A stretch of DNA of 40,612 nt from Ramlibacter sp. (GCA_028292105.1 JAQGMY010000303.1:1-40612), one strand, 5' to 3'. Positions 1 to 40,612 are shown, counted from the first letter of the stretch. The notes: generated by a model not told the origin, from the sequence alone. Numbers and translations are program-made.

Positions 1-1
1 G

Positions 2-1309
2 GTCACCTTCCACATCAACCGCACCGCCTGGGGCAGCAAGAAGCGGCGCGAGCTGCTGATGCAGATGCCGCTGTGCGTGCGCGAGTACTTCCCGGACAAC
101 TTCCGCGCTGCCTACCGGCAGAAGGCGCGGTGGGTCCTGGGCATCGGCCTGCAAAGCTGGGAGCAGATCAAATGGCGCGGTCGCAGCAACGCCGCGCGCT
201 ACCTGCTGCTGCACGACCGCAAGGGCGTGGTCACCTCGTTCGCCAGCATTCTGGCGTACATTCTTGTGCTGCATTTCATCCTCTTCCACATCGGCCTGGC
301 GACCGGGTGGTGGCACGCGTACTACCCGTCGCTGTTCCAGGAAGGCAGCATCTGGCGCAAGATGATCTACATCAACGCGTTCTTCCTCGCCCTGCGAGCG
401 GCGCACCGGGTGTACTTCACCACGGTCCTGTACGGCTGGGAACACGGGGTGATGTCGTTGCCGCGGATGGTGGTGGGCAACTTCGTCAACTGCATGGCCG
501 TGGCCCGCGCCTGGAAGATGTACCTGGGCTACCTGTTCAAGGGCAACCGCCTGGCCTGGGACAAGACCGCCCACGAATTCCCCTCCAGCACGCAGCTGGC
601 GCGCAAGCGCCAACGCCTGGGCGAACTGCTGCAGTCGTGGAACGCGGTGGACGAGGGCGCCATCCAGCGCGCCCTGGAGCAGAACGCCGGGGGCGAAGTG
701 CCGCTCGGCCGCGTGCTGGTCTCCAACGGCTGGCTGGACGAGGAGACGCTGGCCGAAGCCATCGCCTACCAGGCCGACCTGCCGCGGGCCCACCTGTCCG
801 CCGATCTGGTGCGCAAGCACGCCAAGGACATGCCGGTGGAACTGGCGGTGCGCCACCGCGCCATCCACATGGGCACGAACAAGAACAACCGGCCGATCCT
901 GGCAGTGACCAGTCCGCTGTCGGAAGCGGCCCTGGCGGAGATCACGCAGGGCATCGGCGCCGAGCCGGTGCAGCGGATTGCGCGCGAAGGCGAACTTGCC
1001 GTGGCGCTGCGGCTGCTGCGCGAGGACGGTGGTGACAGGGCCCCGGCGGTGCCCACCGGCCCCTTGCTGGGAGACATGCTGATCGAACGCGGGCTCCTGA
1101 GCCGGCACAAATTCGAAGGAGCCATGCAGGACTACAAACCTGCCCAGCACGGGCGCATCGGTGACTACCTGGTGGAATGCGGCGTCATCGGCCGCGAGGT
1201 GCTCGAGCAGGTGGTTGCCGAGCAGCGCAGCTTCTTCGCCCGCTCGGCCGAGAGACCCGAACAGAACCAGAGAGGATTCTTCGGCAAGCCTTCCGCGCAA
1301 CCCACATAA
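2..1309 (+). CDS. nfrB: NfrB-like processive glycosyltransferase with C-terminal MshEN c-di-GMP modules (5' partial)
   Basis: The frame is open from base 2, so the N-terminal catalytic part lies upstream; the ORF-track start at 59 is an internal Met. The visible part begins near the end of a GT2 catalytic domain, with a QxxRW-type motif (QKARW, near nt 121-135), followed by hydrophobic segments (FASILAYILVLHFILF and MIYINAFFLALRA) that should be membrane helices. After nt ~600 comes a soluble tail with MshEN-type signatures: PLGRVLVSNG...Q, LLGDMLIERG and RIGDYLVECG...Q. In E. coli NfrB, a GT2 inner-membrane synthase with this kind of domain, c-di-GMP binding turns on synthesis of a surface glycan used by phage N4 (established knowledge). 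The next genes are NfrA-like and YbcH-like in the same order, which supports the call. The sugar substrate cannot be read from this fragment. Confidence 0.86.
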   Translation, partial: VTFHINRTAWGSKKRRELLMQMPLCVREYFPDNFRAAYRQKARWVLGIGLQSWEQIKWRGRSNAARYLLLHDRKGVVTSFASILAYILVLHFILFHIGLATGWWHAYYPSLFQEGSIWRKMIYINAFFLALRAAHRVYFTTVLYGWEHGVMSLPRMVVGNFVNCMAVARAWKMYLGYLFKGNRLAWDKTAHEFPSSTQLARKRQRLGELLQSWNAVDEGAIQRALEQNAGGEVPLGRVLVSNGWLDEETLAEAIAYQADLPRAHLSADLVRKHAKDMPVELAVRHRAIHMGTNKNNRPILAVTSPLSEAALAEITQGIGAEPVQRIAREGELAVALRLLREDGGDRAPAVPTGPLLGDMLIERGLLSRHKFEGAMQDYKPAQHGRIGDYLVECGVIGREVLEQVVAEQRSFFARSAERPEQNQRGFFGKPSAQPT

Positions 1310-1332
1310 GAGGATCTTCCTCGACAACGACC

Positions 1333-3657
1333 ATGAAACAAGAACAACGAAAGGCGCTGGCCCTGGCCGCCGCGCTTGCGCTTTCCTCCTTCCATGCGGC
1401 AGCGCAGACCGGGCCCAGGGGCGCAGCGGCGGCGCGCGGCGCCCACCAGGCCGCCCAGACGGCGAACAGCGCCGCCGACGCCGGCTACAAGGCTTATGCA
1501 AGGCGCGACTATGCGGCGGCCGTGGCGAACGCGCAGCGGGCCGTGCAGCTCGCCCCGGCCAGGCGCGACTACTGGCTGCTGCTGGCGCAGGCGCAAGCCG
1601 GCAACGGCCAGCCCGAACAGGCCGAGCAATCCCTGGTCCGCGCCGCGCAAGTATCGGGCGACGACGGCGCGCTGGCCCGCGCACGCACGGACCTCGGACG
1701 GCAACGGGCGCAGGTCGCGGGCGACGCCATGTACAAGGCCTTGCAGGCTGGCGATGTCAAAGCCGCCATAGCGGCCGGCACGGACGCGGTCCGCTTCGCG
1801 CCGGAGAACGCCGGCTTCCGCCTGGTGCTGGTGCATGCCTTGCTGCGCGACGGCCGCTTTGCCGATGCGGATCGCGTCGCCAACGAAACCATCGCCCTGC
1901 TGCCGGACAGCGCCGCGCCCCTGGCGCTGCGCGGCTACGCGCGCCAGGGCCTGAACCGCTCGGCCGACGCTGCGGCGGACCTGGACCGTGCCCTGCAACA
2001 GCGCGGCGTGCAGCCGGCGTCCCAGCGCCAGCTGCGGCTGCTGGCCGCCGACCTGGCGCTGGCGCAAGGCAACGGCGCCCGCGCCGTCGAACTGTTGCAG
2101 GCCTTGCCGGCCGACGACGCCGACGCCGCCGGCCGGCGCGAAATCGCGCGGCAAGCGCTCGCCGCGCCGGGGAGCCCCACCACCTTCGCGCTGCGCGCGC
2201 CCGGCATCGATTGCTCGAACGTCGACGCCTCCCAGACCTGCACGCTGCAGGCGGCGGCGGTGCCTGCGCTGCCCGGCTTCGCGAACGCCACCGCTGCCTA
2301 CCGCGCGCTGGAAGAGCGCGACGTCCAGCGCGCCCTGGCGCAAGCGCGCCTGGCGACCGCGGCGGCGCCGGGCCAGCGCGACTGGCAGCTGATGCACATG
2401 AACGCGGCGTTGGCCGCGGGCGAGAACGCCGAAGCGGAACGCGCGGCGAGCGCTGCCCTGGCGCTCTCGTCCGACGCCCCCCTGCTGGCGCAGCGCTCAT
2501 CGATCCGCCGCGGCCTGGGCAACACGGCCGGGGCCAATGCCGATGCCGAGGCTGCACTGGCGGCCGGCGGACTGCCGGTGACGACCGAGGCCGCGCTGCT
2601 GGCCGACCTCGGCCGCACGCGCGAGGCCCGCAACCGCCTCGCCACCGCACCGGCGGACGCGGGCACGCCACAAAACCGGCTCGACGCCGCCTACCTGTCC
2701 ACCCGCATCGGCGACACCGAAGCGGCCCGCCAGTCGTTCGCGGCGGCGGACGCCGGCGGCGGCCTGCCGGCCACCTCGCTGCTGGACGCCGGCTACGCGG
2801 CCATGCACAGCAAGCACGATGACGAGGCCCTGCAGTACTTCAAGCGCGCCATCGACGCGGCCAACGGCCTGCAGCTCAAGATGGAGCCGCAGATGTTGTA
2901 CGACACCCGCCGCACCGTGGCCGACCTGACGCGCAAGTGGGGCGTGCTGGCTTCCGTCACGCTGCGCAACGGCGCCGGCATCGCACCCGGCTTCGGCAAC
3001 ATCAACGGCAGCGGCAGCGGGCGCGTCACCCAGGCCGGCGTCGAGGGCTACTACCGTCCCTGGGGCTACCGCAACGGCGAGTTCGTCGAGTTGTTCGCCC
3101 GCGGCTTCATGACGCTGAACGACCAGAACAACGGCCTGACCGGCGGCGAGAGCTTCCAGGGCGGCGTGGGCGTGCGCTGGAAACCGATCTCGGCGCAGAA
3201 CCTGGTGCTGTCCTTCAGCCGCGTGTTCGGCCCCAACGTCAACGACGACTGGCTGGCCCAGGTCGGCTACTCGTGGGACACCGGCAACGACCTGCGCGTG
3301 GACGGCACGCCGAGCTGGTGGACCGCCCGCTTCTACGCGGAAGTCGGTCGCTATCTCGACGCCGGCAACAACTACGGCATCGCTTCGCTGATGGCGGGCC
3401 GCAGCTACCTGCTGGGCGGCGATGGCCGCACGGTGCTGTTCCCGCACGCTTTCGTCGGCGTGGAATACAGCTCGAACGACCCGTCGGCCAAGACCTCCGC
3501 GGGCATCGGCCCGGGTGTCAGCGTGCGGCGCTGGTTCCGCGACGACGTGTACAACGCACCCCGCTCGTACTGGGACCTGACGCTGCAGTACCGCGCCAGG
3601 CTCAGCGGCGATGACCGCATGAAGGGCCTGTTCGTGAACGGCCTGCTGTCGTACTGA
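1333..3657 (+). CDS. nfrA: NfrA-like TPR outer-membrane protein
   Basis: A 774-residue protein when started at ATG 1333, which gives a classic signal peptide (MKQEQRKALALAAALALSSFHAAAQ). The ORF-track start at 1177 lies inside nfrB and adds non-secretory sequence, so I rejected it. Residues ~40-540 are Ala/Leu/Arg-rich helical repeats of TPR type (for example AYKAYARRDYAAAVANAQRAVQLAP-like units). Residues ~550-774 match the NfrA C-terminal domain in style, with aromatic, Gly-rich beta segments such as GYYRPWGYRNGEFVELFARG and VGYSWDTGNDLRVDGTPSWW. By analogy with E. coli NfrA it should form the outer-membrane export or docking component for the glycan made by NfrB. The gene starts 23 bp after nfrB. 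A GAGGATCTTCCTC mini-hairpin (1310-1322) covers the only Shine-Dalgarno-like AGAGGA, and spacing to the ATG is long. Confidence 0.85.
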   Translation: MKQEQRKALALAAALALSSFHAAAQTGPRGAAAARGAHQAAQTANSAADAGYKAYARRDYAAAVANAQRAVQLAPARRDYWLLLAQAQAGNGQPEQAEQSLVRAAQVSGDDGALARARTDLGRQRAQVAGDAMYKALQAGDVKAAIAAGTDAVRFAPENAGFRLVLVHALLRDGRFADADRVANETIALLPDSAAPLALRGYARQGLNRSADAAADLDRALQQRGVQPASQRQLRLLAADLALAQGNGARAVELLQALPADDADAAGRREIARQALAAPGSPTTFALRAPGIDCSNVDASQTCTLQAAAVPALPGFANATAAYRALEERDVQRALAQARLATAAAPGQRDWQLMHMNAALAAGENAEAERAASAALALSSDAPLLAQRSSIRRGLGNTAGANADAEAALAAGGLPVTTEAALLADLGRTREARNRLATAPADAGTPQNRLDAAYLSTRIGDTEAARQSFAAADAGGGLPATSLLDAGYAAMHSKHDDEALQYFKRAIDAANGLQLKMEPQMLYDTRRTVADLTRKWGVLASVTLRNGAGIAPGFGNINGSGSGRVTQAGVEGYYRPWGYRNGEFVELFARGFMTLNDQNNGLTGGESFQGGVGVRWKPISAQNLVLSFSRVFGPNVNDDWLAQVGYSWDTGNDLRVDGTPSWWTARFYAEVGRYLDAGNNYGIASLMAGRSYLLGGDGRTVLFPHAFVGVEYSSNDPSAKTSAGIGPGVSVRRWFRDDVYNAPRSYWDLTLQYRARLSGDDRMKGLFVNGLLSY

Positions 3658-3659
3658 CG

Positions 3660-4493
3660 ATGCCGCGTTTCTTCAGCGGCCTGGTGCTGGCCGCCGCATT
3701 GGTTTCCGGCTGCGCATCCACCACCGTGCCACCCATCGAGGGGGTGGTCTGGCAGATCGACAACGAGCACACCGAGCCGCGCGGCGACTGGGACAAGCTG
3801 GGCGTGCGCAGCCTGCTGGTGCAGTGGACGGTGGTGGACAACCTGGCCTTCGTCGGCGGCACCGACCTGCCGGCCGGCGCGAAGATGCCGGACTGGCAAG
3901 CCATCGCCAGGCAGCCCTGGGCGACCGAGGTGATCGTCGGGCTGGCCGGGCGCTTCGACGAGCGCGGCGCGCGCGGTGACCTCGAGGGCCTGGTGCAGCT
4001 GTCGGCCAAGGTGGCCAGGACGCCGCCGCCGGTCAACGTGGCCGGCTATTACTTCCCGATCGAGATCGATCCGACCTGGATGGAGGCCTACCGCCTGCGC
4101 ACGTTGCTGGCGCAGCTGCCGCGGCCGTTGTGGATCAGCGTTTACGACAGCGCCAACGTCGGGCCGGAGGAACTCGCGCAGAGCCTGACGGAGTGGCTGC
4201 CGCCCGACGTCGGCGTCTTCTTCCAGGACGGCGTCGGCGTGCATGCACGCACGGCTTTCGTCGCGCGCCACTACACGAATGTGCTGGTGCGCCGGCTCGG
4301 CCGCGATCGCGTCCGCGTCATCGCCGAGGCGTTTCGGCCACAGGTGGGTGGCGGCTTCAGGCCGGCCACGCTCGAGGAGCTGCGGCCGCAACTCGCGGCG
4401 TACGACGGGATTCCGATCTACCTGTTCGAGGGGCCGCGCTATGTCCCTCCCGAAACCGTCAACGGGCTCGCAGCCGTCCAGAGACAGCCGTAG
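3660..4493 (+). CDS. YbcH-like lipoprotein (DUF4434-type putative glycosidase fold)
   Basis: 277 residues, starting only 2 bp after the nfrA stop, so it is the third gene of the operon. The N-terminus is a lipoprotein signal (LVLAAALVSGCAS, lipobox VSGC). The mature part reads like a TIM-barrel glycosidase-type domain: GVVWQIDNEHTEPRGDW, LLVQWTVVDNLAFVGG, VAGYYFPIEIDPTWME, LPRPLWISVYDSAN, LPPDVGVFFQDGVGV. In E. coli the nfrB-nfrA operon is followed by ybcH, a DUF4434-family protein of similar size (established knowledge), and gene order here is the same. A role in trimming or modifying the exported glycan is inference; I cannot assign catalytic acids with certainty, although conserved-looking acidic residues sit in EIDPTWME and FFQDG. 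Confidence 0.72.
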   Translation: MPRFFSGLVLAAALVSGCASTTVPPIEGVVWQIDNEHTEPRGDWDKLGVRSLLVQWTVVDNLAFVGGTDLPAGAKMPDWQAIARQPWATEVIVGLAGRFDERGARGDLEGLVQLSAKVARTPPPVNVAGYYFPIEIDPTWMEAYRLRTLLAQLPRPLWISVYDSANVGPEELAQSLTEWLPPDVGVFFQDGVGVHARTAFVARHYTNVLVRRLGRDRVRVIAEAFRPQVGGGFRPATLEELRPQLAAYDGIPIYLFEGPRYVPPETVNGLAAVQRQP

Positions 4494-4505
4494 GTTTTGT
4501 CCTAC
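4490..4505. promoter_or_regulatory. GTAGG-N6-CCTAC inverted repeat at the end of the ybcH-like gene
   Basis: GTAGG (4490-4494), six bases, CCTAC (4501-4505), overlapping the stop codon of the lipoprotein gene and lying 63 bp before the FimV-like start. The same arms and the same spacing occur at 10372-10387. It could be an operator or a weak hairpin; no T-tract follows. A second TCCTAC sits at 4523-4528. Confidence 0.4.
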
Positions 4506-4567
4506 AAGGCATGCGCAGCATTTCCTACCCGTGCGCTTCTGCCGAGCTTCGTACAGTTGGTAAGCCC

Positions 4568-6610
4568 ATGAAAAAACTGCTTACGATTGGCTCGACCTTG
4601 GCAGTGCCCGCATTGCTGGGATGCTGGGCCTGTGCCTTCGCCCAGTCGCTCGGCACCCCGGCCGCCACGGCCTGGATCGGCCGGCCGCTGGAGATGACGG
4701 TGCCGGCCCGTTTCGCCAGCGGCGAGGCGCGCGACGACTGCGTGCACGCGGACGTCTTCTACGGCGAGAACCGCTTGCGCCGCGACCAGGTCCGCACCTC
4801 CGTGATCGGTGGTGAGGACGCCCGCCGGGTGCGCATCGAAGTGGCGGCGACCATCGACGAGCCGATCGTCACGGTCTCGGTGCGCGCGGGCTGCAGCAAC
4901 ACCATCACGCGCAATTACACGCTGTTGCCTGAAATGCCCTCGGAACAGATGCTTGCAGGCATCGTCCGGCCGGCGGCGCAAGCCACGCCCGCAGCGCATG
5001 CGGCGGCCAATGCGCTGGGTGCGGCGGCCACCCCGGCGCCGCTGCGCATGTCCGGCCTCGGGTCGGCACGGGCGCCGGCGGTGCGGCCTGCGCTGGCGAT
5101 GCGCGACGACCGCATGCCCCGCGCGCGGATGACCAGGAGCCTGCGCGCCACCGACAGCATCGGCAGCCCGCGCCTGAAGCTGGAGCCCTTCGAGCCCGAT
5201 CGCCAGACCCTGCTGCGCGTGAGCGCCACCTTGTCCGACCCCATGGGCGACGTCGGCCGGCGCGCGACCGCAGCCTTGCTCTGGCAGGCGATCAACGCCG
5301 ACCCGACCGAGCTGCTGCGGACCACGGCGATGATCCAGAAGCTGGAAGGCGACCTGGCTTCCCTGCGCCAGTCCGCCAGCCAGACCCGCGCCGAGATGGC
5401 CGCCCTGCGCCGACGCGTCGAAGACATCGGCCCCTGGTACGCCAGCGCTGCCGCGCTCCAGGTGCTGGCCCTGCTGGTGCTGGTCGCCGCAGCGGCTGCC
5501 GGGACCGTCTGGTACCGCACGCGCCGCGCCGGACGGTCGATGGATCCCTGGTATTCACCGTCGCCCGATTCGGTGCTGGATTCGCAACTCGACCCCACCC
5601 TGGACGCGCGCGATGAGCCCGCCCGGACGGCCGCGGCGCCCGAGCCGTCGCGGCCGCAGCCGCAGCCACACCGGGTGCCGGCATCACAGCCACGCCCCGC
5701 CCCGTTGGTGGTCGAGCCATCGATCGTGTTCGAGTTTCCGCGTGCCCCCGCCGAGATCAGCGCACCTGTGGTGCCCCGCGTCGTCTCCGCGCCCGCGGCC
5801 GTGCCGGCCCAACGCGGCCCGATCGCGTTCGAGGTGCCGCTGCAGGCGGACAAGCCGCGCCGCAGCACCCCACGCGGGGTGCTGCGTGTCGAGACGCTGG
5901 CAGCCACCTTCGAGGAAGTGGAATTCCTGTCTTCGCTCGGCGTCCCGGCCGATGCGATGGACGTTCTCAAGAGCTACCTGGAAGCCACGGCGAACCCGGC
6001 GCCCCTGGCTTTTTTCGAGCTGATGCGCCTGAGCGAAAGCGAAGGCGACCAGGCGGCCATCGCCGCGGTCCGCCGCCGCTACACGCAGGTGTACGGGCTG
6101 GAGCCGCCGACGGTCGAACAGTTGACCGCGCCGCTGAGCCTGGACAGCCTGCCGGACCTGAGTGCGCGCATCACTGCCGCATGGGGCCGCAGGGTCGCGC
6201 TGGACATCATCGAGCAGGCCCTGTTCAGCGTGCCGGCCCCGGGCGCGGCGCTCACGCTGCAGGCCGGCCGCGACCTGATCTGCCTGTATGACGTCGCCAT
6301 GACGCTGGTGGCCGAGGGCGCAGGCGGCGCGGCAGTGCCCAACGGCGAGCCGGAGCCCCATCCGCTCGCCCCCTGGGCCAATGCCGACGACCCGGGCGGC
6401 GCCCTGATGGCGATAGAGGCCGCAGGCGAAGCCCGCGCGGACGCGCACTTCGGGCTGGACTTCGACCTCGACACCCCGGCCGAACCGGAAAGCGACAATC
6501 CCTTCGCCCATCTGCAGCTCGAACCGTTGCCGGATGTGCTGCCCGCAACCGCGAGCCGCGAGGACGACGCCTTCAGCGCCGCCATGGCCTCCGAGCGCTC
6601 GCGCTACTAG
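4568..6610 (+). CDS. FimV-like membrane protein without LysM domain
   Basis: 680 residues from ATG 4568, which gives a signal peptide (MKKLLTIGSTLAVPALLGCWACAFAQ). The longer track ORF (from 4130) overlaps the lipoprotein gene and is rejected. After the signal comes a beta-rich domain resembling the FimV/HubP N-terminal region (GTPAATAWIGRPLEMTVP, a CVHADVFYGE segment, two Cys). A Pro/Ala linker and a coiled coil (IQKLEGDLASLRQSASQT, ~255-288) precede one membrane helix (~290-315, LQVLALLVLVAAAAAGTVWY). The cytoplasmic side is a long Pro/Arg-rich stretch, then a helical module (EVEFLSSLGVPADAMDVLKSYLEA, ~447-510) of the FimV C-terminal/TPR type. FimV/HubP proteins organise cell poles, type IV pili and c-di-GMP/cAMP signalling. 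I find no LysM repeat between the N-terminal domain and the helix. It sits between the glycan operon and an EAL protein, so a scaffold role is plausible inference. Confidence 0.7.
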   Translation: MKKLLTIGSTLAVPALLGCWACAFAQSLGTPAATAWIGRPLEMTVPARFASGEARDDCVHADVFYGENRLRRDQVRTSVIGGEDARRVRIEVAATIDEPIVTVSVRAGCSNTITRNYTLLPEMPSEQMLAGIVRPAAQATPAAHAAANALGAAATPAPLRMSGLGSARAPAVRPALAMRDDRMPRARMTRSLRATDSIGSPRLKLEPFEPDRQTLLRVSATLSDPMGDVGRRATAALLWQAINADPTELLRTTAMIQKLEGDLASLRQSASQTRAEMAALRRRVEDIGPWYASAAALQVLALLVLVAAAAAGTVWYRTRRAGRSMDPWYSPSPDSVLDSQLDPTLDARDEPARTAAAPEPSRPQPQPHRVPASQPRPAPLVVEPSIVFEFPRAPAEISAPVVPRVVSAPAAVPAQRGPIAFEVPLQADKPRRSTPRGVLRVETLAATFEEVEFLSSLGVPADAMDVLKSYLEATANPAPLAFFELMRLSESEGDQAAIAAVRRRYTQVYGLEPPTVEQLTAPLSLDSLPDLSARITAAWGRRVALDIIEQALFSVPAPGAALTLQAGRDLICLYDVAMTLVAEGAGGAAVPNGEPEPHPLAPWANADDPGGALMAIEAAGEARADAHFGLDFDLDTPAEPESDNPFAHLQLEPLPDVLPATASREDDAFSAAMASERSRY

Positions 6611-6629
6611 GACGAGGGACAGCCAAACG

Positions 6630-8522
6630 ATGTCCTCGATGCAGCCGAGATCCAAGAACCGGGACGCGTCGGCCCTGTTGCTGGAAGCCGACCCCGACGT
6701 GCTGCCTGACCGATCGCTGGCCGGCTCGCGGCCGGCCTGGCTGTATACCGCGGCCCTGCATCCGGCCGACGAAGCGCAGCGGCTCACCGAGCTGCGTGGT
6801 TTCTCGATCCTCGACACCGACCCGGACGACGACTACGACCGGCTGGTGCAGCTCGCGGCAGTGCTCTGCGGCGCACCGATGGCGGCACTGACCTTCGTGG
6901 ACGCCAACCGCCAGTGGTACAAGTCGCGCGTCGGCGTGCCGGTGCAGCAGTTGCCGCGCGAGAAGTCCTTCTGCGCCCATGCCATCCTCGATGCGGATCG
7001 CACGCTGGAGATCCCGGACGTCGCCAAGCTGGGATGGGCCGACCCGCAACCCTGGGGTGGCAGCGGCCCCATGCTGGGCTTCTATGCGGGCGTGCCCCTG
7101 CGCACCCGCGACGGCAGCGCGATCGGCACCTTGTGCGTGATGGACCAGGTGGCGCGCCGGCTGACGGACAGCCAGCGCGACGGCCTGGAGAAGCTCGCCA
7201 AGGCGGTGGCCAGCCAGCTGACGCTGCGGCGCCAGTTGCGCATCGCCACCGAGACCGACCGCCTGACCGGGCTGCCGAACTGGTTCCACTTCGAAGCGGA
7301 GTTCGACCACAACAAGCCGGATTGCGGCATGGTGTGCTTCGTCCGGCTGAAGACCATCAACCAGATCAATTCCGCGCATGGCTTCCGGGTGGCCGACAGC
7401 CTGATCAAGCAGACCGCCGACCGGCTGCGCTTCTTCGGCGACCGCGGCGCCTTCATCGGGCGCATCAAGCGCGGGCTGTTCATCCTGTTCTTCCCGCAGG
7501 CACGGCCCGACGAGTTCCTGCGCGCGCTGGCGCCCCAGCTCGCGGGCAGCCTCGCCAGTCCCTACGAAGTCAACGACCTGTCGCTGGTCTGCCCGGTCAA
7601 CCTGGGCTTCGCTTCGTTCCCGGACGACGGCAAGACGCTGGACGAGGTGGTGAACGCGGCGGACGCCGCGCTGCAGGTCGCGATCGAGCGCGAGCAGCCG
7701 ATGGCCTTCTTCGACCGCACCGTCGACAACGTCCAGAGCCTGCATTTCCGGCTGGAACCGCAGTTGCGGCGGGCGCTGGAGAAGAGCGAATTCGTCAACT
7801 ACTACCAGCCGAAGGTGGAACTCTCCACCGGCCGCATCGTCGGTGTCGAAGCGCTGGTGCGCTGGATGGATCCGACCCGCGGGCTGGTGCCGCCGGGCGA
7901 GTTCGTCCCGGCGCTGGAAACCACCGACCTGATCGGGGAAGTGGCGCAGAAGATCATGGAGCGCGCCATCGACGACTGGCGCAGCTGGCGCGACGCCGGC
8001 CTGGTGGCGCCGCGCATCGCCGTCAACGTCGCGGCCGCGCAGTTGCGCAACGAAGATTTCGTGCCCGCCCTCGAGCGGGCGCTGCAGGTGCTGGACGGCG
8101 ACCCCTCCGCCATCGGCATCGAAGTGACGGAAAGCATCCTGATCTCGAACATGGAGCGCGCCATCGAGGTGCTGCAGCAGGTGAGGGCGCTCGGCGTGCC
8201 GGTGGCCATCGACGATTTCGGCACCGGCTACTCCTCGCTCGCCTACATCGTCACGCTGCCGATCGACGAACTCAAGATCGATCGCGCCTTCGTCAAGAAG
8301 ATCACCTCCGACCCGGCGTACGAGGGCATCGTGCGCACCTGCGTCTCGCTGGCGCGCGGCCTCAACCTGAAGGTGGTGGCCGAAGGCGTGGAAACCGAGG
8401 CGCAGGCGGACAAGCTGCGCGACCTGGCCTGTGACCAGGCGCAGGGCTTCTTCTACAGCCCGCCGGTGCCGGCCGACCAGCTGGTGCGGATGCTCAAGGA
8501 GCAGCCCTTCGAGCGGCCCTGA
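6630..8522 (+). CDS. GAF / degenerate GGDEF / EAL c-di-GMP phosphodiesterase
   Basis: 630 residues from ATG 6630, 19 bp after the FimV-like gene; the track start at 6534 is inside that gene. Order: GAF (~45-195, with ILDTDPDDDYDRLVQLAAVLCG and REKSFCAHAIL), GGDEF-like (~208-370) and EAL (~385-625). The diguanylate cyclase signature is gone: the loop reads RIKRGLF where R-x-GGDEF is expected, so cyclase activity is unlikely. The EAL domain keeps its key features: VEALVRW (E407), EVTES, IDDFGTGYSSL, KIDRAFV and AEGVETEAQ, so c-di-GMP hydrolysis is expected. The GAF resembles those with a small ligand or redox signal, but no ligand can be named. Neighbours upstream include an NfrB with c-di-GMP-binding modules, so this enzyme may act as its local off-switch (inference). 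Confidence 0.9.
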   Translation: MSSMQPRSKNRDASALLLEADPDVLPDRSLAGSRPAWLYTAALHPADEAQRLTELRGFSILDTDPDDDYDRLVQLAAVLCGAPMAALTFVDANRQWYKSRVGVPVQQLPREKSFCAHAILDADRTLEIPDVAKLGWADPQPWGGSGPMLGFYAGVPLRTRDGSAIGTLCVMDQVARRLTDSQRDGLEKLAKAVASQLTLRRQLRIATETDRLTGLPNWFHFEAEFDHNKPDCGMVCFVRLKTINQINSAHGFRVADSLIKQTADRLRFFGDRGAFIGRIKRGLFILFFPQARPDEFLRALAPQLAGSLASPYEVNDLSLVCPVNLGFASFPDDGKTLDEVVNAADAALQVAIEREQPMAFFDRTVDNVQSLHFRLEPQLRRALEKSEFVNYYQPKVELSTGRIVGVEALVRWMDPTRGLVPPGEFVPALETTDLIGEVAQKIMERAIDDWRSWRDAGLVAPRIAVNVAAAQLRNEDFVPALERALQVLDGDPSAIGIEVTESILISNMERAIEVLQQVRALGVPVAIDDFGTGYSSLAYIVTLPIDELKIDRAFVKKITSDPAYEGIVRTCVSLARGLNLKVVAEGVETEAQADKLRDLACDQAQGFFYSPPVPADQLVRMLKEQPFERP

Positions 8523-8538
8523 CAGCGGCGGCAGCAGG

Positions 8539-8566
8539 AAAAAGGGGCGCCGAGGCGCCCCTTTTC
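8539..8566. terminator. Bidirectional intrinsic terminator
   Basis: A GC-rich stem (GGGGCGCC / GGCGCCCC, tight loop) flanked by A5 on one side and T4 on the other. It lies 16 bp after the EAL gene and 20 bp after the minus-strand gene ending at 8586, so it can serve both convergent transcripts. Confidence 0.9.
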
Positions 8567-8585
8567 CGCTCGCGCACGCTCTCCC

Positions 8586-9860
8586 TCAGACGATCTTCAC
8601 CAGCTCGAACAGCACGGTCGGCGGCAGTTCGACGCTCAGTTGTTCGCGGCCCACCTTGGGGGTTTCGAAGCGGTCGAAGCCGCTCAGGTGGAACGACGGC
8701 AGCTCGCGGGTGATCTCCACCAGCGGGCAGCGCTCTTCGCCGCCGAGCACTTCGGCGCGGAACTTGGCCACGTCCTCGGCTTCGACGTCGTAGGCGGTCA
8801 CCAGTACGTTCGGCCGCGTGTCGCCGATCACTTCACGGGCGTTCGCGATGTCGGTGGCGGCGGCCGCGTCGATGCCCATCTTGCGCAGCGCGTCCACGGC
8901 CTCGGTGCGGATCACCGGGTCCTTCGCGATCACCAGCACCCAGCTTTCACGCAGCGTCTCGCCGTTGCTGCCGGTGTCTTCGGTCAGCTCCAGGCAGGCC
9001 ATGCCGTCGCCGCTGGTGAAGGTCTTGGGAAAGCCGATCGTGAGCAGGGCGGCGCCCTCGGCGCGGGTGCGCGCCAGTTCCAGGCTCGACGACGCAGCGA
9101 TCTGGCGCAGCATCATCCAGTGCAGGCCGTCGTTGAGGCGGCGGCCGCGCGGGCGGGCCGTCCAGCCGACGCCGCCGGGATGCGCCGCGTTCGCCGGGGG
9201 CGGGGTGGTGACGCGCACCCGCAGCTGCGCCGGCCCGGGCCACTCGGAAGGCACCAGCGTGAAGTGCAGCTGCTTGCTGAAGCTGGTGGCCCAGTCGAGG
9301 ATGCTGTTGACGAGGCTGATCGCCACCGGCGGGTCGAGCAGGACGTCCACGCCCTGCAGTTCGGTGGTGACGGAGACGCCGGCGGCTTCCAGTTCCTTGG
9401 CACGGTCGTCCACCACGTGGCGCACCAGCTCCGCCAGGTCGACGCGCTCGCGCGCCTGGCGGATGCGGCCGCTGGCCAGGCGGGTGATCTGCTGCGCGCG
9501 CAGGCTGGTGCCGCGCAACTGGTGCATGGCGTCGCTCAGGGCCTTGGCCTCGCTGCGGCGCAGGCGCCCGGCGCCGACCAGGTAATTCAGGGCCCGCAGC
9601 AGCAGGTTGCTGCTTTCCACCGCCTGTTCCGACAAGGCGGCGACCAGGTTCGGCCATTGCTGCGTCATCGACCAGGGCGCGTTCGGGTCCGCGATCTGGG
9701 CGCCGGAGCCATCCGACCAGCGGCGGCCGCTGATCGTGCCCGCCGGCGTAGCGGCGGTGGCCGGGGCCACCGGCTGCACCGGCGGCAGCGCAACGTCGGC
9801 GGCGGCCTGCTTGGACTCTTCGACGAGCCAGTGCGAGGGATATTCGATGGTGTTGCTCAT
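8586..9860 (-). CDS. Degenerate histidine-kinase-like protein with C-terminal pseudo-receiver
   Basis: 424 residues; ATG 9860 is well supported by GGAGG six bases upstream. After a Pro/Ala-rich N-terminus, residues ~85-160 look like a DHp helical hairpin (KALSDAMHQLRGTSLRAQQI, then ARERVDLAELVRHVVDDRA, a typical kinase linker to the ATPase domain). The following ~170 residues follow an HATPase layout (AISLVNSILDWATSFSKQ, then RLNDGLHWMMLRQIAASS), but I see no convincing N-box asparagine or G1/G2 glycine motifs. The last ~115 residues (SWVLVIAKDPVIRTEAVDALRKMG) have receiver-like spacing, yet the strand that should end in the phospho-accepting Asp reads PNVLVTAYDVE. The likely role is a phosphorelay adaptor or regulator rather than an active kinase (inference). 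Its start overlaps the receiver gene by 4 bp, so the two are co-translated. Confidence 0.62.
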   Translation of the reverse strand: MSNTIEYPSHWLVEESKQAAADVALPPVQPVAPATAATPAGTISGRRWSDGSGAQIADPNAPWSMTQQWPNLVAALSEQAVESSNLLLRALNYLVGAGRLRRSEAKALSDAMHQLRGTSLRAQQITRLASGRIRQARERVDLAELVRHVVDDRAKELEAAGVSVTTELQGVDVLLDPPVAISLVNSILDWATSFSKQLHFTLVPSEWPGPAQLRVRVTTPPPANAAHPGGVGWTARPRGRRLNDGLHWMMLRQIAASSSLELARTRAEGAALLTIGFPKTFTSGDGMACLELTEDTGSNGETLRESWVLVIAKDPVIRTEAVDALRKMGIDAAAATDIANAREVIGDTRPNVLVTAYDVEAEDVAKFRAEVLGGEERCPLVEITRELPSFHLSGFDRFETPKVGREQLSVELPPTVLFELVKIV

Positions 9861-10291
9861 GCGGGGCCTCCGGTGGGGTGTTCAGGTGCGAGGGCGGCGA
9901 GCGCCCCGTGTCGGGAGCACTGGTGGGAACAGTAGTCGACCAGGGCGTCGATTTCGGTGGACTTGTCGAAGACCGCGTCCACGCCGAGCTGGGCACAGCG
10001 CTTGCGCACGCTCGGATTCACGTAGTTGCTGAAGACGATGATCTTCTGCTGCGTCCTGGCGCGCTGCACGCGCTGCATCAGCCGCATGCCGCTGCCGCCC
10101 TTGAGGAACAGGTCCACGATCAACATGTCCCATTGGGCATTGGCGGCGAGCCATTCCAGCGCGCCTTCCTCGGTCGCGGCGCCGCCCACGACCTTGATGC
10201 AGGTCAGTTCCTCGAGCGCCCCCACGAGGTTCTCCTGGATCTCGGCGTTGTCCTCGACGACGAAAGCTGCGAGTTGCACGAAGGGGCTCAA
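9857..10291 (-). CDS. Stand-alone CheY-like receiver protein
   Basis: 144 residues of REC domain with no output domain. The phosphorylation site is intact: acidic pair E13/D14 (VVEDN), phospho-acceptor D60 (MLIVDLF), Ser in IIVFSNY, and Lys in VFDKS (K110). The start used is a TTG at 10291; an in-frame GTG at 10279 would also keep the fold, and neither has a strong ribosome site. It ends with a 4-bp overlap into the degenerate kinase-like gene, forming a two-gene unit. The C-terminal ~25 residues carry three Cys/His (CSHQCSRH), unusual for a receiver. Its cognate kinase is not obvious; the two kinase-like proteins nearby both look degenerate. Divergent from the PAS-GGDEF-EAL gene, so it may feed c-di-GMP output (inference). 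Confidence 0.85.
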   Translation of the reverse strand: MSPFVQLAAFVVEDNAEIQENLVGALEELTCIKVVGGAATEEGALEWLAANAQWDMLIVDLFLKGGSGMRLMQRVQRARTQQKIIVFSNYVNPSVRKRCAQLGVDAVFDKSTEIDALVDYCSHQCSRHGALAALAPEHPTGGPA

Positions 10292-10371
10292 TCCGTAAGG
10301 TTCGGTTTCAAGGCGTAAGGCACTCTAGCCCTGCCGCAACAATCACCTCTCGGATGCGCACGCGTTTGCGT

Positions 10372-10387
10372 GTAGGAGGATGCCTAC
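10372..10387. promoter_or_regulatory. Second GTAGG-N6-CCTAC inverted repeat in a divergent intergenic region
   Basis: GTAGG (10372-10376), six bases, CCTAC (10383-10387), between the receiver gene (minus strand) and the PAS-GGDEF-EAL gene (plus strand). It has exactly the same arms and spacer length as the copy at 4490-4505. A position 81 bp from one start and 85 bp from the other suits a shared operator, but this is only a pattern call. Confidence 0.4.
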
Positions 10388-10471
10388 GACTGATCACATG
10401 GCAGATCAATGCGAACTACGCCACACACGAGGAGGTATGGCGCACTTAAGATGCGCGCAAACAGGAAACGC

Positions 10472-12955
10472 ATGGATTCAGTGATCGCGCAAAACGCAGG
10501 CAAGCTGCTGGAGCTGGTGGAACGCAGTGCCTTCGTGGGCTTTTGGCGGCTGGACTCGCGCCGGGGCGAGCTCTACTGGTCCGAACAACTGGCAAGGCTG
10601 CACGGTGCACCACCCGGTTACAGCCCCAGTTTCGAGAACGCGCTAGGCCACTACGCGGAGGAACACCGCGCGGAGCTGCAGGCCCGCGTGCGCGCCTGTG
10701 AAGAGCAGGGCGTGCCCTTCGATGTAGAGGTGCAGGTCGAGGGGATGCAGGGTGGCGGCCGGGTCTGGGTGCGTTGTGTCGGCCAGCCGCTGCGCGACGA
10801 GGACGGCGCCATCATGGGCGCCGAGGGCCTGGTGCAGGAGATCGCGCCGGCCGGTTACGCGGCTGGCACGCTGCTGCGGCACACGGTCAGCATGGGCGGC
10901 GCCCAGGGCAGCGGCGAAGCCTTCATCACGATCGACAAGCAGGCGCGTGTCAGCTATGCGAACCAGCAGGCAGAGCAGCTGCTCGCCGGGACCGGCGAAC
11001 ACGTGACGGGCCGCAAGATCTGGAGCTTCTTCCAGAAGCGGGCCCGGCTGGCGCTCGAGGAACGCTTCATGCACGCGCTGGAGCGGCGCGAGGCGATCGA
11101 GTTCGAGGAACTCGACCAGCAGGTGACGCACTGGGTGGAGCTGCGCGGCTTTCCGTTCGGCGCCGGCATGGCGCTGCACGTGCGCGACGTTTCCGCGCGG
11201 CGCAAGCAGCAGCAGCACCTGATGCTGCTGGAAGGCAGCATCGCCCGTCTGAACGACATCGTCATCATCACCGAGGCCGCGCCGTTTCGCGCTCCGGGGC
11301 CGCGGATCGTGTTCGTCAACGACGCATTCGAACGCCGCACCGGCTACGCCCGCGAGGAAGTGATAGGGCAATCGCCGCGCTTCCTGCAGGGCGCCGACAC
11401 GCAGCGGGCGCAGCTCGATCGCATCCGCGCGGCACTGGAGCAGTGGGAGCGGGTGCGGGTCGACCTGATCAACTACACGAAGGCGGGCGAGCCGTACTGG
11501 GTCGACCTCGACGTCTCGCCGGTCTGGGACGAGGCCCGGCGGCTGACCCATTGGGTGGCGGTGGGCCGCGACATCACGGAGCGCAAGCGCGACGAAGAGA
11601 AGATCCAGTATCTGGCGTTCTACGACCCGCTGACGCAATTGCCCAACCGGCAGATGCTGCTGGATCGCCTGCACCAGGCGGTGGGCGAAAACGGCAGGGC
11701 GCGCGAGGGCGCGCTGATGTTCATCGACCTGGACAACTTCAAGGTGCTGAACGACACCCTGGGCCACCAGAAGGGCGACATGCTGCTGCAGCAGGTGGCG
11801 CGCCGGCTGCGCAACTGCGTGGCCAAGGGTGACCTGGTGGCGCGGCTGGGCGGCGACGAATTCGTCGTGCTGCTGGAGAACATGCCGGAAAAGCCGCTCG
11901 ACCCGCTGACCGCAGCGCAGAAGGTGAGCCAGCGCATCCTCGAAGGCCTGGGCGAGCCGTATGTGCTGCCGGGCTACCTGCACCACAGCACCTGCAGCAT
12001 CGGCGTGACCCTGTTCGGCCGCACGCCCTCGAGCGTCAACGAGTTGCTCAAGCAGGCCGACCTGGCGATGTACCAGGCGAAAGCCGCCGGACGCAATGCC
12101 GTGCGCTTTTTCGACCCGGAGATGCAGGCGGTCGCCACGGCGAACGCCGCCCTCGCCACGGACCTGCGCCAAGCCTGGCGCGACAACCACCTGAGGATCG
12201 AATACCAGCCGCAGGTCGGCATGGACGGCCGGATGACGGGCGTCGAAGCGCTGCTGCGCTGGGAGCACCCGACCCGCGGCATCGTGAATCCCGATCAGTT
12301 CATCCCGACGGCCGAAGAGACGTCGCTGATCATCCCGATCGGCCACTGGGTGCTCGAAGCGGCGTGCGCACAACTCGCGCTGTGGGCGCGGCGGCCGGAC
12401 CGCAGCCACCTGAGCATCGCCGTCAACGTGAGCGTGCGGCAGTTCCGCCATCCGGATTTCATCGACGACGTGATGACCTGCGTGCGCCGGGTGGGCGTGC
12501 CGGCGGACAAGCTGAAGCTGGAGCTCACCGAAAGCCTGCTGGCCGAGGGGCTGGACGTGACGGTGGCCAAGATGCGCAACCTCAAGGACATGGGCGTGCG
12601 CCTGTCGGTCGACGACTTCGGCATCGGCTATTCGTCGCTGTCATACCTGAAGCGCCTGCCGATCGACGAACTGAAGATCGACCGCGGCTTCATCAAGGAC
12701 ATCCTCACCGACAGCAACGATGCCGCCATCGCCGGCACCATCATCGGACTGTGCCGCAGCCTGGGCCTGGAGGTGATCGCCGAAGGCGTGGAGACGGAAG
12801 AACAGCGCGCCTTCCTGGCGCGCCAGGGCTGCCATCGCTACCAGGGCTACCTGTTTTGCCGGCCGCTGCCGATCGATGCGCTCGAAGCCTTCATCCAGAA
12901 GGGGGAGGTCGCCCCCTCGGGGATCACACCGGAACCATCTTCAGTGGTGACGTGA
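10472..12955 (+). CDS. PAS-PAS-PAS-GGDEF-EAL dual c-di-GMP protein
   Basis: About 827 residues. Start is ambiguous: ATG 10472 has AGGA five bases upstream; ATG 10451 and 10409 are in frame, and a strong GGAGG at 10431-10435 is awkwardly spaced for all of them. Three PAS-type sensors precede the catalytic parts (GFWRLDSRRGELYWSEQLAR; EAFITIDKQARVSYANQQAE; IVFVNDAFERRTGYAREEVIG, the last followed by a PAC motif). The GGDEF motif is intact (RLGGDEF, ~460-464), preceded by the usual DPLTQLPNRQ; the RxxD inhibitory site is absent because AKGD occupies that place. The EAL domain is also intact (VEALLRW, E592; ELTES; VDDFGIGYSSLSYL; KIDRGFI; AEGVETEEQ). Either or both activities are possible. No membrane segments, so it is cytoplasmic. 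The third PAS with NDAFERRTGY resembles flavin/LOV-like PAS, but the LOV cysteine motif NCRFLQ is replaced by SPRFLQ. Confidence 0.92.
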   Translation: MDSVIAQNAGKLLELVERSAFVGFWRLDSRRGELYWSEQLARLHGAPPGYSPSFENALGHYAEEHRAELQARVRACEEQGVPFDVEVQVEGMQGGGRVWVRCVGQPLRDEDGAIMGAEGLVQEIAPAGYAAGTLLRHTVSMGGAQGSGEAFITIDKQARVSYANQQAEQLLAGTGEHVTGRKIWSFFQKRARLALEERFMHALERREAIEFEELDQQVTHWVELRGFPFGAGMALHVRDVSARRKQQQHLMLLEGSIARLNDIVIITEAAPFRAPGPRIVFVNDAFERRTGYAREEVIGQSPRFLQGADTQRAQLDRIRAALEQWERVRVDLINYTKAGEPYWVDLDVSPVWDEARRLTHWVAVGRDITERKRDEEKIQYLAFYDPLTQLPNRQMLLDRLHQAVGENGRAREGALMFIDLDNFKVLNDTLGHQKGDMLLQQVARRLRNCVAKGDLVARLGGDEFVVLLENMPEKPLDPLTAAQKVSQRILEGLGEPYVLPGYLHHSTCSIGVTLFGRTPSSVNELLKQADLAMYQAKAAGRNAVRFFDPEMQAVATANAALATDLRQAWRDNHLRIEYQPQVGMDGRMTGVEALLRWEHPTRGIVNPDQFIPTAEETSLIIPIGHWVLEAACAQLALWARRPDRSHLSIAVNVSVRQFRHPDFIDDVMTCVRRVGVPADKLKLELTESLLAEGLDVTVAKMRNLKDMGVRLSVDDFGIGYSSLSYLKRLPIDELKIDRGFIKDILTDSNDAAIAGTIIGLCRSLGLEVIAEGVETEEQRAFLARQGCHRYQGYLFCRPLPIDALEAFIQKGEVAPSGITPEPSSVVT

Positions 12956-13727
12956 CCACCGCGCGCGGCAGGCGCAGGATGATCGCCAGGCCGCTGCGCA
13001 GCAGTTCCACCCCGTGCTCGTTGGCCAGGGACTGGACTTCGGGCCAGGCCAGCGGGGATTCGCCGGCGTCGTGCAGCTGGGTGAAGGACGACCCTTCCGG
13101 CAGCGGCTGGTATTCGACGGCGACCACGCCGTGCGAAGAAGAAATCTCGGTGCGCACGGCCACTTCGCCCGGGGCCGGCGCGGCGTCGGTCAGGGTCAGG
13201 ATGGCCGCCGCCAGCAGGAAACGCAGCGCGCTGCGCGACACTTCGAATTCGCCGTCGCCCAGTTCCGTGCGCAGGTCGAAGCCGCGGAAGTTGAGGCTGG
13301 TGGAAACGAGCCTGACGATCTCGGCCACGCCTTCGCGCAGCGGCACGGTGTCGTCCTCTCCCGCTTCCATCCATTCGCACACTTCGAGGCAGCGCTTGAC
13401 GGCCTGGCGCGAGAGCCGATTGAGCTTGGACACGGAGCTGGCCAGGTCGTCCTGGTTCACGACGCCCCGTTCCATGCGCGCGTTCAGTGCCTCGGCCATC
13501 ATGCCCAGCGACTGGAGGTGCACCACCATGTCATGGCGAAGCGGCGGCGTCAGGCGGCGCAGGATGTCGCTCTGCGCCGCGCGCGCCAGGCTGCGCTGGC
13601 GCTGCGGCGAGATTTCCTGGTTGGCCGGAAGCGGGGTTCCGGCCGAGGCGAGGGGGTGTTCGATAGCCAACACTGCAAAGTTCAAAGGTTGAGGTTGGAG
13701 CGCAGTCTGCGGTGGGGGTTTTGCCAT
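12924..13727 (-). CDS. Histidine-kinase-like (DHp plus weak ATPase fold) regulatory protein
   Basis: 267 residues from ATG 13727 (MAKPPPQ); the track start at 13799 adds 24 residues with no ribosome site, whereas GGGAGG lies about 11 bp upstream of 13727. Residues ~60-140 form a DHp-like hairpin (LRHDMVVHLQSLGMMAEALN, with a possible phospho-His in RHDM). The C-terminal half has kinase-ATPase spacing (EIVRLVSTSLNFRGFDL, SALRFLLAAAILTLTDA, ANEHGVELLRSGLAIILRLP), but clear N- and G-boxes are missing, as in the protein at 8586-9860; the two look like distant paralogues. Its 3' end overlaps the PAS-GGDEF-EAL gene by 32 bp tail to tail. A TCCTAC motif (minus strand) lies 28 bp upstream of the start. 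Function unknown; a phosphotransfer or sensor role is inference. Confidence 0.6.
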   Translation of the reverse strand: MAKPPPQTALQPQPLNFAVLAIEHPLASAGTPLPANQEISPQRQRSLARAAQSDILRRLTPPLRHDMVVHLQSLGMMAEALNARMERGVVNQDDLASSVSKLNRLSRQAVKRCLEVCEWMEAGEDDTVPLREGVAEIVRLVSTSLNFRGFDLRTELGDGEFEVSRSALRFLLAAAILTLTDAAPAPGEVAVRTEISSSHGVVAVEYQPLPEGSSFTQLHDAGESPLAWPEVQSLANEHGVELLRSGLAIILRLPRAVVTSPLKMVPV

Positions 13728-13932
13728 GACTGTCAGGACCTCCCGGGCCGATGTGTAGGACGCGGACGTCACGTCGCACCGAAGACCCGGCCGTGGCAAG
13801 TCGCGAAGAACCCATCGGAGTACGCAGGATAGGCGATCCTGTTCAAGCGTGCCGCGGTCCGCTCAACCTTCAACCAATTGGATGGCCGCCCGGCTCATTT
13901 GTTCCCGGCTCGTGCAGCTGCCGTGTTGCGGA
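13728..13932. other. Intergenic gap with minus-strand TCCTAC motif
   Basis: 205 bp between two minus-strand genes. The only structure I can point to is GTAGGA at 13755-13760 (TCCTAC on the minus strand), just upstream of the kinase-like gene. ORFs called here by the track run across it without a ribosome site or family resemblance. Confidence 0.35.
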
Positions 13933-14250
13933 TCAGTCGTCGACCTGGATCTCGAAGATGCAGTCGCCCTTCATCGCGTGCACCGTCATCCGGCCGCCCC
14001 GGTCCCGCACGGCGTAGCTCTGGTTGGGCTGCAGCATCACGTCCTTCGGATCGCCGTCGTGCGTGATCCAGGCTTCGCCGTTGCGGCAGTGCACGGTCAT
14101 CCGGCCGGCGGCGGCCACCGGGATTTCCCGCGTGGCGCCGTGGCGCACGTGCGCTGCGAACCAGCGGGTGACCCGGGCCCGCGGTCCCTGGGCGGCGGGC
14201 GCGAACAGGCGCGCCATGAAGGAAGCAGGAGTGGGGAGCGCGACTTGCAT
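13933..14250 (-). CDS. DUF2917 family protein
   Basis: 105 residues. The core (ATREIPVAAAGRMTVHCRNG, EAWITHDGDPKDVMLQPNQS, GGRMTVHAMKGDCIFEI) has the DUF2917 pattern: a cupin-like beta domain with the W-(I/V)-T-x-x-G-D-P-x-D signature. These small proteins are common in Burkholderiales and have no established function. ATG 14250 has no strong ribosome site; Met12 (14217) is an alternative start. It stands alone between the kinase-like gene and the divergent penicillin-binding protein gene, so there is no operon evidence. Confidence 0.72.
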   Translation of the reverse strand: MQVALPTPASFMARLFAPAAQGPRARVTRWFAAHVRHGATREIPVAAAGRMTVHCRNGEAWITHDGDPKDVMLQPNQSYAVRDRGGRMTVHAMKGDCIFEIQVDD

Positions 14251-14416
14251 GGAGCTGATGATCCGGGCGCCCGCCGCTGCGGCGACGGGAACGACCTTGC
14301 GCCTTGCTGTCGGCGCCGCTCCGTAACGGTCGTCAGCCGCCGGACGACAGGGTCAGACCGCGTCATCCGTGCACGTGGCGCGCTCGCGGGATTCAGGCGA
14401 TCCCCTTGCGCGCCAG

Positions 14417-14452
14417 TCCTACAGTCGCGCCACTGTCGGGCCGCCTAGATTT
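14417..14452 (+). promoter_or_regulatory. Candidate promoter element TCCTAC-N21-CCTAGATTT upstream of the class A PBP
   Basis: TCCTAC (14417-14422), then 21 bases, then an AT-richer CCTAGATTT (14444-14452), about 26 bp before the ATG. A comparable arrangement (TCCTAC, 20-21 bases, C-x-TA-rich block) occurs before the FimV-like gene and before the zinc-ribbon gene. Assigned only by pattern. Confidence 0.35.
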
Positions 14453-14477
14453 GCGCACTACCTGAGGAATGAAGAAC

Positions 14478-17291
14478 ATGAAGGCTGAGAACGAGGGCGT
14501 GCTGGCGCGCGTGGGTGACCGGCTGCGCCGCGTCGGCGGGGCGATCCGCCGCCACCCCGTCAGGGTAGTGGCGGCACTGCCGGCGGCCGTGCTGCTGTAC
14601 GTGCTGGCGCTGGTGCCTTTCACTCCGGGCATCGGCGACATCAAGAAGGCCAAGCAGGAGCACCCTTCGGTGGTGATGTCGTCGGACGGCAAGGAACTGG
14701 CCGTGTTCAAGCGGGCCAACCGCGACTGGGTCAAGCTCGCGGACGTTTCGCCGAAGGTGATCGACGCCCTGGTGTCGACCGAGGACAAGCGCTTCTACGA
14801 GCACCCCGGGATCGACTTCGTCCGCACCGCGAAGGCGGCGGTCAACACCTTCCGCGGCGACCGCGAAGGCGGCTCCACGCTCACCCAGCAGCTGGCGCGC
14901 AATCTCTATCCGGAACAGATCGGCCGCGCGCCCACCCTCACGCGCAAGATCAAGGAGGCGATCACCGCCGTGAAGATCGAAGCGGTGTACAGCAAGGACG
15001 AGATCCTCGAGACCTACCTCAATTCGGTTTCCTTCCTGTACAACGCCTGGGGCATCGAGATGGCCTCGCGCACCTACTTCGACAAGCCGGCCAGGAACCT
15101 CAACGAGCTGGAAGCGGCCACGCTGGTGGGCATGCTCAAGGGTACGGCCTACTACAACCCGGTGATGAACCCGGACCGTGCCCTGCAGCGGCGCAACACC
15201 GTGCTGACCATGATGGTCAGGGAAAACAAGTTGCCGCAAGCGCGCTACGAGCAGCTCAAGGGCCAGCCGCTGAAGCTGGACTTCGAGCGGATCCAGGAAG
15301 TCAACGGACCCGCCCCCCATCTGGCCGAATACCTGCGCCGCTGGCTGTTCGAGTGGGCCGACGCGCACGACTACAACGTGTACGCCGATGGCCTGGTGGT
15401 GAAGACCACCATCGACTCGCGCCTGCAGACCGCGGCCAACGAAGCCGTGCAGCGGCAGTTGAAGCAACTGCAGGCGGTGGCGGACGTCGAATGGAGCCGC
15501 AGCGGCGTCGCCGGCATGGGCAGCGATCCTTCGGCCTATGTCAATGCGCGCGCCGGCGTGCAGCCGTTCGAATACTTCTGGTCGTCCAACAAGGACCTGG
15601 TGAAGTCGTTCGTGCGCGAGTCGGCCGAATACAAGGTCGCCCGGGACCAGGGCAAGAGCGACGCCGAGGCGCTGCAGCAGCTGGAACATGACCACACGTT
15701 CATGAGCGCGCTGCGCAAGCAGAAGACCACGCTGCAGACCGGCTTCATCGCGATCGAGCCGACCACCGGCGCGGTGCGCGCGTGGGTCGGCAGCCGCGAC
15801 TACAACGACGACAAGTTCGACCACGTCAACCAGGCGCGGCGCCAGCCCGGCTCCACCTTCAAGCCCTTCGTCTACGGCGCCGCCTTCGAAGGCGGCCACC
15901 AGCCCACCGAGACGCTGATGGACCAGCCGGTCGCGATCCAGATCGACAAGAACCAGGTCTGGCGTCCCGGCGACGTCGAGGGCGCTCCCAGCGGCCAGCC
16001 GATGACGCTGCGCGACGGCCTGGCGAAGTCCAAGAACACCATCACCGCCCAGCTCATGATGCAGGTCGGCCCGGCGCGCGTGGCCAGCCTGGCCCGCGCC
16101 ATGGGCGTGCGCAACAGCAAGCTGCAGGAAGTGCCCTCCCTGGCCCTGGGCACCAGCCCCGTCACCCTCAAGGAGATGGTCACCGCGTTCAGCTCGATCG
16201 CCAACGGTGGCAACTACATCGAGCCGCAGATCGTGACGGCCGTGGAAGACCGGGACCACAACGTGCTGGACCAGTTCCTGGCCAAGGGCTCGGAGCGGGC
16301 CATGTCCAATGAGGCGGCGATGACCTTGCTGGACGTGATGCGGGGCGTGATCGAGTCGGGCACGGCCGTCGGCCTGAAGTCGCGCTTCGGACTGGCCGGC
16401 GACCTGGCGGGCAAGACCGGCACCACCCAGGACAACACCGATGGCTGGTTCATCCTGATGCACCCGCAACTGGTGGCGGGCGCCTGGGTCGGCTTCAACG
16501 ACAACCGCGTGACCATGCGCAGCTCCTACTGGGGGCAGGGGGCGCACAACGCGCTGCTGGTCGTGGGCGATTTCTTCCAGCAATCGCAAAAGGCGAACAT
16601 CATCGACGCCAAGGCCACGTTCGCGGCGCCGCGCATGAGCGGGCAGGAGAAGCCGCTGATGGACCGCATGGGCGAGTGGTGGAACAGCGTCTTCAGCTCG
16701 CCGCCCGCCAGCGAAAGCGCGGTGGTGGCGGCGCCCGAAGTGCGCAGCGACCCGGCGATTCTCGAGCCGGCGCCGCACACGCTGAACGCGCCGGCCGGCG
16801 CCACCTTGCCGACCCCGGCGGTGAGCGCCGATGCACCGGTGATCATCGATTCGCAGCAGCGCGTGCCTTCGTTCCCGCGGCCGCTCGAGGCGGGCAGGCC
16901 GACCGAGATGGTCACGGGCACGCAGGTCTACCGGCCGGAGGTCAGCGCGCGCCCGGCGGACCCTGGCTTCCCGGCGGACAGCAGCCGCTCGCAGTCGCAG
17001 GTGGTCCGGGTCATTCCCTCGCCCGGCAGCAGCAGTTTCGGCAGCGGCTCGCGCAGCGACAGCGCGCCGTTGCCGCGCGATGGCGGCGGCAGTTCGGGGA
17101 CCTACAGCGTGGGCGGGCCGGCTTCGGCCGGCGGTTCCGTGAGCAGCGGCGGCGCGGTGACGATCACGCCGCGGGCGCTGCCGCAGGAAAGCGGCACCAG
17201 GAGTTTCGGCGGTCCGGGCAGTTCCGGCGCCAGCACCACGGTCGCTCCACCCGCGGAAGCCTCGGGCAGTGCCAACGCACCAGTGGAATAA
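14478..17291 (+). CDS. Class A penicillin-binding protein (PBP1A-type)
   Basis: 937 residues from ATG 14478, chosen because GAGGA lies nine bases upstream; the ATG at 14469 directly abuts that site. One N-terminal membrane anchor (VRVVAALPAAVLLYVLALVPF) is followed by a GT51 glycosyltransferase domain with the catalytic-Glu motif STEDKRFYEHPG (E102) and GGSTLTQQLARNLY. The transpeptidase domain has all three motifs: STFK (S459), SKN (S518) and KTGTT (K646). The protein polymerises lipid II and cross-links peptidoglycan in the periplasm. An insertion rich in charged residues (WSRSGVAGMGSDPSAYVNARAG to ALRKQKTTLQTGFIAIEPTTG) lies between the domains. From ~730 on is a ~200-residue Ser/Gly/Pro tail with no recognisable fold. 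A terminator follows. Confidence 0.94.
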   Translation: MKAENEGVLARVGDRLRRVGGAIRRHPVRVVAALPAAVLLYVLALVPFTPGIGDIKKAKQEHPSVVMSSDGKELAVFKRANRDWVKLADVSPKVIDALVSTEDKRFYEHPGIDFVRTAKAAVNTFRGDREGGSTLTQQLARNLYPEQIGRAPTLTRKIKEAITAVKIEAVYSKDEILETYLNSVSFLYNAWGIEMASRTYFDKPARNLNELEAATLVGMLKGTAYYNPVMNPDRALQRRNTVLTMMVRENKLPQARYEQLKGQPLKLDFERIQEVNGPAPHLAEYLRRWLFEWADAHDYNVYADGLVVKTTIDSRLQTAANEAVQRQLKQLQAVADVEWSRSGVAGMGSDPSAYVNARAGVQPFEYFWSSNKDLVKSFVRESAEYKVARDQGKSDAEALQQLEHDHTFMSALRKQKTTLQTGFIAIEPTTGAVRAWVGSRDYNDDKFDHVNQARRQPGSTFKPFVYGAAFEGGHQPTETLMDQPVAIQIDKNQVWRPGDVEGAPSGQPMTLRDGLAKSKNTITAQLMMQVGPARVASLARAMGVRNSKLQEVPSLALGTSPVTLKEMVTAFSSIANGGNYIEPQIVTAVEDRDHNVLDQFLAKGSERAMSNEAAMTLLDVMRGVIESGTAVGLKSRFGLAGDLAGKTGTTQDNTDGWFILMHPQLVAGAWVGFNDNRVTMRSSYWGQGAHNALLVVGDFFQQSQKANIIDAKATFAAPRMSGQEKPLMDRMGEWWNSVFSSPPASESAVVAAPEVRSDPAILEPAPHTLNAPAGATLPTPAVSADAPVIIDSQQRVPSFPRPLEAGRPTEMVTGTQVYRPEVSARPADPGFPADSSRSQSQVVRVIPSPGSSSFGSGSRSDSAPLPRDGGGSSGTYSVGGPASAGGSVSSGGAVTITPRALPQESGTRSFGGPGSSGASTTVAPPAEASGSANAPVE

Positions 17292-17308
17292 GACGCCGCC
17301 GCACCATG

Positions 17309-17335
17309 AAAAAGGCCGGGAAGTCCCGGCCTTTT
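17309..17335. terminator. Intrinsic terminator after the PBP gene
   Basis: AAAAGGCCGGGA / TCCCGGCCTTTT stem with a two-base loop, 18 bp after the PBP stop. The A-tract/T-tract symmetry lets it also serve the convergent csbD gene ending at 17354. Confidence 0.9.
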
Positions 17336-17353
17336 CGCATCGAAGCTGCTGGA

Positions 17354-17557
17354 TCAGCGCTTCAGGTCCGGATCGCGCGGCGACCGGTCATGGTGCACGG
17401 CTTCCTTCGCATCGCCCACGCCCTGTTGCACCTTGCCCTTGACGTTGGTGGCGGCACCGCGCGCCTGGGTCTCGCGGTCGCCGGTGACCTTGCCGACCTC
17501 CTTCTTGATGGTGCCGGTCACCCGGTTGGTCGCACCCTTGACTTGCTGCTTGTTCAT
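17354..17557 (-). CDS. CsbD-family stress protein
   Basis: 67 residues from ATG 17557, with AGGAG seven bases upstream; the 158-residue track ORF starts far upstream and is a read-through artefact. Sequence is the CsbD pattern: MNKQQVKGATNRVTGTIKKE, GKVTGDRETQARGAATNVKG, KVQQGVGDAKEAV. CsbD proteins are small, hydrophilic, abundant in general stress or stationary phase, and of unknown mechanism. The C-terminus is charged (HHDRSPRDPDLKR). A TCCTAC/GTAGGA motif lies 94 bp upstream. Monocistronic, convergent with the PBP gene across the shared terminator. Confidence 0.92.
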   Translation of the reverse strand: MNKQQVKGATNRVTGTIKKEVGKVTGDRETQARGAATNVKGKVQQGVGDAKEAVHHDRSPRDPDLKR

Positions 17558-17848
17558 GCCAGAACTCCTTGGGAATGATTGACGCTTTCCATCTTGTGAC
17601 GCGGGTGCAAGGCCGCTATGCGCCGGTCGCCGCAATCGCCGTCCGGCTTGTCCTACAGCAGCCGATTGGGCGCGCCACCACCAAGGCGGGGAAGTAGCCG
17701 GCCCGAAGCGCTGGCTCAGCCAGGCTTCGTAGCCCGACGACCACGGCCGCGCTGCCGAAGTCCGGCAGCATCTCGCTCGGGGCCCGGTCAGCCGACACCA
17801 GACTGCGGCCGGCAGGAGGGCGCCGGGCATCCGTTAGAGTGGGCCGCA
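17558..17848. other. Divergent intergenic region csbD / tauE-like
   Basis: 291 bp. It holds the csbD ribosome site at one end, TCCTAC at 17651-17656 and little else I can support. The minus-strand 60-residue ORF at 17616-17798 has no ribosome site or family resemblance. Confidence 0.4.
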
Positions 17849-18571
17849 GTGGACTACCTCATCCTCCTCGCCGCGGGCCTGGCGGCCGGCACCCTGGGCG
17901 GTGTCGTCGGCACCGGTTCGTCGCTGGTCCTGATGCCGATCCTGATCGTGATGTACGGGCCGCGCCACGCGGTTCCCATCATGGCCGTGGCCGCCATCCT
18001 CGGCAACTTCGGCCGGGTGCTGGCCTGGTGGCGCGAGATCGACTGGCGCGCCTGCCTGGCCTATTGTTCGACAGCGGTTCCTGGCGCGGTGCTGGGTGCC
18101 CGTCTGCTGCTGGCGATACCGGCCGGCGTGGCCGAAGTCGCCCTCGGCCTCTTTTTCCTCTCGCTGATCCCGCTGCGTCGCTGGCTGGCGCGCCGCTCGC
18201 TCAAGCTGTCGCTGCGCCACCTGGTGCTGCTCGGCGGACCGCTTGGCCTGCTCACCGGCCTCGTCGTGTCCACGGGCCCGCTGACGGTGCCCCTCTTCAC
18301 CTTCTACGGCCTCGACCGCGGCGCCTTCCTCGGCACCGAGGCGGCCGGCTCGATCGGGGTGTATGCCGCCAAGGTCGCCACCTTCCAGGCGCTGGGCGCC
18401 CTGCCGCTGGAGGTGCTGCTGCAGGGGCTGGGCGTCGGCCTGACCCTGATGGCCGGCTCGTTCATCGGCCGCAGCATCGTGCTGGCGCTGTCGCCGGGCG
18501 CGTACCGCACCCTGATCGACGGGCTGATGCTGTGCTCGGGATTGTCCTTGCTGTGGGCTGCCGCCCGTTGA
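17849..18571 (+). CDS. TauE/SafE-family membrane permease
   Basis: 240 residues from a GTG at 17849 (VDYLILLAAGLAAGTLGG); the longer track ORF adds an Arg/Pro-rich leader that is clearly non-coding. Start codon is uncertain because no strong ribosome site is present. About seven to eight hydrophobic helices are visible, with the family's Gly-rich first helix (GLAAGTLGGVVGTGSSLVLMP) and the second repeat (LGGPLGLLTGLVVSTGPLTVP, then GTEAAGSIGVYAAKV). TauE/SafE proteins export sulfite, sulfoacetate or other small anions, or act in C1/S metabolism; the substrate here is unknown. There are no sulfur genes beside it. Confidence 0.82.
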   Translation: MDYLILLAAGLAAGTLGGVVGTGSSLVLMPILIVMYGPRHAVPIMAVAAILGNFGRVLAWWREIDWRACLAYCSTAVPGAVLGARLLLAIPAGVAEVALGLFFLSLIPLRRWLARRSLKLSLRHLVLLGGPLGLLTGLVVSTGPLTVPLFTFYGLDRGAFLGTEAAGSIGVYAAKVATFQALGALPLEVLLQGLGVGLTLMAGSFIGRSIVLALSPGAYRTLIDGLMLCSGLSLLWAAAR

Positions 18572-18674
18572 TGTCGTCCCCCGCTGCGATCTTGCCCGCG
18601 GTGGTCCGTAAAGGCGAGTGACAGGTGCAGCCGCGCTGGTCACAATGCGGGCTTGCCACGAGGAAACCAACTCG

Positions 18675-18824
18675 ATGCTCCAGCTGCGATCCAACTGCGA
18701 ATGCTGCCCGCATGGCGGTGGCGAAATGGTCAGACGTCCGCTCCGGCCCACGCCCACCCTGGCGATGTTGCCCGCGTCGACCGGGCGCGTCCAGCAACCC
18801 GAAGGCTGCCGCCAGGCAGCCTGA
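18675..18824 (+). pseudogene. DUF1272 family remnant with internal deletion
   Basis: 49 residues from ATG 18675 with GAGGA about ten bases upstream. It starts like DUF1272 proteins (MLQLRSNCECC) and ends like them (GGGEMVRRPLRPTPTLAMLP, ASTGRVQQPEGC), but the ~30-residue middle that normally carries the second Cys cluster is missing. The junction falls within CECCPHGGGE, where full-length members have a CPNCGG-type motif after the central segment; the second Cys of that motif is also gone (CPHG). The frame is kept, so a short protein may still be made, but a zinc site is probably lost. It sits 14 bp before the SRPBCC gene and probably shares its transcript. My memory of the family consensus is the basis; a database alignment would settle it. 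Confidence 0.68.
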
Positions 18825-18838
18825 CGAAGCCCGATGCC

Positions 18839-19243
18839 ATGGCTTCCGTGCAGATCACGGAGTCCTTGCCGTACCCGCCAGCGCGCGTCTGGCGTGCGTT
18901 GACGGAGCCGGCGGAACTGGCCCAGTGGTGGGCACCAGGCGACATCCGTCCCGTCCTCGGCCACCGCTTCACCATCGACATGGGATCGCGAGGCCTGCAG
19001 CCTTGCGAAGTGCTCGCCGTGCAAACGCTGCGCCTGCTGTCCTATTCCTTCGCCCCGCGCACACTCCACACCGCCGTCACCTGGACGCTGCAAACCGACA
19101 GCCTGGGCACGCGCCTGTCACTGGAACATGCCGGCTTCGACCTGTCCTCGCCGCTGGCCCGGCAGGCGTACCAGGGCATGAGCGCCGGATGGCCCCGGGT
19201 GATGGAGCGCCTGCAGCAGATGCTGGCCGCCCACCCCGCCTGA
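18839..19243 (+). CDS. SRPBCC/AHSA1-type START-like protein
   Basis: 134 residues from ATG 18839 (MASVQITESLPYPPARVWRAL); upstream in-frame ATGs only extend into the DUF1272 remnant. The signature PPARVWRALTEPAELAQWWA plus VLGHRFTIDM and the C-terminal helix (GMSAGWPRVMERLQQMLAAH) are typical of the activator-of-Hsp90-homologue/SRPBCC hot-dog-like fold that binds small hydrophobic ligands. Family members are often found next to ArsR regulators or small unknown proteins; here the partner is the DUF1272 remnant 14 bp upstream. Ligand unknown. No strong ribosome site, suggesting translation coupling or weak expression. Confidence 0.83.
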   Translation: MASVQITESLPYPPARVWRALTEPAELAQWWAPGDIRPVLGHRFTIDMGSRGLQPCEVLAVQTLRLLSYSFAPRTLHTAVTWTLQTDSLGTRLSLEHAGFDLSSPLARQAYQGMSAGWPRVMERLQQMLAAHPA

Positions 19244-19286
19244 GCGCAGCTCAGCGGCGCGGAAACCACACCGGATTCCACGAAGC

Positions 19287-19292
19287 TCCTAC
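19287..19292 (+). promoter_or_regulatory. TCCTAC motif upstream of murQ
   Basis: TCCTAC at 19287-19292, 27 bp before the ATG at 19319 and 57 bp before the alternative ATG at 19349. Part of the set of intergenic TCCTAC hexamers seen through the window; function unknown. Confidence 0.3.
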
Positions 19293-19318
19293 ATCGTCGC
19301 CGCCGCGGCGGCAGCACC

Positions 19319-20350
19319 ATGGCATCACCTCTACCATGGGACATCCGCATGCCTGAAGTGAAGCTGGAGGCCGCCCCCATCACCGCCATGAACGCCGCGC
19401 GCAAGCCGACCCCCGCCGCCAGGCCGCCGCTGGACGCCCGGCTCACGGAGCAGCGCAACCCGCGGTCGATGCGCATCGACCAGCTCTCGTCGCTGGAGAT
19501 CGTCGACCTGATCAACGCCGAGGACCGCCTGGTCGCCGCCGCCGTGAGCGACGAGCGTGAGCGCATCGCGCGCGCCGTGGACCTGGTGGTCGAAAGCTTT
19601 CGCCAGGGCGGCCGCCTGGTCTATGTCGGCGCCGGCACCTCCGGCCGGCTGGGCGTGCTCGATGCCTCGGAGATGCCGCCCACCTACCGCACCGAGCCGG
19701 ACATGGTGCAAGGGGTGATGGCCGGCGGCTTCGAGGCCTTGCTGCGGGCGCAGGAAGGCGCCGAGGACCATCCCGAAGATGGCGCCGCCGCCATGGACGA
19801 CCGCAACATCGACCAGCGCGACTTCGTGCTGGGCATCGCCGCGTCCGGCACCACGCCCTATGTGCACGGCGCCTTGCGGCGCGCGCGCGAACGCGGCGCC
19901 CGCACCGGCTTCCTGCTTTGCAGCTATCCGTCCGAAGAACTGCTGCGCACGCACGACGTGGTGATCGCGCCGCTCGTGGGGCCGGAAGTGATCACCGGAT
20001 CCACCCGGATGAAGGCCGGCACCGCCACCAAGCTGGTGCTGAACACGATCAGCACATCCGCCATGGTGCGCACCGGCAAGGTCTACGGCAACCTGATGGT
20101 GGACCTGCAGGTCACCTGCGAGAAGCTGCAGGACCGCGGCGAGCGCATCCTGATGGACACGCTGGACGCCGGCCGCGAAGAGGCCACCCGGCTGCTCGAT
20201 GCCGCCGGCGGCCACGTGAAGACGGCCATCGTGATGGCGCGCCTCGGGCTCGACGCCCAGGAGGCCCGCCGCAAACTGGACGAAGTGGGCGGGGCCATCG
20301 GCGCCCTGCTTACTTCTCACCCCAAGGCATCTGGTTCCAGAGCTGCCTGA
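19319..20350 (+). CDS. murQ: N-acetylmuramic acid 6-phosphate etherase
   Basis: 343 residues as drawn. The core begins at LTEQRNPRSMRIDQLSSLEI, the usual MurQ start region, so the first ~40 residues are an extension; ATG 19349 or 19388 could be the real start and no ribosome site decides. SIS-domain motifs are clear: VYVGAGTSGRLGVLDASEMPPTY, LGIAASGTTPYVHGAL, and STRMKAGTATKLVLNTIST. MurQ cleaves the D-lactyl ether of MurNAc-6-phosphate to give GlcNAc-6-phosphate and D-lactate during peptidoglycan recycling in the cytoplasm. No murP, anmK or murR is adjacent, so the source of MurNAc-6-P is elsewhere. The 3' end overlaps the convergent Bug-receptor gene by 41 bp and the last ~13 residues (TSHPKASGSRAA) are read from that overlap. 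Confidence 0.93.
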   Translation: MASPLPWDIRMPEVKLEAAPITAMNAARKPTPAARPPLDARLTEQRNPRSMRIDQLSSLEIVDLINAEDRLVAAAVSDERERIARAVDLVVESFRQGGRLVYVGAGTSGRLGVLDASEMPPTYRTEPDMVQGVMAGGFEALLRAQEGAEDHPEDGAAAMDDRNIDQRDFVLGIAASGTTPYVHGALRRARERGARTGFLLCSYPSEELLRTHDVVIAPLVGPEVITGSTRMKAGTATKLVLNTISTSAMVRTGKVYGNLMVDLQVTCEKLQDRGERILMDTLDAGREEATRLLDAAGGHVKTAIVMARLGLDAQEARRKLDEVGGAIGALLTSHPKASGSRAA

Positions 20351-21293
20351 AGCCGCCTTCGGCCTCGCGCAATTCGGACTCGTAGCGCGCCGGCGGCAGG
20401 TAGCGCAGCGGCGCGAAATAGCGGGCGGCCTGCGCCTGGAACTCCGGATCGGCGGCGGCGCGCTCCACCGCTGTCACCAGCTGCTGGCGGATGGCCGGCG
20501 GCAGGCCCTTGGGAGCGCCGATGCCGCGCAGCGAAGCCATCACGATGTCGAAGCCCTGTTCCTTGAACGTGGGCACCGTCGGCGCCAGGTTGGTCCGCGT
20601 CATGCTCATCTGCCCAAGGTGGCGCAGCGGGGTGCCGCCCTTGGCGTATTGCAGCGCTTCGCCGATGTTCATCGCCGCCATCATGATCTGCTTGCTGGCG
20701 ATCGCGTTGTGCACTTCGGCGGCGCCCTTGAAGGGCACGTGCGTGAGCTTCACGCCGGCGGCGCGCTCGAACAGCAGCGCGGCCAGGTGATCGTCCGAGC
20801 CGATGCCGGTGGTGCCGTAGGTCACGGCGCCCGGATTCGCCTTGGCGAAGGCCACCAGGTCCGCCAGGTTCCTGATCGGGCTGTCGCTGTGCACCGAGAA
20901 GTTGCCCGGGTCGTCGATCACGTTGCCCAGCAGCTCGAAGCTCTGCCAGCTGAAGCTCACCTTGCGCTCGATCGGGATCGTCAACACGTTGGGGGTGTTG
21001 AGGAAGCCGATGGTGTAGCCGTCCGGCGCCGCGTTGGCGACCTCGGTGAAGCCGATCGCGCCACCGGCGCCGGCGCGGTTGGTCACCACGATGCTGGCGT
21101 TGTGGCCCAGGTACTTGGCGATGTAGGGTGCCATCACGCGCGCGACGATGTCGGTGCCGCCGCCGGCGCCGTAGGCCACCACCATCCGGATCGGCTGCTC
21201 GGGGTAAGCGGCATGCGCCAGCGTCGCCAGCGAGGCGGCAGTGGTTGCCAGCAGCGCGCGCATGGCGCTACGCAGGAAAGTCTTGCGATGCAT
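20310..21293 (-). CDS. Bug-type tripartite tricarboxylate transporter substrate-binding protein (A)
   Basis: 327 residues with a signal peptide (FLRSAMRALLATTAASLATLAHA). The Bug fold is evident: YPEQPIRMVVAYGAGGGTDI, VTNRAGAGGAIGFTEVANAA, PDGYTIGFLNTPNV, THVPFKGAAEVHNAIASKQI and LAPTVPTFKEQGFD. Bug receptors bind carboxylates such as citrate, hydroxy-acids or aromatic acids in the periplasm; most in Burkholderiales are orphans that lack TctA/TctB partners nearby, as here. GGAGAG sits about ten bases before the ATG. It is the last gene of the minus-strand operon starting with the FMN oxidase, 23 bp after the dehydrogenase, so its ligand is probably the acid that those enzymes process. Confidence 0.93.
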   Translation of the reverse strand: MHRKTFLRSAMRALLATTAASLATLAHAAYPEQPIRMVVAYGAGGGTDIVARVMAPYIAKYLGHNASIVVTNRAGAGGAIGFTEVANAAPDGYTIGFLNTPNVLTIPIERKVSFSWQSFELLGNVIDDPGNFSVHSDSPIRNLADLVAFAKANPGAVTYGTTGIGSDDHLAALLFERAAGVKLTHVPFKGAAEVHNAIASKQIMMAAMNIGEALQYAKGGTPLRHLGQMSMTRTNLAPTVPTFKEQGFDIVMASLRGIGAPKGLPPAIRQQLVTAVERAAADPEFQAQAARYFAPLRYLPPARYESELREAEGGFRQLWNQMPWGEK

Positions 21294-21316
21294 CGTTTGT
21301 CTCTCTCCAGGGGGTC

Positions 21317-22345
21317 TCAGGAAACCAGTGCGGCCCGCCGCTTTTCGAAGGCGGGCCAGACTTCGGGATTGACCAGCCGTGGCGGCCGGCCGCCGGCGAG
21401 CACCGCCGCGATCTGCTCGGCGGACATGGCGGCGATGGCGCGCCGCGCTTCATGTGTGACACCGGCGGTGTGATAGGTGGCGAACACATTGGGCATCTGC
21501 AGCAGCGGATGGTCCAGGGGCGGCGGCTCGACGTCCCAGACGTCGATGCCGGCGCCGCCCAGATGGCCGGACTGCAGCGCGACGACCAGCGCCTGCTCGT
21601 CATGGATGCCGCCGCGCGCGGTGCTGACGAAGATGGCACCGCGCTTCAAGCGCGCGAAGGCCCCCGCGTCGATCATCTTGAGCGTGGTGCTGTCGCGCGG
21701 GCAGTGCAGGGAGACGAAGTCCGCCTGGGCCAACAGCTGCTCCAGGCTGACCGGGCTGGCGCCGCGCCGACGCACTTCTTCGGCCGCCAGCAGCGGGTCG
21801 GACGCGATCACTTCCATGCCGAAGGCGCGGCCGAGCGCAGCGACGCGGGTGCCGATGTTGCCGATGCCCACCAGGCCCAGGGTCTTGCCGTGGATTTCGT
21901 GGCCCATCACTTCCTCGCGGGGGAAGCCACGCTCTTGCCGCATGCGCCGGTCGCATTCGCTCATGCGCCGCGACACGCCGAGCATCAGGCCCAGCGTGTG
22001 CTCGGCCACCGAGATCGCGTTGCCACCGGTCTGGTTGACGACGGCGATGCCGGCCGCGGTGCAGGCCGGCACGTCCACGGTGTCGTAGCCGGCGCCGGAG
22101 GTCGACACGCAGACCAGGTGCGGGCAGCGCGCCAGCAGCGCCGGCGTCACGAACCACTCGCGCGGCAGTTCGTCCTTGGCCGCGGTCACGTGGTAAACAT
22201 CCGCCGACTCGAGTTGCCGCCAGCCAGCAGCGGCGTCGCGCACCGGCAGGATGCCCAGCGCGATCTGCGGCTCGCGCGCCAGGCGCTGGTCGAAGGCGGC
22301 ATCGATCCAGAGGTCGGTGCGGACGACTTTCTGCGGCCCCGGCAT
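21317..22345 (-). CDS. D-2-hydroxyacid dehydrogenase (NAD-dependent)
   Basis: 342 residues from ATG 22345, which shares one base with the stop of the upstream aldolase gene (TGATG). The Rossmann motif is GLVGIGNIGTRVAALGRAFG with a following acidic SDP. The catalytic triad of the family is visible: Arg in STARGGIHDEQAL, Glu in DVWDVEPPP, and His in the TYHTAGVTHEA segment. The protein should interconvert a 2-oxoacid and its D-2-hydroxyacid in the cytoplasm. Neighbours (FMN oxidase, RraA-like aldolase, Bug receptor) suggest a catabolic role in hydroxy-acid use rather than serine biosynthesis. No ACT domain. Specificity cannot be read from sequence; hydroxypyruvate/glyoxylate reductase activity is an alternative. 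Confidence 0.9.
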   Translation of the reverse strand: MPGPQKVVRTDLWIDAAFDQRLAREPQIALGILPVRDAAAGWRQLESADVYHVTAAKDELPREWFVTPALLARCPHLVCVSTSGAGYDTVDVPACTAAGIAVVNQTGGNAISVAEHTLGLMLGVSRRMSECDRRMRQERGFPREEVMGHEIHGKTLGLVGIGNIGTRVAALGRAFGMEVIASDPLLAAEEVRRRGASPVSLEQLLAQADFVSLHCPRDSTTLKMIDAGAFARLKRGAIFVSTARGGIHDEQALVVALQSGHLGGAGIDVWDVEPPPLDHPLLQMPNVFATYHTAGVTHEARRAIAAMSAEQIAAVLAGGRPPRLVNPEVWPAFEKRRAALVS

Positions 22346-23022
22346 CAGCGCGGCTCGGTGTTGCAGCCGATGCGCTTGAGCGTCGCATCGATCCAGGAGA
22401 TGTCGAGCGTGCCTTCGGCGATGTCCTTCAGGATCTTCTGCTCGGCGACGCCCTTGGCCTGCGCCGCCTTCAGGATCTCCGCGGCGCTGTCGATCGGCAC
22501 GCACAGCAGGCCATCCGCATCGCCGAGGACCAGGTCGCCGGGCTGGATCACCATGCCGGCGATCGCGATGGTCACGTTGATCTCGCCGGGGCCGTCCTTG
22601 TAGGGGCCGCGATGCGTCACGCCGGCGGCGTACACGGGGAAGTCGCCGGCGGCGATCATGTCGAGGTCGCGGATCGCGCCGTTCATCACGAAGCCGGCGA
22701 TGCCGTTCTTCCTGGCCGTGGTCACCATCAGCTCGCCGATCAGCGCGTTGCTGAGGTCGCCGCCGGCATCCACCACGATCACGTCGCCCGGCTGCGCCAT
22801 GGCGATCGCCTTGTGGATCATCAGGTTGTCGCCGGGGCGGGACTTCACGGTCAGCGCCGGGCCGCACAGGTAGCCGCCCTTGTGCATCGGCCGCAGCGTC
22901 GGGCCGCCGGCCGTCATGCGCGCCATGCAGTCGCTGATGTTCGCCACGGGGACGCCGCGGAACGCCTGCACGATAGCGGCGGGGACGCAGCGTTGCCGCT
23001 GGAGGATCTGGAGTCCGGTCAT
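22345..23022 (-). CDS. RraA-like aldolase/decarboxylase (HMG aldolase family)
   Basis: 225 residues from ATG 23022, overlapping the stop of the FMN oxidase gene by 4 bp. The RraA/HMG-aldolase fold is shown by VANISDCMARM, GYLCGPALTVKSRPGDNLMI, QPGDVIVVDAGGDLSNALIGELM, the metal/substrate motif GAIRDLDMI, and PGDLVLGDADGLLCVP. Proteins of this family with the R-D motif are divalent-metal class II aldolases that cleave 4-hydroxy-4-methyl-2-oxoglutarate or 4-carboxy-type analogues to pyruvate plus an oxoacid, or decarboxylate oxaloacetate; the RNase E inhibitor RraA lacks that activity. Clustered with a 2-hydroxyacid oxidase, so oxidation to a 2-oxoacid followed by retro-aldol cleavage is a reasonable pathway (inference). 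Older annotation as demethylmenaquinone methyltransferase is incorrect for this family. Confidence 0.88.
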   Translation of the reverse strand: MTGLQILQRQRCVPAAIVQAFRGVPVANISDCMARMTAGGPTLRPMHKGGYLCGPALTVKSRPGDNLMIHKAIAMAQPGDVIVVDAGGDLSNALIGELMVTTARKNGIAGFVMNGAIRDLDMIAAGDFPVYAAGVTHRGPYKDGPGEINVTIAIAGMVIQPGDLVLGDADGLLCVPIDSAAEILKAAQAKGVAEQKILKDIAEGTLDISWIDATLKRIGCNTEPR

Positions 23023-24275
23023 GGAAGTTCTGGTGGTGTTTGTCGGGAAAGGAGGAAGCTGGCGTCCAGCTGGGACAGCGATGTGACGCCCAGCATCGCC
23101 ATGTTGCGCGAGACTTCGAGCCGCAGCAAATCGATGGCCCGCAGCACACCGGCCTCGCCGGCGACGCTGGCCGCGTAATTGAAGGGCCGGCCGACGAAGA
23201 CGAATCTTGCGCCCATCGCCAAGGCCTTGAGCACGTCGCTGCCGCGGCGCACGCCGCTGTCCAGCATGATCGGCACTTCCGGGCAGGCGGCCACGATGCG
23301 CGGCAGCACCCGCAGCGGCGCCACCGCGCCATCGAGCTGGCGGCCGCCGTGGTTCGACACGATGATGCCGTCGGCGCCGTGGTCCACCGCCAGGCGGGCG
23401 TCGCGGGCATCGAGGATGCCCTTGACCACCAGCTGTCCCGGCCACATCTTGCGGATCAGCCGCAGGTGCTCCCAGTTCAGGTGGCCGCGCTCGGCCAGGT
23501 CGCGTTCGACGTTGGGCGACAGGATGGGCGCACCGCGATGGGCGTAGTTGTTCTCGAAGTGCGGCATGCCATGGCGTGCGATCGTCTTCAGGAAGGTGCC
23601 GAACAGCCAGCGCGGATGGGTGATGCCTTGCCAGGCCAGCGCGGCGCTGGGCCGCAGCGGCGTCGAGAAGCCGGCACGCACGTTGTTCTCGCGGTTGGAG
23701 CTCACCGGCGTGTCCACGGTGATGACCAGGGTCTTGAAGCCGGCCGCCTGCACGCGCTGGATCAGCGCGGTGATGTTCGGCTCGTCGCCCGGCAGGTAGG
23801 CCTGGAACCAGGCGTCGGGATTGGCCTGCACCACCTCCTCCAGGCGGATCAGCGACGAGCCGCTCATGATCATCGGGATGTTCTCGCGCGCCGCCGCCTG
23901 CGCCAGCACCAGGTCGCCGCGGTAGGCCGACAAGGCATTGATGCCCATGGGCGCCATGCCGAAGGGCGCGCTCCAGGTGCGGCCCAGCACGGTTGCGGCG
24001 GTGGAGCGGCGGGAGATGTCCACCAGCACCCGTGGCACGAATTCCAGCTGCTCGAATGCCGTGCGGTTGGCGCGCAGCGAGTGGTTGCGCTCCACCGCGC
24101 CGCAGATGTAGGCGAAGACGGGCTTGGGCAGGTGGCGGCGGGCGGCGTCCTCGAAGTCGTCCAGGCTCAGGATCATGTCGAAGCGGGCCGGCAAGGGCGC
24201 CGGCCGCGCGCTGGCTGCCGTCGAGCGCCCGTGGTGCACCGCGGCGGTCCCGCCGGCGGGGTTCTCTATCTGCAT
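23019..24275 (-). CDS. FMN-dependent alpha-hydroxyacid oxidase/dehydrogenase
   Basis: 418 residues from ATG 24275; an alternative Met at 24176 (MILSLDDFEDAARR) begins where family members usually start, so the first ~33 residues may be untranslated. The family's TIM-barrel motifs run in order: FAPFGMAPMG-type segment SAPFGMAPMGINALS, MIMSGSSLIRLEEV, AWFQAYLPG, TLVITVDTPVSSNRENNVR, QLVVKGILDARDA, the catalytic SNHGGRQLDG (His and Arg), and the FMN-phosphate loop DSGVRRGSDVLKALAMGARF. It oxidises an L-2-hydroxyacid such as lactate, glycolate or mandelate to the 2-oxoacid. First gene of the operon (oxidase, RraA-like, D-dehydrogenase, Bug A) and divergent from lysR. Confidence 0.93.
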   Translation of the reverse strand: MQIENPAGGTAAVHHGRSTAASARPAPLPARFDMILSLDDFEDAARRHLPKPVFAYICGAVERNHSLRANRTAFEQLEFVPRVLVDISRRSTAATVLGRTWSAPFGMAPMGINALSAYRGDLVLAQAAARENIPMIMSGSSLIRLEEVVQANPDAWFQAYLPGDEPNITALIQRVQAAGFKTLVITVDTPVSSNRENNVRAGFSTPLRPSAALAWQGITHPRWLFGTFLKTIARHGMPHFENNYAHRGAPILSPNVERDLAERGHLNWEHLRLIRKMWPGQLVVKGILDARDARLAVDHGADGIIVSNHGGRQLDGAVAPLRVLPRIVAACPEVPIMLDSGVRRGSDVLKALAMGARFVFVGRPFNYAASVAGEAGVLRAIDLLRLEVSRNMAMLGVTSLSQLDASFLLSRQTPPELP

Positions 24276-24316
24276 GGCGCGAGTGTCCCTGCCGCCGGCT
24301 GGCCCGTCCAATACAT

Positions 24317-24331
24317 AATCGCCGCTCGATT
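24317..24331. promoter_or_regulatory. Candidate LysR operator dyad
   Basis: AATCG-CCGCT-CGATT inverted repeat in the 78-bp gap between the FMN oxidase (minus) and LysR (plus), within the only AT-richer stretch there. Position just before the lysR start fits autoregulation. Assigned by symmetry and place only. Confidence 0.4.
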
Positions 24332-24353
24332 GATACCCGGTCGGCATTGCACC

Positions 24354-25250
24354 TTGCTCGAGATCCGCCAGCTCCGCTACTTCCAGGCCGTCGCCGAGGA
24401 ACTGCACTTCGGCCGCGCCGCCGCGCGCGTGGCCATCGCGCAGCCGGCCTTGTCGCGGCAGATCCAGCAGCTGGAGGAAGAACTCGGCACGCCGCTGCTG
24501 CGGCGCACCCAGCGCAAGGTGGAACTGCTCCCCGCCGGCGCGCTGCTGCTGGAACGCACCCGCATGATCCTGCACGAGCTGGAGCGGGCGGCGGCCGACA
24601 CCCGCCGCACCGGCGCGGGCGAGCTGGGACGGCTGACGGTGGGCTTCATCCACTCGTCCACCTACGGCCTGTTGCCGTCGATCGTCGGCCGCTTCCGGGA
24701 ACTCTATCCGCGCATCGAGCTGGAACTGCAGGAGCTGCCCATCACCGGCCAGCACGCGGCCTTGCTGCGCGGCTCGATCGACGTCGGCCTGCTGCGCGTG
24801 CAGTCCGCGCCGGCGGAGCTCGAGATCCTGCCGGTGATGGAAGATCCCTTGCTGCTGGCATTGCCCACGCTGCACCCGCTGGCGGGCCGGCAGAAGCTGC
24901 GGCTGAAGTCGGTGGCGGGCGATCCCTTCGTGATGTTCGGCAAGGGCGACAGCGCCTTGTTCCACGGGCGCATCCTGGCGCTGTGCCAGCGCGCCGGTTT
25001 CGAGCCGCAGGTGGCGCAGTACGCGACCCAGATCCATACCGTCGTCGGCCTGGTCGGCGCCGGCCTCGGGGTGGCGGTGGTGCCCGCGACGGCGCGCAAC
25101 CTGCGCCCGGAAAACGTGCGCTTCGTCCGGCTGGCCGACGAAGCCGAGCCGCTGCACGTGGCACTGGCCTGGCGCCGCGGCCAGGAGACGCCGGCGATCC
25201 GTTCCTTCCGCCGCGTGACCGAGCAGGTGGTGGCGGCATTGACGCGTTGA
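24354..25250 (+). CDS. LysR-family transcriptional regulator
   Basis: 298 residues from TTG 24354 (LLEIRQLRYFQAVAEELHFG); the track ORF runs in from antisense sequence at 23040 and has no Met near the domain start, so TTG is the best choice. The winged HTH covers residues ~1-60 (RAAARVAIAQPALSRQIQQL, LGTPLLRRTQRKVELLPAG), and the periplasmic-binding-like effector domain follows (GELGRLTVGFIHSSTYGLLPSI to VVGLVGAGLGVAVVPATARN). It is divergent from the four-gene hydroxyacid operon and upstream of a second Bug receptor, so it probably controls both in response to the acid. The effector could be a Bug ligand or a 2-oxoacid (inference). Confidence 0.92.
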   Translation: MLEIRQLRYFQAVAEELHFGRAAARVAIAQPALSRQIQQLEEELGTPLLRRTQRKVELLPAGALLLERTRMILHELERAAADTRRTGAGELGRLTVGFIHSSTYGLLPSIVGRFRELYPRIELELQELPITGQHAALLRGSIDVGLLRVQSAPAELEILPVMEDPLLLALPTLHPLAGRQKLRLKSVAGDPFVMFGKGDSALFHGRILALCQRAGFEPQVAQYATQIHTVVGLVGAGLGVAVVPATARNLRPENVRFVRLADEAEPLHVALAWRRGQETPAIRSFRRVTEQVVAALTR

Positions 25251-25287
25251 GCGGACGCCGGACAACCGGGTTGGTTCCAGCAGCCGT

Positions 25288-25304
25288 GATGCCCGTGCGG
25301 CATC
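25288..25304. other. Weak hairpin between lysR and Bug B
   Basis: GATGCC-cgtgc-GGCATC, 37 bp after the lysR stop. No T-tract follows, so an intrinsic terminator call is doubtful. The 123-bp gap otherwise holds the AAGGAG ribosome site of the next gene. Confidence 0.3.
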
Positions 25305-25373
25305 AATGACACGCGCATTCCCTATTGGACGCAGCTCGCGCTCCGCCCGACACTCGCGCGCAAAGGAGACAAG

Positions 25374-26324
25374 ATGACCACCATCAACCGTCGACAGGCC
25401 GCCCTCGGCCTGCTGGCCGCCGCTGCCATTCCTGCCTGGGCGCAGGAATGGGTGCCGACGCAGCCGATCACCATCCTCGTGGGGTTCGCTCCCGGCGGCT
25501 CGGCCGACCAGATCGCGCGCCAGCTCTCGTTCGCCGCCAAGAACATCATCCCGGTGCCGGTGATCGTGGTGAACAAGGCCGGTGCCGCTGGTGCGATCGC
25601 GGCCCAGGCCGTGGCCGAGGCCAGGCCGGACGGCTACACGCTGTTCGTCGGTGGCGGCAGCGAGACCACCTCGGTCGGCAACTTCAAGCCGCTGCCCTAC
25701 GACCCGCGCAAGTCCTTCGTGCCCGTGATCAAGGTCTCGCGCGCGCCCAGCATCCTTGCGGTGCGCGCCGATTCGAAGTTCAGCGACATGCGCGCGCTGC
25801 TGGCGGAGGCGAAGCAGGGAGCGGAGAGGGTGTCCTACGGTTCCACCGGCGAAGGCGGCATCTTCCATGCGACCGGTCTGGTGCTGGAGAAGCAGGCCGG
25901 CGTGAAGCTGCTGCACGTGCCGTACAAGGGCGCGGCGGAGTCCATGAACGCGCTGCTGGCCGGCCAGGTCGACTCCGCCTTCGGCGCCTATGAAGAGATG
26001 AAGCCGATGATCGATGCCGGCCGCGTCAAGCCGCTGGCGCTGTTCTCGCGCAGCCGCATGCCGGCCCTGCCCAACGTGCCGACCATGATCGAAGTGGGCG
26101 TGCCGGTGGCCCTGGACAACATGAAGGGCCTGATGGCGCCGGCCGGCCTGCCCGCCCCGGTGTACCGCTACCTGCACGAGAGCTTCCGCAAGGCCATGCA
26201 GACGCCCGGCTGGAAGGAGTACGTGGCGAAGTCGGGCCTGACCGAGGACTACGCCGAGGGCCCGGCTTTCCAGCGCGAAGTCGTGGAAGGCTACGAGCTG
26301 ATCGGCAAGGCGCTCGCCAAATGA
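25374..26324 (+). CDS. Bug-type substrate-binding protein (B)
   Basis: 316 residues; AAAGGAG seven bases upstream of ATG 25374 fixes the start. Signal peptide RRQAALGLLAAAAIPAWAQ, ending in a WAQ-type cleavage site. Bug motifs: TQPITILVGFAPGGSADQIA, VVNKAGAAGAIAAQAVAEAR, PDGYTLFVGGG, SYGSTGEGGIFHATGL, HVPYKGAAESMNALLAGQVD and PALPNVPTMIEVGV. It is distinct in sequence from Bug A in the operon on the other side of lysR. The stop overlaps the next gene by 4 bp (ATGA), so it is co-expressed with the 3-hydroxyisobutyrate-dehydrogenase-type enzyme. The ligand is likely a carboxylate; no TctAB is nearby. Confidence 0.93.
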   Translation: MTTINRRQAALGLLAAAAIPAWAQEWVPTQPITILVGFAPGGSADQIARQLSFAAKNIIPVPVIVVNKAGAAGAIAAQAVAEARPDGYTLFVGGGSETTSVGNFKPLPYDPRKSFVPVIKVSRAPSILAVRADSKFSDMRALLAEAKQGAERVSYGSTGEGGIFHATGLVLEKQAGVKLLHVPYKGAAESMNALLAGQVDSAFGAYEEMKPMIDAGRVKPLALFSRSRMPALPNVPTMIEVGVPVALDNMKGLMAPAGLPAPVYRYLHESFRKAMQTPGWKEYVAKSGLTEDYAEGPAFQREVVEGYELIGKALAK

Positions 26325-27214
26325 AAAGCTTCGGCAAGGACGCCCGCATCGGGTTCATCGGCCTGGGCGTGATGGGCGCCGGCATGGCGCACTGCCTGCT
26401 GCGTGCCGGGCACGGTCTGCAGGTTTATGCGCGCAACCCGGAGCGCACCGAAGCCTTCGTGGCGGCCGGCGCCCAGGCGGCGCCATCCGCCGAAGAACTG
26501 GGTCGCCGTTGCGAACTGGTGTTCCTGTGCCTGTCCGACGACGCCGCCGTGGAGCAGGTGCTGTTCGGCGCGCAAGGCCTGGCCGGCGGCCTGGCTGCCG
26601 GCAGCTGCGTGGTGGACACGAGCACGATCGCCGCTGCGTCGGCGCGTGCCTTCGGCGAGCAGCTGCAGGCACGCGGCATCCACCTGCTGGACGCCCCCAT
26701 CAGCGGCGGCCAGCAGGGCGCCGAAAGCGGAACCCTCACGGCCATGATAGGCGGCGAGGCCGAGGTGCTGGCGGCTTGCCGCGAAGTGATGGCGGCGTTC
26801 TGCAAGACCATGACGCACGTCGGCGCGCTGGGCGCAGGCCAGACGGTGAAGTCCTGCAACCAGGTGGCCGTGGCCGGTGCGATGGCCGGCGTGGCCGACG
26901 CCATCGCGCTGGCGATCGCCCAGGGGGTGGACCCGAAGGTGATGCGCGACGTGGTGTTGGCCGGCACCGGCCGCAGCTTCGCCATGGAAAAGCACGGCCT
27001 GCGCATCATCGAAGGCGATACGAAGCCGGGATTCCGCGCCCGCCTGATGCGCAAGGACCTGCGCATCGCGCTGGCCACGGCGCGTGCCGCGGGCGCCACG
27101 CTGCCGGCGGCAACGCTGGTGGAGCAGCTGGTCAACGAGCTGTGCGAATCCGGCCAGGGCGAAGCCGACTGGTGCGCCATCGGCCGGCTGGTGCAGCAAA
27201 AGCGCGCACCCTGA
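26321..27214 (+). CDS. NAD(P)-dependent beta-hydroxyacid dehydrogenase (3-HIBADH / tartronate-semialdehyde reductase family)
   Basis: 297 residues, start overlapping the Bug B stop (ATGA). N-terminal Rossmann motif RIGFIGLGVMGAGMAHCLL, then VFLCLSDDAAVEQVLFG, the substrate motif DAPISGGQQGAESGTLTAMIGG, and the catalytic-Lys helix GAGQTVKSCNQVAVAGAMAG. Family members reduce or oxidise 3-hydroxyisobutyrate, tartronate semialdehyde, L-threonate and similar beta-hydroxyacids. An OtnC-like decarboxylase converges on this gene 6 bp away; LtnD-type threonate dehydrogenases often cluster with OtnC, so a four-carbon sugar-acid route is a good alternative reading, though the OtnK kinase is not in the window. 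Confidence 0.9.
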   Translation: MKSFGKDARIGFIGLGVMGAGMAHCLLRAGHGLQVYARNPERTEAFVAAGAQAAPSAEELGRRCELVFLCLSDDAAVEQVLFGAQGLAGGLAAGSCVVDTSTIAAASARAFGEQLQARGIHLLDAPISGGQQGAESGTLTAMIGGEAEVLAACREVMAAFCKTMTHVGALGAGQTVKSCNQVAVAGAMAGVADAIALAIAQGVDPKVMRDVVLAGTGRSFAMEKHGLRIIEGDTKPGFRARLMRKDLRIALATARAAGATLPAATLVEQLVNELCESGQGEADWCAIGRLVQQKRAP

Positions 27215-27220
27215 GCGGCG

Positions 27221-27883
27221 CTACCAGCGGGCGCCAAAAACGTTGCGCAGCTCGACCAGGGCGAGCTCGCCCAGCGGCTGCGGCTTGGGCTGCGCCAGGT
27301 TCCACAGCCTGGCCGTCTCTTCCAGCTCCTCGAGCACCGCCATCGCCTGCGCCGGGGTGTCGTGCCAGACGTTCGGCCCCAGCCGGGTGAGCATCACCGC
27401 GCGCAGCGGCGTGCCTTGCGCGCAGTAGCGGGCGATCAGTGCCGCCACCGCCTCCGCGGTTTCCGGCGCACCCGGACGGTGGTAGGGAACGACCGGGACG
27501 TGGCCCACCTTCATCACGAAATAGGGCGTGATCGGCGGCAGCAGTTCCGCACCGTTGGCGTTCAGGGTCAGCGCAACGCAGTGCGTGCTGTGCGTGTGGA
27601 TCACGCAACGCGGCGCAGTCCCTGGCGCCGCGTGCGCCTCGTAGATGCGCCGGTGCAGCGCCAGCGTCTTGCTCGCCGGGGCGCCCGACAGCTGCCGTCC
27701 CCGCGGGTCGACCCTGGCGATCGCCTGTTCCTCGAGGAAGCCCAGGCAGGCATCGGTCGGCGTGACCAGGAAGCCATCGTCCAGCCGCACGCTGATGTTG
27801 CCGGCGGTGGCGTGGACGTAGCCCCGCTCGAACAGGCTGCGGCCGACGCGGCAGATCTCGGCGCGGGCGAAGGCTTCGTCCAA
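27221..27883 (-). CDS. Class II aldolase, OtnC-like (3-oxo-tetronate 4-phosphate decarboxylase family)
   Basis: 220 residues; the frame starts with TTG at 27883 (LDEAFARAEICRVG) and no better ATG exists near the domain start. The class II aldolase/adducin fold is clear: GRSLFERGYVHATAGNISVR, DGFLVTPTDACLGFL, the metal-binding HTHSTHC, and PYFVMKVGHVPVVPYHRPG, which is closest to OtnC. OtnC decarboxylates 3-oxo-tetronate 4-phosphate to dihydroxyacetone phosphate in the cytoplasm during threonate/erythronate catabolism (established for characterised OtnC). No OtnK kinase or OtnI isomerase is in the window, so this may be solitary or use another partner. It follows the DUF5666 gene by 16 bp on the same strand. 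Confidence 0.8.
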   Translation of the reverse strand: MDEAFARAEICRVGRSLFERGYVHATAGNISVRLDDGFLVTPTDACLGFLEEQAIARVDPRGRQLSGAPASKTLALHRRIYEAHAAPGTAPRCVIHTHSTHCVALTLNANGAELLPPITPYFVMKVGHVPVVPYHRPGAPETAEAVAALIARYCAQGTPLRAVMLTRLGPNVWHDTPAQAMAVLEELEETARLWNLAQPKPQPLGELALVELRNVFGARW

Positions 27884-27899
27884 GTGCGAGCGCCCGGGG

Positions 27900-28526
27900 T
27901 CAGTAAGGCGGCGCGAAGCCGTTGCGGCCGGCGCTGATGCGCGTGACCGTCGGCTGGCCGTTGACCTCCTGCGCGGTCAGCGAAATCGAGCTGCCTGGCA
28001 GCATCAGGCTGCGGTCGCCTGGGCGCAGGCTCACGACCGGCGCGTCCGGGGGCACCACGATGGTCTGCTGGCCGTCCTTGTAGCGCACCTGCAGGCGGCG
28101 GCCGTCGGCGGCCGAGACGACGTCGGCCACCGTCGCGTTCGTCATGGTGCTCTGGGGCAGGAAGTCGAACGGGCGGTGGCCTTCGCCGGTGCCGCGCATC
28201 GCCTCCGGGAACACCACCACCGCGATCGCGCGCTGGGTGCCGTCGGCCTGCGGCATGGCGCCGGCACCGATGAAGCTGCCGGGCTTCACTGCCGCCAGGT
28301 CCACCGGGTACATCTCGGTGACCACCAGGTTGGGCGCGATCGCCAGTTCAATGCGCTGGCCGCCGCGTTCGCGCAGCACCATCTTCGTGTCCGTGAGCGA
28401 GTCGATCGTGCCGCGCAGCCGCACGGTCTGCGCTGCGGCTGCCGGCTGCTGCGCCTGGGCGAGCGCGGGGAATGCGATGGCCGCGGCCGAAGCCAGGGCG
28501 AGGAGGGCGCGTCGTCGAATCTGCAT
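27900..28526 (-). CDS. Secreted DUF5666-type protein
   Basis: 208 residues from ATG 28526 with AGGAA about seven bases upstream; the longer track ORF adds an Arg-rich leader. Signal peptide RRRALLALASAAAIAFPALAQAQ. The mature protein is beta-rich with OB-like repeats: VRLRGTIDSLTDTKMVLRER, GGQRIELAIAPN, KPGSFIGAGAMPQADGTQRA and a second half, VADVVSAADGRRLQVRYKDG and TIVVPPDAPVV. This matches DUF5666-type periplasmic proteins often annotated with metal or nickel/ABC transporter genes; actual function unknown. It lies 73 bp after the GNAT gene and 16 bp before the OtnC-like gene on the same strand. Confidence 0.75.
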   Translation of the reverse strand: MQIRRRALLALASAAAIAFPALAQAQQPAAAAQTVRLRGTIDSLTDTKMVLRERGGQRIELAIAPNLVVTEMYPVDLAAVKPGSFIGAGAMPQADGTQRAIAVVVFPEAMRGTGEGHRPFDFLPQSTMTNATVADVVSAADGRRLQVRYKDGQQTIVVPPDAPVVSLRPGDRSLMLPGSSISLTAQEVNGQPTVTRISAGRNGFAPPY

Positions 28527-28599
28527 CAGCCATTCCTTTCGGGAGAATCTTGCCGGCCTTGCGGCACGGCGTGCAGCGAGGCGGCGGGATCCGCGGGCT

Positions 28600-29067
28600 T
28601 CATTTGAGCGGGACCACATAGCGCACGAAGTCGTCCGCCCGGGCGAAACGATCGTACAGGCGCCTTGCCTGGGTGTTGTTCGCCTTGGTCATCCAGTAGA
28701 GCCGGGCCCAGCCTTCGGCGCGCATGGCGTTGCGCAGCCACTCGAGCAGCGCGGCGCCGATGCCGCGGCCGCGGGCTGCCGGCGTGACGAACAGGTCTTC
28801 GAGATAGCAGACGGCCTGGGTTTCCCAGGTGTTCTCGTGCACCACGCAGTTGGCGAAGCCCAGCACCTGGCCGTCCACCTCGGCCACGATGCACATCACC
28901 TGCGCGTCGGGGTCCAGGATGCGCTTCCAGGTGCGGTCGGTGACCTCCTGGGGCACCTGGGCCTGGTAGAAGCGGCAGTACCCGCGCCAGAGTTCTCGCC
29001 AGGTGGCCTCGTCGGCAGGCACGGCGGCGCGGATGATGCAGGGCGTCGTCACGCAGCGATTGTGCAT
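28600..29067 (-). CDS. GNAT-family N-acetyltransferase
   Basis: 155 residues. The acetyl-CoA-binding signature is LEDLFVTPAARGRGIGAALL, followed by the helix LEWLRNAMRAEGWARLYWMT and the C-terminal N-x-x-A-x-x-L-Y motif (NNTQARRLYDRF). Upstream strands IIRAAVPADEATWRELWRGY and MCIVAEVDGQVLGFANCVVH complete the fold. The acceptor cannot be identified; the Asn/Tyr motif suggests a small-molecule or amino-group N-acetyltransferase. ATG 29067 has no clear ribosome site. It is separated from the upstream FAD/Fe-S gene by 120 bp containing a tandem REP-like element. Confidence 0.9.
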   Translation of the reverse strand: MHNRCVTTPCIIRAAVPADEATWRELWRGYCRFYQAQVPQEVTDRTWKRILDPDAQVMCIVAEVDGQVLGFANCVVHENTWETQAVCYLEDLFVTPAARGRGIGAALLEWLRNAMRAEGWARLYWMTKANNTQARRLYDRFARADDFVRYVVPLK

Positions 29068-29127
29068 GCACGGGAGGACCGCGGTCGGGCGGGTGCGGCA
29101 GAAGTTCTACATTCCGCCGCTTTCTCG

Positions 29128-29171
29128 CGTCATTCCCGCGGAGGTATCGTCATTCCCGCGGAGGCGGGAAT
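29128..29171. repeat. REP-like element, tandem 20-bp unit with hairpin
   Basis: Two direct copies of a 17-bp segment (29128-29144 and 29148-29164, period 20 bp) containing CATTCCCGCGGAGG. The second copy continues into GCGGGAAT, making a hairpin ATTCCCGC-ggag-GCGGGAAT (29152-29171). This is the usual proteobacterial CATTCCCGC...GCGGGAATCCA palindrome. It lies between the FAD/Fe-S gene stop and the GNAT start. Confidence 0.8.
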
Positions 29172-29187
29172 CCAGAGCGTCCAAGGG

Positions 29188-32100
29188 TCAGAGCTGCCGG
29201 GCCAGCAGCACCGCGGCATGGATCGCCTGCCGTTGCGCCCCGTCATGGATCTGGTGCCGGCAACTGGTGCCGTCGGCGACCACGATCGCGTCAGGCGCCG
29301 AGCGCACTGCGGGCAGCAGGCTCAGTTCGGCCATCTGCATGGACACCGCGTGATGCCGCGCCTCGTAGCCGAAGCTGCCGGCCATGCCGCAGCAGCTCGA
29401 CTCGATCAGCTGCGGCTCGGCGCCGGGGATCAGCCTGAGCACCTCCAGCACCGGCGTGATCGCGCCAAAGGCTTTCTGGTGGCAGTGGCCGTGCACGAGA
29501 AGCGGTGCCGCGAGCGGCTTGAGCTTCTGCTGCAGCACGGCCAGCCGACCGGCGCCGGCTTCGCGCGCGAGGAACTCTTCCAGCAGGAAGGACTGCCCGG
29601 CCAGCACCTGCGCCGGCGCGCCCAAGCCCATGGACGTCATCTCGTCGCGCAGCGTCAACAGGCACGAAGGCTCCAGGCCGACCACCGCGATGCCGCGTTC
29701 AGCCAGCGGCGCCAGCGCGGCCAGCAACTCGCCGGCCTTGGCTTTCGCTTCTTCCACCATGCCGCTGGCCAGGTAGGTGCGGCCGCAGCACAGGTGCTTG
29801 CCGTCCGGGTTCTGCTTGGCCGCGATGTGCACCGTGTAGCCGGCGGCTTGCAGCACGGTGAACGCCGCCTGCGCGTTCTCCGACTCGAAGTAGCCGTTGA
29901 AGGTATCGACGAAGAGGACCACCGGCTTGCCGGACGCGAGCAATTCGTCGCGTGTCGCGCCCTTGACGCCACTGTTGAAGAAGTGGCGGCTTTGCCATTC
30001 CGGCAGGCTGCGCCGGGCCGAAAAGCCCAGCAGCTTTTCGCCGATGGCCGCCAGTGCGCCGCTGCGATTGCGCAGGTTCAGCAAGCCGGCAAAGCGGCTG
30101 GCGCTGGCCGCGTAGTCCGGCAAGCGCGCGATCAACCTGTCCTTGAGCGTCCAGCCGTGCTTCTTCTTGTCCGCATGCGTGAACTCGATCTTCATGCGCG
30201 CCATGTCGACGCCGGTGGGGCAATCGCGCTTGCAGCCCTTGCAGCTGACGCACAGGTCCAGGGCTTCCCTGACTGCCGTCATGGAGGCCTCGGACATGTT
30301 CATCATGGGGCTCCCCCCACCCCCAACCGCTCCCCTCGAGGGGAGGGGCTCCAGCTGGTTCGAAAGAGCCAGGCGCAGCGTGTTCGCGCGCCCGCGCGTG
30401 ACGTGTTTCTCGTCGCGCGTGACCCGATAGCTCGGGCACATGGTGCCGGCGTCGAACTTGCGGCAGTGGCCGTTGTTGTTGCACATCTCCACCGCCTTGG
30501 CAAAGCCTTTGGCGGGGTCGCGACCGGTGCCGGGCGCGGTGGTGCGTTCGGTGGCGGGATCGTTCTGCACGTCCCAGGCACTCCAGTCCAGCGCCGGCTG
30601 CAGGGGGATCACCTTGTAGGTCGGCGGGAAGCGCATCAGCCGCGTGTCGTCCATGCGCGGCGGATTCACCATGCGGTTGGGGCAGAGCAGCTCGAGCGGG
30701 TCGAACAGGCGCTTGATCTCGCCGAAGGCGGCATCGATGCTGGGCCCGAACTGCCACTTGATCCATTCGCCGCGGCACAGGCCGTCGCCATGCTCGCCGC
30801 TGTAGGCGCCCTTGTACTTGCGCACCAGTGCCGAGGCTTCCTCGGCGATCGCCCGCATCTCCGGCGCGCCATTGCGGCGCATGTCCAGGATCGGCCGCAC
30901 GTGCAGGGTGCCGACGGAGGCGTGCGCGTACCAGGTGCCCTTGGTGCCGTGCCTGCGAAACACCTGCGTGAGCGCATCGGTGTACTCGGCCAGATGCTCC
31001 AGCGGCACCGCGCAATCCTCGATGAAGCTCACCGGCTTGCCGTCGCCCTTGAGGCTCATCATGATGTTGAGGCCGGCCTTGCGCACTTCCCACAACGCCT
31101 TCTGCGGCGCGTCGTCGGGCATCAGTACGACCGAGCCGGGCAAGCCGAGGTCGCCCATCAGCTGTTGCAGCTCGGTGAGCTTGCGCAGCAGCGCGGTCCG
31201 GTCGGGGCCGGCGAATTCCACCAGCAGCACCGCATCGGGCGAGCCGATCAAGGCGCTGCGCACCGTCGAGGCGAACGCCGGGTTCTGCAGCGACAGCTCG
31301 ATCATCGTGCGATCGACCAGTTCGACCGCTGTCAGGGTGCCGTCGGAGCCCAGCTTGACGATGTGCTGTGCCGTGTCCATCGCCTTGTAGAAGGTCGGGA
31401 AGTTCACGACCCCCAGCACCTTGGCTTGCGGCAATTCCGACAGCCGCAGTTTCAGGCTGCGGGTGAGGGCCAGCGTGCCTTCGCTGCCCACCAGCAGGTG
31501 CGCGAGGTTGACGCTGCCGTCCCCGGTGTAGGGCTTGGGGTTCTGGTTGTGGAAGACGTCCAGGTTGTAGCCGCCCACGCGCCGCAGCACCTTCGGCCAG
31601 CGCGCCTCGATCTCGGGCTGCAGCGCCATCGCCAGGTCGCGCACCCGCTCGCCCATCGCGCGGGCGGCGCCGGAGCTCGCGTCGAAGCGGCCGAACTCGT
31701 GCAGCACGCCGTCGGACGTCCAGGCCTCGGCGCCCAGCACGTTGTGGACCATGTTGCCGTAGGCGATGCTGCGGCTGCCGCAGGAGTTGTTGCCCGCCAT
31801 GCCGCCGAGCGTCGCCTGGGCGGAGGTGGAGACGTCCACCGGATACCAGAGCTTGAGCTTCTTCAGCTGGGCGTTCAGGTGGTCCAGCACGATGCCGGGT
31901 TCGACGGTGACCGTGCGCTGCTGCGCATCGACGTCGATCACGTTGCGCACGTGCTTGGAAAAATCGATCACCAGCCCGGCGCCCACCGTCTGGCCGCACT
32001 GGCTGGTGCCGCCGCCGCGCGGCACCACCGGCACCTTCAGGTCGCGGCAGATGTCCAGCGCGATGCGCGCTTCTTCGCCAGTCCGCGGCAGGAACACGCC

Positions 32101-32298
32101 GACCGGCGTGACCTGGTAGATCGACGCATCGGTGGCATAGCGGCCGCGGTCGGCTGGCGAGAACAATACTTCGCCGGTGGTTTCGGCGGCGAGCCGCTGC
32201 GCCAGGCGCCCGGCCACTTCGTTGCTGGCGTGCGAGACCTTGTCGTAGGCGTGGCCCGCGGCTTCGCGCGTGACGGCGATCGGCAGTGGCGCGTTCAC
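29188..32298 (-). CDS. FAD-binding and 4Fe-4S dehydrogenase, YdiJ-like (D-2-hydroxyacid dehydrogenase)
   Basis: 1036 residues from GTG 32298, overlapping the gntR stop by 4 bp. N-terminal FAD_binding_4 (PCMH) domain (VPVVPRGGGTSQCGQTVGAG, then STSAQATLGGMAGNNSCGSR), an FAD-linked oxidase C-terminal domain, then a 4Fe-4S region LCVSCKGCKRDCPTGVD (~residue 680) and CCG domains (LCCGRTY, HGHCHQKAFG, SSCCGMAGSFGYE). This is the D-lactate/D-2-hydroxyglutarate/glycolate dehydrogenase layout of E. coli YdiJ (~1018 residues), which passes electrons to the quinone pool. Between residues ~645 and 665 a Pro/Gly-rich stretch (LEPLPSRGAVGGGGSPMM) replaces the usual LSGQLG...-type sequence and is encoded by an inserted palindrome (see repeat). 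GntR control is likely. The substrate is presumably a D-2-hydroxyacid from the neighbouring pathway. Confidence 0.88.
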   Translation of the reverse strand: MNAPLPIAVTREAAGHAYDKVSHASNEVAGRLAQRLAAETTGEVLFSPADRGRYATDASIYQVTPVGVFLPRTGEEARIALDICRDLKVPVVPRGGGTSQCGQTVGAGLVIDFSKHVRNVIDVDAQQRTVTVEPGIVLDHLNAQLKKLKLWYPVDVSTSAQATLGGMAGNNSCGSRSIAYGNMVHNVLGAEAWTSDGVLHEFGRFDASSGAARAMGERVRDLAMALQPEIEARWPKVLRRVGGYNLDVFHNQNPKPYTGDGSVNLAHLLVGSEGTLALTRSLKLRLSELPQAKVLGVVNFPTFYKAMDTAQHIVKLGSDGTLTAVELVDRTMIELSLQNPAFASTVRSALIGSPDAVLLVEFAGPDRTALLRKLTELQQLMGDLGLPGSVVLMPDDAPQKALWEVRKAGLNIMMSLKGDGKPVSFIEDCAVPLEHLAEYTDALTQVFRRHGTKGTWYAHASVGTLHVRPILDMRRNGAPEMRAIAEEASALVRKYKGAYSGEHGDGLCRGEWIKWQFGPSIDAAFGEIKRLFDPLELLCPNRMVNPPRMDDTRLMRFPPTYKVIPLQPALDWSAWDVQNDPATERTTAPGTGRDPAKGFAKAVEMCNNNGHCRKFDAGTMCPSYRVTRDEKHVTRGRANTLRLALSNQLEPLPSRGAVGGGGSPMMNMSEASMTAVREALDLCVSCKGCKRDCPTGVDMARMKIEFTHADKKKHGWTLKDRLIARLPDYAASASRFAGLLNLRNRSGALAAIGEKLLGFSARRSLPEWQSRHFFNSGVKGATRDELLASGKPVVLFVDTFNGYFESENAQAAFTVLQAAGYTVHIAAKQNPDGKHLCCGRTYLASGMVEEAKAKAGELLAALAPLAERGIAVVGLEPSCLLTLRDEMTSMGLGAPAQVLAGQSFLLEEFLAREAGAGRLAVLQQKLKPLAAPLLVHGHCHQKAFGAITPVLEVLRLIPGAEPQLIESSCCGMAGSFGYEARHHAVSMQMAELSLLPAVRSAPDAIVVADGTSCRHQIHDGAQRQAIHAAVLLARQL
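30304..30350. repeat. REP-type palindrome inside the FAD/Fe-S coding sequence
   Basis: Perfect 16-bp palindrome CTCCCCTCGAGGGGAG (30330-30345) preceded by a C-tract (GGGGCTCCCCCCACCCCCAAC). Intergenic elements of this type are common in Comamonadaceae and their translations (PLPSRG...GVGG) are recognisable. Here it is in frame and lies where family members have a short variable loop before the 4Fe-4S motif. Confidence 0.68.
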
Positions 32299-32990
32299 GA
32301 GCTGGCCTCCCGGCGCGGCGCGCGGGCGGCTTCGCGCACCTGCTCCAGCACCACGTCGCGCTTGTTGCGCAGGTGGGCGAGCAGCACCTCGCGCATCGCC
32401 GCTGCGTCCCGGGCGGCCAGGGCTTCGATCATCATTTCGTGTTCCTTCATGGCGCGCTTCCATTTGTCGCCGTCCTGGTTGGAGCGAAAGCGCAGGGCCT
32501 GCAGGCGGGCATTGACCTGCTGGTAGACGGTGGCCAGCACCGGGTTCTTGGCGGCCTGGCTGATCGCGTCGTGGATGCGCGCGTTGATGCTGTAGTAGGC
32601 CGACAGGTCGCGGCGCGTGTACGCCGCCATCATCTCGAAGTGCATGGCCTGGATCTCGGCCAGTTCTTCCGGCGTGATGCGCTGCGCCGCCAGTTCGCCG
32701 GACATCGCCTCCAGCCCGGCCATCACCTCGAAGGTGTTCTGCACATCGGATTCGGTCAGCGAGACGGCGATGGCGCCGCGGTTGGGCAACAGCTCGACCA
32801 GCCCCTCGGCCGCCAGCATCTTGATCGCCTCGCGCAGGGGTGTGCGCGAGACGTTCAGCAGTTCCGACAATTCCCGCTCGTTGAGCTTGGCACCGGGCGC
32901 CACCCGCCCTTCCACCAGCATCTGGCGCAGCCGCTGCGCCACCTGCTCATGCAGGGCGGCGCGCGGGATCGCAATCACTTCCGCAGTCAT
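32295..32990 (-). CDS. GntR-family regulator, FCD subfamily (FadR/VanR type)
   Basis: 231 residues. N-terminal winged HTH (ALHEQVAQRLRQMLVEGRVA, LNERELSELLNVSRTPLREA, LAAEGLVELLPNRGAIAV) and an all-helical FCD effector domain (FEVMAGLEAMSGELAAQRIT to IHDAISQAAKNPVLATVYQQ) with metal-ligand-like Asp/His positions (NARIHDAIS). Such regulators usually repress hydroxyacid, sugar-acid or fatty-acid catabolic genes and release DNA on binding the substrate or its product. Two strong palindromes lie in the gap to the divergent aminotransferase gene, one 7 bp upstream of this start (autoregulation). The stop overlaps the FAD/Fe-S start by 4 bp, so the regulator and dehydrogenase form one transcript. 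Confidence 0.93.
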   Translation of the reverse strand: MTAEVIAIPRAALHEQVAQRLRQMLVEGRVAPGAKLNERELSELLNVSRTPLREAIKMLAAEGLVELLPNRGAIAVSLTESDVQNTFEVMAGLEAMSGELAAQRITPEELAEIQAMHFEMMAAYTRRDLSAYYSINARIHDAISQAAKNPVLATVYQQVNARLQALRFRSNQDGDKWKRAMKEHEMMIEALAARDAAAMREVLLAHLRNKRDVVLEQVREAARAPRREASS

Positions 32991-32996
32991 CCCGCT

Positions 32997-33012
32997 ATTT
33001 TGTATGCAAAAA
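32997..33012. promoter_or_regulatory. GntR operator 1 (near-perfect palindrome)
   Basis: ATTTTGTATGCAAAAA, 7 bp upstream of the gntR start. It differs from a perfect ATTTTGCATGCAAAAT palindrome at two positions. AT-rich in a very GC-rich genome, and repeated 65 bp away, which is strong support for a specific protein site. Confidence 0.85.
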
Positions 33013-33061
33013 GGACTTGGTGCAAACCCCGATTAGGCAACGAGCTCATTGTTGTCCCAGA

Positions 33062-33077
33062 ATTTTGCATGCAAAAT
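33062..33077. promoter_or_regulatory. GntR operator 2 (perfect 16-bp palindrome)
   Basis: ATTTTGCATGCAAAAT, perfectly self-complementary, 27 bp upstream of the aminotransferase ATG. Centre-to-centre distance to operator 1 is 65 bp (about six helical turns), so both could be held on the same DNA face in a repression loop (inference). Confidence 0.9.
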
Positions 33078-33103
33078 GTCCGGCGACTCGTTGAAGGGAC
33101 CCC

Positions 33104-34333
33104 ATGCTGACGCTCGACTTCCATCCCACCGGCCGCCATTTCCTGCAGATTCCGGGGCCGTCGCCGGTACCGGACCGCATCCTGCGGGCGATGAGCCTGC
33201 CCACCATCGACCACCGCGGCCCCGAGTTCGGCGTGCTGGGCCTGCGGGTGCTCAAGGGCATCCAGCAGATCTTCCAGACGCGGCAGCCGGTGATCATCTA
33301 TCCCGCGTCCGGCACCGGTGCCTGGGAAGCGGCGCTCGTCAACACGTTGAGCCCGGGCGACCACGTGCTGATGTACGAGACCGGCCACTTCGCCGCCCTC
33401 TGGCAGAAGCTGGCACTGCGCCTGGGCCTCGAGAGCGAATTCATCGGGCTGCCCGGCGTGGAAGGCTGGCGCAAGGGCGTGCAGGCGCACCTGATCGAGG
33501 AGCGCCTGAAGAACGACAAGGAACACGCCATCAAAGCCGTGTGCGTGGTCCACAACGAGACATCGACGGGCGCCACCAGCGACATCCGGGCGGTGCGCCG
33601 CGCCATCGATGCCGCCAGGCACCCGGCGCTGCTGCTGGTGGACTCGATCTCGGGCCTGGCTTCGGCCGAATACAAGCACGACGAGTGGGGCGCGGACGTC
33701 ACCATCAGCGGCTCGCAAAAGGGGCTGATGCTGCCGCCCGGCATCAGCTTCAATGCCTTGTCGCCCAAGGCGATCGAAGCCAGCAAGACCTCCCGGCTGC
33801 CGAAGTCCTTCTGGGCCTGGGACGAGATGCTGGAGATCAACAAGTCCGGCTACTTTCCCTACACGCCCAACACCAACCTGCTGTACGGCCTGGCCGAAGC
33901 CTGCGACATGCTGCTGGACCCGCACTTCGGCGGGCTGGACGGCGTGTTCGCGCGGCACCGGCGCTGGGGCGAGGGCGTGCGTGCCGGCGTCAGGGCCTGG
34001 GGCCTGGAGATCCAGTGCCAGGAAACCCAGAGCCAGTCACCGGTGCTGACCGGCGTGGTCATGCCCGAAGGCGTGGACGCCGACGCCGTGCGCAAGTTGA
34101 TCTACGAGCGTTTCGACCTGTCGCTGGGCACCGGCCTGGGCAAGGTCAAGGGCCGCATGTTCCGCATCGGCCACCTCGGCGACTGCAACGACCTGACGCT
34201 GATGGCGGCGCTCTCGGGCTGCGAGATGGGCCTGAAACTCTCGGGCGTGAAGCTCGCGGGTTCCGGGGTTGCCGCAGCCATGGAGTACTTTGCCGGGCAT
34301 CCGGCGCCGGTCGCCTTGCAGATGGCCGCCTGA
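33104..34333 (+). CDS. Serine-glyoxylate/alanine-glyoxylate-type aminotransferase (class V)
   Basis: 409 residues; ATG 33104, with GAAGGGA about six bases upstream. PLP-Lys is in ISGSQKGLMLPPG (K206), and other fold-I class V motifs are present: FLQIPGPSPVPDRILRAM, HRGPEFGVLGLRVLKGIQQI, YPASGTGAWEAALVNTLSPG, VVHNETSTGATSDI, LLLVDSISGLASAEY, and PNTNLLYGLAEACDM. This is the serine-glyoxylate aminotransferase type, converting glyoxylate to glycine with serine (or alanine) as donor; donor preference is uncertain. First gene of a plus-strand operon with a Bug receptor, CoA-transferase and crotonase-like enzyme, directly behind GntR operator 2. The role here is probably to dispose of glyoxylate made by acid breakdown (inference). 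Confidence 0.9.
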   Translation: MLTLDFHPTGRHFLQIPGPSPVPDRILRAMSLPTIDHRGPEFGVLGLRVLKGIQQIFQTRQPVIIYPASGTGAWEAALVNTLSPGDHVLMYETGHFAALWQKLALRLGLESEFIGLPGVEGWRKGVQAHLIEERLKNDKEHAIKAVCVVHNETSTGATSDIRAVRRAIDAARHPALLLVDSISGLASAEYKHDEWGADVTISGSQKGLMLPPGISFNALSPKAIEASKTSRLPKSFWAWDEMLEINKSGYFPYTPNTNLLYGLAEACDMLLDPHFGGLDGVFARHRRWGEGVRAGVRAWGLEIQCQETQSQSPVLTGVVMPEGVDADAVRKLIYERFDLSLGTGLGKVKGRMFRIGHLGDCNDLTLMAALSGCEMGLKLSGVKLAGSGVAAAMEYFAGHPAPVALQMAA

Positions 34334-34367
34334 CCCCTTTCGAAGCCACAGACCCAGGAGACAAGAC

Positions 34368-35342
34368 ATGCAACGCAGAACCCTCATCACCGGCGCGGTC
34401 GGCGCGGCCGCTTCCATCGCGCTGCCGCTCGCGCGGGCGCAGAACCTGCCGACCGGGCCGGTGCGGATCATCGTCGGCTTCGCCCCCGGTGGCGGCACCG
34501 ACCTCCTGGCCCGCGTGATCGGGCAGAAGCTGGGCGACATGTGGAAGACGCAGGTCATCGTCGAGAACAAGGCGGGCGCTTCCGGCACCATCGCCTCCGA
34601 CTACGTGGCCAAGCAGGCGGGCGACGGCAGCGTGCTGCACATGGCGCACATCAACAGCCATGCGCTGATGCCTCACCTGCAGAAGCTGAGCTACGACCCG
34701 GAGAAGGACTTCCAGCCGATCGCCCTGGTGGGCGTGACGCCCAACCTGCTGATCTGCGGCGGCATGCAGCCGGCCAAAACGGTCAAGGACCTGGTCGCGC
34801 TGTGCAAGGCCAACCCGGGCAGGATCAGCTTCGGTTCGGCCGGTCCGGGCTCGGCCCAGCACATGGCGCTGGAGATGTTCATGCTGCAGGGTGGCGTGAA
34901 GGCGATCCACGTGCCGTACAAGGGTTCCGGCCCCATGCTCACCGACCTGATCGGCGGGCAGGTGCAGTACAGCTTCGACACAATGACGGCTGCCACGCCG
35001 CACGTGAAGAACGGCAAGGCCATCGCGATCGCCCAGACCCGCCAGAAGCGGGCCTCCGGCCATCCCACCGTGCCGACCATGGCGGAGTCGGGCTTCCCCG
35101 GCTTCGAGGCGACCACCTGGTACGGACTGGTCGGTCCCGGCAAGATGCCGGTGGCGATGGCGCGCCGCATGAACGAGGACGTGATCAAGGCCATGGCCAT
35201 GCCGGACGTGATGGAGAAGCTCGAGGCCTCCGGCGCCGAAGACGGCGGCGGCTCGGCCGAGAAGTTCAAGGAGTTCATGCACGTCGAACTGGCCAAGTGG
35301 GGCAAGGTCATCAAGGACGCCAACGTGAAGATCGATACGTGA
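34368..35342 (+). CDS. Bug-type substrate-binding protein (C)
   Basis: 324 residues from ATG 34368, with AGGAG seven bases upstream; the longer track ORF is discarded. Signal peptide RRTLITGAVGAAASIALPLARA. Bug motifs: TGPVRIIVGFAPGGGTDLLA, VENKAGASGTIASDYVAKQA, SYDPEKDFQPIALVGVTPN, SFGSAGPGSAQHMALEMFML, HVPYKGSGPMLTDLIGGQVQ and HPTVPTMAESGFPGFEATTW. The third orphan Bug receptor in the window and the most divergent from A. It sits between the aminotransferase and the CoA-transferase in the GntR-controlled operon, so its ligand should be the acid that the pathway activates. Confidence 0.93.
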   Translation: MQRRTLITGAVGAAASIALPLARAQNLPTGPVRIIVGFAPGGGTDLLARVIGQKLGDMWKTQVIVENKAGASGTIASDYVAKQAGDGSVLHMAHINSHALMPHLQKLSYDPEKDFQPIALVGVTPNLLICGGMQPAKTVKDLVALCKANPGRISFGSAGPGSAQHMALEMFMLQGGVKAIHVPYKGSGPMLTDLIGGQVQYSFDTMTAATPHVKNGKAIAIAQTRQKRASGHPTVPTMAESGFPGFEATTWYGLVGPGKMPVAMARRMNEDVIKAMAMPDVMEKLEASGAEDGGGSAEKFKEFMHVELAKWGKVIKDANVKIDT

Positions 35343-35406
35343 TTGGCCACCAGCGGACCGGCAGAGCCGGTTCCGTGCTGGCACTGGAAGAGACATGGAG
35401 TCCTGA

Positions 35407-36618
35407 ATGAGTGAAACATCGCGCCCCCTGCCGCTGGCCGGCGTTCGCGTCCTCGACATCTCCCAGGTGATGGCGGGCCCGTACGCCTGCATGCTGCTGG
35501 GGGACTTGGGCGCCGACGTGGTCAAGGTGGAGCCGCCGGGCAGCGGCGACCAGACGCGCGGCTCCATGGGCTTCAAGATGAAAGGCGCGGACTCGCTCGG
35601 CTTCATCAACATGAACCGCAACAAGCGCAGCGTGACGCTCGACCTGAAGTCGCCTGCCGGCAAGGAAGTGCTGCTCCAGCTGGCCAGGGAGGCCGACATC
35701 CTGATCGAGAACTACCGGCCGGGTGCGCTGCGTCGGCTCGGCCTGGGCTACGAGGTGCTCAAGGAGATCAATCCGCGGCTGGTCTACACCAGCATCTCCG
35801 GCTTCGGCCAGACCGGACCCTGGGCCGACCGCCCCGGCTTCGACCTGATGGCGCAGGCGATGTCCGGCGTGATGAGCGTGACCGGCTATCCCGGCAGCCC
35901 GCCGGTGAAGGCCGGCGTGCCGGTGGCCGACATCGGCTGCGCGCTGTTCGCGATCTACGCCACGCTCGCCGCGTACATAGGCGCGAAGAACACGGGCCAG
36001 GGCCAGTACATCGATGCGGCGCTGTTCGATTCCGCCATGGCGTTCGGCGTCTGGGACATCTGCGACTGGTGGGGCACTGGCAAGCCGCCGGAACCGCTGG
36101 GCACCTCCAACAAGATGACGGCCCCTTACCAGGCCATGGCATCGTCCGACGGCCACTTCGTCATGGGCGCCAACAACCAGAAGCTGTGGGTGCAACTGTG
36201 CACGCTGATGCAGCGCCAGGAGCTGCTGCAGGATCCGCGCTTTTCCACCATCGCGCTGCGGCTGGCCAATCGCCCGGCGCTGCAGGACGAACTGGAGAAG
36301 ACCTTCAAGCAGCATCCCAAGGACCACTGGGTGGATACGCTGCTGGCGAACGGCATCCCGGCCGGTCCCATCCTGGGCTACCCTGAGGCCTTCGGCAGCG
36401 AGCATGCGAAGGTGCGCAACATGCGCATGGAGATCGACCATCCGGTGGAAGGCAAGGTGCCCAACATCGGTTTCGCGGTGAAGCTCACGGGCACGCCGCA
36501 GCAGGTGCGGCGGCATCCGCCGCTGCTGGGTGAGCACAACGAAGAAGTGCTGGCAGAGATCGGCCTCGGTCCGGACGACCTGGCGCGGCTGCGGCGCGAA
36601 GGAGCATTCGGTCCATGA
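35407..36618 (+). CDS. Class III (CaiB/BaiF) CoA-transferase
   Basis: 403 residues; ATG 35407 with GGAG about six bases upstream. Family motifs: LAGVRVLDISQVMAGPYACM, DLGADVVKVEPPGSGDQTRG, INMNRNKRSVTLDLKSPAGK, ADILIENYRPGALRRLGLG, SGFGQTGPWADRPGFDLMAQ and VADIGCALFAIYATLAAYIG, whose Asp (D175) is at the catalytic position. These homodimeric enzymes move CoA between carboxylates (succinyl-CoA, formyl-CoA, citramalate/mesaconate, carnitine and others). The substrate is not predictable from sequence. The next gene, a crotonase-family enzyme, overlaps it by 4 bp (ATGA), so acid activation followed by a CoA-ester reaction is the probable order. Confidence 0.93.
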   Translation: MSETSRPLPLAGVRVLDISQVMAGPYACMLLGDLGADVVKVEPPGSGDQTRGSMGFKMKGADSLGFINMNRNKRSVTLDLKSPAGKEVLLQLAREADILIENYRPGALRRLGLGYEVLKEINPRLVYTSISGFGQTGPWADRPGFDLMAQAMSGVMSVTGYPGSPPVKAGVPVADIGCALFAIYATLAAYIGAKNTGQGQYIDAALFDSAMAFGVWDICDWWGTGKPPEPLGTSNKMTAPYQAMASSDGHFVMGANNQKLWVQLCTLMQRQELLQDPRFSTIALRLANRPALQDELEKTFKQHPKDHWVDTLLANGIPAGPILGYPEAFGSEHAKVRNMRMEIDHPVEGKVPNIGFAVKLTGTPQQVRRHPPLLGEHNEEVLAEIGLGPDDLARLRREGAFGP

Positions 36619-37412
36619 GCAACGTCAAGCTTCCGGCCCGCGACGGCGCGGTGCATTTCACGACCGAGGGGGGCGTCGCGAACATCACCTTCGACCGTCC
36701 CGAGGCACGCAACGCGATGACGTGGGCCATGTACGAGCGCCTGCACTCCATTTGCGAGCGGCTGCGCGACGATCGCTCGGTGCGGGTGGTGCGCTTCCAG
36801 GGCACGGGCGGCGAAGCCTTCGTGGCCGGCACCGACATCGCGCAGTTCCAGGCCTTCAAGACCGGTGACGACGGCGTGGCGTACGAACGCGGCATCGACG
36901 CCGGCGTCGCCCTGATCGAATCGCTGCCGCAGCCCACGGTTGCCGTGGTGCAGGGCTGGGCCATAGGGGGCGGGCTGGCGATCGCCTCGGCCTGCGACTT
37001 CCGCATCGCCACCCCGGACTCCAGGTTCGGCGTGCCGATCGCGCGCACGCTCGGCAACTGCCTGTCGGTCGCCAACGTGGCGCGGCTGCTGGCGGCCTTC
37101 GGCCGGCCGCGGGTGGAGCGCTTGCTGCTGCTGGCCGAGTTGATCGGCGCCGAAGAGGCGTTGGCCAGCGGCTTCCTGCTGGAGGTGGTGCCCGCCGACG
37201 GCCTGGAAGCGGCGGCGCAGAAGCTCTGCAGCCGCCTGGCCGCGCTGGCGCCGGTGACGCAGCAGGTCAGCAAGGACACGCTGAACCGCCTGCTGCGCCA
37301 CGACCTGCCGGTCGCCGACGACCTCATCCGCCGCAGCTACGGCAGCGAAGACTTCCACGAAGGCGTGCGCGCCTTCGTCGCCAAGCGCCCGCCGGTCTGG
37401 CAGGGGCGCTGA
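36615..37412 (+). CDS. Enoyl-CoA hydratase/isomerase (crotonase) family enzyme with altered active site
   Basis: 265 residues, start overlapping the CoA-transferase stop. Crotonase-fold motifs: ANITFDRPEARNAMTWAMYE, the first oxyanion-hole segment FVAGTDIAQFQAF, the second GWAIGGGLAIASACDFRIA, and RLLLLAELIGAEEALASGFL. In typical hydratases the segment after FG reads PE-(I/V), supplying the first catalytic Glu; here it reads FGVPIARTLGNCLS, so that Glu is missing, while the second Glu position (VERLLLL) is kept. Classical hydratase chemistry is therefore doubtful; isomerase, lyase or CoA-ester hydrolase activity are alternatives. Last gene of the GntR-linked operon; a 153-bp gap with a palindromic repeat follows. 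Confidence 0.86.
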   Translation: MSNVKLPARDGAVHFTTEGGVANITFDRPEARNAMTWAMYERLHSICERLRDDRSVRVVRFQGTGGEAFVAGTDIAQFQAFKTGDDGVAYERGIDAGVALIESLPQPTVAVVQGWAIGGGLAIASACDFRIATPDSRFGVPIARTLGNCLSVANVARLLAAFGRPRVERLLLLAELIGAEEALASGFLLEVVPADGLEAAAQKLCSRLAALAPVTQQVSKDTLNRLLRHDLPVADDLIRRSYGSEDFHEGVRAFVAKRPPVWQGR

Positions 37413-37442
37413 GCCATCGAGGCTGTCATCGCGGGCGCCGAA

Positions 37443-37474
37443 GATGTCATCCCGGGCTCGACCCGGGATCCATG
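37443..37474. repeat. 32-bp REP palindrome, left copy
   Basis: Contains the hairpin ATCCCGGG-ctcga-CCCGGGAT and matches the copy at 38708-38739 in inverted orientation at 31 of 32 positions. A partial extra copy (TGTCATCGCGGG) lies just upstream near 37424. When translated these give the well-known VIPG-LTRDP-type strings, a mark of proteobacterial REP elements. Confidence 0.85.
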
Positions 37475-37509
37475 CACCCCCCGGCTGGCATCGCCAACGC
37501 CATCCCTTG

Positions 37510-37543
37510 TCCTACGGCCCTCCTGCCGCTGCCTTCATACGAT
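37510..37543 (+). promoter_or_regulatory. Candidate promoter element TCCTAC-N20-CATACGAT upstream of the zinc-ribbon gene
   Basis: TCCTAC (37510-37515), 20 bases, then CATACGAT (37536-37543), 22 bp before ATG 37566. Resembles the arrangement before the PBP gene. Confidence 0.35.
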
Positions 37544-37565
37544 GGGGCAGAACCCCGGAGGCACC

Positions 37566-37904
37566 ATGGCCGACAAGCAATCCCCATCCAGCAGCCCCGC
37601 CAAGCCCGGCGACCCGCTCGACCTCGAAACATCCGTGGCCGGTGAGGAAGACCCCGGCGCATCGATCGATCTCGCCACGCCGCGCGGCAACGAAGGCCGC
37701 TCCGACCAGCCGGCCGGGCAAGCGGACAAGCAAGCCACCGGCACGCAAGTACCCATGGCGCCGGGCGATGAAGCGCCGGTCGGCACCGCGGGGACGGGCG
37801 AGGACGTCTGCCCGCAGTGCGGTGGCTCCGGGCGGGCCGGCGCATCGTCCTGCCCCACCTGCATGGGCACGGGCAAGGTGAATGTCGGCATCGGCGGAGC
37901 CTGA
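37566..37904 (+). CDS. Small hydrophilic protein with a DnaJ-type zinc ribbon
   Basis: 112 residues from ATG 37566, with GGAGG five bases upstream; the track start at 37542 lies before that site. The first ~75 residues are low-complexity and charged (KQSPSSSPAKPGDPLDLETS, GKPxxx-like and RGNEGRSDQPAGQADKQATG) and probably disordered. The C-terminal 35 residues hold two CxxCxGxG-type knuckles (CPQCGGSGRAG and CPTCMGTGKV), the pattern of a DnaJ-like zinc finger, sufficient for one zinc ion. No J-domain. Function unknown; small proteins with only this zinc ribbon occur in Burkholderiales. Its 3' end overlaps the hydrolase gene by 23 bp in another frame, suggesting coupled translation. Confidence 0.85.
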   Translation: MADKQSPSSSPAKPGDPLDLETSVAGEEDPGASIDLATPRGNEGRSDQPAGQADKQATGTQVPMAPGDEAPVGTAGTGEDVCPQCGGSGRAGASSCPTCMGTGKVNVGIGGA

Positions 37905-38682
37905 GCGGCCCGGCACGCTGCCGCCGATCCAGGCGCTGCAGACGCGCAGCGGCCGCCTGAGCTATCTGCTGTCCGGCGAGGGCAAGCCGACCTTCCTGCT
38001 TTTCAGCGGCGCGGGCGTCGGCCTGCAGGGTTGGGAGCCGCTCTACCCCGACATCGAACGCCTCGGCACGGTCTTCGCCTGGAACCGCCTGGGCATGCAG
38101 GGCAGCGACGAACCGGGTCCGAAGCAGTCCGGCGCGGTGGTGGTCGGGTCCTTGCGCGAGCTGCTCAGGCATGCGGGCGTGGCGCCGCCCTACGTGCTGG
38201 TGGCGCATTCGCTCGGCGGCCTTCATGCCAACCTGTTCGCGCGGCTCTATCCGGATGAAGTCGCGGCGGTGGTCTTGCTGGAAGCCACCCATCCGGACGA
38301 CCACGAGCTGCTGCGCAAGCAGGAGCCCGAGCTGGTGAAGGCCCTGGGCAAGATGCTGACGCAGCCGCGGGCGTTCTTCGAGGCCAACGTGCACACCGAG
38401 CTGGCGTCGGTGGAAGACACGGTGCGCGAGATCGAGGCCGCCGGCGATTTCCCGCCGGTGCCGCTGCGGATCGTGACGGGTGGGCTCACGCCGCGCTCGG
38501 CACAAGTGTCACCCGCGGCCGTCGGTGCGAAGCGGGCGCACCAGCAGGAGCTGGCACGCCTGTCACCGCAGGGCGAACAGGTGATCGCGCAGCAAAGCGG
38601 CCACTTCCCGCAGTTGAGCGAGCCACAGCTGGTGCTGCAGGTGCTGGAGGATGTCGTCGCTGAGTTGTCCTTGCGGGCCTGA
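37882..38682 (+). CDS. Alpha/beta hydrolase
   Basis: 266 residues; ATG 37882 lies within the zinc-ribbon gene. The nucleophile elbow is AHSLGG (S110), the oxyanion-region strand is TFLLFSGAGVGLQGWEPLYP, the acid is probably the Asp in LLEATHPDD, and the C-terminal His is in AQQSGHFPQLSEPQ. The order of strands and helices fits a soluble alpha/beta hydrolase of the esterase/lactonase type. The substrate cannot be inferred. It is the second gene of the two-gene unit flanked by inverted REP copies, and is followed by the ArsR gene in the opposite direction. Confidence 0.88.
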   Translation: MSASAEPERPGTLPPIQALQTRSGRLSYLLSGEGKPTFLLFSGAGVGLQGWEPLYPDIERLGTVFAWNRLGMQGSDEPGPKQSGAVVVGSLRELLRHAGVAPPYVLVAHSLGGLHANLFARLYPDEVAAVVLLEATHPDDHELLRKQEPELVKALGKMLTQPRAFFEANVHTELASVEDTVREIEAAGDFPPVPLRIVTGGLTPRSAQVSPAAVGAKRAHQQELARLSPQGEQVIAQQSGHFPQLSEPQLVLQVLEDVVAELSLRA

Positions 38683-38707
38683 CCCGCAGGCGGTGCAGGG
38701 GAGGGGG

Positions 38708-38739
38708 CATGGATCCCGGGTCAAGCCCGGGATGACATC
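38708..38739. repeat. 32-bp REP palindrome, right copy (inverted)
   Basis: Reverse complement of 37443-37474 with one difference in the loop (T for C). Located in the 71-bp gap between the hydrolase and arsR-type genes, which converge here, so its hairpin could also end both transcripts. Confidence 0.85.
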
Positions 38740-38753
38740 CTTTCGCGCGTGGC

Positions 38754-39440
38754 TCAAAGACCGTCGACGCCGAATGCTGCGAGCCCGGCCTCGCCGGCGG
38801 CGGTGATCCGCACTTCTCGGGAATGTTTCCTGCGTTCGATCCACTTGCGTGTTTGCAGCTGCTGCGCGAGCGCCGCGCCGAGCGCGCCGCCCAGGTGGTC
38901 GCGGCGTTCCGACCAGTCCAGGCAACGACAGGCGAACTGGCGGCGCTGCGCTTGGACCGAATCCACGTCGACGTCGAATGCGGCCAGCGCCTTGTGCCCA
39001 CGGGGCGTCAGCACCAGCTGCCTGGCCTCGGCTGCGTCCTTCAACCAGCCCTTGCGCAGTATCAGCGCGAACAGGCCAGTGCCCAGCGTGCCGGCGAGAT
39101 GGTCGTAGCAATAGCGGGCTCGGCGCAGCGGCTGCGGCGTCGTCACGCGCACCGTGATCGGCTTGCGCGGCGCCACCCGCATCAGGTTCTCCACGAGGTG
39201 CGCGACGTGTTCGGACGCGAACCGGAAGTACTTGTGCCGCCCCTGGGCCGCGGACTCGAGCAGGCCGTCGGCCAGCAGGCGTTTGAGGTGCGCGCTGGCG
39301 GTGGCTGGCTCTATGCCGGCGCCGAGGGCGAGCTCCTTGGCGGTGAGGGCGCGCCCCTCCATCAGCAGCGCCAGCATCTGGATGCGGCGCGGATCGCCCA
39401 CGGTCGCGGCGATGCGGGCGAGGTCGGGTTCTGCATCCAT
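38754..39440 (-). CDS. ArsR-family transcriptional regulator
   Basis: 228 residues. N-terminal winged HTH (ARIAATVGDPRRIQMLALLM, ALTAKELALGAGIEPATASA, HLKRLLADGLLESAAQGRHK, YFRFASEHVAHLVENL) is typical ArsR, without a visible CxC metal site, so the signal is probably not a metal. The C-terminal ~130 residues are an extension (CYDHLAGTLGTGLFALILRK, VQAQRRQFACRCLDWSERRD, LGGALGAALAQQLQTRKWIE) that matches ArsR proteins with a second helical domain. It is divergent from the P450 by 64 bp that contains an inverted repeat, so it probably controls itself and the P450/monooxygenase pair. A Cys pair in CRCLDW could sense redox (inference). Confidence 0.9.
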   Translation of the reverse strand: MDAEPDLARIAATVGDPRRIQMLALLMEGRALTAKELALGAGIEPATASAHLKRLLADGLLESAAQGRHKYFRFASEHVAHLVENLMRVAPRKPITVRVTTPQPLRRARYCYDHLAGTLGTGLFALILRKGWLKDAAEARQLVLTPRGHKALAAFDVDVDSVQAQRRQFACRCLDWSERRDHLGGALGAALAQQLQTRKWIERRKHSREVRITAAGEAGLAAFGVDGL

Positions 39441-39452
39441 GCTTCGATCCTA

Positions 39453-39466
39453 GCCAAACTGTTGGC
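39453..39466. promoter_or_regulatory. Candidate ArsR operator GCCAA-N4-TTGGC
   Basis: GCCAA (39453-39457), four bases, TTGGC (39462-39466) in the 64-bp divergent gap between the ArsR-type regulator and the P450. Assigned by symmetry and position. Confidence 0.5.
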
Positions 39467-39504
39467 GCTCGACAAACCGGTTCACCGGCGGGACACTCGC
39501 GTCC

Positions 39505-40509
39505 ATGGAAGAACCACCGCACGCACTCGCTGCGCCGAGTCACAGGCAGCCGTACGGCTGGTACGCACGCCTGCGCGCCCAGCGGCCGCTGTTCTTCGAC
39601 GCTGTGCTGGGGATGTGGGTCGTGTCGGACCCGGACCTGCTCCACCAGGCGCTGCGGCACCCGGCGCTGCGCGTGCGCCCGGCTGCCGAGCCGGTGCCCG
39701 GGCCCTTGCGTGGAAGGGCCGTCGGTGAGGTCTTCTCGCTGCTGGTGCGCATGAACGACGGCGAGTTCCACCGCCAGCACCGGCCCGCCGTGGAACAGGT
39801 CGCTGCCAGCATGAGCGATGCCGAAGTGACGCAAGCCGCCGAAGCAGCGACGCGGGACCTGGCGGCTCGCACGGATCCGGACGCGCTGCTGTCGGCGATC
39901 CCGGTGCAAACGATGGCGCGGCTGCTCGGGGTGGCCCCTGGCGCGCTGGAAGAGACTGTCGGGTGGGTGCACGACTTCACGCGTGGCATCGCTCCGGGCG
40001 CGGACGCGAAGGCGCTGGCCCGGGCGGACCTCGCCGCGCATGGCCTCATGGCCCAAGGCGAAGCCTCGGGGCTCGGTCGCGTCGCTGCCGCCAACCGCGT
40101 TGCCTTCATGCACCAGACCCTCGACGCAGGGGCGGGCCTGCTCGGCAACGCGATCGTCCGGGCGCAGGCCGGCGCGTCCCCGGAGGCAGGCGAACTGGTC
40201 ACGCAGGTGACGCGCAGTGACCCTGCGATCCACAACACCCGCCGCTTCGCCGCATCGGAACTCACATTGGGCGGCGAGCGCATTCGGCAGAACGATGCCG
40301 TGCTGCTGGTGCTGGTGCCGGCCACCTTCGGCGGCGGACCGCATGGCTGCCCCGGAGAACGCATCGCCATGCGCATTGCCGCCAGCGCGCTGCGCACGCT
40401 GCAGTCGTCAGCCGCACTTGCCCGTTTCGGTCCGGTACAAGGCTACCGTCCCCTGCCGAACGCCCGCGTCCCCGTATTCGCATCCCAAGGAACCCCATGG
40501 TCACCGTGA
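39505..40509 (+). CDS. Short cytochrome P450
   Basis: 334 residues, shorter than the ~400 usual for bacterial P450s. The heme loop is present (FGGGPHGCPGERIAMRIA; Cys282), and an I-helix equivalent reads LDAGAGLLGNAIVRAQAG. The K-helix ExxR motif, expected before DP...NTRRF, reads QVTR (Q234, R237), so the glutamate is replaced by Gln. The region between the I-helix and K-helix is also compressed. The fold could still bind heme; catalysis is uncertain. The N-terminus starts at HRQPYGWYARLRAQRPLFFD, typical of soluble P450s, and no redox partner is near. The gene overlaps the next one by 13 bp, so they are translated together. Confidence 0.87.
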   Translation: MEEPPHALAAPSHRQPYGWYARLRAQRPLFFDAVLGMWVVSDPDLLHQALRHPALRVRPAAEPVPGPLRGRAVGEVFSLLVRMNDGEFHRQHRPAVEQVAASMSDAEVTQAAEAATRDLAARTDPDALLSAIPVQTMARLLGVAPGALEETVGWVHDFTRGIAPGADAKALARADLAAHGLMAQGEASGLGRVAAANRVAFMHQTLDAGAGLLGNAIVRAQAGASPEAGELVTQVTRSDPAIHNTRRFAASELTLGGERIRQNDAVLLVLVPATFGGGPHGCPGERIAMRIAASALRTLQSSAALARFGPVQGYRPLPNARVPVFASQGTPWSP

Positions 40510-40612
40510 TCTTCGAAGTCTGGCCGCACCCCGAGCACCGCGCCGGCTACCTCGACTGGGCCGCCGAATTGAAGAAGGACTTGCTCCAGATGGAGGGCTT
40601 TCTCTCCATCGA
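40497..40612 (+). CDS. Antibiotic biosynthesis monooxygenase (ABM)-type protein, 3' partial
   Basis: Only the first 38 codons are in the window (MVTVIFEVWPHPEHRAGYLD, WAAELKKDLLQMEGFLSI). The start V-x-V-I-F-E-V-x-P followed by a helix and the GF-L-S-I strand is the ABM ferredoxin-like pattern of small cofactor-free monooxygenases or heme-degrading-like proteins. It begins inside the end of the P450 gene (13-bp overlap), so it belongs to the same operon under the ArsR regulator. The rest lies beyond the window, so no active-site statement is possible. Confidence 0.72.
   Translation, partial: MVTVIFEVWPHPEHRAGYLDWAAELKKDLLQMEGFLSI

Follow-up and report, generated by a model that had tools for sequence, protein, structure and literature searches.

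A FimV-like/EAL gene pair behind the nfr glycan genes of Ramlibacter: a separable partner with a conserved control region

In the soil bacterium Ramlibacter, genes encoding a FimV-like membrane protein and an EAL-domain protein regularly lie directly behind the nfr glycan genes and are a separable partner of the latter rather than an invariable component of a single operon. The window analyzed here, 40,612 nucleotides in length (GCA_028292105.1 JAQGMY010000303.1:1-40612), is a single contig of a fragmented Ramlibacter genome and carries five genes in a row on the plus strand, namely nfrB (partial), nfrA, a DUF4434 (ybcH-type) gene, the FimV-like gene, and a gene for a protein with GAF, degenerate GGDEF, and EAL domains. 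We consider it about an even chance (roughly 0.5) that the last two genes make up a scaffolded phosphodiesterase unit with a control region of its own, similar to HubP-PdeB, and placed beside NfrB as a possible off-switch.

Gene order and its conservation in Ramlibacter

Because the contig starts inside nfrB, the gene (2–1309, +) is incomplete and only the C-terminal 435 residues are encoded, comprising the last part of the glycosyltransferase domain (with QKARW), an MshEN c-di-GMP domain at approximately 614–1024, and another MshEN-like repeat near the C-terminus. The protein retains the QxxRW and MshEN c-di-GMP motifs (NF053729, 7.7e-21), and its N-terminal half lies off the contig; in a full-length relative (L034:4025-6196), the glycosyltransferase domain, TED, and QxxRW were all present. 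The next gene, nfrA (1333–3657, +), encodes a signal peptide, TPR repeats, and the NfrA_C outer-membrane domain (PF13283, 1.2e-42), and is followed by the DUF4434 gene (3660–4493, +), which is conserved in position and matched PF14488 (7.6e-07; 29.4 bits, slightly below the cut-off of 30) and NF007404 (8.5e-10). The FimV-like gene (4568–6610, +; 680 residues) and the EAL gene (6630–8522, +; 630 residues) come after gaps of exactly 74 and 19 bp, respectively, as the sequence-only reading of this DNA had given them. A strong terminator-like hairpin (8537–8567, +; z −3.4) closes the five-gene run between the EAL gene and a convergent sensor-like gene.

The likeness to E. coli seen in that reading is confirmed, as the three genes in the window are in the same order as those of the NfrBA-YbcH/NGR exopolysaccharide system, and the c-di-GMP-binding MshEN motif of NfrB is alike (PMC8669469, PMC8669472). 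Upstream of nfrB, the genomes possessing the nfr cluster carry a BcsB-like gene, a DUF2334 gene and, in most of them, a wecB-type gene; the wecB-type and bcsB-type genes have also been reported for other proteobacteria (PMC8669469, PMC8669472). Judged from these domains and motifs, the Ramlibacter nfr cluster is predicted to carry out c-di-GMP-activated glycan synthesis.

Our survey of the genus covered 60 Ramlibacter genomes, 16 of which contained a DUF4434 gene. The FimV-like gene was directly downstream of the DUF4434 gene in all 16, and the gene order of the locus is therefore conserved far beyond chance and is no peculiarity of a single strain, which would have spoken against a functional module. 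An EAL orthologue was detected in 15 of the 16 genomes, being the next gene wherever the contig extends that far (in G074 it was found at the end of another contig), and none was found in G026. A search of a named genome collection recovered 80 nfr loci, 13 of Ramlibacter/Caenimonas and 67 of others (including Polaromonas, Rhodoferax, Herbaspirillum, Massilia, Collimonas, Caballeronia, and Pseudomonas). The FimV-like gene was present in 13/13 of the former, while the FimV-like/EAL pair followed DUF4434 in none of the 67 loci outside the genus, and the stretch behind the nfr genes of G339, G158, and G178 likewise lacked the pair. Among the nfr loci covered, the adjacency is thus confined to Ramlibacter and is not a feature of Burkholderiales in general.

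The FimV-like protein and the EAL protein

The FimV-like protein had no Pfam match, and its matches to NCBIfam models were at the level of chance. Its residues are laid out as a signal peptide, a periplasmic Ig-like domain (28–125), a coiled coil (246–286), a transmembrane helix (approximately 294–324), an acidic Pro-rich linker, a cytoplasmic all-helical TPR-like domain (436–582), and an acidic tail. The AlphaFold2 model agreed with this plan (periplasmic beta domain, coiled coil, membrane helix, disordered linker, and helical cytoplasmic domain) with a whole-chain pLDDT of 62.8, and the cytoplasmic domain modelled alone gave a confident all-helical fold with a pLDDT of 92.5. The helical domain is acidic in all 16 members, with net charges ranging from −5 to −12.

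The Ig-like domain, which is a described part of FimV, aligned with the N-terminus of a true FimV with an hhalign probability of 91% (E = 1e-6, 110 columns), and the best Foldseek matches of the periplasmic domain were Ig-fold domains (E = 1.3e-3). The cytoplasmic side gave weaker similarity: a cytoplasmic segment of FimV was matched with an hhalign probability of 59%, and a Foldseek search of PDB with the cytoplasmic domain returned TPR proteins only, none of them significant (best E = 0.12). A sequence search of PDB with the FimV-like profile yielded nothing meaningful. Neither FimV_core, the periplasmic LysM model (TIGR03505), at E ≤ 1 nor the FimV_Cterm TPR domain (TIGR03504) was matched by any of the 16 members, whereas a true FimV used as a control matched both (6e-19 for FimV_core). 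As the two domains present in the control FimV are missing, the protein resembles FimV in its overall plan, but these tests place it outside the FimV/HubP family; the NCBIfam models reject membership despite the homologous N-terminal domain. The FimV-like label of the first reading is supported, the homology to FimV being genuine but partial. Seen from the FimV/HubP family (PMC12918733), what is shared comprises the Ig-like periplasmic domain, one membrane helix, an acidic cytoplasmic region, and a helical TPR-like domain, while TIGR03505 and TIGR03504 are what the Ramlibacter members lack.

The downstream protein matched the GAF (6.5e-06), GGDEF (1.1e-16), and EAL (4.1e-70) profiles. The GGDEF motif is replaced by KRGLF (7467–7481), which was invariant in 14/14 sequences, and so was the catalytic set of the EAL domain (EAL, N466, E498/E501, D528-D529, K549, E585, and Q605). 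Since the catalytic residues are invariant, the protein is predicted to be a c-di-GMP phosphodiesterase, in agreement with the initial description of a GAF-EAL enzyme with a dead GGDEF domain.

Beyond the hairpin lie the genes for a sensor-like protein of 424 aa (8586–9860, −), which adjoins that for a response regulator (9860–10291, −), and a PAS-GGDEF-EAL protein with both motifs intact (10409–12955, +). This block (8586–12955) and the EAL gene are conserved together, including in several Ramlibacter genomes that possess no nfr genes; the sensor-like and response-regulator genes often accompany the EAL gene there. The PAS-GGDEF-EAL protein is a candidate source of c-di-GMP near NfrB.

The control region and the separability of the pair from nfr

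The gap between the DUF4434 and FimV-like genes contains a conserved control region (4500–4557, +) that begins 6 nt past the DUF4434 stop codon and consists of TCCTACA (4500–4506), a 16-nt spacer, a second half-site TCCTAC (4523–4528), and a −10-like TACAGT (4552–4557). An unconstrained alignment of this gap had GTCCTACA in common in 14/14 rows. The pattern TCCTAC(A)-N16-TCYNAC, 66–69 nt 5' of the ATG, occurred in 16 of the 17 FimV-like loci, the remaining one (L033) having N15, and a TACAGT-like box lies approximately 10 nt ahead of the ATG. Most of the 16 nt vary freely, and the invariance of the six bases TCCTAC in the 17-locus count is partly built in, as the regular expression demanded them. 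Ramlibacter genomes contain 2–7 copies of the pattern each, versus 0–1 of the reversed pattern; among 79 other Burkholderiales genomes, a stricter form was present in 2. The element also lies ahead of the EAL gene of G015, a genome with neither nfr nor a FimV-like gene. The conserved element came from alignment; a scan of positions 1–9000 for the sigma-70 consensus detected no promoter-like site.

Based on this conservation, we infer that the FimV-like/EAL unit has its own promoter. The sequence-only reading, according to which the nfr locus runs straight into the FimV-like gene and which took separate promoters as evidence against itself, is not supported at this point, given the conserved control region and candidate promoter in the 74-bp gap. 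No terminator was found in the gap, and therefore read-through from nfr into the FimV-like gene may occur. The element represents a genus-specific regulatory signal that is open to direct testing. Its other recurrent sites (L079-L108) lie ahead of genes for small hydrophilic proteins near hpf, a 240-residue protein of no known family, a beta-barrel-like protein, and a small protein beside a NUDIX-like gene; no regulator candidate stood out near two recurrent sites, and a literature search on the TCCTACA motif found nothing relevant.

The pair and nfr are also inherited apart. Three genomes (G021, which is 100% complete, G071, and G017) possess the FimV-like and EAL genes, with the conserved control region, in the absence of NfrB, NfrA, and DUF4434; we excluded G072 from this set, since it has no DUF4434 gene but carries, at the edge of a contig, NfrB and part of NfrA. 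Six further genomes retain the EAL gene with neither nfr nor an intact FimV-like gene: the latter was not detected in G082, G015, G025, and G009, while G081 has a 199-residue remnant and G075 a partial match. Conversely, in the 100% complete genome of R. alkalitolerans (G026), nfr and a FimV-like gene are retained but an EAL orthologue was not detected; its FimV-like protein (L043:17205-18644) lacks the whole periplasmic Ig-like domain. Taken together, G026 and the six genomes indicate that no partner is obligatory. In both the EAL and FimV-like trees, the copies from nfr-less genomes were nested within the nfr-bearing group in two places, which would most simply mean that nfr was lost at least twice while the pair stayed in place. 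A branch with support of 97/98 separated the 17 EAL-linked FimV-like copies from 28 unlinked paralogues, which are mostly found in a different conserved neighbourhood. A paralogous FimV-like protein that is widespread in the family (L041-L060, L113-L115) is encoded between 3-hydroxyacyl-CoA dehydrogenase and transporter genes in many genomes.

Alternatively, the neighbourhood could be an accident, in which nfr settled between the cco cytochrome oxidase genes and an old EAL/sensor-regulator/PAS-GGDEF-EAL locus, and the genes share descent but not function. Consistent with this, several species have this locus where both nfr and an intact FimV-like gene are missing. The cco genes immediately precede the FimV-like gene in G021 and G071, and in G011, G061, G067, and G028 they lie ahead of the nfr cluster. 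Nevertheless, only three nfr-less genomes bear a full-length EAL-linked FimV-like gene while every nfr-bearing genome has a FimV-like gene, and the adjacency has persisted despite the divergence of the FimV-like protein to 28–54% identity. We regard an accidental neighbourhood as doubtful.

The proposal that the five genes form a single nfrB-nfrA-ybcH-fimVlike-EAL operon, a dedicated, self-contained, and locally controlled glycan module, is only partly supported. The common strand, the short gaps, the genus-wide adjacency of the FimV-like gene, and the lack of a detected terminator in the 74-bp gap are all in its favor, as is the concentration of full-length EAL-linked FimV-like genes in nfr-bearing genomes. 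The module is, however, broken by the control element ahead of the FimV-like gene and by separate inheritance, with the pair present without nfr in three genomes and nfr without EAL in G026, and so a single operon appears unlikely to us. That the FimV-like protein is instead an envelope adaptor (for the cell wall or glycan export) serving NfrA/DUF4434 and unrelated to the EAL enzyme would suit its periplasmic Ig-like domain and coiled coil and its fast divergence, which is expected of an envelope protein, but is quite improbable, as three nfr-less genomes keep the gene together with that for the EAL enzyme, the nfr-bearing G026 has lost the Ig-like domain, and the cytoplasmic domain is retained in the 17 EAL-linked copies, which group together.

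A possible off-switch beside NfrB

We thus favor the reading of a scaffolded phosphodiesterase unit. The FimV-like and EAL genes would act as a two-gene unit under their own control region, directly behind the nfr cluster of wecB-type, DUF2334, bcsB-like, nfrB, nfrA, and DUF4434 genes. The FimV-like protein would be an inner-membrane scaffold whose acidic helical domain probably serves to recruit or activate the EAL enzyme, as HubP does PdeB, perhaps in contact with the inactive GGDEF domain. The tethered phosphodiesterase would lower c-di-GMP and, beside NfrB, oppose glycan synthesis when both are made; as the pair has a control element of its own, which other Ramlibacter genes share, it can be timed differently from nfrBA. 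Where nfr is absent, the pair could serve other c-di-GMP targets. The binding of the EAL enzyme by the FimV-like protein and the choice of NfrB as the target are suggested by analogy with known systems. Some observations point the other way: the charge of the degenerate GGDEF domain is close to neutral or weakly acidic, where the comparison with PdeB would expect a clearly basic one, and therefore lends no added support to an interaction with the FimV-like protein; the cytoplasmic domain has no significant match in PDB; and the partners are not obligatory.

A close precedent is Shewanella putrefaciens PdeB, a phosphodiesterase with an inactive GGDEF domain that is placed and activated by the FimV domain of HubP (PMC9061725). 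Both systems combine a FimV-type membrane scaffold with an EAL phosphodiesterase bearing an inactive GGDEF domain. HubP, the canonical polar landmark, has a LysM and a FimV C-terminal domain (PMC9061725), neither of which is matched by the Ramlibacter scaffold, and, unlike in HubP-PdeB, the Ramlibacter scaffold gene adjoins that of its putative partner enzyme. The cytoplasmic region of Pseudomonas aeruginosa FimV likewise binds and controls a c-di-GMP enzyme, DgcP (PMC7033161), but this enzyme is a synthase and the FimV is canonical. In the literature we searched, there was no FimV-like gene beside nfr and no work joining Nfr and FimV. FimV-type scaffolds that bind c-di-GMP enzymes, in contrast, are already known.

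E. coli NfrB is switched on by c-di-GMP from the bound synthase DgcJ (PMC8669469, PMC8669472) and is among the clearest cases in the open question of how c-di-GMP signals are locally confined. The E. coli locus contains no FimV-like or EAL gene, DgcJ being encoded elsewhere, and the extra gene reported in pseudomonad nfr operons is a GGDEF (synthase) gene in contrast to the EAL (degradation) gene of Ramlibacter (PMC8669469, PMC8669472). We tentatively suggest that a single Ramlibacter locus carries both a c-di-GMP-activated synthase and a separately timed off-switch, the latter built on a shorter version of a FimV-like scaffold, driven by its own promoter specific to the genus, and equivalent, on the degradation side, to the GGDEF gene in those operons. 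If the scaffold and the EAL enzyme do act on NfrB, the locus would be a small genetic model whose activated synthase and removal arm can each be deleted without the other. That the parts are separable is already evident from natural losses, of nfr from beside the pair and of EAL from beside nfr, and any model of local control must account for this.

NfrB itself is not confined to one contig in the genome bin of the window. Two further nfrB fragments were found at contig ends (G000:C63:2-1390, L031; G000:C26:4-1650, L032). The former contig overlaps the first 525 bp of the window with 90% identity and extends upstream through bcsB-like, DUF2334, and wecB-type genes, and is perhaps the contig of a near relative. 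The nfrB on the latter is more distant (68%), and a second nfrB was also found in G011 (64%).
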